Origin: Sphingobacteriales bacterium | GTDB lineage: Bacteria; Bacteroidota; Bacteroidia; Chitinophagales; Chitinophagaceae | Length of the DNA stretch: 64,000 bases | NCBI GenBank assembly: GCA_016200915.1 | Contig: JACQDV010000002.1 | Coordinates: 124,001-188,000, forward strand | Reading direction: 5' to 3' | Shown here: positions 1-64,000 of the stretch, one piece after another | Layout: each line of letters starts with the position of its first letter | Position numbering within the stretch: the stretch's first letter is position 1 | The notes under the pieces: model-generated | Told to the model about the DNA's origin: nothing | The model's input: only the letters and a program-made list of their open reading frames with translations | The model's database searches: none | Made by a program: the position numbers and the translations under genes

Positions 1-318
1 TTTAGTTATTATACGCTGGGTCTTGGTATGGATTCTCACAATGTGGGAAGAGGAAGAGAATCGATTGAGAAGGCACTAAAAACAATCCGTGCTAAAACAT
101 TGGTGATTGGAATTTCAAGCGATTTATTATTTCCCGTGGAAGAACAGAAATTTTTAGCTGCCAATATTCCTAATGCTCAATATGAAGAGATACATTCTTT
201 TTACGGACATGATGGATTCTTATTAGAATATGAAGCAATGACAACTATCATCAGCAATTTTCTTGAAACACATCAGCCAAAATCAACAACAAACTATAAA
301 CCACAAACAATAAACTAA
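1..318 (+). CDS. metX: Homoserine O-acetyltransferase, C-terminal part (cut by window edge)
   Basis: The frame is open from the first base, so this is the 3' end of a gene that begins outside the window. The visible 105 residues match the end of the MetX alpha/beta-hydrolase: LGMDSHNVGRGR near the start, the catalytic Asp in the SSDLLFP segment, and the catalytic His in YGHDGFLLEYE. The enzyme acetylates homoserine with acetyl-CoA at the start of methionine synthesis. It lies 3 bp upstream of hom, so the two are surely co-transcribed, and hom supplies its substrate. The last dozen residues (ending in NYKPQTIN) are encoded by a 7-bp-period array and are probably not native to the family. Family call is firm; N-terminal features cannot be judged. 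Confidence 0.9.
   Translation, partial: FSYYTLGLGMDSHNVGRGRESIEKALKTIRAKTLVIGISSDLLFPVEEQKFLAANIPNAQYEEIHSFYGHDGFLLEYEAMTTIISNFLETHQPKSTTNYKPQTIN
281..315 (+). repeat. Degenerate heptamer array at the metX 3' end
   Basis: Five consecutive 7-bp units read AATCAAC, AACAAAC, TATAAAC, CACAAAC, AATAAAC. The array encodes the last residues of MetX and brings in its TAA stop. The same word type (ACAAACT/ATAAACC) returns inside lpxB. Confidence 0.7.
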
Positions 319-321
319 AAA

Positions 322-1578
322 ATGTCGTACCATCAGCAATTAACAATAGGATTATTTGGATTTGGCGTAGTAGGCGAAGGTTTATATAAAGTACTGGAGA
401 AGACACCTTCATTAAAAGCTACTATCAAAAAAGTATGTATCAAAAATCCGGAGAAGAAAAGAAATGCACCAGCCGAATTATTTACTACTGATAAAAATGA
501 AATTCTTTTTGATGAAGAGATTAATGTGATAGTGGAAGTAATTAACGAATCAGAAGCAGCCTTTGAAATTGTATCTACCGCATTCAAAAATGGAAAAGCC
601 GTAGTGAGTGCCAGCAAAAAAATGATTGCCGAACATTTACCGGAGATATTGCAACTGCAAAAAGAAACAGGTCTTCCGTTTTTATGTGAAGCTGCTGCTT
701 GTGCCTCCATTCCCGTTATCCGCAACCTCGAAGAATATTATGATAATGATTTACTTCATGCCATTAAAGGAATTATCAACGGCAGCACCAATTATATTCT
801 CACCAAAATGTTTGAAGACAAATTAGATTTCAAACAGGCTTTATTACAGGCACAGCAATTAGGTTTTGCTGAAGCTGATCCAACATTAGATATAGATGGA
901 TGGGATGCCTTAAACAAGTGGTGCATCTTATTAAATCATGCGTATGGTATTGTTGCTTCGCCTGAGCAAATTGTTTTTAATGGGATACAAAGCATTCAGT
1001 TAAGTGATGCACTGGTAGCCAAAGAAAAAAATTATCAAATTAAATTAGTAGCCCAGGCGCAAAAATTACAGAATGGTAAAGTAGCTGCTTTTGTATTGCC
1101 ACAGTTTGTAAAACAGGATGACCATTTAGCTTTTGTAAAAAATGAATATAATGGTGTGGTGATTGAAAGTGGATTTGCTGATAAGCAATTCTTTTATGGT
1201 AAAGGCGCCGGAAGTTTTCCTACAGCCTCTGCGGTACTGAGTGATATTTCTGCTTTGCGTTATGATTATAAGTATGAGTACAAGAAATTATATCATCATG
1301 TACCAGGCGAATTAACAAAAGATTTTTATTTGAAAGTTTATTTGAGTTTTGATGACTGGAAATTTATTCCCCGTGAAAAATTAGAATGGATTGAAGAATG
1401 GCATGCAGAAGATGATCGCAAGTATTTGGTTGGCGTATTACCATTTACAGAATTAAAGAACAGCACCTGGTGGAAAGAGAACAACACCTCCTTAATTGTT
1501 TCACCAGAACCCATCATTGAAGATGTGGAAATAAGAAAACTTAAAAAGAAAAGCCTGGAATTAGCAGGTGTTATATAA
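322..1578 (+). CDS. hom: Homoserine dehydrogenase, monofunctional
   Basis: Reduces aspartate semialdehyde to homoserine with NAD(P)H. The N-terminal Rossmann motif is GFGVVGEG (residues 13-20). The catalytic core carries KGIINGSTNYIL (about 148-159), GFAEADPTLDIDGWDA (about 181-196) and GKGAGSFPTASAVLSD (about 293-308), all family hallmarks. Length is 418 residues; the C-terminal ~100 residues do not resemble a clear ACT domain, so feedback control may differ from classical Hom. It follows metX by 3 bp, which points to the methionine branch, while a second homoserine dehydrogenase is fused in thrA on the other strand. The start ATG sits right after an A-rich stretch, normal for this phylum. 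A strong hairpin terminator follows. Confidence 0.93.
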   Translation: MSYHQQLTIGLFGFGVVGEGLYKVLEKTPSLKATIKKVCIKNPEKKRNAPAELFTTDKNEILFDEEINVIVEVINESEAAFEIVSTAFKNGKAVVSASKKMIAEHLPEILQLQKETGLPFLCEAAACASIPVIRNLEEYYDNDLLHAIKGIINGSTNYILTKMFEDKLDFKQALLQAQQLGFAEADPTLDIDGWDALNKWCILLNHAYGIVASPEQIVFNGIQSIQLSDALVAKEKNYQIKLVAQAQKLQNGKVAAFVLPQFVKQDDHLAFVKNEYNGVVIESGFADKQFFYGKGAGSFPTASAVLSDISALRYDYKYEYKKLYHHVPGELTKDFYLKVYLSFDDWKFIPREKLEWIEEWHAEDDRKYLVGVLPFTELKNSTWWKENNTSLIVSPEPIIEDVEIRKLKKKSLELAGVI

Positions 1579-1585
1579 AACTACA

Positions 1586-1611
1586 ATCCCCCGCCAAACG
1601 GGGGATTTTTA
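1586..1611 (+). terminator. Intrinsic terminator after metX-hom
   Basis: Perfect 8-bp stem ATCCCCCG/CGGGGGAT with loop CCAAA, followed by TTTTTATTAG on the plus strand. It lies between the convergent hom and thrC stops. The T tract is weaker in the minus direction. Confidence 0.85.
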
Positions 1612-2910
1612 TTAGATAGTATGGAGAAATGACTTTAATGAATTGTAATCAACTTCAATGGTTGTTTTAACCGGTTGTTTGTTCATTATACCTTTTACTG
1701 AATCAGGTATTTCAATTGTTTTACCAATCTCCTGTTCCACTACTTCAGGGAATTTAACCGGATGTGCAGTACTTACGATAATTCCCTTTTGCGATGGATG
1801 TTGCTGCTGATAATCTTCCATTGCTTTAAAGGCAACGGCTGAATGCGGGTCGAGCAAATAATGATATTTATCGTAAACAGTTTTGATAGTTTTTCTGGTA
1901 GTAGCATCATCAATGCTGCAGGATTCCAGCATTGCTTTTGTTTCATCTAAATGCTGATGAAACAATTCCATAATACGTACGAAGTTGCTTGGGTTAGCTA
2001 CATCCATTGCATTGCTGATGGTTGCTACTGCAGGTTTCAGTTTTAATTCACCGCTATGCAAATAGTTTGGTATGATATCATTTGCATTGCAGGCGGCAAT
2101 AAATTTCTTCACTGGTAAACCCGATTGATTAGCCAGCATACCAGCACAAATATTTCCAAAATTTCCACTGGGCACACATATAACCGGTGGCTGATTTTTA
2201 AATGGCCATTGTTTCCATGCAAGGAAATAATAAAACTGTTGTGGCAACCAGCGGGCAACATTAATTGAATTAGCAGAAGTTAAAAACAGTTGATTAGTGA
2301 GTGCTTCATCAGCAAAAGCTTCTTTCACCATTTGCTGACAATCATCAAAATTTCCTTTTACTTCTAATGCATGAATATTTTTACCGAGTGTAGTCAATTG
2401 TTTTTCCTGCACCGAACTTACTTTTCCCGAAGGATATAATATCACTACCTCTACTCCTTCCACACCGTAAAATCCATTAGCCACCGCACCACCCGTATCA
2501 CCAGATGTTGCCACGAGTACAATTACTTTTTTTTGCTGGTCTTTTACAAAATAACCAAGGCAACGGCTCATGAATCTTGCACCCACATCTTTAAATGCGA
2601 GTGTAGGTCCGTGAAATAATTCTAATGAATAAATGTTATCTGTTACTTTAACTAATGGAATAGAGAAGTTGATAGTTTCATTTACAATTCTTCTTAACTC
2701 ATCATCAGGAATCACCTCGCCGACATAAGGACGAATAACACGAAATGCAATTTCTTCATTGGAATATTGCTCAACATTTTCAATCAGTTCCTTATCAACC
2801 TGCGGAATAACATCAGGGAAATATAATCCTTTATCAGGTGCCTGCCCCCGAATCGTTGCTTCTTTAAAATTAGTTATTGGCGACTGATGATTTAAACTAT
2901 AGTATTTCAT
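1612..2910 (-). CDS. thrC: Threonine synthase
   Basis: PLP enzyme converting O-phosphohomoserine to threonine, the last step of the pathway. The PLP lysine is Lys107 in GPTLAFKDVGARFM, followed by the VATSGDTGGAVANGF phosphate/PLP loop and the CVPSGNFGNICAGM motif. At 432 residues it is normal for the short bacterial class. It is the third gene of thrA-thrB-thrC, transcribed leftward, with 64 bp to thrB; that gap contains a heptamer array. The start beginning MKYYSLNHQSP is the usual one for the family. Confidence 0.95.
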   Translation of the reverse strand: MKYYSLNHQSPITNFKEATIRGQAPDKGLYFPDVIPQVDKELIENVEQYSNEEIAFRVIRPYVGEVIPDDELRRIVNETINFSIPLVKVTDNIYSLELFHGPTLAFKDVGARFMSRCLGYFVKDQQKKVIVLVATSGDTGGAVANGFYGVEGVEVVILYPSGKVSSVQEKQLTTLGKNIHALEVKGNFDDCQQMVKEAFADEALTNQLFLTSANSINVARWLPQQFYYFLAWKQWPFKNQPPVICVPSGNFGNICAGMLANQSGLPVKKFIAACNANDIIPNYLHSGELKLKPAVATISNAMDVANPSNFVRIMELFHQHLDETKAMLESCSIDDATTRKTIKTVYDKYHYLLDPHSAVAFKAMEDYQQQHPSQKGIIVSTAHPVKFPEVVEQEIGKTIEIPDSVKGIMNKQPVKTTIEVDYNSLKSFLHTI

Positions 2911-2922
2911 TGCTTGTACTTT

Positions 2923-2990
2923 GACGACAGACGACAGACGACTGACGATAAAAATTTTTATTACCCATTTTCAACTATCCATTATCCACA
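2923..2990. repeat. Two adjoining heptamer arrays between thrC and thrB
   Basis: First run: GACGACA, GACGACA, GACGACT, GACGATA (2923-2950). After an AT spacer a second run reads ACCCATT, TTCAACT, ATCCATT, ATCCACA (2963-2990). The second run contains the thrB stop codon (TAG on the minus strand) and encodes its last residues. Confidence 0.7.
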
Positions 2991-3904
2991 ACTCTCACTC
3001 CTTCCCCATTAATCTTTGTAACATAAGTATTATAATCAATACCAATTTTATTATAGGTTTCCTGCATTACACTTTCTACTGCTTTGGCTGATGCTTCATC
3101 TTTACTCAGCATAAAGATAGATGGACCGGAACCAGATATACCACCACCCAATGCACCGGCTGCTTTACTTTTTGATTTTACTTCATCAAAACCGGGAATT
3201 AAAATACTTCTTACCGGTTCAATGATGACATCTTCTAATGAACGTCCTATCAAATCATAATCATTCTTGATAAAACCAGCTACTAATCCTGCCACATTAC
3301 CCCATTGCTTAATCGCATCCTTCAGTAAAATTTGTTTCTTCAGTATTTGTCTTGCATCAGAAGTTCTTACTTCAATTTGCGGGTGAACAACTGTCACAAA
3401 TAATTCCGGCGCAGGTACCTGTACAATATCCAATGGATGAATGCTTCTTATTAATGTAACACCACCATAAATACATGGAGCAATATTATCTGCATGTTTT
3501 ACACCAGATGCAAGCTTCTCTCCATTCATTGCAAACTGCACTAACTCTTCTTTGTTGAATTGTTTATTCAGTAATTCATTAGCAGCAACAGCAGCACCTG
3601 CTGCACTCGCTGCACTGGAGCCAATACCACTTCCTGGTTTGATATGTTTTTCAATAGTAATTTCAAATCCAACCTGGTTATTCAATTTTTCCATTACAGA
3701 AAGCAATACCACACCAGCAACATTCTTTTCCGGTTCCATTGGTAAATTGAATTCATCATTATTGATGATGGTAACAGTTGGTTCTTCCTTCAGCTTTATC
3801 GACATAATATCATAAGGCTGATGCAATGCCAAACCCAGCACATCAAAACCACAAACGAGATTTGCCACTGTACCCGGTGCATGTATCGTAACTGTTTTAC
3901 TCAT
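2975..3904 (-). CDS. thrB: Homoserine kinase
   Basis: GHMP-superfamily kinase phosphorylating homoserine with ATP to give the ThrC substrate. The ATP-binding motif PGSGIGSSAASAAGAA is near residues 91-106, an N-terminal APGTVANLVCGFDVLGLAL segment marks the family, and a C-terminal GGGISGSGPSIFML loop closes the active site. Length is 309 residues, typical. It lies between thrA and thrC in one leftward operon. The final residues (VVDNG) are encoded by heptamer repeat sequence that also provides the TAG stop. Confidence 0.95.
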   Translation of the reverse strand: MSKTVTIHAPGTVANLVCGFDVLGLALHQPYDIMSIKLKEEPTVTIINNDEFNLPMEPEKNVAGVVLLSVMEKLNNQVGFEITIEKHIKPGSGIGSSAASAAGAAVAANELLNKQFNKEELVQFAMNGEKLASGVKHADNIAPCIYGGVTLIRSIHPLDIVQVPAPELFVTVVHPQIEVRTSDARQILKKQILLKDAIKQWGNVAGLVAGFIKNDYDLIGRSLEDVIIEPVRSILIPGFDEVKSKSKAAGALGGGISGSGPSIFMLSKDEASAKAVESVMQETYNKIGIDYNTYVTKINGEGVRVVDNG

Positions 3905-3905
3905 T

Positions 3906-3947
3906 TTACTTTCTTATTCCTTATTTCAAATTTCTTATTTCTCATTC
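3906..3947. repeat. Heptamer array between thrB and thrA
   Basis: Six 7-bp units: TTACTTT, CTTATTC, CTTATTT, CAAATTT, CTTATTT, CTCATTC. The array fills the 43-bp thrA-thrB gap exactly, from the thrA stop to the thrB start. Confidence 0.65.
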
Positions 3948-6392
3948 TCATGCTTTCGCTGCACGGATAATATCTGCAAACACACCCGAAGCCGTAACAT
4001 CCGCACCGGCACCGGCACCTTTAATCACCAATGGCTGTTCAGGATAACGTTCTGTATAGAAGAGCACCAAATTATCTTTTCCATACAAATGATAAAAATC
4101 GCTTTCTGCCGGAATATGCTGCAAACCTACATTGGCTTTTCCATTCTCAAACTGTGCTACAAATTTCAGTTTACAATTTTGGGCATTTGCTTCTTCCAGT
4201 AATTTTTTGAAATGTGCTTCATGCTTTCCCATCTCTTTATAAAAATCATCTACTGAACCTTCCATACAGGAGGCTGGCATAAATGAATTATTAGCGATAT
4301 CATTCATTTCAATTTGCTCACCTGCTTCTCTTGCTAAAATCATAATCTTACGCATTACATCTGTTCCGCCTAAATCCAAACGTGGGTCAGGTTCGGTGTA
4401 TCCTTCATCCTGTGCTTGTTTCACCACTTCTGCAAAAGTTCTTGAACCATCGTAATTATTAAAAACAAAATTGAGTGTACCGGAAAGCACCGCCTGTATT
4501 TTATTTACCTTATCTCCACTGCGTTTTAAATCATTGAGTGTACCAATAACCGGTAAGCCGGCACCAACATTTGTTTCAAATAAGAATGGTGCATTAAACT
4601 CTCTCGATAAATCTTTTAGCTTCTTATAATTTTCATATACAGAAGATGCAGCTACTTTATTACAGGCCACTACGGCAATACTTTTTTGTAACAGTTGATT
4701 GTACACAAACGCTACCACATCGTTCGCAGTAATATCCACAAACACACTGTTACGCAGGTTACGTTTGATGATTTCATCAACAAACTGTTGCAGCACTGCT
4801 TTCTCCCCGTTATCCAATAATTGTTTCCAGTCATTCAAACTAATTCCTTCTTCATTAATCAGCATCTTGCGGCTGTTGGCTAAACCAACCACTCTTACCT
4901 GCAATCTTAATTGCTGCTGCAGGTAACTTAACTGCTGATTTAATTGTCCTATAAGCTTTGCACCTACATTGCCAGTGCCAACAATAAACAAGTTTACCTG
5001 TTTGTAGGTAGTTTCAAAAAAATCTTCATGCAATACGTTTACTGCTTTTCTAACATCAGCCGTAGAAATAACAGCAGAAATATTTCTTTCAGACGAACCC
5101 TGTGAAATAGCTCTTACATTCACACCGTTTCTTCCCAATGAAGAAAACATTCTTCCGCTGATACCGGTATGATTTTTCATATTATCACCAACCAGCGCCA
5201 CAATAGATAATTCTCTTTCTACAATCAATGGCTCTACTTTACCAATAGAAATTTCATATTCAAAAGCTGCATCCACCACTTCTTTTGCTTTATCTGCAGA
5301 TGATGAATCGACAGCAACACAAATGGAATGTTCCGATGAACTTTGTGTAATTAAAATCACATTGATCTTTGCATTACTCAATGCTTCAAACAAACGCTTG
5401 GAGAAACCGGGAATGCCAACCATACCACTTCCTTCCAGACTGATCAATGTAATATTATTGATGGAAGAAATACCACGGATGATACTTCCGTTTACTTCTA
5501 CTTTATTCTGAATTAATGTTCCGGCATCCTGCGGAGCAAAAGTATTTTTAATTAACACGGGAATACCTTTACTCATCACCGGTTGAATCGTTGGCGGATA
5601 AATAACTTTCGCACCAAAATGTGATAACTCCATTCCTTCCTGGTAAGAGATAGAAGGAATTACTTTAGCATTGGGCACCCAACGTGGATCAGCTGTCATC
5701 ATCCCACTTACATCAGTCCATATTTCTAACACCTCCGCATTTACAGCTGCAGCATAAATGGCAGCAGTATAATCTGAACCACCTCTCCCTAAAGTTGTAG
5801 TGATGTTATTGTTGTCTGAAGCAATAAAACCGGGAGCAACAATTAAATTATCTTTTACTGAAGCAACAAAGTCAGTCACATTTTTATTGGTAACAGCAAA
5901 ATCAACTGCCGCAAAACTATAATTGGAATTTGTTTTAATTACTGTTCTTGAATCTAACCATGAATTCTTTACACCATTCAGTTGAAAAGCAGCTGATATA
6001 ATTTGTGATGACATCAACTCACCATAACTCACTATGCGGTCCTTTGTTCTTTCAGATAATTCATTCAGCAGGAAAACACCATTGCAGATATCTTCAATTT
6101 CATTACACATCTTTTTCACCAGGCTTAATACACTGCTCTGGTTTTGTACCGGTATCAATTCTTTCACTGTTTCCAAATGACGGTGTTCTATCTTCTGTAA
6201 ATTTTCTTTGTATCCTTCATCACCCGATGCGGCTAATGTACCACAGGCAATCAGTGCATCGGTAGTTCCGCCCAATGCAGATACCACCAAAATAATTTTT
6301 TCATTTACCACCCGTTCGCTCACAATCTTCATTACTTTCTTTATAGCTTCAGCACTTCCTACTGAAGTACCGCCAAATTTTAAAACATTCAT
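3948..6392 (-). CDS. thrA: Bifunctional aspartokinase / homoserine dehydrogenase
   Basis: Catalyses the first and third steps of the aspartate pathway. The kinase domain starts with MNVLKFGGTSVGSAEAI and has TLGRGGSDYTAAIYAAA near residues 200-216. Two ACT regulatory domains follow (about 310-460), the usual site of threonine feedback. The C-terminal dehydrogenase has FIVGTGNVGAKLI, VLSGTLNFVFNNYDG, GYTEPDPRLDLGGTDVMRK and GAGAGADVTASGVFADI. At 814 residues it has the usual length for ThrA/MetL fusions. It leads the thr operon; about 90 bp upstream ends a Thr-rich leader peptide, so attenuation by charged tRNA-Thr is likely. It duplicates the dehydrogenase of the stand-alone hom gene. Confidence 0.96.
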   Translation of the reverse strand: MNVLKFGGTSVGSAEAIKKVMKIVSERVVNEKIILVVSALGGTTDALIACGTLAASGDEGYKENLQKIEHRHLETVKELIPVQNQSSVLSLVKKMCNEIEDICNGVFLLNELSERTKDRIVSYGELMSSQIISAAFQLNGVKNSWLDSRTVIKTNSNYSFAAVDFAVTNKNVTDFVASVKDNLIVAPGFIASDNNNITTTLGRGGSDYTAAIYAAAVNAEVLEIWTDVSGMMTADPRWVPNAKVIPSISYQEGMELSHFGAKVIYPPTIQPVMSKGIPVLIKNTFAPQDAGTLIQNKVEVNGSIIRGISSINNITLISLEGSGMVGIPGFSKRLFEALSNAKINVILITQSSSEHSICVAVDSSSADKAKEVVDAAFEYEISIGKVEPLIVERELSIVALVGDNMKNHTGISGRMFSSLGRNGVNVRAISQGSSERNISAVISTADVRKAVNVLHEDFFETTYKQVNLFIVGTGNVGAKLIGQLNQQLSYLQQQLRLQVRVVGLANSRKMLINEEGISLNDWKQLLDNGEKAVLQQFVDEIIKRNLRNSVFVDITANDVVAFVYNQLLQKSIAVVACNKVAASSVYENYKKLKDLSREFNAPFLFETNVGAGLPVIGTLNDLKRSGDKVNKIQAVLSGTLNFVFNNYDGSRTFAEVVKQAQDEGYTEPDPRLDLGGTDVMRKIMILAREAGEQIEMNDIANNSFMPASCMEGSVDDFYKEMGKHEAHFKKLLEEANAQNCKLKFVAQFENGKANVGLQHIPAESDFYHLYGKDNLVLFYTERYPEQPLVIKGAGAGADVTASGVFADIIRAAKA

Positions 6393-6475
6393 TATTGCAA
6401 AATTAATTAATTAAAATAGTTAAGATTTACTTGTTAAGTGTGCAGCTAAAGCCCAATTGGTAATATGACTAATTT

Positions 6476-6495
6476 CAATCCGCATTAGCGGATTG
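6476..6495 (-). promoter_or_regulatory. Hairpin overlapping the stop codon of the Thr leader peptide
   Basis: Perfect 8-bp inverted repeat CAATCCGC/GCGGATTG with a 4-nt loop that contains the leader stop codon. No U tract follows, so it is not a plain terminator. A ribosome finishing or stalled on the leader would change whether this stem forms, which fits a translation-coupled switch for thrA. Confidence 0.5.
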
Positions 6496-6571
6496 TTGTG
6501 GTAGTTGTAGTGGTAGAAGCAGCAACGGAAATTGCTGTAACAGTGAATTGATATGTTATGTTTCTTACCAT
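6485..6571 (-). CDS. thrL: Threonine operon leader peptide (putative)
   Basis: A 28-residue peptide, starting MVRNITYQ and ending in STTTTTTTIR, with seven consecutive Thr codons of mixed type (ACC ACT ACA ACT ACC ACA ACA) then one Ile codon. It ends 92 bp before thrA on the same strand. This is the same design as the enterobacterial thr leader, where stalling on Thr/Ile codons controls attenuation. The frame stays open upstream to an ATG at 6676, but the shorter start is preferred because the longer form would run into the divergent ppc promoter region. Function is inferred from composition and position. Confidence 0.65.
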   Translation of the reverse strand: MVRNITYQFTVTAISVAASTTTTTTTIR

Positions 6572-6664
6572 TGTTTGAAGTGGCAGCAAGATAGCAACTA
6601 AATCAATAAAAACAAATGCCACAATGAAATTATTGTGTAATTTCAAGCCTCTTTTGATGCTTGC

Positions 6665-6672
6665 TACATTTG
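6665..6672 (+). promoter_or_regulatory. Candidate -7 element for ppc
   Basis: TACATTTG is an exact match to the Bacteroidota -7 consensus TAnnTTTG, 25 bp before the ppc ATG. No clear TTG was found at the -33 spacing, so this is moderate evidence. Confidence 0.4.
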
Positions 6673-6696
6673 TCAATCGTAAACTAACAATAGTTA

Positions 6697-9273
6697 ATGA
6701 ACCAGGAATCTGCAGGTTTATCGGTTTTTAAGAACCAGGTAGGCATCAAGTTTCAATTGTACAACAGTTTATTTACTTCATTGCCTTTTCACCGCATTGA
6801 AAAGACAGGAATTTTATTATCTCTTCTTTTAAACAATTGCGAAGACGGTTATAAAAAGAAACAAAGTCCGCTTGAAATAATTGAAGACTTTTTAAAAAAC
6901 TATACTCAATATATTAATGAGAATGATAAATTGGATTTATTGTTCCGTTTTGTACAGTATGTAGAAAGACAAGTGGTGTTGTTTGATGCACTGGAAGATG
7001 CTGCTTTTAAAGAAGTGAATGATATGAGTGGTACTGGTACATTAAAGCATCTTGAATCAGAAATTATTCAAAGCAATAAAGATGAAGAGCTGACCAGGAA
7101 GCTGACAGATTTTTGTATTCGACTTGTATTAACTGCACATCCTACGCAGTTTTATCCCGGAACAGTGTTGGGTATTATTAATGATTTATCCAAAGCAATT
7201 GCTGATAATAATGTAGCCCAGATAAATGTTTATTTACAGCAGTTAGGTAAAACGCCTTTCTTCAAACAACAAAAACCAACTCCATATGATGAAGCTGTCA
7301 GTTTGATCTGGTATATGGAAAATGTGTTCTATCCTGCATCGGGAAGAATTATTGCCAGTTTGAAAAATCGTTTCCGTGACAATATGAATAAAGAGAATCC
7401 TATTATTAAAATGGGTTTCTGGCCGGGTGGTGACAGAGATGGTAATCCTTTTGTTACAGTTGATACTACTTTAAAAGTTGCCGATGCATTGAGAGGAAGT
7501 ATTATCAAATGTTATTATCTCGATGTAAGAAAACTCAAACGCCGTCTTACTTTTAAAGGAGTAGAACAACCGCTGGCAGATTTAGAAAAAAAATTATACA
7601 ACAACATTTTTATACCCGGACAAAAAACGGATTTATCTAAGAAAGAAATTTTAGATACGCTTAATCAAATTCGTGATACACTCGTTTACCAGCATAACAG
7701 TTTGTTTGTGCATTTGGTAAACAGCCTTATTAATAAAGTAGAAGTATTTGGTTTGCACTTTGCAACATTGGATATAAGACAAGATAGTTCTGTTCATGGC
7801 AAAGTGCTGGATGCTGTTGCTGCTAACAGTTCTTTATTACCAAATAATTATAATGTATTGAATGAAGAAGAAAAAGTGCAACTACTTTCATCACTGGAAA
7901 TAAATAATGAAAGCATTGAATTAAGCGATTCATTATTCAATGATACTATTGCCAGCATTAAAGCTGTAAAAGAAATTCGGCAGTATAATGGTAATGAAGG
8001 TTGCGACCGTTATATCATCAGCCAGTGTAACAGTGTGCTGAATGTAATGGAAGTATATGCCTTGTTCAAATTAGGTGGATGGAAAAAAGAAGAATTAAAG
8101 ATTGATATTGTGCCGCTGTTTGAAACCATTGATGATTTGAAACATGCCGGTGGTATTATGGAAGCATTGTACACCAATGAAACTTACCGCCAGCATTTGA
8201 AGTTAAAGAACAATCGTCAAACTATAATGCTTGGTTTTAGTGATGGAACAAAAGATGGCGGTTATTTAATGGCTAACTGGAGTATATACAAAGCAAAAGA
8301 AGAACTCACTGCTATCAGCCGTAAATATGATATTGATGTGGTGTTCTTTGATGGTCGTGGTGGTCCGCCGGCAAGAGGTGGTGGTAAAACACATAAGTTT
8401 TATGCAAGCATGGGGAAGAATATTTCCAACAAAGAAATTCAATTGACTATACAGGGTCAGACAGTAAGCTCTAATTTCGGAACAATCGATGCTGCACAAT
8501 TTAATATTGAGCAGTTGATAAATGCAGGTATTACGAATGATCTGTTCTCTTCCCGCCATGTTACACTGGAAAAAGGTGAAGAATGTTTATTACAGGAACT
8601 GGCTGAAAAAAGTTTTGCATCTTATGTTTCATTAAAGAACCATCCTAACTTCTTAAACTATTTAGCACAGGTTAGTCCTTTGCGTTTTTATGCCGAAACC
8701 AATATCGGTTCAAGACCGGCTAAACGTGGTGGTGGTTCAAGATTATCATTAAAAGATTTAAGAGCCATTCCTTTTGTTGGCGCCTGGAGCCAGTTAAAAC
8801 AAAATGTAACAGGTTATTTTGGCGTAGGAACTGCTTTAAAAGCTTTGGATGATAAAGGACGTTTTAATGAAGTAAGAGCCTTATATCAAAACTCTCTTTT
8901 CTTTAAAACACTAATGGATAATTGTGAAATGGCAATGAAGAAATGTTTCTTCCCGCTAACAGAGTATTTATCCAACCACCCGGTTTATGGCGAACTAAGA
9001 AACCGTATTTACGAAGAGTATCAGCTAAGCATGCAGTATATTTTTAAATTATCAGGCAAGCATGATTTGATGGCTGACTATCCTGTTGAACAATTATCTG
9101 TTCAAATGCGGGAAAGAATTGTATTACCGCTCTTAACTATTCAGCAATATGCTATTGCCAAAGTTCGTGAGTCAGAAGAACAGCTGGTTCCTAATCCTAA
9201 TAAACCAACTTATGAAAAATTAGTGATGCGTTGTTCATTTGGAATTATTAATGCCGGAAGGAACTCTGCGTAA
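6697..9273 (+). CDS. ppc: Phosphoenolpyruvate carboxylase
   Basis: Carboxylates PEP with bicarbonate to oxaloacetate, feeding the TCA cycle and the aspartate family made by the adjacent thr and met genes. The first catalytic region is LVLTAHPTQFYPG (His about residue 147), then GFWPGGDRDGNPFVT (about 247-261) and the glycine-rich loop DGRGGPPARGGGKTH (about 551-565). NIGSRPAKR and AIPFVGAWSQ are also family motifs. The C terminus reads INAGRNSA where many members end in MRNTG. At 858 residues it is close to the usual ~880-900. It is divergent from the thr operon and monocistronic. Confidence 0.95.
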   Translation: MNQESAGLSVFKNQVGIKFQLYNSLFTSLPFHRIEKTGILLSLLLNNCEDGYKKKQSPLEIIEDFLKNYTQYINENDKLDLLFRFVQYVERQVVLFDALEDAAFKEVNDMSGTGTLKHLESEIIQSNKDEELTRKLTDFCIRLVLTAHPTQFYPGTVLGIINDLSKAIADNNVAQINVYLQQLGKTPFFKQQKPTPYDEAVSLIWYMENVFYPASGRIIASLKNRFRDNMNKENPIIKMGFWPGGDRDGNPFVTVDTTLKVADALRGSIIKCYYLDVRKLKRRLTFKGVEQPLADLEKKLYNNIFIPGQKTDLSKKEILDTLNQIRDTLVYQHNSLFVHLVNSLINKVEVFGLHFATLDIRQDSSVHGKVLDAVAANSSLLPNNYNVLNEEEKVQLLSSLEINNESIELSDSLFNDTIASIKAVKEIRQYNGNEGCDRYIISQCNSVLNVMEVYALFKLGGWKKEELKIDIVPLFETIDDLKHAGGIMEALYTNETYRQHLKLKNNRQTIMLGFSDGTKDGGYLMANWSIYKAKEELTAISRKYDIDVVFFDGRGGPPARGGGKTHKFYASMGKNISNKEIQLTIQGQTVSSNFGTIDAAQFNIEQLINAGITNDLFSSRHVTLEKGEECLLQELAEKSFASYVSLKNHPNFLNYLAQVSPLRFYAETNIGSRPAKRGGGSRLSLKDLRAIPFVGAWSQLKQNVTGYFGVGTALKALDDKGRFNEVRALYQNSLFFKTLMDNCEMAMKKCFFPLTEYLSNHPVYGELRNRIYEEYQLSMQYIFKLSGKHDLMADYPVEQLSVQMRERIVLPLLTIQQYAIAKVRESEEQLVPNPNKPTYEKLVMRCSFGIINAGRNSA

Positions 9274-9280
9274 TAAAAAA

Positions 9281-9300
9281 GACTGTTCTTTCGAACAGTC
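9281..9300 (-). terminator. Intrinsic terminator, minus strand
   Basis: Perfect 8-bp stem GACTGTTC/GAACAGTC with a 4-nt loop. Read on the minus strand it is followed by TTTTTTATTACG, a good U tract; the plus direction has none. It therefore ends the leftward amt-porin-small protein transcript and supports transcription of the small gene beside it. Confidence 0.75.
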
Positions 9301-9344
9301 TCAATTATTAGCTCATTTACTTAAAAGTAAATTTGTCGTAAATA

Positions 9345-9482
9345 TTAATGTGTGTTTGAACCACGTTTCCAAAGTAATGCTGCAAATATGCCTGCACAGG
9401 CTACTAATCCTACAACTATAATTGTACTTTCATTTGCTGCAGCGGGTACAACATCACAAATTTGGTTAATAAGTAAACTCAT
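9345..9482 (-). CDS. Small single-pass membrane protein, unknown function
   Basis: A 45-residue frame, MSLLINQICDVVPAAANES..., with a short polar N terminus, one hydrophobic segment (about residues 20-38, IIVVGLVACAGIFAALLW) and a basic tail KRGSNTH. An upstream in-frame ATG would add 19 residues of Lys/Ile-rich sequence, but the internal ATG is preferred because it follows an A-rich stretch typical of starts here. It lies downstream of amt and the porin on the same strand and is followed by a strand-matched terminator, so it is probably a real third gene. I do not recognise a family. Confidence 0.55.
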   Translation of the reverse strand: MSLLINQICDVVPAAANESTIIVVGLVACAGIFAALLWKRGSNTH

Positions 9483-9589
9483 AATTATTTTTTTGATTTT
9501 AATATTGAATTCGATATAAAGTTTGCCAGAAAAAATCAATTAATGAAGCAATTTTGTAGTGAACACAGCATTACATTTAGCAAAAACTT

Positions 9590-10699
9590 TTAGAATTTGT
9601 AAACTACAGCTACTAAAAAGTTGCCATTGCTTTTTGTTCCTGCCCCGCTGGACTTAGTGTAAATTTCCTCAGAAGCATTTTCCAAACGGAATTCAGGTAT
9701 AATGGTTAAATTATCAACCCTGAAATTAGCAGAGAGAGTGGTTTCAAAAACATTTCCCCCATTTTGAAAACCGGCAAATACATTTTGCGCTTTTTTGTCA
9801 CCAAAGTATTCAGTACGAAGTGTAAGCCCAAACAGATTAGTAGGATCATAATTAAAGTAAAGGCCGCTACCCCACCAATTTTGTGAAGTACCGTACTTAC
9901 CATCCTGCTTAAGTTTATTGAAAGCAATACTTCCGCAATAAGTAATATTAAATTTGTAGTTGAACTTTAAGATGAGCATCGCTTCCAGTTGTGATACTTT
10001 AGCAGAATCTGTAGGACGTTGTCCTGAAAAATAATTTATGTATGATTTGAATTTGTCATTAGGAGAATAACTGTATTGGGCAATCACATATTTCTTGCTG
10101 CCCACCGGTGCCACTTTATAATCGTTTGGATTGGCGACACCCAGCATGAATCCATGTTTACCCAATGTAGCCTCTCCCTTCAAACCTGTATGGAAAAAAG
10201 GCCCGTAGGTGAACATATATGACATGCTATAGTTTCGGTTAGCATCAGTTTCATATATTTCAACATTAAAATGAGTAGCCCAGTTACCCGCTGTAAATTT
10301 GATATTCTTCCATGGAGAATAAGAAATATATAATTGCCTGATTGCCGCCCGTGTTTTATCATCATTATAGTTAAACTCTTCTGCCCTTTGACCAAATGAT
10401 AGTTCTGCTACCATGCCTAGTTTATCGGTGGCATGTTCTAACTTGACACGGGCCGACCCCAATTCAAAAGAATTATGTGAGTTGGTAAAGCTGGTCTTAT
10501 TGTTAGTTGCCTGTTTGTTAAAATCATACTTGTAATACGCATCTATTGAGCCGGAAATGGCGAGTGCTGGTTTTTTTTCGGGAGCTGCTTCAACTGCAGC
10601 ATCAGCAGGTTTAGGAGTGTCAGTTGAAGTATTGGTTTGTGCAACAGAAAATAAATACCCTGATACGGCAACAAAAGTTGCCAAAAATTTCTTTAACAT
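9590..10699 (-). CDS. Outer-membrane beta-barrel porin (OmpL/BBP2-like)
   Basis: 369 residues with a cleavable signal peptide (about 1-20, MLKKFLATFVAVSGYLFSVA). A short Pro/Ala/Lys-rich linker follows, then alternating aromatic beta-strand sequence such as SIDAYYKYDF, FKSYINYFSG and GLYFNYDPTN, ending in FLVAVVYKF, whose terminal Phe is the usual barrel-assembly signal. Porins of this type commonly sit next to ammonium transporters in Bacteroidota, as here, so a role in passage of small nitrogen solutes across the outer membrane is plausible but inferred. It is 96 bp downstream of amt on the same strand. Confidence 0.75.
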   Translation of the reverse strand: MLKKFLATFVAVSGYLFSVAQTNTSTDTPKPADAAVEAAPEKKPALAISGSIDAYYKYDFNKQATNNKTSFTNSHNSFELGSARVKLEHATDKLGMVAELSFGQRAEEFNYNDDKTRAAIRQLYISYSPWKNIKFTAGNWATHFNVEIYETDANRNYSMSYMFTYGPFFHTGLKGEATLGKHGFMLGVANPNDYKVAPVGSKKYVIAQYSYSPNDKFKSYINYFSGQRPTDSAKVSQLEAMLILKFNYKFNITYCGSIAFNKLKQDGKYGTSQNWWGSGLYFNYDPTNLFGLTLRTEYFGDKKAQNVFAGFQNGGNVFETTLSANFRVDNLTIIPEFRLENASEEIYTKSSGAGTKSNGNFLVAVVYKF

Positions 10700-10795
10700 T
10701 GTAATTGATTTTAAGTGTTATTAATGGTACAGCTAAAGAACTTTTCGCAGAAGTTTTTTTATAGCTGTACCGTTTTTATTTAAGCTGTCACTCTG

Positions 10796-12184
10796 TTAAT
10801 GAGATTCCGCTGAAAGTTCCTTCATCTGGCCGTTTTGTGCAACCAGTAAAGTTCCCTGCAGATATTTTTCATTGTGCTGGGAAGCATCGAGACCAACTTC
10901 TTCTTCTTCTTCACTAACACGTAAAGGAAGAATAAAGTTGATGAACTTAAATATGGCGAAAGAAACCGTAAAGCTGTATCCTACAGATATAAGCATTGCT
11001 TTTAATTGGGTAAAGAAGAACGAATAATTTCCAAGAAATAAACCATCGTTACCGGCTGAGTTAACCGCTTTAGTGGCAAAAACCCCTGTTAACAGCATAC
11101 CAACCATACCACCAATACCATGGCAAGGGAATACATCCAGTGTATCGTCTAATGTTGATTTTGATTTGATATGAACTGCTATATTAGAAATAATAGCTGC
11201 AATAACTCCAATGAAAACACTTTGAGGAATGGCAACAAAACCAGCAGCAGGTGTAATAGCAACAAGTCCTACAACGGCTCCTATACAGAACCCTAATACT
11301 GAAGGTTTTTTACCACGGGCTACATCAAAGAACATCCATGATAAACCTGCGGCAGCTGCAGCGGTATTAGTAGTTGCAAAAGCAGAAACTGATAATGAAT
11401 TAGCTCCTAATGCCGAACCTGCGTTAAAGCCAAACCAACCAAACCACAGTAATCCTGTACCTATTAATACATATGGTACATTAGCTGGTGGAATTTCTTT
11501 GTTTTCAATATGAGATTTTCTGCGCTTTAAAACCAATGCACCTGCTAAAGCTGCACAACCAGCAGAAATATGTACTACTGTACCACCAGCAAAATCTAAA
11601 GCACCCATTTTAAACAAGAACCCATCAGGATGCCAGCTCCAGTGTGCTAATGGAGCATAAACCAATAAGCTAAATAATACAGTAAAAAGAACATATGAAG
11701 TAAAACGGATTCTTTCCGCAACAGCACCCACCACAAGACCGGGAGTAATAATCGCAAACATCAACTGGAATAATGAAAACAGGGTTTTTGGAATAGTAGG
11801 GGCAAGGCTCCAAGGCTCACCAGAATTAACACCCTTGAAAAATAAATGAGTCATGGGGTTTCCTATAAAACCGCCTATTGTGTTACCAAAAGCGAGACTG
11901 TATCCCACTACTACCCAAAGGATGCTCACAATACCGGCAGCAACCACACTTTTAATCATAGTGGAGATTACATTCTTACGATGCACCATACCACCATAAA
12001 AGAAAGCCAGACCAGGCGTCATCAAAAACACTAAAGCAGTGGCTACTATTATCCAGGCAACATCTGCACCATTATACTTTGAAGTATCTGCAAAGTCCGC
12101 AACTGGCTTTATAAAGATCGAAGCAACGGCCACGATTGCCAAAATCAAAAACGGGGAAATTTGTTTGAGAGTCAATTTTTTCAT
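10796..12184 (-). CDS. amt: Ammonium transporter
   Basis: Amt/MEP/Rh family channel for ammonium across the inner membrane. About eleven membrane segments follow an extra N-terminal hydrophobic segment (residues about 9-30). Family motifs include the GLAFFYGGMVHRKNV segment, GGTVVHISAGCAAL with the first pore histidine, and FPCHGIGGMVGMLLTG with the second. 462 residues is normal. The cytosolic tail ends MKELSAESH. No PII (glnB/glnK) gene is adjacent. It lies downstream of gltBD behind a terminator, with its own AT-rich promoter region. Confidence 0.95.
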   Translation of the reverse strand: MKKLTLKQISPFLILAIVAVASIFIKPVADFADTSKYNGADVAWIIVATALVFLMTPGLAFFYGGMVHRKNVISTMIKSVVAAGIVSILWVVVGYSLAFGNTIGGFIGNPMTHLFFKGVNSGEPWSLAPTIPKTLFSLFQLMFAIITPGLVVGAVAERIRFTSYVLFTVLFSLLVYAPLAHWSWHPDGFLFKMGALDFAGGTVVHISAGCAALAGALVLKRRKSHIENKEIPPANVPYVLIGTGLLWFGWFGFNAGSALGANSLSVSAFATTNTAAAAAGLSWMFFDVARGKKPSVLGFCIGAVVGLVAITPAAGFVAIPQSVFIGVIAAIISNIAVHIKSKSTLDDTLDVFPCHGIGGMVGMLLTGVFATKAVNSAGNDGLFLGNYSFFFTQLKAMLISVGYSFTVSFAIFKFINFILPLRVSEEEEEVGLDASQHNEKYLQGTLLVAQNGQMKELSAESH

Positions 12185-12234
12185 ATAAGCTTTAATTAAA
12201 AAATTATAAAATTTAATAATTTATTTGTTTTAAT

Positions 12235-12270
12235 CAAAAATACTGATTTATTAAATACAATTTAACAAAA
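12235..12270 (-). promoter_or_regulatory. Candidate promoter for amt
   Basis: On the minus strand TTG, a 23-bp spacer, then TATTTTTG, matching TTG-N17-23-TAnnTTTG. The TTG itself lies in a second -7-like match, TACTTTTG (12273-12266), so the start site is ambiguous. The whole region is very AT-rich. Confidence 0.35.
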
Positions 12271-12356
12271 GTATTCACATATTATAAAATATAATATTAA
12301 TGATTGTTAGCGGCACTATCTTATGAAATGTATTACCACATTGAATTACAGTTAAT

Positions 12357-12397
12357 AAAGCTAAAGCCATCCCCAAAAAGAAGATGGCTTTAGCTTT
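12357..12397 (-). terminator. Hairpin terminator after gltD
   Basis: Perfect 15-bp arms AAAGCTAAAGCCATC/GATGGCTTTAGCTTT around an 11-nt loop, just beyond the gltD stop. The T-rich sequence after the stem is modest in both directions. Confidence 0.7.
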
Positions 12398-12412
12398 TAT
12401 AAAATTTCAATT

Positions 12413-13915
12413 TTATAAAGACAGCACTAAATTCTCGTCTCTACTTTCCAATAACGATGTTTCCATTAAAAATTCATCCACTTTCCGGGCACATTCCCGG
12501 CCCTCACTTATAGCCCATACCACAAGACTTTGTCCACGTCTCATATCTCCAGCAGTAAACACTTTATTAATGTTAGTATGATAATCTTTTTCTGTTGCTT
12601 TTACATTACCTCTTTCATCTTTTTCCACTCCCAACTCATCAATCAATCCTTTGTGTTGTGGATGCACAAAACCCATTGCCAGCAATGCTAACTCACAAGG
12701 AATTTCTCTTTCGCTTCCTTCTCTTTCTACAAACTGCGCCGGCTTGCCATCTTCGGTAAACTTCCATTCCAGGTCAACAATTTTTAATGCCTTTAAATTG
12801 CCATTTGTATCACCAACAAATTCCTTAGTAGCAATAGCCCATTTCCTGTCTGCCCCTTCTTCATGTGAAGAAGAAGTTTTTAGTGTCATTGGATAAGTAG
12901 GCCAGGGCATGAATTGTGTTCTTGATTCCGGTGGCTTGGGCAATAACTCAAACTGTGTTACTGATTTGGCTCCATGACGATTGGATGTTCCCACACAGTC
13001 ACTACCGGTATCACCACCACCAATCACTACTACATTTTTATTGTTCGCTAAAATATCTTCATTGAAAATATTGCTTTCTATTGCTGCATTAGCCAATGGA
13101 TCTTTATTTCCTACTCTTTTATTTTGCTGCTTTAAAAATTGCATGGCAAAATAAACTCCCTTTAATTCCCTTCCTGGTATAGGCAAATCACGGGGAACAG
13201 TTGAACCGCCTGTTAAAACAATTGCATGATATTCTCTCAGCAAATCATTCACACTAACATTCACACCAACATTGCTATGACATTTGAATACAACACCCTC
13301 TTCTTCCATTACCTTTACTCTCCTGTCAATTATCCATTTTTCCAATTTGAAATCAGGAATGCCATAACGCAGCAATCCTCCAGGCGCATCATCTCTTTCA
13401 AAAACCGTTACTGCATGACCAGCGTAGTTCAATTGTGTTGCGGCAGCTAAACCAGCAGGACCTGAACCAACAACCGCTACTTTCTTTCCACTGCGAACAT
13501 TGGGTTTGCGTGGTTTTACAAATCCTTTTTCAAAAGCAATTTCAATAATATGCTTTTCAATTTCCTCAATAGCAACCGGCGGTTGATTAATTCCCAGCAC
13601 ACAGGCACTTTCGCAGGGAGCGGGACAAATGCGCCCGGTAAACTCAGGAAAATTATTGGTAGATGAAAGTATTTCGTATGCTTCCTTCCAGTTTTTACGG
13701 TAAACCGCATCGTTAAATTCAGGAATAACATTACCCAAAGGACATCCGCTGTGACAAAATGGAATACCACAGTTCATACAACGGGCAGCTTGCTGATTCA
13801 ATTTCTCTTCCGGAAATTTATCAATAAACTCATTATAATCACTCACCCTTTCCTCCACCTTTCTTTTAGAAGGCAACTCTCTTGTAAATTCTAAAAAACC
13901 AGTTGGTTTACCCAT
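12413..13915 (-). CDS. gltD: Glutamate synthase [NADPH], small subunit
   Basis: Passes electrons from NAD(P)H to GltB for glutamate formation. N-terminal Cys-rich segments CMNCGIPFCHSGCPLG and CPAPCESACVLGI bind the 4Fe-4S clusters. The FAD-binding Rossmann motif GSGPAGLAAA is near residue 150, the second nucleotide motif GGGDTGSDC near 298, and the C terminus has FTAGDMRRGQSLVVWAI. 500 residues is typical. It lies 50 bp downstream of gltB. Confidence 0.95.
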   Translation of the reverse strand: MGKPTGFLEFTRELPSKRKVEERVSDYNEFIDKFPEEKLNQQAARCMNCGIPFCHSGCPLGNVIPEFNDAVYRKNWKEAYEILSSTNNFPEFTGRICPAPCESACVLGINQPPVAIEEIEKHIIEIAFEKGFVKPRKPNVRSGKKVAVVGSGPAGLAAATQLNYAGHAVTVFERDDAPGGLLRYGIPDFKLEKWIIDRRVKVMEEEGVVFKCHSNVGVNVSVNDLLREYHAIVLTGGSTVPRDLPIPGRELKGVYFAMQFLKQQNKRVGNKDPLANAAIESNIFNEDILANNKNVVVIGGGDTGSDCVGTSNRHGAKSVTQFELLPKPPESRTQFMPWPTYPMTLKTSSSHEEGADRKWAIATKEFVGDTNGNLKALKIVDLEWKFTEDGKPAQFVEREGSEREIPCELALLAMGFVHPQHKGLIDELGVEKDERGNVKATEKDYHTNINKVFTAGDMRRGQSLVVWAISEGRECARKVDEFLMETSLLESRDENLVLSL

Positions 13916-13965
13916 TTAGTATTTTAATTTTTGTGTTCTTTATTTTGATTCTTTGCAATTACTGA

Positions 13966-16900
13966 TTATTTATTCACTGCAACTTTCGCTTTCCTTTCTT
14001 TCAGTACTTTCTTATAATCACTCGGGAATACTTTAACGAAATTCTTCAGCTGATTTTCAAAATCATTCAGAATAAACTTGGCAACAGTACTGTTGGTATA
14101 ATCAAAATGCTTCTGAATCATTTGTTTCAATTCATTAATATCCTCATCTCCCACTGCATCAAGATCAACCATTTCAGTATTGCAATTCTTATCAAATTTT
14201 CCTTTTACATCATACACATAAGCAATACCACCACTCATACCGGCTGCAAAATTTCTTCCGGTTTCACCAAGAATAACTGCCAAACCACCAGTCATGTATT
14301 CACATCCATGGTCGCCCACACTTTCCACTACCACTCTTGCGCCAGAATTACGAACCGCAAAACGTTCCCCAGCTTTACCACGAATGAAAGCTTCACCACT
14401 GGTAGCACCATAAAAGGCAACGTTACCAATGATGATATTTTCCTCCGGAGTGAAAGTTGAATTTCTATCCGGGTAAATAATCAATCTTGCACCGCTCAAT
14501 CCTTTTCCAAAGTAGTCATTGGCATCTCCCTCTAATTCATGTGTTATACCCTTTGTGTTGAAGGCAGCAAAACTTTGTCCGGCAGTTCCCCTGTATTTGA
14601 AATGAATCGTATCCTCAGGTAATCCTTCACCTCGATATATTTTAGTTATTTCATTGGAGAGAATTGTTCCGACAGTTCTATCAATATTTTTAATAGTAAA
14701 CTCAGCTTTTACTTTTTCTTTTCTTTCCAATGCTGGTTTAGCAGCTTCTAATAATTTCCAATCGAGCACATCTGCCAACCCATGGTCTTGTTCTTCTGCA
14801 CAATGTAACGGCGTATAAATTGAAGCTGGCTCTTTGTATAATATTGGAGATAAATCCAGCTTGCTGAATTTCCAGTGCGTAATGTTCTCTCTCATCTGTA
14901 AACAATCTACCTGGCCAATCATTTCATTCACCGTTTTAAAACCAAGTTCAGCCATTATCTCTCTTAATTCCTGTACTAAGAATTTGAAGAAATTCACTAC
15001 ATGGTCTGCATTACCGGTAAAGCGCTTACGCAACTCTGGGTCTTGTGTAGCCACACCAACAGGACAAGTATTCAAATGACATTTACGCATCATAATACAA
15101 CCTTCAACAACTAATGCTGCTGTTGCCACACCCCATTCTTCTGCGCCGAGTAATGCGGCAATAGCAATATCACGGCCAGTCTTCATTTGTCCATCAGCCT
15201 GCACTACTACACGGCTACGTAATTTATTTTTTACTAATGTCTGATGTGTTTCTGCTAATCCTAATTCCCATGGCAAACCAGCATGTTTGATAGAAGAAAT
15301 TGGTGAAGCACCTGTACCACCATCATGACCGCTGATCAACACTACATCTGCTTTTGCTTTAGTAACACCAGCAGCAATAGTACCTACACCGGCCTTACTT
15401 ACCAGCTTCACATTGATTCTTGCAGCACGGTTAGCATTCTTTAAATCAAATATTAATTGTGCTAAATCTTCAATAGAATAAATATCGTGATGCGGTGGAG
15501 GAGAAATCAATCCAACACCCGGTGTTGAGTGCCTTGTTTTACCAATCCATTCATCTACTTTATGACCTGGCAGTTGTCCGCCTTCACCCGGTTTAGCACC
15601 CTGTGCCATCTTAATTTGTAACTCATCTGCTTCCGTCAGATACAAACTGGTAACACCAAATCTTGCACTCGCTACCTGTTTGATGGCAGAACGCATGCTA
15701 TCGCCATTCTGTAATGGAGTATATCTTCTTTCATCTTCACCACCTTCACCGGTATTACTTTTACCACCTAAGCGGTTCATAGCAATGGCCAATGTTGTAT
15801 GTGCTTCCCATGAAATTGAACCAAAGCTCATAGCACCGGTAGCAAAACGCTTATAAATATTTTCAGCAGCTTCCACTTCTTCTATTGCAATGGAAGGACG
15901 ATTACGTTTGAATTCAAATAGGCTTCTTAACGTAGCCGCTTTTTCACTCTGGTCATTTACATGCTTTGAATATTTCTTAAATGTTGCATAGTCATTCATT
16001 TTAGTTGAATACTGCAACAAGTGAATAGTTGTTGGATTAAACAGGTGGAATTCTCCTTTGCGTTTCCATTGATAAACACCTCCTACTTGTAAACGGTCAA
16101 CAGGAATATCCTTTCGGCTGAAAGCAAACCAATGTTTCGCTAATGCCTCTTTTGCTATCTCATCTAAACCGATACCTTGTATACGACTTGTGGCACCAGT
16201 AAAGTATTTATCAACTACTTCCTGGTTTAAACCTAATATCTCAAATATTTGTGCACCCTGGTAAGATTGCAGCGTAGAGATCCCCATCTTTGAGAATACT
16301 TTAAGCAATCCATCACAAACGGCTTTGATATAATTTTTACGCAACACTTCCCAATCCAAATCTGTTTCTAATTTGCCGTTTGCTTTCAGGTTACGTAAAG
16401 TTGCTAATGCCAAATATGGATTGATAGCTGTAGCACCAAATGCAATTAAACAAGCAAAATGATGTACTTCCCACACATCACCGGCTTCCACAACAATACC
16501 AACTTCGCCACGTAATCCTTTACGAATAAGATGGTGATGCACGGCTGCTACTGCCAGTAAAGAAGGAATAGTAGCATGATCGCTGTCAACTGCACGGTCG
16601 CAAAGAATCAACACTTCAAATCCATCATGCACCGCATCTTCCGCATAACGGCACAAGCGATCCAAACCTTTACGCAACGAATCAGGCTTACCGTCTGCAC
16701 GGAAATAGGTTTGCAATGTTTTTGCCTGGAATTTACCAGTATCAATACTTCTTATCTTTTCTAATTCAGTGGAAGTAAGAATGGGTTGTTTCAATGCTAC
16801 GGTATGGCAGTGCATTGGATCTTCTTCCAGCAAATTGCCATTGTTACCGGCAAATGCTGCCAAACTCATCACCATTCTTTCCCTTATCGGATCAATGGGC

Positions 16901-18483
16901 GGATTGGTTACCTGTGCAAATAATTGTTTGAAATAAGAAGATAAATGTTGTGGCTGGTCACTCAATACTGCCAATGGAGTATCAGTACCCATTGAACCAA
17001 TTGGTTCTTTACCATCAATGGCCATCGGCTTGATGATGGTTTCGATATCTTCTGTAGTATAACCAAATGCTTTTTGATATTTATGAATGCTTTCATCACT
17101 TAAGTGAGTAAAAGCAACTCTTGGCTCTGGTAATTCTTCCAAGCGAATCTTATTTTGATTTAACCAGTCGCCATAAGGTTTTTGAGAACAGATAGTTTGT
17201 TTCAATTCATCATCGCTAATGATTCTTCCCTGCTCCATATCTACCACAAACATTTTTCCCGGATGTAATCTTCCTTTCTTGATGATAGTAGCGGGGTCAA
17301 CCGGCAACACACCACTTTCACTTCCCATAATTACACGATCATCATTGGTGATGCAATATCTTGAAGGACGAAGACCATTCCTGTCCAATGTAGCTCCAAT
17401 GATTTTTCCATCGGTGAAAGATATAGATGCAGGTCCATCCCACGGTTCCATGATAGAAGCATGATATTCATAAAATGCTTTCTTCACCGGGTCCATCTGG
17501 TCGTTACCATCCCATGCTTCAGGAATCAGCATCATCATTACATGTGGTAAACTTCTTCCTGTCATCGTCAATAACTCAATCATGTTATCCAAACAAGCTG
17601 AGTCAGATTGACCACCGGTAACAATCGGCAATAACATCTCCATTTCTTCTTTGGTAAAGAATGGAGAAGTAAAACCATGCTCACTTGATTTTAACCAGTT
17701 AAGGTTACCCTGGAGTGTATTGATTTCACCATTGTGTGCAATGAAACGGAATGGTTGTGCCAGCTTCCAGGAAGGAAATGTATTGGTAGCAAAACGTGAA
17801 TGCACCAAACCAAATGCACTCACAACTCTTTTATTACTTAAGTCAGGAAAATAATTACGAACCTGTCCGCTCGTTAATTGTCCTTTGTAAACAATCGTCT
17901 TATATGAAAGTGATGCAACATAAAATCCAATCGCATCTTTTTTTACTGTACTGTTGATGAGATGTGATGCATGATTACGCAACACAAATAATTTTCTTTC
18001 AAACTCATCAGGGTTATTGATATGATCAGGACAAGCAATAAACACTTGTTCCATTTCAGGTTCCACACTTAAAGCAGTTGGACCGATTCCTTCAGGGTTC
18101 ACCGGAACTTTTCTATACACCAAAACTTCCATTCCCAATTTCTCTGCAGTACGATTGAAAATATCACGGCATTCTTCTCTCAGTTTAATTTCTTTAGGGA
18201 AGAACATAACACCCACGCCATACTTACCAAACGAAGGAAGATGCACACCCAGTTTCAAACATTCTTCAAAAAAGAATTCATGGGGTACCTGTATCATAAT
18301 ACCTGCACCATCACCCGTGTTGTTCTCACAACCACATGCACCACGATGCTCCATGCTTTCCAGCACAGTCAATGCATCACTGATATGCTGATGAGATTTT
18401 GAACCTTTGATGCTGGCAACGAACCCAATACCACACGCATCATGCTCGAAAGAAGAATCGTATAAACCTCTGTTGCTTGTCAT
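13966..18483 (-). CDS. gltB: Glutamate synthase, large subunit
   Basis: Makes two glutamates from glutamine and 2-oxoglutarate. The N-terminal amidotransferase nucleophile is Cys17 in [14 protein letters not shown], implying removal of a 16-residue propeptide. The FMN/synthase domain shows [29 protein letters not shown] and the 3Fe-4S cysteines in [18 protein letters not shown]. The C-terminal beta-helix (GXGXG) domain carries [12 protein letters not shown]-like repeats. 1505 residues is full length. It is first in gltBD; with amt nearby it forms the ammonium assimilation block. No leader peptide was seen in the 265-bp upstream gap. Confidence 0.96.
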
Positions 18484-18712
18484 TTATAAGTTTATTTTAG
18501 AAAAAATTCAAAAAATAGCAATAGTAATTAAATAGAATCCATTGATTCAAGCAAGCAACGCTTAAAATTACGAAATAATCAGCGAATGGCCTGCATCTTA
18601 TTCAACTATTTTCCACAAATCAACAAGTGTTTGTTCAATGTCGGCCTTGATATATGAAAACTGGTTGATATGTTCAATCCGGTTAACTCATCAAAGTCTT
18701 TTTTTATTTAAA

Positions 18713-18739
18713 AATGACGGCACTTTTGATGCCGTCATT
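18713..18739 (-). terminator. Terminator after ilvC
   Basis: 10-bp perfect stem AATGACGGCA/TGCCGTCATT with loop CTTTTGA, just past the ilvC stop, followed on the minus strand by TTTTTAAATAAAAAAAG. T-rich sequence also follows in the plus direction. Confidence 0.75.
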
Positions 18740-18748
18740 CTTTTTATT

Positions 18749-19819
18749 TTAAACCGCTTCTGCTGCCTTCGCCGGCTGATTTTCCGGGCGGAGTGAACGA
18801 ACTGTTTTACCTGCCTGCCACATTTCGCTTTCACGTAATTCAGCTAACTCAGCATCTAATTTCTCACGGTAATCAGGCTGAGAGTTACTGTCAATTGAAC
18901 GCTGAGATTCTTTACCTGTTGCTACGCTATCATACAGTTCATTAAACACCGGAGCTGTCGCATCACGGAATTTCTTCCACCAGTCAAGGGCACCACGTTG
19001 TGCAGTGGTAGAACAATTAGCATACATCCAGTCCATACCATTCTCAGCTACCAATGGCATCAACGATTGAGTTAATTCTTCCACTGTTTCGTTAAATGCT
19101 TCAGATGGTGAATGTCCTCTTTCACGTAATACCTGGTATTGTGCGGCAAAGATTCCTTGTATTGCACCCATCAATGTTCCTCTTTCACCAGTTAAATCAC
19201 TATAAACTTCTTTTTTGAAATTCGTTTCAAATAAATAACCGCTTCCTACAGCAATTCCTAATGCAATAACACGGTCTTTTGCTTTACCGGTTGCATCCTG
19301 GAAAATAGCATAGGAGCTGTTTAATCCACGGCCCTGCAAAAACATCCTGCGTAAAGATGTACCTGAACCTTTAGGAGCTACTAAGAATACATCCACATCA
19401 GCGGGAGGAATAATTCCGGTTTGTTCATTGAACGTAATACCAAAGCCATGAGAGAAGTATAAAGCTTTGCCGGCAGTTAAATGTTTTTTCACAGTTGGCC
19501 ACAATGCAATTTGTGCCGCATCACTCAGCAAATAGCAAATGATGGTACCACGTTGTAATGCTTCTTCTATTTCAAACAATGTTTCACCGGGTACAAAACC
19601 ATCACGAACAGCTTTATCCCATGTTTTGGAATTTTTACGCTGACCAACAATTACATTGATGCCATTATCACGTTGGTTCAATGCTTGTCCGGGACCCTGT
19701 ACGCCGTATCCAATTACAGCAATGGTCTCATTCTTTAATACATCTTGTGCTTTGGCGAGTGGAAACTCATCACGGGTTACTACATTTTCTTCCACACCAC
19801 CGAAATTTAATTTTGCCAT
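18749..19819 (-). CDS. ilvC: Ketol-acid reductoisomerase
   Basis: Converts acetolactate or acetohydroxybutyrate to the dihydroxy acid with NAD(P)H and Mg2+. I place the start at MAKLNFGGVEENV, not 40 codons earlier, because the upstream extension is translated repeat sequence. The Rossmann motif is GYGVQGPGQALNQRDNG (about 36-52), then FSHGFGI and VAPKGSGTSLRRMF, and C-terminal ETNFKKEVYSDLTGERG carries metal ligands. It is the last gene of ilvEDBNC. The upstream gap contains three unrelated repeat types. Confidence 0.94.
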   Translation of the reverse strand: MAKLNFGGVEENVVTRDEFPLAKAQDVLKNETIAVIGYGVQGPGQALNQRDNGINVIVGQRKNSKTWDKAVRDGFVPGETLFEIEEALQRGTIICYLLSDAAQIALWPTVKKHLTAGKALYFSHGFGITFNEQTGIIPPADVDVFLVAPKGSGTSLRRMFLQGRGLNSSYAIFQDATGKAKDRVIALGIAVGSGYLFETNFKKEVYSDLTGERGTLMGAIQGIFAAQYQVLRERGHSPSEAFNETVEELTQSLMPLVAENGMDWMYANCSTTAQRGALDWWKKFRDATAPVFNELYDSVATGKESQRSIDSNSQPDYREKLDAELAELRESEMWQAGKTVRSLRPENQPAKAAEAV

Positions 19820-19825
19820 AAAGTC

Positions 19826-19857
19826 AATTTGAAGATTTGAAAATTTAAAAAACTGAA
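19826..19857. repeat. Octamer array just upstream of ilvC
   Basis: Four period-8 units: AATTTGAA, GATTTGAA, AATTTAAA, AAACTGAA, starting 6 bp before the ilvC ATG. Weak individually, but similar in style to the period-8 array at 51551. Confidence 0.4.
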
Positions 19858-19881
19858 AACTATTTTTTGTTATGTTATCAA

Positions 19882-19945
19882 CTGTTGTGCTACTATTTAT
19901 CGTCTGTTGTGCCTGCCCCCAATGAAATTGGCGGGTCACTCACTT
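19882..19945 (-). repeat. Palindromic dispersed element, copy upstream of ilvC
   Basis: 64-bp element sharing most positions with another copy at 24963-25025. Its core stem is CCAAT-GAA-ATTGG, where the other copy has CCAAC-TT-GTTGG, so the closing base pair changed on both sides. Shared ends are CTGTTGT and GGCGGGTCACTCACTT. Both copies lie upstream of an ilv gene in the same orientation. Confidence 0.75.
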
Positions 19946-19973
19946 CATCGTTCTTTAATTCTATTCATCATTT

Positions 19974-20001
19974 ACCCACCCCCTGCCCCTCCCGGGAGGG
20001 G
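19974..20001. repeat. GC-rich palindrome CCCCTCCC/GGGAGGGG
   Basis: Perfect 16-bp palindrome preceded by ACCCACCCCCTG. It stands out against the AT-rich surroundings and resembles short C-rich/G-rich dispersed palindromes common between genes in this phylum. A related short form lies inside argB (33886-33914). Confidence 0.6.
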
Positions 20002-20029
20002 AGCTATACTCCAAAATTTATTTTTTCTC

Positions 20030-20064
20030 ACAATCCAATTAATCAAATAAATCCAGGTTCAGAC
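20030..20064. repeat. Period-9 arm ending GGTTCAGAC at the ilvN stop
   Basis: Units AATCCAATT, AATCAAATA, AATCCAGGT then TCAGAC. The final C supplies the G of the ilvN TAG stop on the minus strand. Single arm: no inverted partner was seen within 120 bp. Confidence 0.6.
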
Positions 20065-20654
20065 TACATTGAGAATACTTCCTGGTTTTTATCTAAAAAC
20101 TCATTCTCTACTGCATGTTCGCCGGGTTCTTTGTATTCAAACTCTTTGAGTTTACTATGAAAACCATCGCTATTTTTAATAATGGCTACTCTTGCACTTC
20201 TTACAAATTCAATCAGCCCGAATGGTTCTAATACTTCAATCAGTTTATCTGTTTCTTCACGATGACCACTTACTTCAAACACGGTATAGTCCTTACGAAT
20301 CACAACAGCCTTTGCCCCATGCTGACTTAACAAACGTTCTACTTTTACTTCTTCGGCAATCACATCTGTAGGAACTTTGTACATAGCCAGTTCCTGCCAA
20401 ACAATTTCATCATTGGTATTGTAATAAGCTTTTAATACATCCACCTGTTTTTCTATCTGGCGGCAAAGTTTACGCACCACTTCTTCATATTCATTAATGA
20501 CAATAGTAAAGCGGTGTACACTATCCACTTCTGATGGTGATGTATTTAAACTTTCGATATTAATCTTTCTTCTTGAAAAGATAATCGCAATACGGTTCAG
20601 CAAACCAACCTGGTTTTCGGTGTAAACCGTTATTGTGAACTCCTGCTTTTGCAT
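20064..20654 (-). CDS. ilvN: Acetolactate synthase, small (regulatory) subunit
   Basis: Regulatory partner of IlvB that gives valine feedback. N-terminal ACT domain (about 5-80) begins FTITVYTENQVGLLNRIAII; a C-terminal domain (about 85-175) contains SGHREETDKLIEVLEPFGLIEFVRSARVAI-type sequence. 196 residues is slightly longer than the usual ~165-175, the extra being a charged tail. It lies in ilvB-(ABM)-ilvN-ilvC order. The stop TAG is formed at the edge of a GTCTGA-type repeat. Confidence 0.92.
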   Translation of the reverse strand: MQKQEFTITVYTENQVGLLNRIAIIFSRRKINIESLNTSPSEVDSVHRFTIVINEYEEVVRKLCRQIEKQVDVLKAYYNTNDEIVWQELAMYKVPTDVIAEEVKVERLLSQHGAKAVVIRKDYTVFEVSGHREETDKLIEVLEPFGLIEFVRSARVAIIKNSDGFHSKLKEFEYKEPGEHAVENEFLDKNQEVFSM

Positions 20655-20665
20655 ATCTATAATTT

Positions 20666-20956
20666 TTAATAAATCGTTTTATAATGTTCTACCACCGGGA
20701 AAGGATGATAGAAATGATGTAACAAATTTTTCCATTCTTTATACCGCTCATGTTTTCTAAAGCCTTCTGTATGGTCCTCGATAGTTTCCCATCGAACAAG
20801 CAACAGGTATTTGTTTTCTTCTTCCATACATTTTTGAAGTTCATGTTCTATATATCCCTTCATGGAAGAAATGATTTCCTGCGCTTCACCAAAAGCTTTT
20901 TCAAACTCCTGAGCTTTTCCCGGTATTATATTTAAAAGAGCTATTTCTGTAATCAC
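20666..20956 (-). CDS. ABM-domain (antibiotic biosynthesis monooxygenase-like) protein
   Basis: 96 residues with the dimeric alpha/beta-barrel pattern of the ABM/YgiN family: MITEIALLNIIPGKAQEFEKAF at the start, YLLLVRWETIEDHTEGFRKH in the middle, and HFYHPFPVVEHYKTIY at the end. It lies 11 bp from ilvN and 5 bp from ilvB, so it is certainly co-transcribed with acetolactate synthase. A link to branched-chain synthesis, for example quinone or side-product handling, would be a guess. Family call is good, role unknown. Confidence 0.75.
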   Translation of the reverse strand: MITEIALLNIIPGKAQEFEKAFGEAQEIISSMKGYIEHELQKCMEEENKYLLLVRWETIEDHTEGFRKHERYKEWKNLLHHFYHPFPVVEHYKTIY

Positions 20957-20961
20957 AATTA

Positions 20962-22710
20962 TTACAATTCTTCTTTACACAAAACAATTTCAGCCACGCC
21001 TCTTCCCTGCGGCACCATGGGGAATACATTGTTTTCTTTACCCACTTTTACTTCCAGCAAATAACTTCCCTTGTGGTTAAGCATAGTTTCTAAAGCACCT
21101 TTTAGTTTGCTTCTTTCATTTACACTTTGTCCATCGATATAATATCCTTTAGCTACCTGTACAAAATCAGGACTGGTGATATCAACAAATGAATAACGAT
21201 TCTGGTGGAACAACTCCTGCCACTGGCGAACCATTCCGAGGAAACTGTTATTAAGAATTAAAATCTTCACATCTGGCTTAAACTGCATGATGGTTCCCAA
21301 CTCCTGTATTGTCATCTGCACACCACCATCACCAATTATTGCCACTACTGTTCTATCCGGCGCACCGTATTTAGCGCCAATAGCAGCTGGCAATGCAAAA
21401 CCCATTGTACCCAATCCACCACTCGTGATATTACTTTTTGATTGATTCATTTGTGCATAACGACAAGCTACCATCTGGTGCTGACCAACATCGGTTACAA
21501 TGATGGCTTCGCCTTTTGTCAAATCATTCAGCAACTTGATCACTTCTCCCATTGTTAATTCATCTTTGGATGGGTTCAGTTCTTCTTTAATTACTTTATC
21601 TTCTTCCTTAGTTGTACAATCTTTAAATTGTTTCAACCACTGAGGATAAACTTTTTGTTGAATTAACTCGGTTAGTAAAGGCAATGTTTCTTTACAATCG
21701 CCCCATACACCAACAGTTGCTTTTACATTCTTATCAATTTCAGCAGGGTCAATATCTAAATGAATAACCTTCGCCTGCTTGGCATATTTATCCAAACGAC
21801 CCGTTACACGGTCATCGAAACGCATACCTACCGCAATCAACACATCACATTCATTCGTCAATAAGTTTGGACCATAATTACCATGCATACCCAACATACC
21901 AACAGCCAAAGGATGATTGGTAGGAATAGCACTCATACCCATAATAGTCCATGCAGCAGGTAATCCACCCTTCTCAATGAATTTGGTAAATTCTTTTTCA
22001 GCTTTACCAAGAATAACTCCCTGTCCAAAAATCACAAATGGTTTCTTTGCTTCATTGATGAGTTTGGCAGCTTCTTCAATATATTCTTTCCGTACAATTG
22101 GTTTGGGACGATAGCTGCGGATATGAGTACATTTTTCATAACCGCTGTATTCAATCATCTGCAATTGCGCATTCTTTGTAATATCAATCAATACCGGACC
22201 TGGTCTTCCTGTACCGGCAATATGAAATGCTTTTGCTAACACAGATGGAATTTCTTTTGCATCAGTAACCTGGTAATTCCATTTAGTAATGGGAGTAGTA
22301 ATATTAATCACATCTGTTTCCTGGAAAGCATCTGTACCGAGTAAATGAGCAAACACCTGGCCTGTTACACACACAACCGGTGTGCTATCAATCATCGCAT
22401 CTGCTAAGCCAGTTACTAAATTGGTAGCAGCTGGCCCGCTGGTAGCGAACACCACACCTGTTTTACCACTGGCTCTTGCATAACCCTGTGCTGCATGTAT
22501 AGCACCCTGCTCGTGACGGACCAGTATATGCTTTAATCTGTTGTTATAATCATACAACGCATCATAGATAGGCATAATAGCACCACCGGGATAACCAAAG
22601 ATGGTGTCAACTCCTTCTGCTAAAAAAGCTTCAAGCACTGCTGCACTTCCACTGATAGTTATGGGTTTTACTTCTTCCACTTTTTGTTTTTTTAATTCTA
22701 ATGTTTCCAT
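20962..22710 (-). CDS. ilvB: Acetolactate synthase, large (catalytic) subunit
   Basis: ThDP- and FAD-dependent enzyme condensing pyruvate with pyruvate or 2-oxobutyrate. Motifs: FGYPGGAIMPIYDAL, RHEQGAIHAAQGYARASG with the ThDP glutamate, TSGPAATNLVTGLADA, and the ThDP-binding IGDGGVQMTIQELGT...NN stretch near residues 465-495. I choose METLELKKQK as start, 8 codons inside the longest frame, because the added MVNEKNFF is atypical; either is possible. Length is then 582 residues. Second enzyme of the ilv operon block. Confidence 0.94.
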   Translation of the reverse strand: METLELKKQKVEEVKPITISGSAAVLEAFLAEGVDTIFGYPGGAIMPIYDALYDYNNRLKHILVRHEQGAIHAAQGYARASGKTGVVFATSGPAATNLVTGLADAMIDSTPVVCVTGQVFAHLLGTDAFQETDVINITTPITKWNYQVTDAKEIPSVLAKAFHIAGTGRPGPVLIDITKNAQLQMIEYSGYEKCTHIRSYRPKPIVRKEYIEEAAKLINEAKKPFVIFGQGVILGKAEKEFTKFIEKGGLPAAWTIMGMSAIPTNHPLAVGMLGMHGNYGPNLLTNECDVLIAVGMRFDDRVTGRLDKYAKQAKVIHLDIDPAEIDKNVKATVGVWGDCKETLPLLTELIQQKVYPQWLKQFKDCTTKEEDKVIKEELNPSKDELTMGEVIKLLNDLTKGEAIIVTDVGQHQMVACRYAQMNQSKSNITSGGLGTMGFALPAAIGAKYGAPDRTVVAIIGDGGVQMTIQELGTIMQFKPDVKILILNNSFLGMVRQWQELFHQNRYSFVDITSPDFVQVAKGYYIDGQSVNERSKLKGALETMLNHKGSYLLEVKVGKENNVFPMVPQGRGVAEIVLCKEEL

Positions 22711-22755
22711 AAAAAAGTTTTTTTCATTGACCAAACTAACTTTCCCTGCAATTCA

Positions 22756-23247
22756 TTATTTTCTGAAATAACCAAGCATATCTGTTGAACCAACTGATGT
22801 AAATCCTGCTTGCCTCAACATAGTGATCAATTGTCCACGGTGATAAGTGGAATGATTGAAAATATGTGCCAGCACCTGGTAATGCGGCATTGAATATGCA
22901 TCACCATTCAAGCGTTTAAACTCCAGATTTTCTTTCAAAACTGATTCATCCATATCAATCGTAAAATCTTTCAGTCGTTGTGACAAACTTTTCCATAATG
23001 CAATGTGTTCAGCTTTTGTTCCTGTATAAGAAGTTTGAATCCACGCAGGATTGGCTTCTTTATCCAAACGTTGCAGCCATACATTCTCTGCAGAGATGAT
23101 ATGCAGTACTGTTTCCTGTATGCTGTTAAAACTGCTAACGATATGCTGCTTCCATTGCTCCTCAGTAATTTGCTCCAGCCAATTACACTGAATGTTATTG
23201 GCCCAGATATTATAGTCAGCTAATTCTATGAAATATTGTTTGGTCAT
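22756..23247 (-). CDS. DinB-like / DUF664-type four-helix metal-binding protein
   Basis: 163 residues from MTKQYFIELADYNIWAN. Conserved His positions of the DinB/YfiT superfamily are visible: LHIISAENVWLQRL (first His, about residue 49) and ILAHIFNHSTYHRGQL-like VLAHIFNHSTYHRGQ near 130-144, which would bind one metal. The start gives a 4-bp gap to ilvD, better than the longer frame that overlaps ilvD. It lies inside the ilv operon between ilvD and ilvB. Thiol-dependent transferase or DNA-damage roles are known for the superfamily; none can be assigned here. Confidence 0.75.
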   Translation of the reverse strand: MTKQYFIELADYNIWANNIQCNWLEQITEEQWKQHIVSSFNSIQETVLHIISAENVWLQRLDKEANPAWIQTSYTGTKAEHIALWKSLSQRLKDFTIDMDESVLKENLEFKRLNGDAYSMPHYQVLAHIFNHSTYHRGQLITMLRQAGFTSVGSTDMLGYFRK

Positions 23248-23251
23248 AATT

Positions 23252-24937
23252 TTAAAATTCATCTGTTACACAACCTTCACTGGCATCTTTTACCATCTTC
23301 GCATATTTAAACAACACTCCTTTAGTTTCTTTAAGTGCCGGTTGCTTCCATTGTTTTTTTCTTTCAGCAATTGTTTCATCACTCACCTTTAATGTGATGG
23401 TACGTTTTGTTGCATCCAGTTCAATAACATCATCATCCTGCACCAGTGCAATTAAACCACCATCAAATGCTTCGGGAGTGATGTGACCGACGACGAATCC
23501 ATGTGAACCACCACTGAATCTTCCATCAGTAATCAATGCCACATGTTTACCTAAACCAGCCCCGGTAATTGCTGAGGTTGGTTTCAGCATCTCCGGCATA
23601 CCGGGGGCGCCTTTCGGCCCTTCATATCTTATCACTACTACATCACCTTTCTTTACTCTTCCATTAGCAATACCGGCTACTAAATCCTTCTCACCATCAA
23701 ATACTCTTGCCGGTCCTTCAAAACGCTCGCCTTCTTTACCACTGATTTTTGCCACACTTCCTTTCTCTGCGAGGTTACCATAAAGAATTTGCAGATGACC
23801 TGTTGCTTTCAATGGTTTTTCTAATGGATACAAAATATCCTGTGTATCGAAGTTGATTGCTTTGATATCTTTTAAATTCTCTGCCACTGTTTTACCGGTA
23901 ACAGTGAGACAATCACCATGCAACATTTCTTTATCCAATAAATAACGCATTACTGCAGGTATGCCGCCATGTGCATGCAATTCCTGCATCAAATATTTTC
24001 CGCTTGGTTTAAAGTCGGCCAATACAGGTGTTGTATTGCTGATGCGCTGAAAATCATCTTGTGTTAAATCAACACCAACACTTTTTGCCATAGCAATCAA
24101 ATGCAATACAGCATTTGTACTTCCACCCAAAATCATAATGATTACGATAGCATTTTCAAATGCCTTCTTCGTCATGATGTCTTTTGGCTTAATATCTTTT
24201 TCTAATAAAACTTTTATTGTTTCACCTGCTTCTAAGCATTCTTTCTTTTTATCATCGCTGATGGCAGGATTAGAAGATGAATATGGTAAACTCATTCCCA
24301 ATGCTTCAATAGCACTCGCCATTGTATTGGCAGTGTACATACCACCACAAGCACCTGCACCCGGACAACTATGTTTCACCACTTCTTTAAAATCTTCTGG
24401 TGTAATTGTACCAGCTAATTTTTTTCCCAATGCTTCAAATGCAGAAATAATATTTAGTTCTTCTCCTTTATGATGACCCGGTGCAATCGTTCCACCATAT
24501 ACCATAATAGAGGGACGATTCAAACGGCCCATCGCCATAATTGCACCCGGCATATTTTTATCACAGCCCGGCAATGCAATTAAACCATCATAATAAAAAC
24601 CACCGCATACACTTTCAATACTATCAGCAATCAAATCACGGCTTACCAATGAATAACGCATACCATCTGTACCATTGCTGATACCATCACTAATGCCAAT
24701 CGTATTAAATATTAAACCCACCAAATCGTTCGCCCATACACCTTGTTTTACCACTTTTGCCAAATCATTCAAATGCATATTACAGGTATTACCATCATAA
24801 CCCATACTGGCAATACCAACTTGTGCTTTCTTTAAATCTTCTTCTGTTAAACCAATACCATACAGCATCGCTTGTGCTGCTGGTTGTGTTTCATCCTGCG
24901 TTAAGACTTTACTGTACTTATTTAATTCCGAATTCAT
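23252..24937 (-). CDS. ilvD: Dihydroxy-acid dehydratase
   Basis: Fe-S enzyme dehydrating the dihydroxy acids to 2-oxo acids for valine and isoleucine. Signature motifs are [38 protein letters not shown] with its cluster cysteine, and the C-terminal [21 protein letters not shown]. 561 residues is normal. First after ilvE; the upstream gap carries a palindromic element 25 bp before its ATG and a long hairpin repeat. Confidence 0.96.
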
Positions 24938-24962
24938 TTTTATTTTAATTTTTTGTACTTAG

Positions 24963-25025
24963 CTGTTGTACTACTATTAAACTTCTGTTGCGCCTGCCCC
25001 CAACTTGTTGGCGGGTCACTCACTT
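24963..25025 (-). repeat. Palindromic dispersed element, copy upstream of ilvD
   Basis: 63-bp partner of the 19882-19945 element. Core stem CCAAC-TT-GTTGG; flanks CTGTTGT...CTACTATT and GGCGGGTCACTCACTT match the other copy. It ends 25 bp before the ilvD start. Apparent reading frames across both copies are shadows. Confidence 0.75.
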
Positions 25026-25055
25026 GTACTTCCTTTTCTCCATTCAGCAAATTAA

Positions 25056-25131
25056 AACCACGGAGGCACAGTGGCACGGAGTTACACAGGGATTGCTCTG
25101 TGTTTCTCTGTGTCTTCCTGTCTCTGTGGTT
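25056..25131. repeat. Long imperfect hairpin repeat invading the ilvE 3' end
   Basis: 76-bp inverted repeat running from AACCACGGAGGCACAG to CTGTCTCTGTGGTT, with arms of about 35 bp that match at most positions. It is built of CACGGAG/CACAG words. The ilvE stop lies inside it, so the last ~17 residues of IlvE come from the repeat. Confidence 0.7.
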
Positions 25132-26011
25132 CAAAAAAATTCTCCACAACCAATTCTTTATATGCTAATTGAATTTTTCTTCCCAATGATTCACTCCATT
25201 GTTTCTTAAACTTCCCTCCATCCAAACTATCCCAGCCAATTACTTCAGCTGCTGTTCCGCAGAAGAAAACAGCATCAGCTCCTTTCAATTCATCAATTGT
25301 GATTTGTTTTTCTTCTACAGGAATATCTAATTTATTACACAGCCCCAGCACCGTTGCTCTTGTAATACCGGGCAAAATATTTCCCGGCGCTGGTGTAAAT
25401 AATTTTCCATCTTTCTCATAAAAAACATTGGCGCCTGTTCCTTCTGCTACAAACCCATTCATATCGGTAAGCAATGCTTCGTCATATCCTTTTGCTTTAG
25501 CATCCTGGCTGGCAAGTATAGAGTTTACATAATGACCGCTTGCCTTGGCTGTAATCTTAAATCCTTTTGGATTAGGCCGCTGAAAAGGAGAAGTCATCAC
25601 CTTCAATAATTTTTCACCAAAGAAGGGAAGCATTTCCCATACTTCGATAAATATGAATGACTCTTCATTCGGTACAAAACTCATATTAGCCGGAGCATAC
25701 ACCACTGGTCTTATATATGCATCCTGTATATTATTTCGCTTTAATATTTCGTAAGTAGCTGCAATCAGTTCTTCATTTGTCCATGTGTAAGGCATGTTCA
25801 TGGCAGTTGCAGAATTTCTTAAGCGGTCATAATGTTCCTGCTCTTTAAAAATCTTTGTTTCTCCGTTTACGTTTTTATATGAACGAATACCTTCAAACAC
25901 AGCATAGCCATAATGCAATGACTGACTGTACAAATCAATTTTTGCTTCCGATGCTTTTACAAACTCTCCATTGAGATAAAGCACTGTGTTTTCGTTGTAA
26001 TATTTACCCAT
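25082..26011 (-). CDS. ilvE: Branched-chain amino-acid aminotransferase
   Basis: Fold-type IV PLP aminotransferase for the last step to Ile, Val and Leu. Visible: YLNGEFVKASEAKIDLYSQ with LHYGYAVFEGIRSY, the PLP lysine in KITAKASGHYVNSI (about residue 155), the SQDAKAKGYDEALL segment and VAEGTGANVF. 309 residues is normal in length, but the tail FEPQRQEDTEKHRAIPV is encoded by an inverted repeat and replaces the native end. First enzyme gene after the Ile/Val leader and terminator. A second repeat element touches the start codon side. Confidence 0.94.
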   Translation of the reverse strand: MGKYYNENTVLYLNGEFVKASEAKIDLYSQSLHYGYAVFEGIRSYKNVNGETKIFKEQEHYDRLRNSATAMNMPYTWTNEELIAATYEILKRNNIQDAYIRPVVYAPANMSFVPNEESFIFIEVWEMLPFFGEKLLKVMTSPFQRPNPKGFKITAKASGHYVNSILASQDAKAKGYDEALLTDMNGFVAEGTGANVFYEKDGKLFTPAPGNILPGITRATVLGLCNKLDIPVEEKQITIDELKGADAVFFCGTAAEVIGWDSLDGGKFKKQWSESLGRKIQLAYKELVVENFFEPQRQEDTEKHRAIPV

Positions 26012-26012
26012 T

Positions 26013-26119
26013 GTCTGAACCTGGATTTAAATGATTATTTGGATTCATAGGAAAAGGGGATCAAATTTATTTTTTGTCTTCTTCCAAATCCATTGAATCC
26101 AACAAATCATGGTTCAGAC
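26013..26119. repeat. Inverted period-9 element between ilvE and its attenuator
   Basis: 107-bp element beginning GTCTGAACC and ending GGTTCAGAC. The left arm runs in 9-bp steps ACCTGGATT, TAAATGATT, ATTTGGATT; the right arm AATCCATTG, AATCCAACA, AATCATGGT. It starts 1 bp from the ilvE ATG and ends just before the terminator, so it lies in the ilvE 5' untranslated RNA. Confidence 0.7.
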
Positions 26120-26120
26120 A

Positions 26121-26152
26121 AATAAAAAACCCGCCTTTTTAGAGGCGGGTTT
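26121..26152 (-). terminator. ilv attenuator terminator
   Basis: Perfect 9-bp stem AAACCCGCC/GGCGGGTTT with an 8-nt loop, followed on the minus strand by TTTTTTATTTG. It begins about 27 nt after the stop of the Ile/Val-rich leader peptide and precedes ilvE, the layout of a classical attenuator. Confidence 0.85.
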
Positions 26153-26178
26153 GGTATCTTAATTTTTGTTTTTATTAA

Positions 26179-26277
26179 TTACAACCATCCACCTCCATGT
26201 GCAGGAATAATAATGACAACAACCACCACCAGAATGGTCAGCAGACTAATGACATTATTGATTCTGTTATTCAACAT
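26179..26277 (-). CDS. ilvL: ilv operon leader peptide (putative)
   Basis: A 32-residue frame too short for usual gene calling: it starts MLNNRINNVISLL and continues TILVVVVVIIIP before AHGGGWL and TAA. Five consecutive Val and three Ile codons lie just after Leu codons (CTG GTG GTG GTT GTT GTC ATT ATT ATT), mirroring the enterobacterial ilvL design. A strong intrinsic terminator follows within 30 nt, then ilvE. Ribosome stalling when Val or Ile is scarce would be expected to release the terminator. Composition and context make this convincing; the antiterminator pairing was not worked out. Confidence 0.82.
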   Translation of the reverse strand: MLNNRINNVISLLTILVVVVVIIIPAHGGGWL

Positions 26278-26335
26278 AGAAGTGTGATAGCATGCTAAGA
26301 TAACACCGCCTTTTGATAAAACAAAGAACTAATTT

Positions 26336-26436
26336 GTCGGAACCTTGATTTCTTTGATTTAAAGGATTAGCAGGAAATTATTGACTGCTATTTCTTTTCT
26401 CACAATCTTTACAATCCTGTAAATCCTGGTTCAGAC
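26336..26436. repeat. Inverted period-9 element at the leuB stop
   Basis: 101-bp element from GTCGGAACC to GGTTCAGAC. Left 9-mers ACCTTGATT, TCTTTGATT, TAAAGGATT; right 9-mers AATCTTTAC, AATCCTGTA, AATCCTGGT. The terminal GTC forms the TAG stop of leuB together with TA. Confidence 0.7.
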
Positions 26437-27557
26437 TATATAATCGTTGACTTTCTCAACTCTATATTATCCTTATTAATCTTTCCCGGAATTTTATCCA
26501 TCACATAATCGCATATCAACTCACCAATGGTAGTGGTGAAGTAAAAATTAACCGGATCAATATCTTTTGTAACAAATCCATTTGCCATTGTCCAGGCAAC
26601 TGCATCTCTCACCACCTGTGCTTCATCATTTAATCCAAAATGTTCCAGCATCATAGCAGCAGATAAAATAGAACCAATCGGGTTGGCAATATCTTTTCCT
26701 GCAGCCTGCGGATAACTTCCATGTATCGGTTCAAACAATACCGGGCCATTACCGACAGAAGCAGAAGGCAACATTCCCAATGAGCCGGCTAATACACTGG
26801 CTTCATCACTGATAATATCGCCAAACATATTTTCAGTAAGAATTACATCAAACTGTTTTGGATTGATAATGATTTGCATGGCAGCATTGTCAACAAATAA
26901 ATAATCTAATTTTACATTGGGATATTTTTTGGCTACTTCAGTAACCACTCTTCTCCACAGGCGGGATGTTTCCAGTACATTGGCTTTATCAACCAATGTG
27001 AGCTTTTGTTTACGCTCCGGTTTTTGTGCATACTGAAACGCTAAATGAGCAATGCGTTCAATTTCTGCTGTTGTATAAACACATTCATCAACGGCCCTGG
27101 AATTATCTTCACTTAACTCCTTCTTACCAAAATAAATTCCACCGGTTAATTCACGGAAAATAATGAAGTCAACATTTTCGAGTTGTTTGCTTTTAAACGG
27201 AGTAAGATGCTGCAATGAAGGATAAGAAATAATGGGGCGAAGGTTCGCATACAATTGTAAAGCTTTACGCAGACCAAGTAAACCTTGTTCCGGTCTAACT
27301 TTCGCAGTTGGGTCATTATCGTATTTCGGATGTCCTATCGCCCCGAACAGTATAGCATCAGCATCGAGACAAATATCAATTGTTTCCTGTGGCAACGGTG
27401 AGCCTGTTTCGTCAATAGCAACCGCTCCCATCAGGGCATGTGTGTATTCAAACTGGTGATTAAATTGCTGGGCAACAGCATCCAGCACCCTAACAGATTG
27501 TTTGGTTACTTCGGGGCCGATGCCATCTCCATTGATTACTGCAATTTTCTTTTTCAT
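26436..27557 (-). CDS. leuB: 3-isopropylmalate dehydrogenase
   Basis: Oxidative decarboxylation in leucine synthesis with NAD+ and Mg2+. N-terminal KKKIAVINGDGIGPEVTKQSVRVL, substrate segment GLLGLRKALQLYANLRP, the TYR-type region ELTGGIYFGKK, and the metal/cofactor stretch ENMFGDIISDEASVLAGSLG, then EPIHGSYPQAAGKDIANP. 373 residues is typical. It follows leuA by 92 bp that hold a terminator-like hairpin. leuC and leuD are not in the window. The stop is embedded in a GTCTGA repeat. Confidence 0.95.
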   Translation of the reverse strand: MKKKIAVINGDGIGPEVTKQSVRVLDAVAQQFNHQFEYTHALMGAVAIDETGSPLPQETIDICLDADAILFGAIGHPKYDNDPTAKVRPEQGLLGLRKALQLYANLRPIISYPSLQHLTPFKSKQLENVDFIIFRELTGGIYFGKKELSEDNSRAVDECVYTTAEIERIAHLAFQYAQKPERKQKLTLVDKANVLETSRLWRRVVTEVAKKYPNVKLDYLFVDNAAMQIIINPKQFDVILTENMFGDIISDEASVLAGSLGMLPSASVGNGPVLFEPIHGSYPQAAGKDIANPIGSILSAAMMLEHFGLNDEAQVVRDAVAWTMANGFVTKDIDPVNFYFTTTIGELICDYVMDKIPGKINKDNIELRKSTII

Positions 27558-27598
27558 GTGGTTTATTCTTTTTTTTCAGGATTTAGATTTTAAAAAGT

Positions 27599-27620
27599 GG
27601 CGCAGTTCTGACACTGCGCC
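27599..27620 (-). terminator. Terminator-like hairpin between leuA and leuB
   Basis: Perfect 8-bp stem GGCGCAGT/ACTGCGCC with a 6-nt loop, followed on the minus strand by ACTTTTTAAAATC. It could partly terminate leuA transcripts or act as a processing site before leuB. Confidence 0.6.
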
Positions 27621-27649
27621 GGTTAGAACTATCTGTACATAAGAAAACA

Positions 27650-28819
27650 CTAAGCCGTGGCCGTTTCCGGAACATAAACTTTAGCCATTGCATGCAAATC
27701 ATCTTCCATCACTTCTTTCTTGCTATCGGCTACTTCCAGAAACTTTTTATATAAAATATCAATATCATTACGGGTAAACTGGTAGCCTAATTTTTGAAAA
27801 CGGTGAGCCAGAGCACTTCGCCCACTGCGGGCCGTTAGTACAATCTTACTGCCATCGGCTCCCACACTTTCAGGAGTGATGATTTCATAGGTTTGGGAAT
27901 CTTTCAAAAATCCATCCTGGTGAATACCGGATGAGTGAGAGAAAGCATTACTTCCCACAATCGCTTTGTTCGGCTGCACCGGCATACGCATTGTTTCACT
28001 TACTGAGCGGCTGATAGGATTCAGTTGTTCTGTTTTTATGTTGGTATAATAACCCATGTAAGCATGTTGCTTTAACACCATCACCACTTCTTCTAATGAA
28101 GTGTTCCCCGCTCTTTCTCCTAACCCGTTAATAGTACATTCAATTTGTCTTGCACCACCAATAACACCGGCGATAGAATTAGCTGTTGCTAATCCCAAAT
28201 CATTATGACAATGACAGGATAAAATTGCTTTATCAATATTGGAAACATTGTTGATGAGATAAGCCATCTTCTCCTGGTATTGATGAGGTAAACAATAACC
28301 AGTTGTATCAGGAATGTTTACTACCGTAGCACCAGCAGCAATAACTGCTTCCACTACTCTTGCTAAATATTCGTTATCGGTTCTTCCTGCATCCTCTGCA
28401 TAGAATTCTATGTCTTCTACAAATTTCTTAGCATGTCTCACTGCTTTAACGGCTCTCTCTAAAACTTCTTCCTGTGTAGCGTTGAACTTTGCTTTGATAT
28501 GATAATCGGATGTACCGATACCAGTATGTATGCGTGGACGAACAGCATGTTTGATAGCTTCTGCTGCTACTTCAATATCTTTCTCTACAGCACGACTCAA
28601 GCCACATACCGTTGCATTCTTAACCAATGAAGCTATTTCACTAACAGAATCAAAATCGCCGGGTGAAGAAATAGGAAACCCTGCTTCCAGCACATCCACT
28701 CCCAATGCTTCTATCTGCAGGGCCAATTCAATTTTTTCTTTTTTATTGAGCTTACAACCGGGAACCTGTTCTCCATCCCTCAATGTTGTGTCGAAGATGT
28801 AAATTCGTTTATCTGCCAT
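27650..28819 (-). CDS. leuA: 2-isopropylmalate synthase, short form
   Basis: Condenses acetyl-CoA with 2-oxoisovalerate. The HMGL-like TIM barrel begins [21 protein letters not shown] and has the [19 protein letters not shown] metal-binding motif, then [13 protein letters not shown]. At 389 residues it lacks the ~120-residue C-terminal LeuA regulatory domain that binds leucine, so control may rest on transcription. Sequence alone does not fully exclude citramalate or homocitrate synthase, but the adjacent leuB favours leucine. First gene of leuAB, with a hairpin and U tract in its short 5' leader. Confidence 0.9.
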
Positions 28820-28844
28820 AAATTGCTGTTGTAAAAGATAAAAA

Positions 28845-28894
28845 CAGGCTGCTCATTTTTGTGTTGCTTGCCAATAAACAAAATTCACAGCCTG
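28845..28894 (-). promoter_or_regulatory. Candidate attenuator hairpin in the leuA leader
   Basis: On the minus strand CAGGCTG and CAGCCTG can pair (7 bp, 36-nt loop), and the second arm is followed by TTTTTATC about 20 nt before leuA. The predicted transcript starts at the foot of this stem. A tiny frame (28856-28809, [15 protein letters not shown]) begins in the loop and overlaps the leuA start by 11 nt; it has only two Leu codons. Confidence 0.4.
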
Positions 28895-28900
28895 CTATAA

Positions 28901-28908
28901 CAAATTTA
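28901..28908 (-). promoter_or_regulatory. Candidate -7 element for leuA
   Basis: TAAATTTG on the minus strand matches TAnnTTTG exactly, about 80 bp before leuA. No TTG at a good -33 spacing was found. Confidence 0.4.
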
Positions 28909-29021
28909 CCTAAAATAACGCTGCTGCTGAAGTTAAAATAGACTTTCTTCTACACCAGCTATAAGGCCCTAAAATCACTGAAACCCTTTACCAGTAAGGA
29001 TTTTGGTCAAATTAAATTACG

Positions 29022-30572
29022 ATGCCCAACAGGAGGACAGATGAGTTGTTTCAATTAATAAAATCGCTTGAAAAAGCGGAGAAACGAAACTTTAAATTGT
29101 TCGTAAAACGCAACTCTGCCACCAGCGATATGAAGATTATTCAGCTCTTTGATGCGCTGGATAAGATGAAGGAGTATGACGAACAGTTGTTATTAAAAAA
29201 CAAAAGCATTAAGAAACAACAACTTTCCAATTTAAAAGCTCATTTATACAAACAAATACTTGCGAGTGTTCGTATCTTAAAAGATGAACACAACATCGAG
29301 CTGCAGTTGCATGAGCAGATGGATTATGCCCGGATTTTATTTAACAAAGGGCTTTACCTGCAAACGCTGAAAATTATTGATAAGATAAAAGAAAATGCCC
29401 GGTCGCATAACCAGCATACCTTTTTACTGCAGGCATTAATATTTGAAAAAAAGATTGAAGCGCTTTACATCACCCGCAGCATGGAGAACCGTGCCGAATT
29501 ACTGGCAAATGAAGTAGATGATGTGGATGACCGTATTGCTATGATTGGAAAACTTTCCAATCTTTCGTTACAGTTGTATGGCTGGTATATCAAACATGGC
29601 CATGCAAGGAATAAAAAAGATGAAGATGCTATCAAACGATTCTTCCAGGCTGGCTTGCCAACTAATGTAAAATCATTTACCGGTTTTTATGAGAAGATGT
29701 ATTTGTACCAAAGCTATAGCTGGTATGGATTTATTCTGCAGGATTTAATTATGTACTACCGCTACACACAAAAATGGGTTGACCTGTTTGAACAGGAACC
29801 ATCTATGAAAAAAGTGGAAGCACAGTATTATATTAAGGGTTTGCACAATTTGCTGAATGCACATTTCCTGTTGCAGAACATACGAAAGTTTGATGAGATG
29901 CTGCATCAGTTTGAAAACTTTTACCGCAGCAAAGAAGGAAATGCCAATGATAATAATCGTGTGCAAACATTCATGTACCTGTATGTAGCCAAAATCAACA
30001 AACATTTTTTAGAAGGAAGTTTTACGCAGGGATTAAAACTGGTTCCCCATTTAGAAGAGAAGCTGGATGAGTTTGAAACTAAATTAGATTTACACCGTAT
30101 ATTAGTTTTCTACTATAAAATCGCCTGTTTATATTTTGGCAGCGGTAACAATGAAAAAGCAATTGACTATCTCAATAAAGTAATCCAGTGGAAGATTGAT
30201 TTGCGTACCGATTTACAATGTTATGCGAGGTTACTTCACCTTATTGCACATTTTGAAATGGGCAATTACGATATACTGGAGCATTTGATAAAATCCGTTT
30301 ATCGTTTTATGGCGAAGATGGAAAACCTGAGTGTGGTGGAAGAAGAAATATTTAAGTTCATCCGCAAATCATTTCATTTGAATCCCAAACAATTTAAAGA
30401 TGCTTTTACTTCGTTGAGAGAGAAGTTAAAGAAGTATGAAGACAATCCATTAGAAAGCCGTTCCTTTATGTACCTTGATATTATTTCCTGGTTAGAGAGT
30501 AAGATTGAGAATGTGCCGGTGCAGGATATTATTAAGGACAAATATTTGAAAAGAGAGAAGAATAAGAAATGA
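29022..30572 (+). CDS. Hypothetical helical-repeat protein
   Basis: 516 residues, no signal peptide or membrane segment. The first ~85 residues are highly charged (MPNRRTDELFQLIKSLEKAEKR...), then a long all-helical region with TPR-like helix pairs, for example LYLQTLKIIDKIKENARSH and NNEKAIDYLNKVIQWKID near residue 370-390. The C terminus is Lys-rich. I recognise no catalytic motif. It is monocistronic, divergent from leuA and convergent with the small membrane gene that follows. Probably a cytosolic scaffold or regulatory protein; function unknown. Confidence 0.75.
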   Translation: MPNRRTDELFQLIKSLEKAEKRNFKLFVKRNSATSDMKIIQLFDALDKMKEYDEQLLLKNKSIKKQQLSNLKAHLYKQILASVRILKDEHNIELQLHEQMDYARILFNKGLYLQTLKIIDKIKENARSHNQHTFLLQALIFEKKIEALYITRSMENRAELLANEVDDVDDRIAMIGKLSNLSLQLYGWYIKHGHARNKKDEDAIKRFFQAGLPTNVKSFTGFYEKMYLYQSYSWYGFILQDLIMYYRYTQKWVDLFEQEPSMKKVEAQYYIKGLHNLLNAHFLLQNIRKFDEMLHQFENFYRSKEGNANDNNRVQTFMYLYVAKINKHFLEGSFTQGLKLVPHLEEKLDEFETKLDLHRILVFYYKIACLYFGSGNNEKAIDYLNKVIQWKIDLRTDLQCYARLLHLIAHFEMGNYDILEHLIKSVYRFMAKMENLSVVEEEIFKFIRKSFHLNPKQFKDAFTSLREKLKKYEDNPLESRSFMYLDIISWLESKIENVPVQDIIKDKYLKREKNKK

Positions 30573-30863
30573 TTAAAAATTTTCAAACCTCTTTTCCACT
30601 ACAATTACTTGATAAAAAAAGATTATAAAAATTAAATAGAGAATAATCAACAAAGTGTTTATCGTTTTTTTATTAAAAACCCCTGATTCCTTTGCTGTTT
30701 TCGAATTATATGGCAGTATATATTTGAAAGCATTGAATGGAATAAAAAATTTAAGGAACTCTATAATCGGGTTTTTGTCTGGGGCTTCTACTTTATTTTG
30801 GATGAAAATTTTAACCCCAAGCACAATAGCACCCAAGGCACAAATAAATTGAAGTTTTTGCAT
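30573..30863 (-). CDS. Small two-segment membrane protein, unknown
   Basis: 96 residues with a hydrophobic N-terminal segment (about 4-21, LQFICALGAIVLGVKIF) and a second one near the C terminus (about 68-88, NTLLIILYLIFIIFFYQ). Between them is a polar stretch with KAPDKNP-like and FNKKT sequence. It ends one base after the convergent upstream gene. Codon pattern and membrane layout suggest a real gene, but it has no recognised family and starts near no clear promoter. Confidence 0.5.
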   Translation of the reverse strand: MQKLQFICALGAIVLGVKIFIQNKVEAPDKNPIIEFLKFFIPFNAFKYILPYNSKTAKESGVFNKKTINTLLIILYLIFIIFFYQVIVVEKRFENF

Positions 30864-30896
30864 ATGATAAATATTTAGGATTAAAATTATCCGATA

Positions 30897-32219
30897 TTAA
30901 TTGCTTAATAAAATGTTTTCATTCCAAAACGTAAACTCACCCATCTCTTTATCCATCATAGCCACAATATTATCATTACAGAGATTGCCAATACTTCCTT
31001 CATGTGTGTGATTAATTTTTTTCTCAGGATTAAACTGCCCGGCTTCAATCATCATTCCCACTTGTTTATATGCTTCCCGAAAAGGAACACCGGATAATGC
31101 CAGTTTGTTCACTTCTTCCACACTAAACAAGTATTTATACAAATCATTTTCCAGTATATCTTCCTTCACTTTCATATTGCTCAGCATCAGTTGCATCATA
31201 TCCATACAACTACGAATTTTTTCAAAAGCGGGAAAAAGTTGTTCTTTCAATAATTGAAAATCCCTATGATAACCGGAAGGAAGATTATTAGCAACGAAAG
31301 CAATCTCATTAGGTAATGCCTGCAGTTGATTGCATTTTGCTCTTATTAATTCAAAAACATCAGGATTCTTTTTATGCGGCATGATACTGCTGCCTGTTGT
31401 CAGTTCATCGGGGAAAGAAATGAAACCAAAGTTCTGGTTCATATACAAACAGCAATCATAAGCCAGTTTGCTTAATGTAGCTGCGGTGTTGCTGATGGAT
31501 TGTGCTACAATTCTTTCACTCTTACCACGACTCATTTGTGCTGCTACCACATTGTAGTTGGGCGATTCAAAGCCCAGCAGTTGAGTGGTCAATGTCCGGT
31601 TCAAAGGAAAAGATGAACCATAACCTGCCGCTGAACCTAATGGATTTTTATTTACTACTTTATACGCCGACTGAAAACTGATGACATCATCCACCAAACT
31701 TTCTGCATAAGCCCCCAGCCACAAACCGAAGGAAGAAGGCATGGCAATTTGTAAATGCGTATAACCGGGTAATAAAATATTTTTATGCTTTTCGCTTAAT
31801 TCAATCAGTAAATCGAATAATGACTTAGCAGACTGTACAGTTTTTTCAATCTCCGCTCTTAAAAACAATTTTATATCTACCAGCACCTGGTCATTACGGC
31901 TTCTTCCGCTGTGTATCTTCTTTCCCACTTCACCTAACCGTTGAGTGAGTAATAGTTCTATCTGAGAATGGATATCCTCCACCTCATTTTGAATTCTGAA
32001 TGCTGAATTTTGAATTTCTGAATATATTGACTGAAGCTCTTTGACCAGTATTCTTTTCTCATCAGCAGTTAACAAACCAATCGTCTCCAGCATGGTAACA
32101 TGAGCGATGGAACCAAGCACATCGTACTTAGCCAGGTACAAATCCATCTCCTTATCATTTCCCACAGTAAATTTTTCTACTGCGTCAGATACTGTTGTAT
32201 TCTTTTGCCAGAGCTTCAT
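30897..32219 (-). CDS. argH: Argininosuccinate lyase
   Basis: Splits argininosuccinate to arginine and fumarate. Signature GSSIMPHKKNPDVFEL (about residues 278-293), EDIHSQIE and KIHSGRSRNDQVLVD are present. 440 residues is slightly short of the usual ~460. Residues about 66-80 (SEIQNSAFRIQNEV) are encoded by a 7-bp-period array and look inserted or substituted in a surface loop. Last gene of the arg operon, separated from argE by a four-helix-bundle cassette. Confidence 0.94.
   Translation of the reverse strand: MKLWQKNTTVSDAVEKFTVGNDKEMDLYLAKYDVLGSIAHVTMLETIGLLTADEKRILVKELQSIYSEIQNSAFRIQNEVEDIHSQIELLLTQRLGEVGKKIHSGRSRNDQVLVDIKLFLRAEIEKTVQSAKSLFDLLIELSEKHKNILLPGYTHLQIAMPSSFGLWLGAYAESLVDDVISFQSAYKVVNKNPLGSAAGYGSSFPLNRTLTTQLLGFESPNYNVVAAQMSRGKSERIVAQSISNTAATLSKLAYDCCLYMNQNFGFISFPDELTTGSSIMPHKKNPDVFELIRAKCNQLQALPNEIAFVANNLPSGYHRDFQLLKEQLFPAFEKIRSCMDMMQLMLSNMKVKEDILENDLYKYLFSVEEVNKLALSGVPFREAYKQVGMMIEAGQFNPEKKINHTHEGSIGNLCNDNIVAMMDKEMGEFTFWNENILLSN
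31986..32021 (-). repeat. Heptamer array inside argH
   Basis: Units ATTTTGA, ATTCTGA, ATGCTGA, ATTTTGA, then an 8-bp ATTTCTGA. In frame within argH, encoding the repeated IQN motif. Confidence 0.65.
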
Positions 32220-32226
32220 AATTGTT

Positions 32227-32680
32227 GTTTCAGGTTACCAGTTTCAGGTTTCAGGGTTTGGAAATTCGTTCCAGTTTTCCTCAACCCATTGGACATACTT
32301 ATTTATTTTCTTACTTACCGTATCATAATCATTTTTCAGTCTGATATACAAAGCCTCATCTTTTAATGAGCCAGTTTCAAATAAGAAATCAAGGTGCAGA
32401 ATTGTTTCATCGGTTTCAGCATGACTATAAACAAGATACTTGATAAAATCAGCTTTATATCTTCTGCGTCCATAGCCTTCTACTATCATTGCCGTTACCG
32501 ATTTAGCAGAACGCCTTGCCTGCCCACCTTCTTCAAATAATTCAAACTTAGGCAAAGACATTGTCATTTTATGAATCTCAATGGCAAGCCGTTTTGACTC
32601 CCTGTAAATTTCAAGGTCTCTGTAACTTTTCATACGCTTTAGTTTAACCTGCAACCGGAAACTTGTAACCGGTAACTAAT
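32227..32680 (-). mobile_element. Four-helix-bundle cassette 1 with heptamer inverted repeats
   Basis: The left end reads GTTTCAG, GTTACCA, GTTTCAG, GTTTCAG. The right end, reverse-complemented, reads GTTACCG, GTTACAA, GTTTCCG, GTTGCAG: 23 of 28 positions agree. Between them lies one four-helix-bundle gene. The unit fills the argE-argH junction: the argE stop and the cassette gene stop both lie in the arrays, and argH starts 8 bp beyond. No target duplication is obvious. Mobility is inferred from architecture. Confidence 0.6.
32244..32633 (-). CDS. Four-helix-bundle protein (23S rRNA intervening-sequence protein family)
   Basis: 129 residues from MKSYRDLEIYRESKRLA. The family core is visible: QARRSAKSVTAMIVEGYGRR (about 37-56), then FIKYLVYSHAETDETILHLDF. 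Family members were first seen in intervening sequences of 23S rRNA and are related to the Avd accessory protein of diversity-generating retroelements; a nucleic-acid-binding role is suspected, not shown. The start 7 codons inside the longest frame is chosen because the upstream part is repeat sequence. Last residues (FPNPET) come from the array. Unrelated in function to the arg genes around it. Confidence 0.85.
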   Translation of the reverse strand: MKSYRDLEIYRESKRLAIEIHKMTMSLPKFELFEEGGQARRSAKSVTAMIVEGYGRRRYKADFIKYLVYSHAETDETILHLDFLFETGSLKDEALYIRLKNDYDTVSKKINKYVQWVEENWNEFPNPET

Positions 32681-33749
32681 GCAGCAATTGATTTAATAGC
32701 CGAATGTACAAATCAATTCCATTCTTTATTTCATCTATATAAATAGATTCATCTGCTGTATGACTTCTTGCACTGTCACCGGGACCTATCTTTAACGCCG
32801 GGAAAGGCATCAATGCTTTATCTGATGTGGTGGGTGAGCCGTAAAAGTTTCTTCCCAGTTTAATTCCTGATTTTATCAATGGATGTTCTAATGATATGGA
32901 AGATGAACGCAACCGAGTGCTTCTGGGCTTCACCGCACTTTGAATATGCTGCTTTACTGTTTCGATAATCTCCTCATGAGTATATAATTCATTCACCCGC
33001 ACATCAATTACAAATTTGCATTGGGCCGGCACCACATTATGTTGTTTGTTATCTGTTTCAATAACTGTTACACTCATCTTTACTGGCCCGAGTAAGTCAG
33101 ATACCTTTGAAAACTTATATGACGAAATCCACTCAATATCTTTTACCACTTTATACAAAGCATTTTCTCCCTCTTCTCTTGCCGCATGTCCTGCTTTTCC
33201 ATAGGCAATACAATCTAATACCAGCAATCCTTTTTCAGCAATGGCCATTTGCATTTGCGTTGGTTCACCAACAATAGCACAATCAACCTTTCCTAATTCA
33301 GGTAATAATGCTTCAATCCCACCAGTACCGCTTATCTCTTCTTCTGCAGTTGCTGCAATGATGAGATTATAGTTCAAATCCTGTTTATCATAATAATATA
33401 AGAAAGTAGCTATCAAACTCACTAAAGAACCTCCGGCATCATTACTTCCCAGGCCAAATAATTTTCCATCTTTTTCTATTGGAGAAAACGGATCGAGTGT
33501 ATATCCTTTGTTGGGCTTTACGGTATCATGATGTGAATTGAGAAGAATAGTTGGTTTAGCTGAATCGTAAAACTTATTCTTTGCCCACACATTATTCCCC
33601 GAACGATAATGTGCAATACCTCTCTCTCCAAGAAAACGGCAGATAATACCTGCTGTTTGGTCTTCTTCTTTACTGAAAGATGGAGTAGCAATCAGTTCCT
33701 TTAACAGACTGATTGCAGAAGATTGTAATATCGTTAAGCTATCACTCAT
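32676..33749 (-). CDS. argE: N-acyl-ornithine deacylase, M20 family
   Basis: Zinc peptidase-fold enzyme releasing ornithine (or citrulline) from its N-acyl form. Metal motifs LNSHHDTVKPNKGYTLDP, GSNDAGGSLVSL and ATAEEEISGTGGIE are in order, followed by GEPTQMQMAIAEKG. The ATG chosen (MSDSLTIL) overlaps the argB stop by 8 nt (ATGAGTGA), a translational-coupling layout; a start 9 codons earlier is less likely. About 357 residues. Given argF' next door the natural substrate is probably N-acyl-citrulline. The TAG stop lies in a heptamer array. Confidence 0.88.
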   Translation of the reverse strand: MSDSLTILQSSAISLLKELIATPSFSKEEDQTAGIICRFLGERGIAHYRSGNNVWAKNKFYDSAKPTILLNSHHDTVKPNKGYTLDPFSPIEKDGKLFGLGSNDAGGSLVSLIATFLYYYDKQDLNYNLIIAATAEEEISGTGGIEALLPELGKVDCAIVGEPTQMQMAIAEKGLLVLDCIAYGKAGHAAREEGENALYKVVKDIEWISSYKFSKVSDLLGPVKMSVTVIETDNKQHNVVPAQCKFVIDVRVNELYTHEEIIETVKQHIQSAVKPRSTRLRSSSISLEHPLIKSGIKLGRNFYGSPTTSDKALMPFPALKIGPGDSARSHTADESIYIDEIKNGIDLYIRLLNQLLH

Positions 33750-34554
33750 TGACGATACTTGTTCCACTGGTGCCATTGATTAATTCTAACAAATTCTCTG
33801 CCTTACCAATAATTACTTTCTTAACACCGCTATTCAATGCAGCAAAAGCATTATCCAATTTTGGAATCATGCCGGCAAATATTTTACTCCCAACCCCTGA
33901 AGGGGAGTCAGGGTTTTTTAGTTGTTGATAATATTCCCAATTCAATTGTTTAATAAGGGTTGATTCGTCATTTATATCCAGCAACACACCTGCTTTTTCA
34001 AAGGAGTAAATCAATTGCACTTCATAAACCGTGCTCAATACTTTGGCCACTTCCTGCGCCATAGTATCAGCATTGGTATTTAAAATTTGTCCCTTACCAT
34101 CGTGTGTCAAAGGAGCAATGACAGGTATTAAATTATTATCTAACAAAATTTGCCAACTGCCAACTGTCAACTGTGAACTTTCAACATCCCCCACAAAACC
34201 ATAATCAATTTCTTGCACTGGTCTTTTTGTTGCCGGAATCAAATTCGCATCAGCACCGGTAACACCAACAGCATTACAACCATTGGCCTGCAATTGTGCT
34301 ACAATTTTTTTATTTACCAGTCCGCCATACACCATCGTCACTACATCAATCGTTTCTGCATCTGTTATTCTTCTTCCATCCACGTATTTTGATTCCATGC
34401 CTAACTTATCACCAATTTTTGTCGCTACTTTACCTCCACCATGAATCAAAATTTTTCTTCCATTCAGTTGTGCAAATGATTGTAAGAATGAAGAAAGTTT
34501 ATTTTCATCATCAACGATATTCCCTCCAATCTTTATTACAAACAATAACTCCAT
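33742..34554 (-). CDS. argB: N-acylglutamate kinase
   Basis: Amino-acid kinase family; phosphorylates N-acetyl- or N-succinylglutamate. N-terminal VIKIGGNIVDDE and KILIHGGGKVATKIGDKLG bind ATP, DANLIPATKRPV and LNTNADTMAQEVAKVL follow. 270 residues. Two stretches look repeat-derived: SSQLTVGSWQ from a heptamer array, and NPDSPSGVGSKI from a C/G palindrome in the loop before AGMIPKLDNAFAAL. Both keep frame. Overlaps argE by 8 nt; 7 bp downstream of argF'. Confidence 0.92.
   Translation of the reverse strand: MELLFVIKIGGNIVDDENKLSSFLQSFAQLNGRKILIHGGGKVATKIGDKLGMESKYVDGRRITDAETIDVVTMVYGGLVNKKIVAQLQANGCNAVGVTGADANLIPATKRPVQEIDYGFVGDVESSQLTVGSWQILLDNNLIPVIAPLTHDGKGQILNTNADTMAQEVAKVLSTVYEVQLIYSFEKAGVLLDINDESTLIKQLNWEYYQQLKNPDSPSGVGSKIFAGMIPKLDNAFAALNSGVKKVIIGKAENLLELINGTSGTSIVNE
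33886..33914 (-). repeat. Short C-rich/G-rich palindrome inside argB
   Basis: The stretch ACTCCCAACCCCTGAAGGGG and the GAGTCAGGG after it contain the CCCCT-GA-AGGGG stem. It encodes the NPDSPSGVG segment in a surface loop and resembles the intergenic palindrome at 19974-20001. Confidence 0.5.
34152..34186 (-). repeat. Heptamer array inside argB
   Basis: Units GCCAACT, GCCAACT, GTCAACT, GTGAACT, TTCAACA. Same word type as the first half of the lpxB array (GTTGACA, GTTGGCG). Confidence 0.65.
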
Positions 34555-34586
34555 TCAACATTCATCGTTTAGCATTCAAAATTTCA
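34552..34586. repeat. Heptamer array at the argB-argF' junction
   Basis: Units CATTCAA, CATTCAT, CGTTTAG, CATTCAA, AATTTCA; it holds the argF' TGA stop and the argB start region. Confidence 0.6.
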
Positions 34587-35533
34587 CTCAGCACCGCCTG
34601 TGCAGCCCACACCCTGTTAGATGCTTCCTGTGTTACAATGCTGCCGGCACTGTCTAATATCTCATCACTCAGTTCTACATTTCTTCTTACCGGCAAACAG
34701 TGCATCACTTTAGCGTTATTGGTCAGCTTCAATTTTTTTTGTGTCAGCATCCACTCGGGGTCATTACAATAAATCTTTCCGTAATCATTAAAAGTGCTCC
34801 AGTTTTTTACATACAGATAATCAGCATCTTTCAATGCTTCATCCTGGTTATGTGTAATGGTAGCTCCTTTAGTGAATTGTTCAGCCAGTTCATATTCTTC
34901 CGGGTGAGTGATTACAAAATCAGCTTCTCCCCATGCATTAATCCATTGAGAAAAACTATTGGCCACACATTGCGGCAAAGGCTTTACGTGTGGTGCCCAT
35001 GTGAGAACAATTTTAGGTTTATGGTTTGTGGTTTGTGGTTTGTGGTTTTCACATTCGGTGATAGTAATTACATCTGTCAAACTTTGTAATGGATGTAACG
35101 TAGCACTTTCCAAACTCACCACCGGAATACCAGCGTACTTTATAAATTGTTTAATGTACAATTCGCTGTAATCATCTTCCCTGTTTTTTAAAGAAGGAAA
35201 AGTTCTTATTGCCAGTACATCAAAATATTTCCCCATGATTGGTGCTGCATCTTTTACATGCTCCACTGTATTACCGCTCATGATGGCTTCTTCTTCAAAC
35301 TCCAGTGCCCAGCCTTCGCTTCCCACATTGAAGATGATCGCTTCCATTCCCAGGTTCTGTGCAGCAATTTGTGTACTCAGCCTCGTACGCATACTCGGAT
35401 TAAGAAATAAACAACCAATGCGTTTATTTGCACCCAGCGTTTTATCCTTAAACGGATTAGCTTTATACTCCAATGCTTTTTCAACCAAAGCATTGATATT
35501 GCTTACATCATGAACGGAAATAAAATTCTTCAT
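34562..35533 (-). CDS. argF': N-succinylornithine (or N-acetylornithine) carbamoyltransferase
   Basis: Carbamoylates the acylated ornithine, the Bacteroidota variant of the pathway. Carbamoyl-phosphate motif FLNPSMRTRLSTQ (about 43-55), HPLQSLTDVITI and MHCLPVRRNVELSDE near 275-290. In the 80s/90s loop (SGNTVEHVKDAA) residue 90 is Val at the place where, as I recall, the Bacteroides enzyme has Pro and the acetyl-specific Xanthomonas enzyme has Glu, which argues for succinyl-type specificity. Residues NHKPQTTNHKPK after TITECE are encoded by a heptamer array. 323 residues. Confidence 0.9.
   Translation of the reverse strand: MKNFISVHDVSNINALVEKALEYKANPFKDKTLGANKRIGCLFLNPSMRTRLSTQIAAQNLGMEAIIFNVGSEGWALEFEEEAIMSGNTVEHVKDAAPIMGKYFDVLAIRTFPSLKNREDDYSELYIKQFIKYAGIPVVSLESATLHPLQSLTDVITITECENHKPQTTNHKPKIVLTWAPHVKPLPQCVANSFSQWINAWGEADFVITHPEEYELAEQFTKGATITHNQDEALKDADYLYVKNWSTFNDYGKIYCNDPEWMLTQKKLKLTNNAKVMHCLPVRRNVELSDEILDSAGSIVTQEASNRVWAAQAVLSEILNAKR
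35016..35050 (-). repeat. Heptamer array inside argF'
   Basis: Units GGTTTAT, GGTTTGT, GGTTTGT, GGTTTGT, GGTTTTC. In frame; encodes the NHKPQTTNHKPK stretch between two conserved segments. Confidence 0.7.
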
Positions 35534-35536
35534 ATT

Positions 35537-35967
35537 ATGCTAAATGCGGAATGCTTAACGCATAACGCTTTATTTGTCTTTTCTGATTGATTTTATAAGG
35601 TTAATCAATTTTGCTTTTACTTCATTTAAAAGTTCAGTAAATGCCTCGTAACTTTTCTTTGAAATAAAGTTAAGTTCAAAAGTCAGCAACCCACAGTACT
35701 CTGCTTCATGAGCTGAACCTAATGCCATATCAAGAAAGTGAGCAAAATCACTATCCGTTTTCCTGCCACAACCTTCTACAATATTCAATGGCACTGAATA
35801 TGATGCTCTCTTTAATTGTGATGCTAATTCATATTGTTCGGATTTTGGGAACTGAGGCAACAATTCTTTATAAACAAATAAAACCAACTCATGTGATTTC
35901 ACCCAAACCTCATATTTTTTATAATCTCTCATGGCATTAAGCATTAAGCATTCTGCATTGAGCCTTC
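35537..35967 (-). mobile_element. Four-helix-bundle cassette 2 with heptamer inverted repeats
   Basis: Left end ATGCTAA, ATGCGGA, ATGCTTA, ACGCATA, ACGCTTT. The right end, reverse-complemented, reads AGGCTCA, ATGCAGA, ATGCTTA, ATGCTTA, ATGCC: about 26 of 33 positions agree. One four-helix-bundle gene lies between. The argD stop is inside the right array and argF' starts 4 bp past the left array. Same architecture as cassette 1 but with different heptamer words, so an independent event. Confidence 0.6.
35570..35932 (-). CDS. Four-helix-bundle protein (23S rRNA intervening-sequence protein family)
   Basis: 120 residues from MRDYKKYEVWVKSHELV. Family core QLKRASYSVPLNIVEGCGRK (about 40-59), then DFAHFLDMALGSAHEAEY. 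It shares the RR/KR-A-S-V-IVEG-GR pattern and the following DF motif with the other cassette gene but is otherwise distant, so the two are not a recent tandem copy. The first four codons of the longest frame are repeat sequence and were dropped. Its TAA stop lies in the left array. Function in the cell unknown. Confidence 0.85.
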   Translation of the reverse strand: MRDYKKYEVWVKSHELVLFVYKELLPQFPKSEQYELASQLKRASYSVPLNIVEGCGRKTDSDFAHFLDMALGSAHEAEYCGLLTFELNFISKKSYEAFTELLNEVKAKLINLIKSIRKDK

Positions 35968-37104
35968 AGCTAAAATTGCAATCTCTTCTTTAATTGATTC
36001 AATAAATTGTTCTGCATCTCGTTTACGCAACGCTAAGGAAGGTAACAGACGAATCACATTTGGTTTTGCTTCACCAGTAAATATCTTTTGATTAAATAGT
36101 AAATTCTTTTTTAAATCTTTCAACTCTTCCGGAACATCAAAACCAATCATCAATCCTCTTCCTCTTACATTTTTCAGTTGCGGAATCTTTTTTAATTCTT
36201 CTCTTAAATAGAAACCAACGGTAGCAGCATTGCCCAATAATTTTTCTTCTTCAATTACTTCCAGCACTGCTAAAGCAGCAGCACAGGCCAAATGATTACC
36301 ACCAAAGGTTGTTCCTAATTGAAAATGTTTGGGCTTGATATGCGGAGCAATGATGATACCAGCAACAGGAAACCCATTTCCCATTCCTTTTGCCATGGTA
36401 TAAATATCAGCACTTACACCTGCAAAATCATGACTGAAAAACTTGCCGCTTCTTCCATAACCGCACTGAACACTGTCAGCAATATAAATAGCACCATACT
36501 CATCACAGAGTTGACGAATCTTTTGAAGGAATGAATTCTCAGCCACATTAATTCCGCCAACACCTTGGATACCTTCAATAATTACAGAAGAAATTTCTTT
36601 TCCATTTTTCTTAAAGCAATCTTCCAATGCCTGTTCATCATTCAAAGGAAGAAAAATTACATTGTCTGTTTCATTAACCGGTGCGATATAATTTTTATTA
36701 TCTGTTGCTGAAACAGCCAACGATGTTCTTCCATGAAAAGATTTGTTGAAAGCAACAATCTTCTTTCTTCCATTATGAAAGGAAGCCAGTTTCAATGCAT
36801 TCTCATTAGCTTCAGCACCACTGTTACAAAGAAATAACTGGTAATCTTCTTTTCCTGAAACCTTACCAAGTTTCTCTGCCAACTGCTGTTGTAAAGGAAT
36901 GCGAATAGAATTAGAATAAAAAGCAATCTTTTCTAATTGCTCTTCTATCCGTTGCACCCAATGCGGATGAGTATGTCCAATGCTGATTACAGCATGACCA
37001 CCATAGAGGTCTAAATATTGTTCGCCTTTATCATCCCACACATAAGAGCCTTTTGCTTTTACAATAGTGATTTCATTAATCGGATATACGTCGAATAAAT
37101 TCAT
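35944..37104 (-). CDS. argD: N-acylornithine aminotransferase
   Basis: Class III PLP aminotransferase acting on N-acyl-glutamate semialdehyde. Start FDVYPINEITIVKAKGSYVWDD-type, then CNSGAEANENALKLA, SFHGRTSLAVSATDN, ADSVQCGYGRSGKFF and the PLP lysine in TMAKGMGNGFPVAG (about residue 240). 386 residues. Between argC and the four-helix-bundle cassette; its last residues and TAA are in heptamer repeat. Both its flanks carry inverted heptamer arrays. Confidence 0.93.
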   Translation of the reverse strand: MNLFDVYPINEITIVKAKGSYVWDDKGEQYLDLYGGHAVISIGHTHPHWVQRIEEQLEKIAFYSNSIRIPLQQQLAEKLGKVSGKEDYQLFLCNSGAEANENALKLASFHNGRKKIVAFNKSFHGRTSLAVSATDNKNYIAPVNETDNVIFLPLNDEQALEDCFKKNGKEISSVIIEGIQGVGGINVAENSFLQKIRQLCDEYGAIYIADSVQCGYGRSGKFFSHDFAGVSADIYTMAKGMGNGFPVAGIIIAPHIKPKHFQLGTTFGGNHLACAAALAVLEVIEEEKLLGNAATVGFYLREELKKIPQLKNVRGRGLMIGFDVPEELKDLKKNLLFNQKIFTGEAKPNVIRLLPSLALRKRDAEQFIESIKEEIAILAEGSMQNA

Positions 37105-37109
37105 TTTTT

Positions 37110-37186
37110 ACGCTTAATGCTTAAGGCTTAAGGCAAAACGCTTTATTCAGTTTGCTTTATGCGTTTTGCTTTCAGCTTTCAGCGTT
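37110..37186. repeat. Gene-less inverted heptamer element, argD-argC junction
   Basis: Eleven consecutive 7-bp units in one phase, from ACGCTTA, ATGCTTA, AGGCTTA, AGGCAAA, ACGCTTT through ATTCAGT to TTGCTTT, ATGCGTT, TTGCTTT, CAGCTTT, CAGCGTT. The left arm, reverse-complemented, matches the right arm over 27 positions with 5 mismatches, three of them G-U compatible in RNA. Same words as cassette 2. Confidence 0.75.
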
Positions 37187-37187
37187 A

Positions 37188-38165
37188 TTAAAAATAATTT
37201 GCTTTCAATTTCAATCCTGCTGTTTCTTCTAATCCAAACAACAGGTTCATATTTTGCACAGCTTGTCCGCTGGCGCCTTTTAATAAATTATCAATCGTTG
37301 AATGCACTACTAAAATACTACCCACTTTCTCCAGTTGAATGATGCACTTATTCGTATTCACAACCTGCTTTAAAAAAAGAGGTTCAGTTGTAATATTTGT
37401 AAACGGGTGACCAGCATAAAATTCTTTATACAGATCAAGTAACTCTTCAGCCTTTTCTTCACAATGAACTTGTGAGCTGATGAAGATACCTCTTGTAAAA
37501 TCGCCTCTCCATGGAACAAAATTTACTTTCACATCACCGGCATTTTGCAATTGCATCAATGATTGCTCTATTTCTCCAAGATGCTGATGCGTCAAAGTTT
37601 TGTACGCTTGTATATTATTGGCTCTCCAGCTGAAATGAGAAGTAGAAGACAAACTTTGTCCTGCCCCGGTTGAACCGGTGATACCAGTAGTATATACATC
37701 ACTCAACAATCCTGCTTTAGCCAGCGGTAGCAATCCAAGTTGAATAGCAGTAGCAAAACAACCTGGATTAGCGATATTGTTAGCTGATTTTATTTCATCT
37801 CGATTCAACTCAGGCAATCCATAAACAAATTTGCGATTACCAATTTGTGATTGCGGCAAAAGACGAAAATCATTCGCCAAGTCAATCACCTTTATCTTAT
37901 CATCAATCGCATTCTCTGTCAAAAACTTTTTGGATTCACCGTGACCTAAGCACAAAAACAATACATCAATATCATTATTCAACTCGCCAGTAAAAGTTAA
38001 TTCAGTTTCACCCAATAAATCCTGGTGAACGGAATTTACAGGCTTACCAGCATTACTGCGACTATGAATAAAGGCAACATTCACATCCGGGTGATGAATC
38101 AGTAAGCGAATGAGTTCGCCACCCGTATATCCTGCTCCTCCTATAATACCAACTTTGATAGACAT
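37188..38165 (-). CDS. argC: N-acyl-gamma-glutamyl-phosphate reductase
   Basis: NADPH-dependent reduction of the acylglutamyl phosphate made by ArgB. N-terminal KVGIIGGAGYTGGELIRLL, the active-site cysteine in IANPGCFATAIQLGLLPL (about residue 133), and GITGSTGAGQSLSSTSHF. 325 residues is typical of the type-1 family. It starts just below a heptamer hairpin shared with the argG 3' end and ends 2 bp from another. Confidence 0.95.
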   Translation of the reverse strand: MSIKVGIIGGAGYTGGELIRLLIHHPDVNVAFIHSRSNAGKPVNSVHQDLLGETELTFTGELNNDIDVLFLCLGHGESKKFLTENAIDDKIKVIDLANDFRLLPQSQIGNRKFVYGLPELNRDEIKSANNIANPGCFATAIQLGLLPLAKAGLLSDVYTTGITGSTGAGQSLSSTSHFSWRANNIQAYKTLTHQHLGEIEQSLMQLQNAGDVKVNFVPWRGDFTRGIFISSQVHCEEKAEELLDLYKEFYAGHPFTNITTEPLFLKQVVNTNKCIIQLEKVGSILVVHSTIDNLLKGASGQAVQNMNLLFGLEETAGLKLKANYF

Positions 38166-38173
38166 ATTCTTTT

Positions 38174-38236
38174 TTGCTTAATGCCTAACGCTTAACGCCA
38201 AATGCATTTAGCATTCAGCATTGTGCGTTACGCTTC
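38174..38236. repeat. Gene-less inverted heptamer element, argC-argG junction
   Basis: Nine 7-bp units: TTGCTTA, ATGCCTA, ACGCTTA, ACGCCAA, ATGCATT, TAGCATT, CAGCATT, GTGCGTT, ACGCTTC. Symmetric about AAATGCATTT, so it folds back on itself. The argG TAA stop is inside the right arm. Confidence 0.7.
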
Positions 38237-39418
38237 TTTATTAACTGCTTCCCAAATCCTTGTCTGGTTGCCAAATATTTTGCTGAAGCCTCTTACATCT
38301 TCACCAGTAAAGCCTGTATTCATTTCACCATATTTACCAAACTTACTGCTCATCAAATCATATTTGCTTTCAATACCAATTACCTGGAAACGGTAAGGTT
38401 GTAAATTGACAAACACATTACCCGTTACATTCTGCTGACTTCTTTCGAGAAAAGCTTCTATATCTCTCATCACTGGATCTAATATCTGTCCTTCATGCAT
38501 CCAGTTGCCATAGAATTGTGCCAAAGTATCTTTCCATTGCAATTGCCATTTAGTCAACACATGTTTTTCCAGTGCATGATGTGATTTTAAAATGATCATT
38601 GGTGCAGCAGCTTCAAAACCTACTCTTCCTTTAATACCAATAATGGTATCACCGACATGTATATCTCGTCCTATACCGTAAGGACCGGCAATAGATTGTA
38701 AATATTGTATTGCATCTGCAGGATGGTCAAATGCTTTATCATTAACTGCTTTCAATTCTCCTTTTACAAAACTTAATTTTACATCTTCACTCCCACTTTT
38801 AGTTACCTGTGTTGGCCATGCTTCTTCCGGTAACATTCCTTTGGAGGATAATGTTTCTTTACCACCAACACTGGTTCCCCACAAACCTTTATTGATAGAG
38901 TACATCGCTTTTTCAGCATTCATCTCCACACCTTTGCTTTTTAAATAAGCAATCTCTTCTTCACGACTCAACTTTAAATCACGGATAGGAGTAATAATTT
39001 CTACACCGGGAATCATGATATGAAAAATCATGTCAAACCTCACCTGGTCATTACCAGCACCAGTACTTCCATGAGCCACTGCATCTGCCTTCAATGCTTT
39101 TACATGTTCTGCAATATGCAATGCCTGGCTTAAACGTTCTGCTGATACACTGAGCGGATAAGTATTATTCTTTAAACAGTTTCCGTAAATAAGATATTTG
39201 ATGATTCTGTCATAATATCCTTTAACAGCATTAACCGTAGTATGTGTTTTTACTCCCAGCTTGTAAGCATGTGCTTCAATCTTTTTTAATTCATCTTCAC
39301 TAAAACCACCTGTGTTTACAATCACACTGTGCACTTCATATCCTTTTTCTTCACTGAGATATTTAACACAGTAAGTTGTATCTAATCCGCCACTAAATCC
39401 TAATACTATTTTTTTCAT
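38228..39418 (-). CDS. argG: Argininosuccinate synthase
   Basis: Joins citrulline and aspartate with ATP. PP-loop motif LGFSGGLDTTYCVKYLSE at the N terminus, then AHGSTGAGNDQVRFDM (about 115-130) and KGLWGTSVGGKET near 175-188. 396 residues is normal. 9 bp downstream of the GNAT gene, so co-transcribed from the operon promoter. The end of the gene runs into a heptamer hairpin. Confidence 0.95.
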   Translation of the reverse strand: MKKIVLGFSGGLDTTYCVKYLSEEKGYEVHSVIVNTGGFSEDELKKIEAHAYKLGVKTHTTVNAVKGYYDRIIKYLIYGNCLKNNTYPLSVSAERLSQALHIAEHVKALKADAVAHGSTGAGNDQVRFDMIFHIMIPGVEIITPIRDLKLSREEEIAYLKSKGVEMNAEKAMYSINKGLWGTSVGGKETLSSKGMLPEEAWPTQVTKSGSEDVKLSFVKGELKAVNDKAFDHPADAIQYLQSIAGPYGIGRDIHVGDTIIGIKGRVGFEAAAPMIILKSHHALEKHVLTKWQLQWKDTLAQFYGNWMHEGQILDPVMRDIEAFLERSQQNVTGNVFVNLQPYRFQVIGIESKYDLMSSKFGKYGEMNTGFTGEDVRGFSKIFGNQTRIWEAVNKEA

Positions 39419-39427
39419 TGGTGAAAA

Positions 39428-40141
39428 TTATAAGTTGAAAAAAAACTGAAATAATGATTTTGGCTTTTCGCTTTTGCCATTTTCATCCTTATCTTTTTTC
39501 AGGAATGGTCTTAACAATTTCCATTGTTTGAATTTCAGCAAACGTTCAAATCCACTTTTATTCTCTTCAAAATATTGCTTCGTTTCTTCTGGCTTGTAAT
39601 GGTCCTTTGGGTCAAACAACATGGCAGTGCACATACAGTTCTTCCTGTCTTTACTCATCAGTATTTCATAGTTCACACAGCTCTTACATCCTGCCCAGAA
39701 AGCTTCATCCTGTGTCAGCTCAGAATAAGTTACCGGTTCGTAACCCAACTCACTATTAATTTTCATTACCGCCAGCCCTGTTGTTAAACCAAACAACTTG
39801 GCATCAGGATATTTTTCTCTTGATAACTCAAATATTTTTTTCTTAATTGCTTTTGCCACACCACTTTTCCTGAACACTGGAGCAACAATTAAACCGCTAT
39901 TGGCAACATACTCACCATGACTCCAGGTTTCTATATAACAAAAACCAACCCAGTCGCCATCTTTGGTATAAGCAATAACAGCTTTTCCTTCTTTCATTTT
40001 ATCGGCAACATACTCTGGTGTACGTTTGGCAATACCGGTTCCTCTTGCCTGTGCGGATGAAGCCATTTCATCGGTGATGGCTATTGCAAAATGAGTATCG
40101 CCACTATGGGCTACACGAATAACTATATTTTGATTGTCCAC
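39428..40141 (-). CDS. GNAT acyltransferase, likely N-acylglutamate synthase of the arginine pathway
   Basis: 237 residues. GNAT fold (about 5-150): acetyl-CoA-type loop around APVFRKSGVAKAIKKKIFEL and the strand before it, AVIAYTKDGDWVGFCYIETW. A C-terminal extension has cysteines (AGCKSCVNYEILMSKDRKNCMC). The start codon is GTG, and an in-frame TAA lies two codons earlier, so no longer start exists. It leads the arg operon, 9 bp before argG. An equivalent gene in Bacteroides has been assigned as N-succinylglutamate synthase, to my knowledge, which fits argF' here. Specificity is inferred. Confidence 0.78.
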   Translation of the reverse strand: MDNQNIVIRVAHSGDTHFAIAITDEMASSAQARGTGIAKRTPEYVADKMKEGKAVIAYTKDGDWVGFCYIETWSHGEYVANSGLIVAPVFRKSGVAKAIKKKIFELSREKYPDAKLFGLTTGLAVMKINSELGYEPVTYSELTQDEAFWAGCKSCVNYEILMSKDRKNCMCTAMLFDPKDHYKPEETKQYFEENKSGFERLLKFKQWKLLRPFLKKDKDENGKSEKPKSLFQFFFNL

Positions 40142-40365
40142 TTTTTAATAAAAAATTGGATGAAAAATGGATTACCAGTCCGGTTAGAATTTGTTGGGGA
40201 AACATTCACTGACAGGGGCCATGGTAAAGGGCTCGTCCTGTCAGAATCCACGTCGCGGCTGAGGAGAGGAAACACTAATCAATACATAACCACACAAGCT
40301 GTGTGCATTAACGTTGTTGATATTTGCTGAATTTCTTTTCAATTTCAGTTGAGTGTTTAATAAAG
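40142..40365 (-). ncRNA. Structured 5' leader of the arginine operon (candidate cis-regulatory RNA)
   Basis: About 225 nt between a good promoter and the GTG start of the first arg gene, and less AT-rich in its middle (about 40200-40300) than nearby gaps. Visible stems on the minus strand: CACACA/TGTGTG with a 3-nt loop, and CTGACAGG/CCTGTCAG extended by ATTC/GAAT around an inner GCC/GGC. No Arg-rich leader peptide was found; the small frames present (for example MHTACVVMY) carry no Arg codons. I cannot assign a known riboswitch class. Confidence 0.5.
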
Positions 40366-40371
40366 AAAGCG

Positions 40372-40405
40372 CAAAGATATAAACTAGATTATTAAATGAA
40401 TGCAA
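40372..40405 (-). promoter_or_regulatory. Promoter of the arginine operon
   Basis: Minus strand TTG, 23-bp spacer, TATCTTTG, a full match to TTG-N17-23-TAnnTTTG. Start predicted near 40368. Confidence 0.6.
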
Positions 40406-40464
40406 AAAACTTTTTTGTTTTAAATACGTTCGTTAGCATTTGATTGATCGCTTACCAACAACAA

Positions 40465-40490
40465 AAAACCCTCTTGTGCAAGAGGGTTTT
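40465..40490 (-). terminator. Terminator after the exb-tonB operon
   Basis: Perfect 12-bp arms AAAACCCTCTTG/CAAGAGGGTTTT with a 2-nt gap, followed by a T-run on the minus strand (TTTTTTGTTG). It separates tonB from the arg promoter. Confidence 0.88.
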
Positions 40491-40512
40491 ATAAAATTAA
40501 TTTTAATTATTC

Positions 40513-41340
40513 TTATTCACTGGTTACCTGGAACACGATTGGCTGTGTACGATACGCTTTTACTTTACGTCCGTTTTGTTCAGCCGGTGTCCATTTAGGT
40601 CCTTTCTTAATTGCTTTCACTGCTTCTTCTTCCATACCATAACCATAACTGGTTAATGGTTTCACATCACTTACGTTACCTTCTTTATCCACCACAAATT
40701 GTACTAATACACGGTAAGTTCCTTCAGGTGCACCGTTATCACTTGGTACTTGTCCGTTAAGGTTTCTTTCCAAAAACTTTTTCCAGGCGCCATCTCCACC
40801 GGGGAAGCCGGCTTCAATCTCCACTTTTGTAAAGATTTGGTCATCTTCAACCGGTGCCTGTACTACCTGGGTAGCTTCTTCCACTTTAGGAGGATTTACC
40901 ACATCAGATTTTATACCTTCCTGGTCAATTTTACCAATATTAGCATCCTTAAGATCTTCCTGTTCCTTTACTTCATCTTCTTTCTTTACTTCCTGGTCTT
41001 CTACAATTTTAGGAGGAGTAAATTTGGTAATCTCAATTTTTGGTGGTTCCTGTTTTGGAGGTGGTGGTGGTGGTGGTTCCACTTTTTGCTGTTCTTCCTG
41101 TTGAATTTTTTGAAGGCTTACATCTTCCACAATTACATTGGCCTTCTTTTTACCGGAGTTGATATTTTTAGCCAAAACTGATCCAACAACAATTATAAGA
41201 CCTGCAATGGCGGTAATTAACAGGGCCATACCAAGCCTTTTCTCGTATTGCCTGCGCAGTTCATAAGCCCCGTAATCCTTGTTGCGTTCATCAAAGAGAA
41301 TATCGAGCAAATCTGAACTTAATATTTTATTGACTTCCAT
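40513..41340 (-). CDS. tonB: Energy transducer TonB
   Basis: Couples the proton motive force to outer-membrane receptors. N-terminal cytoplasmic part with RNKDYGAYELRRQYEKR, one membrane segment (about 32-55), a Pro/Glu/Lys-rich periplasmic linker including PPPPPPPKQEPP, and a C-terminal TonB domain (about 190-275) with GTYRVLVQFVVDKEGNVSDV and TPAEQNGRKVKAYRTQPIVF. 275 residues. Last gene of exbB-exbD-exbD-tonB. Confidence 0.93.
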   Translation of the reverse strand: MEVNKILSSDLLDILFDERNKDYGAYELRRQYEKRLGMALLITAIAGLIIVVGSVLAKNINSGKKKANVIVEDVSLQKIQQEEQQKVEPPPPPPPKQEPPKIEITKFTPPKIVEDQEVKKEDEVKEQEDLKDANIGKIDQEGIKSDVVNPPKVEEATQVVQAPVEDDQIFTKVEIEAGFPGGDGAWKKFLERNLNGQVPSDNGAPEGTYRVLVQFVVDKEGNVSDVKPLTSYGYGMEEEAVKAIKKGPKWTPAEQNGRKVKAYRTQPIVFQVTSE

Positions 41341-41388
41341 CTGGTTAATTTTTAGTTGAGATGCTTTCTAAATCAAATTCCATAAACT

Positions 41389-41955
41389 TTATTTAGAACC
41401 ACCTTCCGTAAGTTTTATCAGCTGGTTTTCAGGAACTGAAATTTTTACCAACGCATACTTTTTAACACCATTGATAGTCATTTCATCGAGCATATCAACA
41501 GTATTTTTAAAGGTTGACTCTTCATTAGGCTTAATTACAACCACCATATCTTTATCTGCTTCGGCACCAAGTTTTTGCTTCTTTTCAATGATAATATCTC
41601 TTATGCCTTTAGCATCACCAGAAGACTTTCCAAAAATGGCTGACTTAAAATTAGAACCATCTTCGGCCAGTTTTCCTTCATAATAATAAATGTGGTCATT
41701 TTTACTAAGCATGATAGTCAATGCACCTGACTCCTTAGCCTTGTTTTGCTCTTCGTCCTTAGCTGTATCATCAGGCATATTGAGTTTCATCGCTGTGGGT
41801 GAACTCATGGTGGTGGTAAAAATGAAGAAGGTGATTAACAAGAATCCCAAGTCAACCATTGGCGTAAGGTCAACCCTGGTAGAAAGTTTCTTGCTTTTCT
41901 TAACGCCAGGTCCTTTTTTATGACCCCCACCTCCACCGCTTTCTATATCAGCCAT
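41389..41955 (-). CDS. exbD: ExbD/TolR biopolymer transport protein, second copy
   Basis: 188 residues. Gly/Lys-rich N terminus (GGGGGHKKGPGVKKSKK), then RVDLTPMVDLGFLLITFFIF, the single membrane helix with the proton-carrying Asp, and a periplasmic domain containing MVVVIKPNEESTFKNTVDML. Works with ExbB and TonB. The preceding gene is another ExbD, the usual doublet in this phylum. Confidence 0.9.
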   Translation of the reverse strand: MADIESGGGGGHKKGPGVKKSKKLSTRVDLTPMVDLGFLLITFFIFTTTMSSPTAMKLNMPDDTAKDEEQNKAKESGALTIMLSKNDHIYYYEGKLAEDGSNFKSAIFGKSSGDAKGIRDIIIEKKQKLGAEADKDMVVVIKPNEESTFKNTVDMLDEMTINGVKKYALVKISVPENQLIKLTEGGSK

Positions 41956-41983
41956 AGTTAAATGGTTTTAAAAGTTATTTAAT

Positions 41984-42649
41984 TTATTTTTTATCTTTTT
42001 TACCGCTTGTTCTTTCATCATAGAGGTATGTTCCACTGGGAACATTCTCCGGCATGGTAATTAATTTAAAATTGTAAATACCATTTTTGGTGAACGCATC
42101 CAGTACATTGATAAAAGTTGGATAATTTGTGCCATTATCACCTTTGAGCATAACATTTTTGGGCTTAGATCCGCCGTTAACAGCCAGCAACTCAGCTATC
42201 CAGAGTTTCAACTCATTATTGAGCGTATCAGTTACCGGAATACCAGGCTGATTAACTTTAGCTATGTCAGCTGCGTCTTTACTTGCAAGGCTTTTAAGCA
42301 TATTAAAAGGAACACCAATTCCGGCTTCCATCGCTTTGTTCAGCTTCGCAATTTCCGGGTCAGTTAATCCCACAGCTTTGTCTGCATTAATTTTACCCAA
42401 AAGTGCCTTTTTCTTTTCTGCATCATCATAAGTGACAAAAACACGTCCCCCTTTATCAAATGTTACCAAAAAAGCATCCTTTGTAGGGATGGTATCTGAT
42501 GATACTGATTTTGGCGTTTCAACTTTAGTGGCTTCATCAGGTTTAAACTGAGTGGCCAGCATAAAGAACGCCAAAAGCAAGAATGCCACGTCACAAAATG
42601 CGGTCATATCAACATGGGTGCTCTTACGGGGAATCTTAACTTTAGGCAT
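41984..42649 (-). CDS. exbD: ExbD/TolR biopolymer transport protein, first copy
   Basis: 221 residues. Short basic N terminus (MPKVKIPRKST), membrane helix HVDMTAFCDVAFLLLAFFML with the conserved Asp, then a longer periplasmic domain with an inserted stretch (about 70-130) that the other ExbD lacks. MLKGDNGTNYPTFINVLDAF is the conserved periplasmic motif. In operon, 28 bp from the next exbD. Confidence 0.9.
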   Translation of the reverse strand: MPKVKIPRKSTHVDMTAFCDVAFLLLAFFMLATQFKPDEATKVETPKSVSSDTIPTKDAFLVTFDKGGRVFVTYDDAEKKKALLGKINADKAVGLTDPEIAKLNKAMEAGIGVPFNMLKSLASKDAADIAKVNQPGIPVTDTLNNELKLWIAELLAVNGGSKPKNVMLKGDNGTNYPTFINVLDAFTKNGIYNFKLITMPENVPSGTYLYDERTSGKKDKK

Positions 42650-42715
42650 CGTTTAATTTTTAAAAATTAATAATTAGATACAATTAGGGCTTATTTCCAT
42701 AAGCCAGTTTATATC

Positions 42716-43567
42716 TTATTTGTATAACGATGCGAAACTTTGCGTTAATGTAAAGCCGGATTCATCAATACCATAAGTGATGGCGTCGATCTTAGTTGTA
42801 AAGATATTATACATAACCAGGGCAAATGCTGAAGTAGCAATACCGGTGGCTGTATTATAAAGGGCTTCAGAGATACCAACCGCCAGTGAGGCAGCAGCAC
42901 CAGAACCACCTTCTGCACCTAATGCAGCAAATGATTTGATCATACCCATTACCGTACCCAACAGTGCCACCAGGGTTGCCAGCGAAGTAATAGTAGAAAG
43001 GAACACCAGGTTCTTTTCCAGCATAGGCAGTTCCAAAGAAGTAGCTTCTTCCACTTCTTTCTGTATTGCCAGCACTTTTTGTTCTGTGGAAAGTTCTTTG
43101 TCTTCAATCATTTCTTTGTAGCGGCGAAGACCAGCCTTCATTACATTACCAACAGACCCTTTTTGCTTATCGCATTCAGCTAATGCTGCATCAACATTTC
43201 TGTTAGCTAAGTGATATTGTACTTTACGAACAAAATCACTAACAGAGCCTGCGCCTGTTGCTTTAGCAATGGTGATAAATCTTTCGATAGAGAATACCAG
43301 TACCATGAGGAACAAACCAATCAAAACAGGTACAAGGATACCACCTTCATACATCCTGTAAAGTGCTCCGTGCGGATCATGGTGATCTGGCCAGAATCCA
43401 CCTTCAGGATCGGGCTTAGAGAAATGTGACGGGGCTCCCAGATAAAAACGCCAGATTAAATACCCGGAGATAATACATACAATAGGAGCAATAATACTAA
43501 TAACGTTTCCTGATTTCTTTGGTTGAACAGACGTTCCACTTTTTGCAGTTGGTTTAGATTCAGCCAT
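42716..43567 (-). CDS. exbB: ExbB/TolQ/MotA-type proton channel
   Basis: 283 residues. Low-complexity N terminus, a membrane segment (about 23-45), a second (about 72-93, GILVPVLIGLFLMVLVFSIE), then a cytoplasmic domain with LAIQKEVEEATSLELPMLEK, and two C-terminal segments (about 190-215 and 235-260, EALYNTATGIATSAFALVMY). First gene of the exb-tonB operon. An N-terminal segment beyond the usual three is common in Bacteroidota. Confidence 0.9.
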   Translation of the reverse strand: MAESKPTAKSGTSVQPKKSGNVISIIAPIVCIISGYLIWRFYLGAPSHFSKPDPEGGFWPDHHDPHGALYRMYEGGILVPVLIGLFLMVLVFSIERFITIAKATGAGSVSDFVRKVQYHLANRNVDAALAECDKQKGSVGNVMKAGLRRYKEMIEDKELSTEQKVLAIQKEVEEATSLELPMLEKNLVFLSTITSLATLVALLGTVMGMIKSFAALGAEGGSGAAASLAVGISEALYNTATGIATSAFALVMYNIFTTKIDAITYGIDESGFTLTQSFASLYK

Positions 43568-43863
43568 GATTTTCTGTTTTTAATGTTTGCGAATACAAGT
43601 TGTTTTTAAAATAATTTACAATGAATGGTGTACCCGTAGTGTATTTTTTTCCAAGCAATCCATCCATACCCATTAGCAGGTGAGTGGCACAAGTTAGGAA
43701 AATAATTGAAAGCAACAATTTCCATAAAAAGTTTTTTTACACCTGTTTTGTTTAGCTGATATTTCCAGGTGCCAACACCTGTTTGTTTCTTTTACAAACG
43801 GTTTCATTTATATATGTAATTCCTGTAATTTACCACTCTATTTTATTGAATTAAATATAACAA

Positions 43864-46413
43864 ATGAGAAAACTGTTGACACGGCAAGCTGCTGGCTTGC
43901 TGCTTATTCTTTTATCTTTTTTAACGCAATCGATTTCGGCTCAAACAAAACCGGTAACACCTCCGCCAACGAATGGTACGGGTACTGCTCCTGTAACCAA
44001 CGGTGGCGGCTCTACTAAACCCGGCCCCAAACCTTATAAGGAAGTAATTACTGAAAAAGCTCAAAGCAGGTTTGGTTTACTTACTGTACATAAAGTAGAA
44101 GACAAATGGTATTTTGAAATTGGTGATTCATTATTAGGAAGAGATTTCCTGGTGGTGAACCGCATTTCAAAAGCACCGGTTGATATGCAAAGTGGATTTA
44201 TTGGTTATGCCGGTGATGAGATTGGCGAAAATGTGATTCGTTTTGAAAGAGGACCAAATAATAAAATATTTATCCGTACTATTTCTTATTCGGTTTATGC
44301 AAAAGATTCCACCAAACCGATGTACAAGTCCGTAATGCGTAGCAGTGTGCAACCTATCTCAGCCGCATTTGATATCAAAGCATTTTCAAAAGACAGTACC
44401 GGCTCAGTAATCGACTTTACTGATTATATGAACGGGGACAATGATGTATTATTCTTTGAAGGCTTCTTTAAACCATTCCTGCGCATTGGTTCTTTACAAT
44501 CAGATAAATCATATATACTGGACGTAAAGTCTTACCCGATGAATACCGAGATAAAAACGGTTAAGACTTACTCAAAAAGTTCAGGACCTGCTGTTCCGGG
44601 AACTTTTTTTATACCCCCATCAGGCAACACCACTTTTGAATTGAACAGCTCGATAATTTTATTACCAAAAAGCTTAATGCGTCCCCGCTATTATGATGAT
44701 CGTGTGGCATATTTCACCACTGAGTTCACCGATTTTGATGCCGACCCGCAAGGTGTAAAAGACATCAGCTTAATTACCCGCTGGCGCCTGGAAATAAAAC
44801 CAGAGGATAGTGCCAAATTCAGAAGAGGTGAACTGGTTGAACCAATAAAACCAATAGTATATTATATCGATCCCACCACACCGCAAAAATGGGTGCCTTA
44901 TTTAATACAGGGTGTAAATGACTGGCAGAAAGCTTTTGAAAAAGCCGGTTTTAAAAATGCTATCATAGCTAAAGTAGCCCCAACTAAAGAAGAAGATAGT
45001 ACCTGGAGTTTGGAAGATGCCCGTTACTCTGCCATCGTTTATAAACCTTCCACTGTAGCTAATGCATCCGGCCCGCATGTACATGATCCACGTACCGGTG
45101 AAATTATCGAGAGTCATATCAACTGGTACCATAATGTAATGAGGTTACTTCGTGACTGGTATCTTATCCAGACTGCACCAAGTGATCCCAGGGCCAGAAA
45201 AGCACAATTTGATGATGAGTTGATGGGGCAGCTAATTCGTTTTGTTTCTTCTCACGAAGTAGGTCATACACTCGGACTACCACATAATATGGGGGCATCT
45301 GCTTCCGTGCCGGTGGAAAAATTAAGAGACAAAGCATGGGTGGAAGCAAATGGCCACACTCCTTCTATTATGGATTATGCCCGTTTTAACTACGTAGCCC
45401 AGCCTGAAGATAAAATTGGACCTATGGGTTTATATCCCCGCATCGGCGATTACGATTTGTGGTCAATTGAATGGGGCTATAAACCAGTATTAGATAAAAC
45501 AGAAGCCGAAGAAAAAGCGGTGCTTAATGAATGGACAAAAGAGAAAGTAAAAAATCCACGCCTGCGTTTTCTGCATTACGATGGAGTTGATCCAAGAGCA
45601 CAAACGGAGTGCTTAGGTGATAATAATATGAAGGCAAATGAATATGGGTTAAAAAATTTAAAATGGATTGTTCCCCAGTTACCCGACTGGTTGAATGAGA
45701 AAGGCGAGAATTTTGAAAACCTGGCTGAAGTGTATAATGAAGTGGTAGGACAATATAATCGTTATATGTTCCATGCTGCTACTTATATCGGTGGCATTTA
45801 TACTGATTATAAAACTACAGAACAACCGGGCAATGTTTATACAGTTGTTCCAAAATCTTTGCAGAAAGAAGCCTTGAATTTTTTAAGCAAAAATTTATTT
45901 GATACACCTTACTGGTTACTGAATAAAAATATTCTTGATAAGATAACTACTCCTCAAATGGATCGCATTAATTCTATCCAGGATAATTTGATGGGAAGTT
46001 TGTTAAGCACTACCAGGTTGGGCAGAATGACATCAGAATATAATCGTGATAATACAAACGCTTATCGGATAGATGAATATGTTGATGATCTTAAGAAATC
46101 AGTTTGGAGTGAGCTTGTTACCAAAAAACCAACTGATGCGTACAGAAGGTTTGTTCAAAAATCATTTGCAGAAAGATTGATCAGCCTGATTAATCCGTCC
46201 AATTCATCTGGTACAGGAGGATTCTCCATTGTAATATCATTCGGACCAACCGTTGATAATAAAAAAACAGATATTATTTCTGTTGCTAAAGGAACATTGC
46301 GCAGTTTATTAGCTGAAATTCGGGCTGCTATTCCAACTACAACTGATAAACTCACCCGTTATCATTTACAGGATGTGGCAGACAGAATTGATAAAACATT
46401 AAATCCGAAATAA
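43864..46413 (+). CDS. Secreted zinc metalloprotease (DUF5117/DUF5118-type)
   Basis: 849 residues. Signal peptide (about 1-27, ending SISAQ), a Pro/Thr/Gly-rich linker, an N-terminal beta domain (about 60-260) and the zinc motif SSHEVGHTLGLPHNMGAS near residue 461-478, an extended HEXXHXXGXXH site. SIMDYARFNYVAQPED follows, the Met-turn region. The C-terminal helical part is long. Likely periplasmic or outer-membrane-associated; substrate unknown. Divergent from exbB; a palindrome CAGGTG-CCAA-CACCTG lies in the upstream gap (43766-43781). Confidence 0.9.
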   Translation: MRKLLTRQAAGLLLILLSFLTQSISAQTKPVTPPPTNGTGTAPVTNGGGSTKPGPKPYKEVITEKAQSRFGLLTVHKVEDKWYFEIGDSLLGRDFLVVNRISKAPVDMQSGFIGYAGDEIGENVIRFERGPNNKIFIRTISYSVYAKDSTKPMYKSVMRSSVQPISAAFDIKAFSKDSTGSVIDFTDYMNGDNDVLFFEGFFKPFLRIGSLQSDKSYILDVKSYPMNTEIKTVKTYSKSSGPAVPGTFFIPPSGNTTFELNSSIILLPKSLMRPRYYDDRVAYFTTEFTDFDADPQGVKDISLITRWRLEIKPEDSAKFRRGELVEPIKPIVYYIDPTTPQKWVPYLIQGVNDWQKAFEKAGFKNAIIAKVAPTKEEDSTWSLEDARYSAIVYKPSTVANASGPHVHDPRTGEIIESHINWYHNVMRLLRDWYLIQTAPSDPRARKAQFDDELMGQLIRFVSSHEVGHTLGLPHNMGASASVPVEKLRDKAWVEANGHTPSIMDYARFNYVAQPEDKIGPMGLYPRIGDYDLWSIEWGYKPVLDKTEAEEKAVLNEWTKEKVKNPRLRFLHYDGVDPRAQTECLGDNNMKANEYGLKNLKWIVPQLPDWLNEKGENFENLAEVYNEVVGQYNRYMFHAATYIGGIYTDYKTTEQPGNVYTVVPKSLQKEALNFLSKNLFDTPYWLLNKNILDKITTPQMDRINSIQDNLMGSLLSTTRLGRMTSEYNRDNTNAYRIDEYVDDLKKSVWSELVTKKPTDAYRRFVQKSFAERLISLINPSNSSGTGGFSIVISFGPTVDNKKTDIISVAKGTLRSLLAEIRAAIPTTTDKLTRYHLQDVADRIDKTLNPK

Positions 46414-46433
46414 TCAAATTGATTTTCTAATCA

Positions 46434-46457
46434 AAGGCTGTGCAACTGCACGGCCTT
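46434..46457. terminator. Bidirectional terminator between convergent genes
   Basis: Stem AAGGC-T-GTGCA / TGCAC-G-GCCTT with a 2-nt loop and TTTTTTATTTG after it on the plus strand. It lies between the metalloprotease and the sulfatase-like gene. Confidence 0.8.
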
Positions 46458-46459
46458 TT

Positions 46460-47932
46460 TTATTTGAGCACTAATGAATCTTTTACTAAAGGCAAATTCT
46501 CTTTGAAAAGATCATTTAACAAAATGCGGAAAGTATTTACAGATGTTATTGAATCTTTTTGAAAAGCTCCTTTGGATTGTGGTTCATAAACCGCAAAAAA
46601 GTTCTCATGTGCCAATGCGAGTGTTTTATTTAAAGCTTCCCGGTAACCATGATCACTCAGTAGAATAATAATTGCCTTATGATCTGTTTTTGTTTGTAAC
46701 GAATCAATAAAGCCGGCTATCTTTTTATTGGTATAGATGAGATACTGCAAATACATCTCATCTTTTTGCTTGAGCGTTAAATTGCCAAACCATTTTGCCA
46801 GCACTTTGTTTCCTGAACTATCGTAAGCATAAGGAACATGCGGCATATTTAAATGCAGATATGTGAAAGAAGGTTTTTGTGTATTCGGTTTTGCTTCTTC
46901 CAATGTTTTATTCAATCGTTGTTCGTTTATTTCAATATATCGCTCCGCCAACTCATTGGCCATGCCGGTAAATTTTGCATACCGTGCAAGAAAATAAGGC
47001 AGATTCTTTTTCACCTGGTAATACATGGTTCGGTTGCTTATCAATGCTTGTCCTGATGGAAGTAAATGATACCCTTGCCCTGCAGGATGACCTTCCATAT
47101 CAAAATCGGAGTAGTTAACAATATCGTATCCCTGTTTTTCAAAAATCTTACACACTTCATTTTGCCTTATGCCGAGTGTTGCTTTATAATAGCCATACTG
47201 ATTGTAAACTGTTTGCTCACCCATATCTTTAATGTAATCCATGCTGAGTATAGAAGCCATTGAAAACACAGTGTAATGATAATTGCTTTTGGTATTGGTG
47301 ATAATTGTAAATCCATTTTGCTTAAGCTTATTTTCAAAACAGCTGTTATCGTAATTAAAATATTCCTTCAATCCTTTTGAACCAAAGTATTCATCTAACA
47401 AAATAAAATAGACAGATGGTTTAGCACAGGTATCACAGCTTGCTGTTGCATTTTCATTATTCTTTTTTTCACTTGCTGATACCAGTTTGGAACTTATATC
47501 CACTACATCGATGAGCAGATACACCAGGAAAATAATATTCAAAAAAACAGTAAGTCGTTTTAAAGGAGTGCTGATTCTTTTGAAAACAAAAAATCCAATG
47601 ATCAGTATGGTAAAACTTAAAGGAAAATAAAATTTTAATGCTGAAACGGGTGCTATCCATTTCCATTTAGCTGTAAAAATTCTCAGGTCTTCAAAAAACA
47701 AAAACACCAGCATGAATAAGGAAGTATAAACTGCTGCATTGAGTGCTTCTTTGAAAAATCGTTTACTCAAAAGATAAATAACTGCGGCTAATACACAGTA
47801 CTCAACAAATAATACCAATAAATCAGTAAAGGAAAGCAAACCGATATAACCGGCGTACCCGTGCAGAATAAAAAAAAGGATCAGCCAGATAAAATGCCAT
47901 CTGCTATTTATTATCCCTTTTATAAATTTCAC
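46460..47932 (-). CDS. Membrane-bound sulfatase-like / phosphoglycerol transferase-like protein
   Basis: 490 residues. Five hydrophobic segments in the first ~145 residues, then an alkaline-phosphatase-superfamily domain with VYFILLDEYFGSKGLKEYF (first metal Asp), a possible nucleophile region YHYTVFSMASILSMDYI, FTYLHLNMPHVPYAYD and ILLSDHGYREALN (metal Asp-His). Resembles LtaS-like or lipid-A/phosphoglycan-modifying membrane enzymes; substrate not clear. It is 9 bp downstream of the deoxynucleoside kinase gene, probably co-transcribed. Confidence 0.8.
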   Translation of the reverse strand: MKFIKGIINSRWHFIWLILFFILHGYAGYIGLLSFTDLLVLFVEYCVLAAVIYLLSKRFFKEALNAAVYTSLFMLVFLFFEDLRIFTAKWKWIAPVSALKFYFPLSFTILIIGFFVFKRISTPLKRLTVFLNIIFLVYLLIDVVDISSKLVSASEKKNNENATASCDTCAKPSVYFILLDEYFGSKGLKEYFNYDNSCFENKLKQNGFTIITNTKSNYHYTVFSMASILSMDYIKDMGEQTVYNQYGYYKATLGIRQNEVCKIFEKQGYDIVNYSDFDMEGHPAGQGYHLLPSGQALISNRTMYYQVKKNLPYFLARYAKFTGMANELAERYIEINEQRLNKTLEEAKPNTQKPSFTYLHLNMPHVPYAYDSSGNKVLAKWFGNLTLKQKDEMYLQYLIYTNKKIAGFIDSLQTKTDHKAIIILLSDHGYREALNKTLALAHENFFAVYEPQSKGAFQKDSITSVNTFRILLNDLFKENLPLVKDSLVLK

Positions 47933-47941
47933 AATGGAAAA

Positions 47942-48577
47942 TTAAAACAAACCGTATAACTGCGAATCAACTTTCTGAATGATGTCACCAAAATGCTCTT
48001 CTTTCTCTGCAAACTTATTTCGGTCCACATCAATCACCAGCAAAGAACCTTCTTTGTAATTATCGATCCATTTATTGTAATAATCATTCAGCTTTTTCAA
48101 ATAATCTAAGCGAATGTTTTCTTCGTATTGTCTTCCTCTTTTCTGAATCTGATCAACCAAAGTAGGAACAGATGCCTGCAAATAAATCAACAAGTCAGGC
48201 GGCTGCACCATCGACTTTAATGTATTGAAGAAAAGATAGTAGTTATCAAAATCTCTTTTGCTCATTAAACCCATATCATGCAGATTGGGTGCAAAGATGT
48301 TGGCATCTTCATATATGGTTCTGTCCTGTATAACTGTTTCAGTACCTCTTTGTATTTCGAGCAGTTGATTTAAGCGGCTGTTCAAAAAGAATATCTGCAG
48401 GTTAAAACTCCAGCGGGGCATATCCTCATAAAAATCGTTGAGGTAAGGATTATGATCCACATCTTCAAACTGCGGAATCCATTTGTAATGCTTGCTCAGC
48501 ATTTTCGTTAATGTAGTTTTACCGGCGCCAATATTGCCGGCCACAGCGATGTGTTTTGGTTTTTTTGACTTTGCCAT
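47942..48577 (-). CDS. Deoxynucleoside kinase
   Basis: 211 residues. P-loop IAVAGNIGAGKTTLTKML at the N terminus, substrate-lid region QFEDVDHNPYLNDFYEDM, and IQDRTIYEDANIFAPNL with the DR motif of the dCK/dGK family, then KRGRQYEENIRLDYL. Phosphorylates purine or pyrimidine deoxynucleosides for salvage; dA/dG kinase is the usual annotation in this phylum. A heptamer array sits just upstream. Confidence 0.9.
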   Translation of the reverse strand: MAKSKKPKHIAVAGNIGAGKTTLTKMLSKHYKWIPQFEDVDHNPYLNDFYEDMPRWSFNLQIFFLNSRLNQLLEIQRGTETVIQDRTIYEDANIFAPNLHDMGLMSKRDFDNYYLFFNTLKSMVQPPDLLIYLQASVPTLVDQIQKRGRQYEENIRLDYLKKLNDYYNKWIDNYKEGSLLVIDVDRNKFAEKEEHFGDIIQKVDSQLYGLF

Positions 48578-48582
48578 ATAAT

Positions 48583-48617
48583 GATGTACGATGTAAGAAG
48601 TACGATGTACGATTTTA
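48583..48617. repeat. Heptamer array upstream of the deoxynucleoside kinase gene
   Basis: Units GATGTAC, GATGTAA, GAAGTAC, GATGTAC, GATTTTA, beginning 5 bp above the ATG. Confidence 0.65.
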
Positions 48618-48645
48618 AAAAACTAATATAAATAATATATCCTCA

Positions 48646-48679
48646 CCATCCGCTAAATCCTGAAAATCCCGGTTCAGAC
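48646..48679. repeat. Period-9 arm ending GGTTCAGAC at the trpS stop
   Basis: Units CATCCGCTA, AATCCTGAA, AATCCCGGT then TCAGAC. As at ilvN and leuB, the last base forms the TAG stop with TA. No left arm seen. Confidence 0.6.
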
Positions 48680-49683
48680 TAATAATAATTCAGTCCCATT
48701 GCCTGTCGCACCATTTCTATGGTAGCCCGGGCACTTTTACGGGCTTTCTCTGCTCCTTTTTCCATTACTCCCTGCAGATATTTTTCATCGGCAAGAATTG
48801 AATTTACTTTTTCCCTGATGGGTGAAATGAATTTTACCATATCCTCACCCAACTGCTTCTTCATATCACCGTAACGGATCACACAATTATTATAATCATT
48901 CTCATACTTCTCAATAACATCTGGAGCACTTACTAATTTCATTAATAAAAAAAGATTCTCAATATAATCCGGTTTTTGAGAATATTGTTCTGTAGGACCA
49001 GCATCAGTTTTAGCTTTCATCACTTTTTTGCGGATCACTTCATCTTCGTCGGCTAAATACAACGTAGCATTTTGGTTTTCACTTTTACTCATTTTGCCAC
49101 TACCATCTAAACTTGGCACTTTTACCAGTTCACTACCATAATTAAATGCAAATGGTTCAGGGAAAACATCACCATAACGGTGATTGAAACGGTTTACAAA
49201 ATTGCGGGCCATTTCTAAATGTTGCTCCTGATCTTTCCCTACCGGAACTAATGAAGCCCTATGCAAAACAATATCTGCAGTCTGCAATACAGGATATGTG
49301 AGCAGACCAGCATTTACATTATCGGGTTGCTGCCGCACTTTATCTTTAAAGGTGGTAGTTTTTTCCAACTCTCCTTTATAAGCCAGCATATTTAAATAGA
49401 GATACAACTCAGCTGTTTCATGTATATGGCTCTGGCAATATAAAGCTGCTTTATCAGTATCTATACCACTGGCAATATTTTCAGCCAGCACACGATGAAC
49501 ATTTTGCTTTAATTCTTTTGTATCAGGATGGGTGGTTAATGAATGCAGATCGGCTACCATAAAATAGCACTCATACTCCTCCTGCATTTTTACATAGTTA
49601 CGCAGTGCCCCAAAATAGTTTCCTAAATGAAGGAGACCAGTTGGCCGGATGCCACTCATTACTATCTGCTGCTGCTTTTCCAT
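48679..49683 (-). CDS. trpS: Tryptophanyl-tRNA synthetase
   Basis: Class I synthetase. HIGH-like motif SGIRPTGLLHLGNYFGALRN near the N terminus, YPVLQTADIVLHRASLVPVG, and KMSKS in SLDGSGKMSKSENQNATLY. 334 residues, normal bacterial size. Monocistronic or with the downstream kinase gene; an oligomer repeat lies between. The upstream gap with gatC is a long heptamer array. Confidence 0.96.
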   Translation of the reverse strand: MEKQQQIVMSGIRPTGLLHLGNYFGALRNYVKMQEEYECYFMVADLHSLTTHPDTKELKQNVHRVLAENIASGIDTDKAALYCQSHIHETAELYLYLNMLAYKGELEKTTTFKDKVRQQPDNVNAGLLTYPVLQTADIVLHRASLVPVGKDQEQHLEMARNFVNRFNHRYGDVFPEPFAFNYGSELVKVPSLDGSGKMSKSENQNATLYLADEDEVIRKKVMKAKTDAGPTEQYSQKPDYIENLFLLMKLVSAPDVIEKYENDYNNCVIRYGDMKKQLGEDMVKFISPIREKVNSILADEKYLQGVMEKGAEKARKSARATIEMVRQAMGLNYY

Positions 49684-49700
49684 AAGGCGGCGAAGATAAC

Positions 49701-49845
49701 AGTTTATAGTTTATGGTTTATGGTTTGTGGTTTTTATAGCCGGTTCCCAGTTTTCTAATTGCCCATTGCCTATTCACCATTGACAACTCACCATTCACTT
49801 AAAAAAGGTCAGCGGCCAACTATCAACGACCAGCGGTAAACCAAC
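49701..49845. repeat. Compound heptamer array between trpS and gatC
   Basis: Consecutive 7-bp units: AGTTTAT, AGTTTAT, GGTTTAT, GGTTTGT, GGTTTTT; after a one-base slip GGTTCCC, AGTTTTC, TAATTGC, CCATTGC, CTATTCA, CCATTGA, CAACTCA, CCATTCA; then CGGCCAA, CTATCAA, CGACCAG, CGGTAAA. Three word types are strung together, covering almost the whole divergent gap. Confidence 0.65.
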
Positions 49846-49860
49846 TTGCCGCCTTTCCCC

Positions 49861-49868
49861 TATATTTG
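49861..49868 (+). promoter_or_regulatory. Candidate -7 element for gatC
   Basis: TATATTTG matches TAnnTTTG. It ends 4 bp before the gatC ATG, so the message would be leaderless or nearly so. Confidence 0.4.
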
Positions 49869-49872
49869 TTAC

Positions 49873-50166
49873 ATGGAAGTAACGGATAAGTTAGTGGATA
49901 ACCTTGCTCACCTGGCCAGGTTACAGTTTAACGACAATGAGAAGACTGAGATAAAAAAAGATATGCAAAAGATGATCGCTTTTGTAGATAAGCTGAACGA
50001 ATTAGACACCAGTAATGTTAATCCCCTCCTTCACATGAGTGATAATGTAAATATGCTTCGTAAAGATGAAGTAAAAGGTTCTGTTGAAAGAAACGAAGCA
50101 TTGAGCAATGCCCCGGAAAAAACGGACAAATATTTTATAGTACCGAAAGTTATTAATAATCCTTAA
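49873..50166 (+). CDS. gatC: Asp-tRNA(Asn)/Glu-tRNA(Gln) amidotransferase subunit C
   Basis: 97 residues from [19 protein letters not shown], the family N terminus; 9 upstream codons in frame are dropped because they overlap the promoter. [19 protein letters not shown] closes it, matching the GatC C terminus. GatC stabilises the GatA-GatB complex that amidates misacylated tRNA. gatA and gatB are not here. 20 bp upstream of an ABC ATPase gene. Confidence 0.92.
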
Positions 50167-50186
50167 TCACCTTAAATAAACAACTG

Positions 50187-50894
50187 ATGCAATCTATCAT
50201 TCGCTTGCAGGATATTACCAAGAGTTATTACATGGGCAGCCAGGTTTTGCAGGTATTGAAAGGAATTACTCTCGATATTAATAAGAATGAATACGTGGCA
50301 CTGATGGGACCTTCCGGATCGGGTAAAAGTACATTGATGAATATTTTGGGTTGCCTTGACTCTCCTACATCAGGAACGTATATTTTAAACGGGCATGATG
50401 TAAGCAAAATGCCTGATAGCAGTTTGGCTGAAGTTCGTAATAAAGAAATTGGTTTCGTATTCCAGCAGTTTAACTTATTACCCCGCTTAACAGCATTGGA
50501 AAATGTAGCCCTTACATTAGTATATGCCGGTATCTCCCGCAAACAACGCAATGAAATAGCCATGGATGTATTGCAAAAAGTTGGTTTGGGCGACAGAAGT
50601 CATCACAAACCAAATGAACTAAGTGGCGGACAAATTCAAAGAGTTGCTGTTGCCCGTGCATTAGTAAACAGCCCTTCTATTATTTTAGCCGATGAACCTA
50701 CCGGTAACCTTGACACTAAAACTTCTTTTGAAATAATGGAATTATTTGGGGAGATACACAGCAGCGGCAATACGGTTGTATTAGTAACACACGAAGAAGA
50801 TATTGCCAACTACGCCAAACGTATTATCCGCTTAAGAGATGGGGTGGTAGAAAAAGATTTTCAGAAAGAAGCCGGGGTGGCGATGAGTCATTAA
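50187..50894 (+). CDS. ABC transporter ATP-binding protein (MacB/LolD-like)
   Basis: 235 residues. Walker [20 protein letters not shown]-loop [12 protein letters not shown], signature [19 protein letters not shown], Walker [14 protein letters not shown]-loop [10 protein letters not shown]. Belongs to the MacB/FtsE/LolD group that works with MacB-type permeases; no permease is adjacent, so its partner is elsewhere. Follows gatC closely and ends at a terminator. Confidence 0.9.
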
Positions 50895-50919
50895 TAAAAA
50901 TTGTAAAGTTGAAAATATG

Positions 50920-50950
50920 TGGAGAGTAATTACTCTCCATTTTTATTTTG
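50920..50950 (+). terminator. Terminator after the ABC ATPase gene
   Basis: 20-bp palindrome TGGAGAGTAATTACTCTCCA followed by TTTTTATTTTG. The T tract also borders the next promoter. Confidence 0.8.
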
Positions 50951-50965
50951 CGAACTATTGCCGGA

Positions 50966-50973
50966 TAAATTTG
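50966..50973 (+). promoter_or_regulatory. Candidate -7 element for the adenosyltransferase gene
   Basis: TAAATTTG, exact TAnnTTTG match, 18 bp before the chosen ATG; a TTG lies 15 bp upstream, slightly short. Its position argues against starts further upstream. Confidence 0.45.
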
Positions 50974-50991
50974 TATTGTAAGAAGATTGTT

Positions 50992-51552
50992 ATGGCACTA
51001 AAGATTTATACTAAAACAGGCGACAAGGGAACAACGTCCTTAATTGGCGGAACAAAAGTTCCCAAAAGTCATTTACGCATTGAAGCATACGGAACAGTAG
51101 ATGAACTCAATTCTTTTATTGGTCTTTGCCGTGATTTAATTACAGATGAAAAAAGTCGTGCTACTTTATTGGAAACACAGGACAGGTTATTTACTATTGG
51201 TTCTTCCCTCGCCTGTGACCCCATTAAAGAACCAAAAATGCGCATCCCCGATTTAAAAGAAAGCGACATCACCTTACTGGAAAATGAAATTGACCGTATG
51301 AATGAAGCATTACCTGCAATGAAATCATTTATACTTCCCGGAGGCCACCCAACCGTATCTCAATTACACATTACCCGTTGTGTATGCCGCAGAGCAGAAC
51401 GTTGCTGTGTTCGACTTGAATTAGAAAGCTTAGAAGTAGATGCTATTATTCTTAAATACCTCAACCGTCTCAGCGATTATTTATTTGTACTGGCAAGATA
51501 TGCTGCTCATCTTTTAAACACAGAAGAAATTCCGTGGAGACCGAGAGTATAA
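50992..51552 (+). CDS. Cob(I)alamin adenosyltransferase (PduO/MMAB type)
   Basis: 186 residues from MALKIYTKTGDKGTTSLIGG, the conserved ATP-binding start; RIEAYGTVDELNSFIGLCRD and LPGGHPTVSQLHITRCVCRRAER follow, including the Arg-rich active-site helix. Transfers adenosyl from ATP to cob(I)alamin, making coenzyme B12. Longer in-frame start 25 codons earlier lies in promoter sequence and was rejected. No other B12 gene is nearby. Confidence 0.93.
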   Translation: MALKIYTKTGDKGTTSLIGGTKVPKSHLRIEAYGTVDELNSFIGLCRDLITDEKSRATLLETQDRLFTIGSSLACDPIKEPKMRIPDLKESDITLLENEIDRMNEALPAMKSFILPGGHPTVSQLHITRCVCRRAERCCVRLELESLEVDAIILKYLNRLSDYLFVLARYAAHLLNTEEIPWRPRV

Positions 51553-51622
51553 TTTGATAATTTGACAATGTGATAATATGCTAATGCTATCATCACATTA
51601 TAGAATCATCACATTATCAAAT
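51551..51622. repeat. Inverted period-8 array between convergent genes
   Basis: Left units AATTTGAT, AATTTGAC, AATGTGAT, AATATGCT, AATGCTAT; right units CATCACAT, TATAGAAT, CATCACAT, TATCAAAT. The right arm is the reverse complement of the left over most positions, so the RNA folds. It spans both stop regions. Confidence 0.65.
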
Positions 51623-52267
51623 TATCTTCCCGTCTTTCATTTGTATCACCCTGTCACTTAACTGAGCCAGCTCTTCGTTGTGGGTAACAATTAAAAAAGT
51701 TTGCTGAAACTTATCCCGAAGATGAAAGAAGAGTTTATGGAGTTCTCTTGCATTGGCAGAATCTAAGTTACCAGTAGGTTCATCAGCAAAAACAATATCA
51801 GGATTATTGATCAATGCTCTTGCTACCGCCACCCGTTGCTGCTCACCACCAGATAAAGCTGATGGTTTATTTTCCATCCTGTCAATCAGTCCGAGTAAAG
51901 TGAGGAGCTCCTGTGCCCTTAAAGCAGTTTCCTTATTTTTTTTTCCGTTGAGCCATGCGGGGATGCACACATTTTCAAAAGCCGTAAACTCCGGTAATAA
52001 ATGATGAAACTGGAAAACAAAGCCAATATGTTTATTGCGAAAATCAGCCAGCGCTTTACCATTCAACTTTGTAAGAGAAGTATTATTTAATGACACTTCT
52101 CCACCATCTGCCGTGTCTAATGTTCCTAAAATATGAAGCAGGGTGCTTTTACCGGCGCCGGATGAACCCACAATACTTACGATCTCTCCTTTCTTAATTT
52201 CAAGGTCAACTCCCTTCAGTACCCGCAGGTCGCCATATCGCTTAACAATATTTTTTGCTATCAGCAT
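51617..52267 (-). CDS. lolD: Lipoprotein-releasing system ATP-binding protein LolD
   Basis: 216 residues. Walker A VGSSGAGKSTLLHILGTLD, Q-loop FVFQFHHLLPEFTAFEN (the FHHLLPEF form is typical of LolD), signature [15 protein letters not shown], Walker [14 protein letters not shown]. Powers release of lipoproteins from the inner membrane with LolC/E, which are not in the window. Monocistronic. Confidence 0.88.
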   Translation of the reverse strand: MLIAKNIVKRYGDLRVLKGVDLEIKKGEIVSIVGSSGAGKSTLLHILGTLDTADGGEVSLNNTSLTKLNGKALADFRNKHIGFVFQFHHLLPEFTAFENVCIPAWLNGKKNKETALRAQELLTLLGLIDRMENKPSALSGGEQQRVAVARALINNPDIVFADEPTGNLDSANARELHKLFFHLRDKFQQTFLIVTHNEELAQLSDRVIQMKDGKII

Positions 52268-52389
52268 GCAGCATTTAATTAATGTAAAAACTCAATAGTG
52301 TACAAACCTAAACTAATCCCTGCAAATAACAGAAATGGTTTGCTTAAAATGCCCGTTTTTGGAGGTGGTTAACAGCCTGCAAAAATGAT

Positions 52390-52419
52390 TTGGTTATTCT
52401 GTTTTAACTGTTACATTTG
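52390..52419 (+). promoter_or_regulatory. Promoter of the DUF2795-like gene
   Basis: TTG, 19-bp spacer, TACATTTG: a textbook Bacteroidota promoter, about 70 bp before the ATG. Best promoter match in the window. Confidence 0.65.
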
Positions 52420-52489
52420 CGGAAAATTAGAGGGGCAGAACCGAGGAGAAACAATTATTAAAACAACCAATTTTTAAACCCTATACAGC

Positions 52490-52714
52490 ATGTTCTGGAC
52501 ATTAGAACTCGCCTCTTACCTGGAAGACGCTCCGTGGCCCGCCACCAAAGATGAGCTGATAGATTATTCTATCCGCAGTGGTGCACCCATTGAAGTAATT
52601 GAAAACTTACAGGAACTGGAAGATGAAGGTGGCGAAGTATATGAAGGTATTGACGACATATGGCCCGATTATCCAAGCCAGGAAGATTTTTTCTTTAATG
52701 AAGATGAATATTAA
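52490..52714 (+). CDS. Small acidic DUF2795-like protein
   Basis: 74 residues, MFWTLELASYLEDAPWPATK then ELIDYSIRSGAPIEVIENL and a very acidic end (DDIWPDYPSQEDFFFNEDEY). The SYL-PWPATKDELI-Y-GAP-EVIENL pattern matches DUF2795. It has its own promoter and a strong terminator, so it is a real, probably well expressed single gene. Function unknown; highly conserved in the phylum to my knowledge. Confidence 0.85.
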   Translation: MFWTLELASYLEDAPWPATKDELIDYSIRSGAPIEVIENLQELEDEGGEVYEGIDDIWPDYPSQEDFFFNEDEY

Positions 52715-52738
52715 CGATTACCGAAACTTACTGCTTAG

Positions 52739-52764
52739 CCCCGGTCTTCAGGCCGGGGTTTTTT
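52739..52764 (+). terminator. Terminator after the DUF2795-like gene
   Basis: CCCCGG/CCGGGG stem, 8-nt loop, then TTTTTTATTG. Confidence 0.88.
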
Positions 52765-52987
52765 ATTGATGTACTTAGCAACAGTTCTACTATTGAGCTG
52801 CATAGGCGTAGCATGCTGACGCTTTGGTCAGCATCCCGGCATTTATCGCCGGGACTCTTGTACTGCATAACTTTATTCAGCAATAAGTTTTTTCATAGAA
52901 TTAACCTTTCTCCATTACCCGCCAGACTCCCTCCTGCCGTCGGGATTCAGACGGGCATTTTCTTTTATCGTATTTTGCGTTATAAGT

Positions 52988-54130
52988 ATGAAGTATTACA
53001 TCATCGCAGGCGAAGCATCAGGAGATTTGCATGGCAGCAACTTAATTAAAGAATTAAAGAAGCTGGATGCACAGGCTCTTATCCGTTGCTGGGGCGGTGA
53101 TAAAATGCAGGAACAGGGTGGAGAACTCGTTAAGCATTACCGTGACCTCGCCTTTATGGGTTTTGTGGAAGTAATTACCAATCTCAAAACCATTTTAAAC
53201 AATCTTAAATTTTGTAAAGAAGATATACTGCAGTTCAAACCGGATGCGGTGGTGCTGATTGACTATCCCGGTTTCAATCTCCGCATTGCGGAATGGGCAA
53301 AGCAACAGGGAATAAAAGTTATTTACTACATCTCGCCACAAGTATGGGCATGGAAAGAAAACAGGGTGAAGAAGATGAAGCAGTGCATTGATAAAATGAT
53401 AGTCATTCTTCCATTTGAAAAAGATTATTACCGTGATAAATGGAACTGGGAAGTGGAATATGTAGGACATCCGTTAGTGGAAGTAGTGGACAGTTGGCGG
53501 TTGACAGTTGACAGTAAACTACAAATCACAAACTATAAACCACAAACCATAGCATTACTCCCCGGTAGTCGTAAACAGGAAATACTAAAGAAACTCCCGG
53601 TGATGCTGGAAGTAAGTAAATCATTTCCATCTTATCAATTTGTAGTGGCTAAAGCTCCCGGTGTAGAAGAAAGTTTTTATGATGAGTTATTGAAGCCTTA
53701 TCCTAATGTTTGCTATGTAAGTGGCAAAACTTATGATTTGCTGATGCAATCCAAAGCAGCACTCGTAACGAGTGGTACGGCTACTTTAGAAACCGCCTTG
53801 TTTGGCATCCCCGAAGTAGTTTGTTATAAAGGCAATCCGGTTTCCTATCAAATAGCCAGGCGATTAATTACTATCAAATACATTTCACTGGTGAATTTGA
53901 TAATGGATAAAGAAGTGGTAAAAGAATTAATACAAAACGATTTAACAGTAACCAATCTTCAGCATGAATTAAATGAACTGCTAAACAATCCTCAGCACAT
54001 TGCTCAGGTTAAGGAAGATTATCGCCAGTTAAAGGAAAAATTACAACAGGGAGGAAATGCTTCGGCAAAAGCGGCACAATCAATCTATACTTTTCTTAGT
54101 GGCCCTTCACCAGCTTCACAATCAAAATAA
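52988..54130 (+). CDS. lpxB: Lipid-A-disaccharide synthase
   Basis: Joins UDP-diacylglucosamine and lipid X in lipid A synthesis at the inner membrane. N-terminal YYIIAGEASGDLHGSNLIKEL, VLIDYPGFNLRIAEWAK, ALLPGSRKQEILKKLPVM and SGTATLETALFGIPEVV. 380 residues. Residues about 167-187, between GHPLVEV and ALLPGSR, are encoded by nine 7-bp units and seem to replace or extend a loop. The 3' end overlaps a small convergent gene by 35 bp. Confidence 0.94.
   Translation: MKYYIIAGEASGDLHGSNLIKELKKLDAQALIRCWGGDKMQEQGGELVKHYRDLAFMGFVEVITNLKTILNNLKFCKEDILQFKPDAVVLIDYPGFNLRIAEWAKQQGIKVIYYISPQVWAWKENRVKKMKQCIDKMIVILPFEKDYYRDKWNWEVEYVGHPLVEVVDSWRLTVDSKLQITNYKPQTIALLPGSRKQEILKKLPVMLEVSKSFPSYQFVVAKAPGVEESFYDELLKPYPNVCYVSGKTYDLLMQSKAALVTSGTATLETALFGIPEVVCYKGNPVSYQIARRLITIKYISLVNLIMDKEVVKELIQNDLTVTNLQHELNELLNNPQHIAQVKEDYRQLKEKLQQGGNASAKAAQSIYTFLSGPSPASQSK
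53487..53549 (+). repeat. Heptamer array inside lpxB
   Basis: Nine units in one phase: TGGACAG, TTGGCGG, TTGACAG, TTGACAG, TAAACTA, CAAATCA, CAAACTA, TAAACCA, CAAACCA. 63 bp is 21 codons, so the frame is kept. Confidence 0.75.
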
Positions 54131-54263
54131 TCATCGCCAGCAAAAACAAAAAGATAGAAATACGGTTGATGCCATGCATGTATTTAACCCATTGCGTATT
54201 GGGAGCATTGGGGTCTTTCTTTTTAATGTATAAATATTCAGCTACCTGGCGGAAGATACCCAT
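54096..54263 (-). CDS. Small membrane protein, DUF6728-like
   Basis: 55-residue frame below usual cut-off: MGIFRQVAEYLYIKKKDPNA, then PNTQWVKYMHGINRISIFLF and a hydrophobic helix LLAMIILIVKL. The polar basic N terminus plus one C-terminal helix matches small proteins I recall in Bacteroidota (DUF6728). It overlaps the lpxB 3' end by 35 bp on the opposite strand. Coding is supported by its clean frame, conserved look and Lys-rich, membrane-anchor layout; function unknown. Confidence 0.7.
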   Translation of the reverse strand: MGIFRQVAEYLYIKKKDPNAPNTQWVKYMHGINRISIFLFLLAMIILIVKLVKGH

Positions 54264-54409
54264 AGTTGATTTCTTGTGCTAAAGGTAAATCTATATAACA
54301 CACCCTTTCAAAAATTGTTCGGCACAAAATTAGCGGGTCTTCAATAACTCCCTGATGAAAATCATTACCGGCTGTTACCCCTATCAGCCAATTACCCTGG
54401 TTGAATAAA

Positions 54410-54417
54410 TAGCTTTG
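54410..54417 (+). promoter_or_regulatory. Candidate -7 element for the uspA gene
   Basis: TAGCTTTG, exact TAnnTTTG match, 20 bp before the chosen ATG; no good TTG upstream. Confidence 0.4.
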
Positions 54418-54436
54418 ATTGACTAAAACTTTTACC

Positions 54437-55264
54437 ATGAAAAAAGTTATCATCGCCTTTGATGGAAAACATTTTTCACAAGGCGCATTAAACATAGCCG
54501 AATACCTTAATGAGCAGGAACCCATTTTGCTCACCGGTATTTTTTTAAGTGCTGTTGATTACAGGGATGTAATTGGCGTGGGGGCTGTAGGCCTTGGAGG
54601 CCCCGTTTTTATGCCCGTACTGGATAAAGAAGACGAAACGATCGTTAAAGAAAGCATTGAGCATTTTGAAGAAGTGTGTAAGCATAAAGGTTTTGAGTAC
54701 CGGGTACATAAAGACAATGAGTTGTTTGCACTGGAAGAACTGGTAAATGAAACCCGTTTTGCTGACCTGCTCATCATCAGCGGAGAAAACTTTTATGTAA
54801 ACGTAGGAGAAAAACAACCTAACGATTACATGCAAAGAGTATTGCATAAAAGTGAATGCCCTGTAATTGTGGTTCCTGAAAATTATGAGTTACCCAATAA
54901 CATTATACTCACTTATGATGGTAGTGAAGATGCGGTGTATGCAATTAAGCAGTTTACTTATGTATTACCAGAGTTGTGCAGCCTGGAAACTACTTTGTTT
55001 TTTGCCAGTCATAAAGAAGATGATTTGCCAGAATGTGACCGGATGAGTGAACTGGCAGCAAGGCATTTTAATAATTTAACTTTGCAAAGAATGGATATTA
55101 TAAAACCAGGTAAATTATTTAACGAATGGATTGCTGAAAAAAGAGGGGCAATGGTAGTGACCGGTTCATTTGCAAGAAGTGGTTTATCTGAGTCTATCCG
55201 TAAAAGTTTTATATACGAAACCATAGCTGATCATAAGGTTCCGGTATTTGTAGCACATAAATAA
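54437..55264 (+). CDS. Universal stress protein family, UspA-like
   Basis: About 275 residues from MKKVIIAFDGKHFSQGALNI, the usual start; six codons upstream were dropped. Two UspA-like halves: the first ends near SECPVIVVPENYELP, the second begins LTYDGSEDAVYAIKQF and has GAMVVTGSFARSGLSESIRK at its end, where single-domain proteins have GSHGRSGL-type nucleotide loops. Heads an operon with thioredoxin 5 bp downstream and then CHAD, suggesting a stress function. Confidence 0.85.
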   Translation: MKKVIIAFDGKHFSQGALNIAEYLNEQEPILLTGIFLSAVDYRDVIGVGAVGLGGPVFMPVLDKEDETIVKESIEHFEEVCKHKGFEYRVHKDNELFALEELVNETRFADLLIISGENFYVNVGEKQPNDYMQRVLHKSECPVIVVPENYELPNNIILTYDGSEDAVYAIKQFTYVLPELCSLETTLFFASHKEDDLPECDRMSELAARHFNNLTLQRMDIIKPGKLFNEWIAEKRGAMVVTGSFARSGLSESIRKSFIYETIADHKVPVFVAHK

Positions 55265-55269
55265 AAACA

Positions 55270-55566
55270 ATGAACAATTTTGAAGGTCATATCAACGGTG
55301 ACAAACCCGTGGTAGTAGATTTTTTTGCAGAATGGTGTGCTCCCTGCCGCATGATGCCTCCAGTTTTAAAAGAAGTAAAAGAAAAATTAGGCGACAGCGT
55401 CACTGTACTAAAAATGGATATTGATAAAAATCCGCACTACACCAATCAATACGGAGTACAGGCTGTACCAACATTAATTGTTTTTAAAAATGGTAAAATC
55501 ATCTGGCGCAAAGCAGGTGTGGCATCCGCCAATGAGATTATTCAACATGTAAAACTTTTGGTATAG
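55270..55566 (+). CDS. Thioredoxin
   Basis: 98 residues with the active site VDFFAEWCAPCRMMPPVL, a WCAPC variant of the usual WCGPC, and YGVQAVPTLIVFKNGKIIWR with the cis-proline. Cytosolic disulfide reductase. Between uspA (5 bp) and the CHAD gene. Confidence 0.92.
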   Translation: MNNFEGHINGDKPVVVDFFAEWCAPCRMMPPVLKEVKEKLGDSVTVLKMDIDKNPHYTNQYGVQAVPTLIVFKNGKIIWRKAGVASANEIIQHVKLLV

Positions 55567-55592
55567 ATCAGTGCAATCATCAACTTTGATGA

Positions 55593-56378
55593 GTGAAACC
55601 GCTGCACAAGATATTATCAGCACACTGTAAAAAACTTAATAAGATCATTGTGCTGATGAGCACTGGCAGCGATGAAGAACTGGTACATGAGTTTCGGGTA
55701 CAGTTTAAAAAAATAAGAGCCATTGTGCGGCTTACCGGTAATCTTAAAACTCCGCCTTCACTTAAAGAATTATATACTGCAGCCGGTAAAGTACGAGAAC
55801 TGCAGTTGCTCAAAAACCAATTATTTAACATACAGTCCGTTGATCAGCTTCCGCAATTCTATGCTTTCATTGATAATCAAATTTCCATTACAATCAACAC
55901 TTTAAAAAATAAAGCTGCGAATGGATATGAAAAAGAAATAGAGACCTTATTAAATAATGCGAAGGAACATTTAACCACAAAACAAGTTCAAAAATTTATT
56001 GACAAAAAAACAGCTGCATTAGATCATAAAGCTCATGGCGCAAATAAAGCGGATAGCACTATTCATGATGCAAGGAAAATTATTAAAGACCTGATATATT
56101 CTTTTCATACACTGGAAGAAATGGAATTGGAGAAATTTTATTTGTCTTCAGCTGAAAAAGAATTCCTGCATACAATCAGTATAGAACTGGGGATATTCCA
56201 GGATTGGTGTACAATATTATCATACCTGTCATTAACTAAACTTCGTTCGTTACCTGAAGCTGAGAAACAGGCTCTCAAAAAAATCAGGGTAAATTTTTTG
56301 AGAACAAAAAGGGAAGCAAAAGCAATCATTATTCATCAACTCAACGAACTCAGCCTTATCCCCATAAAAACCAGTTAG
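55593..56378 (+). CDS. CHAD-domain protein
   Basis: 261 residues of all-helical sequence with conserved basic and His positions: HCKKLNKIIVLMSTGSDEEL, VHEFRVQFKKIRAIVRLTG and TIHDARKIIKDLIYSFH. CHAD domains bind inorganic polyphosphate in characterised cases. Third gene of the uspA-trx block. Identification by pattern, fairly secure. Confidence 0.85.
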   Translation: MKPLHKILSAHCKKLNKIIVLMSTGSDEELVHEFRVQFKKIRAIVRLTGNLKTPPSLKELYTAAGKVRELQLLKNQLFNIQSVDQLPQFYAFIDNQISITINTLKNKAANGYEKEIETLLNNAKEHLTTKQVQKFIDKKTAALDHKAHGANKADSTIHDARKIIKDLIYSFHTLEEMELEKFYLSSAEKEFLHTISIELGIFQDWCTILSYLSLTKLRSLPEAEKQALKKIRVNFLRTKREAKAIIIHQLNELSLIPIKTS

Positions 56379-56545
56379 TGGATAAGTTGCTAACCTGCTG
56401 ATTTTTAGTGTTCAGCTCATTTTAAAAAAAAAATTCTCCAAAAAATTTTACGCACCTTTTTAAAAAATGGCATGGTATTAGAAAGTTGATAGCCGTAATT
56501 AACTTTTAAAAATCAACTTATTTAAAAACTGTAAAAAATACCTTT

Positions 56546-57523
56546 ATGAGTACGTCAAATTATCCTGCATCAAATTTACCAAGTCAACCGCCACGTAAAG
56601 ACTACAAAAATTTAATCATCGGTATCATGGCCGCCGGTATTGTAGGCTTAGGTGGTTATATGGCTTTCGACAAATCAAAAACAAGCGAAACTATTCAGCA
56701 ACAGCAAACACAAATTGCTAAAGTAACAGATGACAAAAGCGACATTCAGAAAAACTTTGATGCATCCCTTGCCCGTTTGGATGCAATGACAGAAACAAAT
56801 AATGGACTGGAGAAGAAGTTAACAGAACGGGGTAAAGAAATTGATAAGTACAAAAAAGAGATCCGTGGCATCTTAAATAAAAAGAATGCTACAGCCGCCG
56901 AATTAAACAAAGCAAAAGAATTAATTGCACAGTTGAACGACAAAATAACCGGTTTGGAAACAGAAGTTGCCCGGTTAACAACAGAAAACAAAACATTAGG
57001 TGAAGAAAAAGTGGTGTTAACGCAACAAAAAGACCAATTGACACAGGACCTGGCAACTACTACCACTGCAAAGGAAGAGTTAACCAAGAAGGTAGATGTG
57101 GCCTCTACATTGAACGCCTACAATTTTTCCATCACTCCTATTAATGTTAAGCATAATGGAAGTGAAAAAGTTTCCACTACAGCAAAACGTGTTGACAAAA
57201 TGCTGATCTCTTTTGACGTTAACAACCGCATTGCTGAATCTGGTCAAACTGATTTGTATGTTGTAGTGATTGGCCCGGATGGTAAATTAGTATCTGATCA
57301 GTCAATGGGTTCAGGAACATTTACTACCAGAGAAGAAGGTGATAAATCTTTCACTACAAAAGTTCCGGTTGACTACCAGGCTTCACAAACTAAAAAAGTT
57401 GAATTTGCCTGGAAAGAAGTAAGCAAGTTTCAACCAGGAAACTACACTGTACAGATCTATCAAAATGGATTTAAGATTGGTGAAGGAACCCGTGAGTTGA
57501 AAAAAGGTGGTTTGTTCAGCTAA
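56546..57523 (+). CDS. Membrane-anchored coiled-coil protein, unknown function
   Basis: 325 residues. Short disordered N terminus, one membrane segment (about 22-42, NLIIGIMAAGIVGLGGYMAF), a long Gln/Lys/Glu-rich coiled coil (about 48-185, ELNKAKELIAQLNDKITGLE), then a beta-rich C-terminal domain with YVVVIGPDGKLVSDQ and FKIGEGTRELKKGGLF. Not recognised. Monocistronic, with a clear terminator. Confidence 0.8.
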   Translation: MSTSNYPASNLPSQPPRKDYKNLIIGIMAAGIVGLGGYMAFDKSKTSETIQQQQTQIAKVTDDKSDIQKNFDASLARLDAMTETNNGLEKKLTERGKEIDKYKKEIRGILNKKNATAAELNKAKELIAQLNDKITGLETEVARLTTENKTLGEEKVVLTQQKDQLTQDLATTTTAKEELTKKVDVASTLNAYNFSITPINVKHNGSEKVSTTAKRVDKMLISFDVNNRIAESGQTDLYVVVIGPDGKLVSDQSMGSGTFTTREEGDKSFTTKVPVDYQASQTKKVEFAWKEVSKFQPGNYTVQIYQNGFKIGEGTRELKKGGLFS

Positions 57524-57553
57524 AAACTAAAACCCTATTTCTGATAACTGAAG

Positions 57554-57580
57554 CTGCCCCAAAACTGGGGCAGTTTTTTT
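57554..57580 (+). terminator. Terminator after the coiled-coil gene
   Basis: CTGCCCC/GGGGCAG stem, loop AAAACT, then TTTTTTT. Confidence 0.9.
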
Positions 57581-57950
57581 ATGTTATAGGAGTTTTACGT
57601 GTGATTATCCCCTCCGGACCCTGCCACACAAAACATGGTTTTTATTAACATCTGGTTTTTTTTTCAATTACTTTTTTTTCTTTAAAAAAATTGTATTTTG
57701 CAATCGCCTTTAGAATCATCAATACCTCCTTTAAATCACCATCATCCAAGTCTGCCAGATCCCCTATCCTGATTTATTTTGAGATGCTAAAAAAAATTAG
57801 TACCTATTGAAATAATATAGAAAGGCCCCTATAATCAGGATGTACAAAAAATTATTATGGATAATAAGGAATAAATCCCTCCTTAGCTTCTAATTAAATG
57901 ATTTTAAATTATAGCAACAATCAAAATAAAATTGCTTAAACCTGAGAAAA
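57581..57950 (+). other. AT-rich gap before the secreted protein gene
   Basis: 370 bp without a coding frame. AT-rich and T-tract rich (for example TTTTTTTTC runs near 57655). The only pairing seen is distant, CCTGATT near 57766 with AATCAGG near 57834. Probably a long untranslated leader or regulatory region for the following gene; nothing firmer can be said. Confidence 0.4.
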
Positions 57951-60029
57951 ATGAAACTAAGAACGCTGCTTTCAATTGTCGTACTCTTGTGTTTATTAAT
58001 AACTGTTACTGCTTCCGCAAATCCGGGAACACCTGCTAACAAAGATGCCAGGCTGCATGCTAATGGTTTAATAGCGGCTCTTCCCCCCGCTTCTTTTGAT
58101 GGGGGTGATGCTCCGTTAAGTTATGAAGGTAATGGTACTACCGATCTTTGTACACATGATTTAACGGGCCCAAATACCGGGTTACTTTTTCTTGGTACCA
58201 CAGCTCCTACTGATAATGCTGGTAATTTAAAAAATGTAGCTGCCGGTGCGGACAATACTGGTTCTAATGGTGATGGATTGGAAGAAGATGCTATTACCGG
58301 AACTGCAACAGGTTATTTTAACAGCGGTACATATATATTATCGGCCACAGTTACTAATAATACTGGTGGAAACGCCAATCTGTATGCCTGGGTTGACTGG
58401 AATAATGATGGCGATTTTTTAGATGCAGGAGAGTCTGCATCTGTTGTTGTTGCTAACGGAGCCACTTCTGCCACGTTAACCTGGACTGGTGTTTCAGATA
58501 ATTTGCCTCCCGGAGTAAAATATTATGTACGTCTCAGGCTTACAACAGATGTACTTACATCACCACTTGGCAATGCAACTGATGGTGAAGTAGAAGATTA
58601 TTATCTTAATGTAGTTAGAATTACTCCGGATTTTACCGTAACTAAAGTTTATACAACTGCCAGTGGCGATTTAAGTACTAATGACGAAGCGCCTGCAGGA
58701 ACAACTTATGGTACTCCGGTTGCTGATCCCGGAAATCCGGGTGCTGCCCTCCCTTCAGTTAACTCTAATGGTACTTATACATTCACCACTCCTGCAAGAG
58801 GAATTTATTATTTCTATATACCGGTATGTGCACCGGGTCAAAGTTCAGGTTGCAAATCAGTTGAATTAAGAATTATGGTAATTCAGGCAGGATATGTACA
58901 ACCGCCCATTGCGAATACTGATATTGCCAGTACCAAAATGGATCAGTTTGTATCTATTGCAACAGCAATAAATGATAACCACTCCTATCATGGAACTAAT
59001 TTAAACCCTGCCAGTGTAACAATTGTTAATGCCCCTGCACATGCAAGCACATCCGTTTTCCCCAGCGGTAATATTGCTTATGTTCCAAACTCAGGTTATA
59101 CAGGAAATGATACATTAACTTACAGCATCTGTGATGATGGTACACCCACTCCTTCCTGTGCCACTGCCAAACAAATTATCCGGGTAGTTCCTGCCAATGC
59201 AGATAATACTACAGATGCTACCGATGATTATGCACCGATTGTTGTTAATTCTGTTTTTAGTGATAATGCATCCCTTAATGATAAAGATCCGGAGCATGAT
59301 GCACAATCAACCGTTGTGCAAAATCTCACCTTTCCCGGTAAAGGCACATTTGCATTAAATAACTCAGGTGATTATACTTTCACCCCCGTTTCCGGTTATA
59401 GTGGCCAACTGGATATTCCTTACACCACTTGTGATAATGGCAGCCCATCAGCATGCCGTACAGCTACCATACATATTTTAATGGTAGCACCTGGTGCCGC
59501 CCTGCCAGTGAAACTGGAATCGTTTACGGCGGATTTGAATGATTGTGCTGTTACGCTCAACTGGAAAGCAGCTTCTGAAATAAACTTTAAATCTTATACA
59601 GTTGAGTATAGTAAGGATGGTTCTCATTTTACACCGGTCGCCGTGATCAATGGAAATGGTAATAACAGTAAATACTCCACTACTCACAAATCTCCTGCTG
59701 ATGGTAAAGCTTATTACCGCTTACGCATGACAGATATTGATGGCCATGAAGACTATAGCCAAACATTATCCTTGTCTATTAATTGCTCAAGATCATATTT
59801 GAAAGTGTTCCCAACACCGGTTACAGATGGTAAGCTTCATGTAAACATCAGCACATTAGATGGTAAGTTCGATTGTAAATTATTCAATCTAACGGGTCAG
59901 TTGGTTGCAGCAAAAACTATCACTAAAGGAAACAACACCATAGATGTATCTAAATTAACAAAAGGTGTTTATTACCTCAGTTTGGATGTAAATGGAAGCA
60001 GGGAAAGCTTTAAAGTGATGGTTCAGTAA
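57951..60029 (+). CDS. Secreted GEVED-domain protein with type IX sorting domain
   Basis: 692 residues. Signal peptide (about 1-23), a GEVED domain with LYAWVDWNNDGDFLDAGES and the family signature DGEVEDYYLNV near 206-216, then Ig-like/cadherin-like repeats (FSDNASLNDKDPEHD, ALNNSGDYTFTPVSGYSGQ), and VKLESFTADLNDCAVTLNWK leading to a C-terminal Por_Secre_tail (about 615-692, VFPTPVTDGKLHVNIS...GVYYLSLDVNG). Such tails direct export through the type IX system to the cell surface. Function beyond adhesion or matrix is not known. Confidence 0.88.
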   Translation: MKLRTLLSIVVLLCLLITVTASANPGTPANKDARLHANGLIAALPPASFDGGDAPLSYEGNGTTDLCTHDLTGPNTGLLFLGTTAPTDNAGNLKNVAAGADNTGSNGDGLEEDAITGTATGYFNSGTYILSATVTNNTGGNANLYAWVDWNNDGDFLDAGESASVVVANGATSATLTWTGVSDNLPPGVKYYVRLRLTTDVLTSPLGNATDGEVEDYYLNVVRITPDFTVTKVYTTASGDLSTNDEAPAGTTYGTPVADPGNPGAALPSVNSNGTYTFTTPARGIYYFYIPVCAPGQSSGCKSVELRIMVIQAGYVQPPIANTDIASTKMDQFVSIATAINDNHSYHGTNLNPASVTIVNAPAHASTSVFPSGNIAYVPNSGYTGNDTLTYSICDDGTPTPSCATAKQIIRVVPANADNTTDATDDYAPIVVNSVFSDNASLNDKDPEHDAQSTVVQNLTFPGKGTFALNNSGDYTFTPVSGYSGQLDIPYTTCDNGSPSACRTATIHILMVAPGAALPVKLESFTADLNDCAVTLNWKAASEINFKSYTVEYSKDGSHFTPVAVINGNGNNSKYSTTHKSPADGKAYYRLRMTDIDGHEDYSQTLSLSINCSRSYLKVFPTPVTDGKLHVNISTLDGKFDCKLFNLTGQLVAAKTITKGNNTIDVSKLTKGVYYLSLDVNGSRESFKVMVQ

Positions 60030-60047
60030 TAATCATTATCAAAACAT

Positions 60048-60090
60048 ATAAAACAAGAAAGCGTCTCAGTGAGACGCTTTCTTGTTTTAT
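60048..60090. terminator. Bidirectional terminator between convergent genes
   Basis: Very long perfect stem: 21-bp arms around one base, centred on CTCAGTGAG, so the loop is CAGTG. T-rich ends in both directions. Confidence 0.85.
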
Positions 60091-60117
60091 TGTATATCGT
60101 TAGGCACTATAAATTAT

Positions 60118-63100
60118 TTACTGTTTACTATTTGAAGTGTCAGCAGGAGATTTTTTCTTTTTAAATAAATTATTCAACGTATTCTTTAGCGTTTGTGTAG
60201 CTTTCTTTTTAGAAGAATCAAGGTTGTTACCACCGGAGGAATCTTTAGTGTCCAGCAATTGTTTCACCGCTTCTTCTTTTAAATCTTTTACAGTCTGATT
60301 TTTAATTGCTGTAAGAGTATCTTTAATTGTTTGCTTTATCGTATCTGCTTTTGCTTTTGCAAACGCCACCGCCTGTTGCTGCATATCTTTTACAGCATCC
60401 CCCGCTACTTGTTTTAAATCTGTTTTTATCAAAGGATTGGCAAGCGTACCATCCATTTTAATATTGAGATCAACCATATCGCCCAGTGTTACCGGGATAC
60501 CACTGCTTACAGCTTTTGCAGAAAGATTATTCAATAAACTATTTCCCTGTGTGCCCAGGTATTTTCTTGGCACTTTCATTTGTACAGCGTATTGAATTGA
60601 CTGATCAAATCCATGCATACCGCCAATCTGCATTTCAATATCTTTTATTTTAACAGTAAATGGTTTAACCAGTACTTTACCATTGGCAAACTCAATATAG
60701 TTTTTAACGTCCTTTAAGGCAACAGATTTTAATTCTGAAATATCCAGTACAGAAGCTATTTGTTCCAGCGGGGCAAATTTTTTAAGTACCCCTTCCAGCA
60801 GTAATAAATTTCCCTTACCTGTGAGACTTGGCAGCAGTGGCATCATGTTGTTATTTAACTTACCTGTCATTGATAATTGTGAACTTAACTTACCATCCAG
60901 GAACTGACCAATGGGCATGATCTTTTGTATCGTATTAAATGCGTAAAAAGTTTTTTGCACATCCAAGTCTTTTACATCATACGTTAAATCAATAGCCGGT
61001 TGTTTTTTATCTGCTTTGGTTGAGTAGGCACCGTTAAAAGTTATTGAACCATCCAATGCTTCTGTTTTTACATTTTGCAGCTTTACTGTTTCATCAGCTA
61101 TTTGTAAAGCACCACTGATATTATTATAATCAACTTTATCATACCTGACTTTTTGTGCCACTGCATTGATAGTAAGATTTAGATTGGCTGGAACTGCAAA
61201 AGGATCAGATGCTGCACCTGCAGTTGTTGTAGCAGCAGTATCCGTTCCCATCCACTCATTAAGATTCATTTTATCAGCACCTACATTAACCACACCGGTA
61301 AGCGGCTGATCATTCATAACATAACCAATAAGATTACCTACTTTGCCACTCGCAGTAAAATTGGTATTCCTGAAGTTTGCTTTCATATCTTTCAATGCAG
61401 CATTACCATCCTTCAATTCCAGTCCTGCGTATGAAACATTTATTCCTGTGGGATAATCTTTAGAAGTATAATGAACATTCTGTACATCACCTGTACCATT
61501 CAGTTTTATTTTATCATATTCTTTTTTATCGATCGCCATTTTATTTCCGTCAAATGAAAGATCAGCATTGGCCACACCGGCGATTGATGTGCCCGGTTCA
61601 AGTGTTACAAACTCTTTTATATTGTCTAATGTAAAACGTCCTTTAGCGGTGCCGGAAAAATTTGTTGCTGACATTGGTTTGCTCACATGCAATGTAAAAT
61701 CAACGGGATCTTTTCCTGCTTCAATATGTCCAGCATTAATATCCACCACAGTATTATCTGCCACACCACCCGTGTTTGCTATTTGCACTTTCATATTACC
61801 ATTTTGCAATGGCTGCGGAAAAGATGAAGATGTGTAATAAAGATCTTTTATGTCGAGGAATCCACCTGCTGAAAAATCTCCCTGCTGGTTTTGCAATGCA
61901 GACATATTTCCTTTTGCAAAAACATCAGCCCATACTAGTCCTGCTAATTTTGTACCTGCTTCTAACTTTACAAATTTTGATACATCACCCAGGTTAAGTT
62001 TACCCTTTGCTACTGCATCAATATACCGGCTGGTCTCAGGATTTTTAAATAATAATTTAAAGTCAAATGGTTCATTACCCATTTCAAGGTGTCCATTTGA
62101 AACATCAACAACTGTATTATCCATTTTGCCATCTGGGTTGGTAATATGTGCAGCCAGCTGAATATTCTTTACCGGATCCGGAAGATCAGGATACTGAAAG
62201 AATCCATCTTTTACTTCAAGCTTTACATCATAACCCGGTAATTGCTGCGGGCCATATAATCCTTTTACATAACCATTAAATAAAGCCTTGCCGCTTGTTT
62301 TAATATTATCAAAATCTTTTTTATAAACACCGGGTATGAGTGAAAGAATATCTTTAAAATCATTGGAAGGAGACCGGAACTTAATATCCATATTATAGAC
62401 ACTGTCGTTTACAAACTGGAAAAATCCTTCTGTACTTAGTTTAAGATTGTTAACCGCTATATCGTCTGTTTTAAAACTGTATTTACTGTTCTTAGTATCA
62501 ATTTGTATGTCGCCGTTAATTTCAGCGTTTGCATTGGAAAGATAAGTAACCGGGCCATAAGTAAAACTGGCGGATGTTGCTTTTGTGCTGGTGCTGAGAG
62601 CAAACAGGTCGGCTGTAAAATCACCACTGCCTTCATGATCCAATCCGGATATCTCAGCATTCATTCCTGATGCAGCATCGTTATAATAAATATATCCGTC
62701 ATTAATAGCATATTTCTCCAGCGTCATTTTAAATGCTGAAGCGGATGTATCTGCTGCAGCAGCACCTGTGCTTCTCATAATATCCCAGTTCGCTTTTCCT
62801 TCATTATTAACTAATGCATGAATACGTGGCTGATAAAGATAGATACCATTTACTTTTATGTTATTTCCTTTTATTACACTGATAAGATTGAGTGAAGCTT
62901 CAACTTTTCCAGCCGATACCAATGTATCTTTTTGAAATTCATTTGTGCCAACTACAGATAAATTATCAAGTGAAAGTGTAACAGAGGGAAAATGACGAAA
63001 CAGCGATAAACTGGCTTCTTTAAAGTCAACTTTTGCTGTAATGTTTTTGTTAACTTCTTTCTTTACTAATTCTGTTACCTGTTTTTTAAAGAAAACCGGA

Positions 63101-63168
63101 ATAACAAATGCAAGGGCTACAAGACTTACTAAGCATAGAACAAGGATCTTAATAATTCTCTTTATCAT
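60118..63168 (-). CDS. AsmA-like large envelope protein
   Basis: About 1016 residues from MIKRIIKILVLCLVSLVALA, one N-terminal membrane segment followed by a long periplasmic AsmA-type repeat fold: LKVNGIYLYQPRIHALVNNEGKANWDIM near residue 110-130, and C-terminal LSSQLSMTGKLNNNMMPLLPSLTGKG. The tail is Lys/Asp/Gln-rich and ends TSNSKQ. AsmA-like proteins are thought to carry phospholipid to the outer membrane. The longest frame adds 17 codons, judged less likely. Monocistronic. Confidence 0.85.
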   Translation of the reverse strand: MIKRIIKILVLCLVSLVALAFVIPVFFKKQVTELVKKEVNKNITAKVDFKEASLSLFRHFPSVTLSLDNLSVVGTNEFQKDTLVSAGKVEASLNLISVIKGNNIKVNGIYLYQPRIHALVNNEGKANWDIMRSTGAAAADTSASAFKMTLEKYAINDGYIYYNDAASGMNAEISGLDHEGSGDFTADLFALSTSTKATSASFTYGPVTYLSNANAEINGDIQIDTKNSKYSFKTDDIAVNNLKLSTEGFFQFVNDSVYNMDIKFRSPSNDFKDILSLIPGVYKKDFDNIKTSGKALFNGYVKGLYGPQQLPGYDVKLEVKDGFFQYPDLPDPVKNIQLAAHITNPDGKMDNTVVDVSNGHLEMGNEPFDFKLLFKNPETSRYIDAVAKGKLNLGDVSKFVKLEAGTKLAGLVWADVFAKGNMSALQNQQGDFSAGGFLDIKDLYYTSSSFPQPLQNGNMKVQIANTGGVADNTVVDINAGHIEAGKDPVDFTLHVSKPMSATNFSGTAKGRFTLDNIKEFVTLEPGTSIAGVANADLSFDGNKMAIDKKEYDKIKLNGTGDVQNVHYTSKDYPTGINVSYAGLELKDGNAALKDMKANFRNTNFTASGKVGNLIGYVMNDQPLTGVVNVGADKMNLNEWMGTDTAATTTAGAASDPFAVPANLNLTINAVAQKVRYDKVDYNNISGALQIADETVKLQNVKTEALDGSITFNGAYSTKADKKQPAIDLTYDVKDLDVQKTFYAFNTIQKIMPIGQFLDGKLSSQLSMTGKLNNNMMPLLPSLTGKGNLLLLEGVLKKFAPLEQIASVLDISELKSVALKDVKNYIEFANGKVLVKPFTVKIKDIEMQIGGMHGFDQSIQYAVQMKVPRKYLGTQGNSLLNNLSAKAVSSGIPVTLGDMVDLNIKMDGTLANPLIKTDLKQVAGDAVKDMQQQAVAFAKAKADTIKQTIKDTLTAIKNQTVKDLKEEAVKQLLDTKDSSGGNNLDSSKKKATQTLKNTLNNLFKKKKSPADTSNSKQ

Positions 63169-63371
63169 GGTATTAGATTTCTGGTTAGCTAAAACTTGTG
63201 TGCAAGTTAATAAATACAATTGTGGTTTAAAAGCTATTTATCAATGTTCATTCAATTATATTGTCTGCAGGCTACTATTGTGATAGAATACATAAAAAAA
63301 TGTATTTTTAATGAATAACGGCCGGTTAACAATTGAGGTTGTTATTTTTAATAATACATCGTTTTTAAATC

Positions 63372-63971
63372 ATGGAGATATACCCATCCGAAGTTTCTGC
63401 AAAGTTTATTGACCTGTTCATGAATAAAATGAACTTTACCGAAGAAGAATTTACCCTGATACTTTCTTTTTTCAGAAGAGAATATATTCCCCGAAAATTT
63501 TTTTATTTAAAAGCCGGACAGACAGCAAAATATAAAGCCTATATTAATAAAGGAAGTACCCGCACTTTTACAACAGATGAAAAAGGTGGTGAACATATTT
63601 TATACTTTTCTTTTGAAGACTGGTGGATTGGTGACCTGGAGAGTTTTTATAATCAGCAGCCAACCACTTTAAATATACAGGCTATGGAAGATTGTGAATT
63701 ATTGTTACTTCATAAAAATGACCTGGAGAAATTAGGCAAACAAATTCCCAAACTAAAAACATTGTTTGCAGAGAAAGAAAGAAAATCTTCCTTCGCCAAT
63801 ATGCAAAGACTAAAAGAAGTAAAAACCTTTTCAGCTGAAGACCGCTATCTTAATCTTATCAATAAACATCCTGAGATCTTTCAGCGCATCCCGCTTCAAT
63901 ATATTGCTATGTATCTTGACATAGAGCCACAATCACTCAGCCGCATGCGTAAAAGACTTTCCTGCAAATAA
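63372..63971 (+). CDS. Crp/Fnr-family transcriptional regulator
   Basis: 199 residues. N-terminal cyclic-nucleotide-binding-like fold (about 25-125, [41 protein letters not shown]) and a shortened C-terminal helix-turn-helix (about 165-195, [20 protein letters not shown]). The nucleotide-contact residues look divergent, so cAMP binding is doubtful. Divergent from the AsmA gene; its target is unknown. Confidence 0.88.
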
Positions 63972-64000
63972 TTTTTCTTAACCCAGGTTAACTCGCTTAT

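Follow-up and report, generated by a model that had tools for sequence, protein, structure and literature searches.

S23/IVP genes between inward-facing heptamer arrays at operon junctions: a putative REPIN/RAYT-like element in Bacteroidota

A gene of the S23/IVP family (PF05635) lies between argD and argF' in the window, the whole 64,000-nucleotide stretch of Sphingobacteriales DNA analysed here, and is bounded by two inward-facing arrays of degenerate heptamers. The same design recurs among relatives of three phyla, where the heptamer motif follows the protein clade. The architecture, the pairing of motif and clade, the polarity of the arrays, the orientation of the cassettes, their gene-less (solo) copies and their presence or absence between congeners are read directly from sequence. 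On balance we lean towards the view that the protein, as a ring, binds its own heptamers and that the cassette is a selfish element of the REPIN/RAYT kind related to the IVSs of 23S rRNA; both binding and movement are inferred.

The cassette gene between argD and argF' (35570-35944, minus strand) was identified as a four-helix-bundle gene by profiles, AlphaFold2 and Foldseek, and its conserved start is probably the ATG at 35930-35932 (MRDYKK...). Its product scored above the cut-offs of PF05635 (112.5 bits against 33.8) and TIGR02436 (106.1 bits against 24), and the profile search found PF05635 as the sole domain and no catalytic domain. The AlphaFold2 model (mean pLDDT 93.9) has the fold of solved PF05635 members (Foldseek TMq 0.85-0.90 to 2gsc and 0.75-0.79 to 2rld), with a weaker match to Avd (TMq 0.72-0.79, but E of 0.04-1). 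The upstream (5') arm (35936-35970) reads GCTGAAG, GCTCAAT, GCAGAAT, GCTTAAT, GCTTAAT on the minus strand and the downstream (3') arm (35539-35573) reads GCTAAAT, GCGGAAT, GCTTAAC, GCATAAC, GCTTTAT on the plus strand, each being five units near GCNNAAN when read from G and both aiming at the gene. An earlier note on this DNA had described inverted heptamer arrays matching at about 26 of 33 positions around a four-helix-bundle gene; the best ungapped match (35537-35569 against 35933-35965) is exactly 26/33, and shuffled flanks reached at most 21/33 in 2000 trials, a null that is slightly low because it used mononucleotide shuffles with one arm scanned at every fourth offset only. The close fit to the neighbouring genes proposed there holds as well: argD (35944-37104, minus strand) reaches into the upstream array with its last codons and its stop (35944-35946), and argF' (34562-35533, minus strand) begins at 35533, 3 nt beyond the downstream arm. 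The stop of the cassette gene itself (35570-35572) lies within the downstream array. For the cassette RNA, the predicted fold pairs the two arms and encloses the gene (MFE -108.4, z -3.07, 0 of 100 shuffles equal).

A second S23/IVP cassette of the window stands between argE and argH, with a gene recognised by the PF05635 profile (32244-32633, minus strand; ORF listed as 32244-32654), an upstream arm of GGTTACA/GGTTTCA type (32648-32676, minus strand) and a downstream arm (32227-32255, plus strand). That the two cassettes would combine distant proteins with different words was borne out, the proteins being 24% identical and the heptamers different. Each cassette does have a word of its own, but the idea of a fixed heptamer had to be given up, the word being a degenerate motif. 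Solo copies are also found in the window: an inverted hairpin in the argC/argD gap (37107-37186, no strand assigned) has the motif class of the argD/argF' cassette, and plus-strand arrays lie inside argB (34151-34185, closest to the flanks of own-genome cassette L004), inside argF' (35011-35048, closest to those of L006) and at 49701-49733 (also closest to L006). Period 7 stands out in the window, with four arrays at that lag, a single one at lag 8, another at lag 14 and none at lags 4-6, 9-13 and 15. The idea that solo arrays insert in frame into proteins was considered and set aside: at the array, protein length is unchanged in argH, differs by at most two residues in argB and varies at a loop in argF'. 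We also observed that the argF' array codes for this loop, whose length varies among relatives, and that an array of 8-nt period (e.g. 51549-51585) occurs beside the 7-nt arrays.

The own genome (G000) has 11 PF05635 family members, and the family is present in at least 48 of 59 relatives, reaching at least 17 members in one of them. The relatives' loci are the better-scoring part of a longer list, and counts hold among the matches listed. Among these matches, 126 of 141 ORFs were kept for the test of inverted arms (unique gene, flanks of at least 150 nt); arms exceeded the 95th percentile of a cross-paired null in 96 loci and did not rise above the null in 30, and in 62 loci the own downstream flank was the best of all 126. 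The self-match of the arms was 0.63 at lag 7 and 0.62 at lag 14, against 0.23-0.36 at other lags from 3 to 15, with the highest of these at lag 8. The motifs mostly point inward, since G outnumbers C in the upstream arm of 83 of the 96 loci (fewer in 8, equal in 5). A second set, the best 80 of 103 named loci around the window protein (95 of 96 genes kept), was merged with the first, giving 217 genes after removal of 4 identical ones. The preferred unit among 167 scored loci was 7 nt in 146, 8 nt in 15, another lag in 3 and none in 3; arms of 8-nt units occur in some S23 subfamilies, and the choice between the two unit lengths tracks the protein tree, on which it changes 9 times where 500 shuffles never give fewer than 12 changes. 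Conservation is equal on the two arms, G1 being kept in 96% and 95% in cluster 26. The count of G-anchored units in this cluster has its mode at five (34 of 68 upstream and 39 of 68 downstream arms), while a leave-one-out count has modes of four and five (51 and 38 of 114; 41 and 34 of 115). The latter result led us to reject exactly five units per arm, as would fit a pentamer, and to claim only four to five.

Motif classes of the 80 named loci (best 80 of 103; 95 genes) were assigned by eye and then by clustering. Every protein clade has a degenerate motif of its own that begins with G. GCNNAAN is found mostly near the window protein, the GG-type in the Mucilaginibacter/Pedobacter branch and GTNNTAA in a more distant branch. 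Units of the largest cluster have G at position 1 in 95% and A at position 6 in 90% of cases, position 4 being nearly free. In the window clade, G1 and positions 5-6 are nearly constant and positions 3, 4 and 7 differ from unit to unit. Words and proteins were compared between the 96 loci with arms; of the 4560 pairs, the 149 with shared neighbours were excluded. The mean word score rises from 5.3-5.5 at less than 40% protein identity to 8.3 at 50-60% and 11.3 at 60-70%, and similarity of word and protein gives a Mantel r of 0.258 against a maximum of 0.094 in 1000 permutations; with the arms in the wrong polarity, r is 0.070 and inside the permutation range. The protein tree (84 loci) requires 8 changes of the second motif base, where 500 shuffles require at least 33, and the nearest protein (at least 50% identity) from another context family has the same second base in 51 of 74 cases, where 0.32 is expected by chance. 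These context families (single linkage) are coarse, one taking 63 of the 84 loci, and are used in this last count only; the pairwise neighbour filter is the better control. Within the window clade, most of which has one motif in common, own arms outdo foreign ones in the median only (16 against 10), the 95th percentile of the null being 18.5.

Because the word score rises with identity and the second base follows the protein tree, protein clade and motif go together as far as sequence comparison can tell, also between loci with unrelated neighbours. The earlier note held that each protein is paired with its own word, and that a lack of correlation between clade and word would refute this. Run on the genomes of relatives, this check returned the correlation described above, and the pairing is supported well beyond the window, across clades. 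Correlation alone could arise from passive co-travel of the arms with the gene, without binding. The near-constant G1 and positions 5-6, set against the variable positions 3, 4 and 7, favours a functional association, for which there are no binding data. A search for specificity residues by mutual information was discarded: its top two columns fall in the N-terminal tail and the C-terminal helix, with others between, and it is confounded by phylogeny since three clades dominate.

The orientation of cassettes was counted at 150 of the 217 loci (arm score of at least 12, 500-nt flanks): 135 lie in sense between co-directional genes, 3 lie antisense between such genes, and 12 have divergent, convergent or unassigned neighbours. 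With neighbours taken from ORF calls only, the median distance is 0 nt from the previous stop to the upstream arm and 5 nt from the end of the downstream arm to the next possible start. Across 32 relatives, the genes around argF' mostly keep the arg order; a family gene occurs between argC and argD in nine genomes, between argE and argH in the window, G001 and G030, and between argD and argF' in the window only. The genes argE and argH overlap by four bases (ATGA) in G002; in the window and G001 the cassette stands directly 5' of the argH ATG and supplies a new argE stop. The argC/argD cassette of G011 has the clade and motif of the argD/argF' protein of the window. As side observations, the argC/argD gap of L072 and the argD/argF' gap of L078 hold other inverted repeats that by eye are not heptamer arrays, and an 847-nt argC/argD gap in G006 (L083) seemingly contains an extra gene (reads MKATIIGGGNIGMALAEGLLE).

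The comparison was extended to four more junctions, with up to four genomes for each. The L005 site has a cassette in G000, a gene-less hairpin with another word in G002, and neither a family gene nor a lag-7 array in G001 and G009. At the L010 site, family genes are present in G000, G001 and G009, the type of the latter two being by eye unlike that of G000, and no family gene is present in G002. The L011 site carries a family gene in G000 and G002 and a gene-less array pair in G001; in G029 the next ATG follows 3 nt past the stop. In G002 the L007 site is a gap of some 190 nt that contains no family gene. Of the 11 own-genome cassettes, five occupy a place shared with a congener (10 of 13 G001 and 11 of 17 G002 members compared), which argues that movement is not frequent; by eye, the arms of these shared cassettes have drifted while keeping their period. 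Neither transposition nor an excision product was observed, nor, on the basis of a single empty-site comparison, a target-site duplication.

In 463 kb of G000 there are 41 arrays at lag 7, 23 at lag 14, 12 at lag 8 and 0-5 at each of the other lags from 4 to 13. Solo arrays resemble the cassettes of their own genome: own-genome cassette flanks are nearer in 28 of 36 cases in G000 (reverse in 7, one tie) and in 16 of 17 in G029 (reverse in 1), that is, in 44 of 53 over both genomes, with the other genome's flanks nearer in 8 and one tie. An inverted partner lies within 250 nt of 18 of the 53. Solo arrays without a partner favour neither strand (12 sense, 15 antisense), a count that left out 8 of 35 with divergent or convergent neighbours or without G/C bias. 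Crude ORFs, a set covering 91% of the DNA, contain 21 of the 53 solo arrays; since the split is 9 of 36 in G000 and 12 of 17 in G029, clear avoidance of genes is seen only in G000. At free positions, the likeness of adjacent units compared with units of other loci is 0.39 against 0.36, 0.46 against 0.53 and 0.39 against 0.48. Adjacent units are thus not unusually alike, which argues against recent slippage and for selection on the fixed positions; an origin of the arrays by slippage is unsupported by this comparison. A separate observation is that units two apart score 0.47, 0.59 and 0.50 at free positions against 0.39, 0.46 and 0.39 for adjacent ones (GC and GG groups of cluster 26, and cluster 27), hinting at a 14-nt super-period.

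The family also reaches plasmids beyond Bacteroidota. Matches were found in 20 plasmid records, 19 of them cyanobacterial and one from Azospirillum, and none in phage records. Regions from 13 of the 20 records were examined: in 8, from Cyanobacteria and Azospirillum, the arms exceed the 95th percentile of the cross-paired null (14.6), L313 falls just under it (14.5) and four (L311, L314, L316, L318) have no arms. When L313 is taken together with those eight, the self-match reaches 0.77 for lags 7 and 14, against 0.24-0.39 for other lags. The order cas6/S23/cas4 with clear arms occurs in the cyanobacterial plasmids of L312 and L315, and in L313, with its borderline arms, the S23 gene stands between cas10 and a cmr3-family gene. 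The S23 gene of L312 (Pseudanabaena) was seen to have very long flanking arrays of GCTTTTA type, with more than 10 units. One Nostoc plasmid holds three more arrays of its cassette's word TAGGGAG; this cassette breaks the orientation rule by running antisense to both of its co-directional neighbours, and a second S23 gene on the same plasmid has 8-nt arms. Heptamer repeats of Nostoc and other cyanobacteria go by the name STRR.

Published heptamers come from further taxa. In the Coxiella 23S IVS, tandem GACAGAT and GACAGAA stand directly before the S23p start, in two or three sets by strain, and a 28-bp terminal stem is cut by RNase III, according to the available part of the source (PMC4990558); these heptamers fit the G-first pattern. 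GGGAATC arrays of Xanthomonas mostly have four units, with 70 and 75 convergent pairs in two strains, as given in the accessible portion of that paper (PMC4692102). The source species of 2gsc is Xanthomonas campestris, the species with the GGGAATC arrays and 70 convergent pairs. TAACTGA heptamer arrays are reported for Beggiatoaceae in what was available of a further paper (PMC4679880). The term 'S23' occurs 0 times in the main text of PMC4692102, and our literature search met no paper joining heptamer repeats to the PF05635 family; as it left most subscription journals uncovered, this is weak evidence of absence.

The cassettes share features with several known systems. The 23S rRNA IVSs of Coxiella and Leptospira have the protein family and the terminal inverted repeats in common with the window cassette, which meets the IVS feature of stem-forming ends (26/33; predicted RNA stem) but, lying between argD and argF', not that of insertion into a helix of an rRNA gene. 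IVSs reside in rRNA genes, whereas cassettes of the window type occupy junctions of protein operons, with arrays at both ends and many solo copies. REPIN/RAYT systems, so far as the source could be consulted (PMC3116915), comprise a gene with its own repeat, inverted doublets, gene-less copies and a pairing of repeat and protein type. The cassettes are alike in all of these, including dispersed gene-less copies whose repeat is that of the copy with the gene, as seen in 44 of 53 solo arrays. They differ in having a four-helix bundle and heptamer-array ends in place of a Y1 transposase and REP palindromes; the RAYT feature of a Y1 transposase in the autonomous copy is not met, only PF05635 being found in the cassette protein. 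Avd of diversity-generating retroelements has the fold of the cassette protein, and the resemblance of PF05635 to Avd is already in print (PMC10053308, in the part available). The Avd equivalog NF033474 is not met (23.8 bits against a cut-off of 80), nor is the RT partner of a DGR Avd, with 0 matches to PF00078 in G000. Published heptamer repeats are like the cassette arrays in being dispersed with some positions conserved, but were described without the PF05635 family. In its workings the cassette resembles a REPIN/RAYT pair, and it is kin to the 23S IVSs, yet it lacks a defining feature of each.

TRAP, an 11-subunit ring that binds 11 RNA triplets, is alike in joining a ring to tandem short repeats and suggests one unit per subunit; the cassette arms have four to five units, and there are no binding data. 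Both 2gsc and 2rld are five-chain entries in the PDB. With four to five units in an arm, a match of one unit to each subunit is tempting, yet the unit counts are too loose to establish it. The X. campestris S23p is described as a homopentameric toroid, and the family as having solved structures and no known function, in the available part of PMC4990558.

The same data leave some room for an element acting at the RNA level, which we regard as unlikely: the arms would pair in the operon mRNA and be cut by RNase III or bound by the ring, and the cassette would regulate or insulate the operon. Ring binding of RNA has a precedent in TRAP attenuation. Such an element would suit the predicted fold of the window cassette RNA with its paired arms (z -3.07), the nearly constant sense orientation, the RNase III-cut 28-bp stem of the Coxiella IVS (PMC4990558, available part) and the presence of the structural relative Avd in a ribonucleoprotein structure, as far as the accessible part of record 8ub7 goes. 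Mismatches between the arms, however, show no excess of G.U (112) over A.C (123) in 82 + 63 loci, and selection on an RNA stem was demoted on the strength of this wobble test, despite the strong predicted fold; moreover, the 3' arm holds G1 as strictly as the 5' arm, and single solo arrays lie 12 in sense and 15 in antisense. Recognition of DNA is thus favoured by the equal conservation of both arms and the missing wobble signal, while RNA reading is kept alive by the strong predicted stem and the kinship with IVSs. More doubtful is a stable regulator, a non-mobile local DNA- or RNA-binding protein with the arrays as its sites and the solo arrays as its regulon. The pairing of motif and protein and the persistence of several cassettes in place between congeners would be compatible with it, but solo arrays keep no fixed place relative to starts, being spread over crude ORFs (21 of 53), junctions and the two strands, one relative has at least 17 family members, words differ among cassettes of one genome, and orthologous junctions vary between congeners.

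Very little speaks for neutral repeats, in which replication slippage would build the arrays and the gene would merely insert at or between them. Long expanded arrays do exist, as in Pseudanabaena, but neighbouring units show no clear excess of likeness at free positions over units taken from other loci, the motif follows the protein clade across loci with unrelated neighbours, and a cassette's own two arms beat those of clade-mates in the median (16 against 10). We find it just as hard to credit that the cassette is a retro-mobile element served by an RT in trans, as Avd would suggest, or is moved by a RAYT/Y1 transposase in trans. The fold match to Avd (good in TMq but not in E), the sense orientation in transcripts and the occurrence of Y1_Tnp in 44 of 59 relatives, with six copies in G000, can be cited for it. 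Against this, PF00078 has no match in the cassette-rich G000, G001, G002 and G029 and has one in 14 of 59 relatives, and Y1_Tnp has no match in G026, G014 and G038 despite at least 8, 4 and 6 family members; completeness is 81% for G001 and 72% for G014. Judging from these draft genomes, several of which bear cassettes without a match to the one or the other profile, neither an RT nor a RAYT in trans is required.

Under the REPIN/RAYT-like reading that we prefer, the element would consist of an S23/IVP gene with an inward-facing array of four to five heptamers on either side. Its protein, presumably a ring as reported for a relative, might recognise the motif of its own clade at both ends and, once bound, keep, copy or move the unit into junctions of co-directional genes, where transcription of the host operon would take in the inserted cassette. 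Arrays and hairpins that have the motif but lack the gene may be its dispersed non-autonomous derivatives or remnants, as REPINs are to RAYTs, and the 23S rRNA IVSs could represent rRNA-dwelling members of this class of cassettes. A bolder form of this idea, offered only tentatively, is that S23/IVP rings read DNA by a heptamer code, with one pentamer per arm of four to five units, clade-specific residues picking the bases and the two occupied arms marking where a mobile unit ends; this single class of elements would then have left its footprints in the dispersed heptamer repeats of Bacteroidota, Cyanobacteria and Xanthomonas, with the 23S IVS as its rRNA branch.

Accounts of dispersed heptamer repeats in bacteria have named no partner protein, at least in the accessible part of PMC4692102, and pairing S23p proteins with such repeats gives both a directly testable role. 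A 2023 survey has 23S rRNA IVP among the abbreviations of a CRISPR-linked figure, in the portion of it available (PMC10910872); S23/IVP genes found in operons, those of cas included, may be hitch-hiking cassettes and not parts of the pathway. Together, protein and repeat may form a new modular sequence-recognition system with a readable protein-to-word code.
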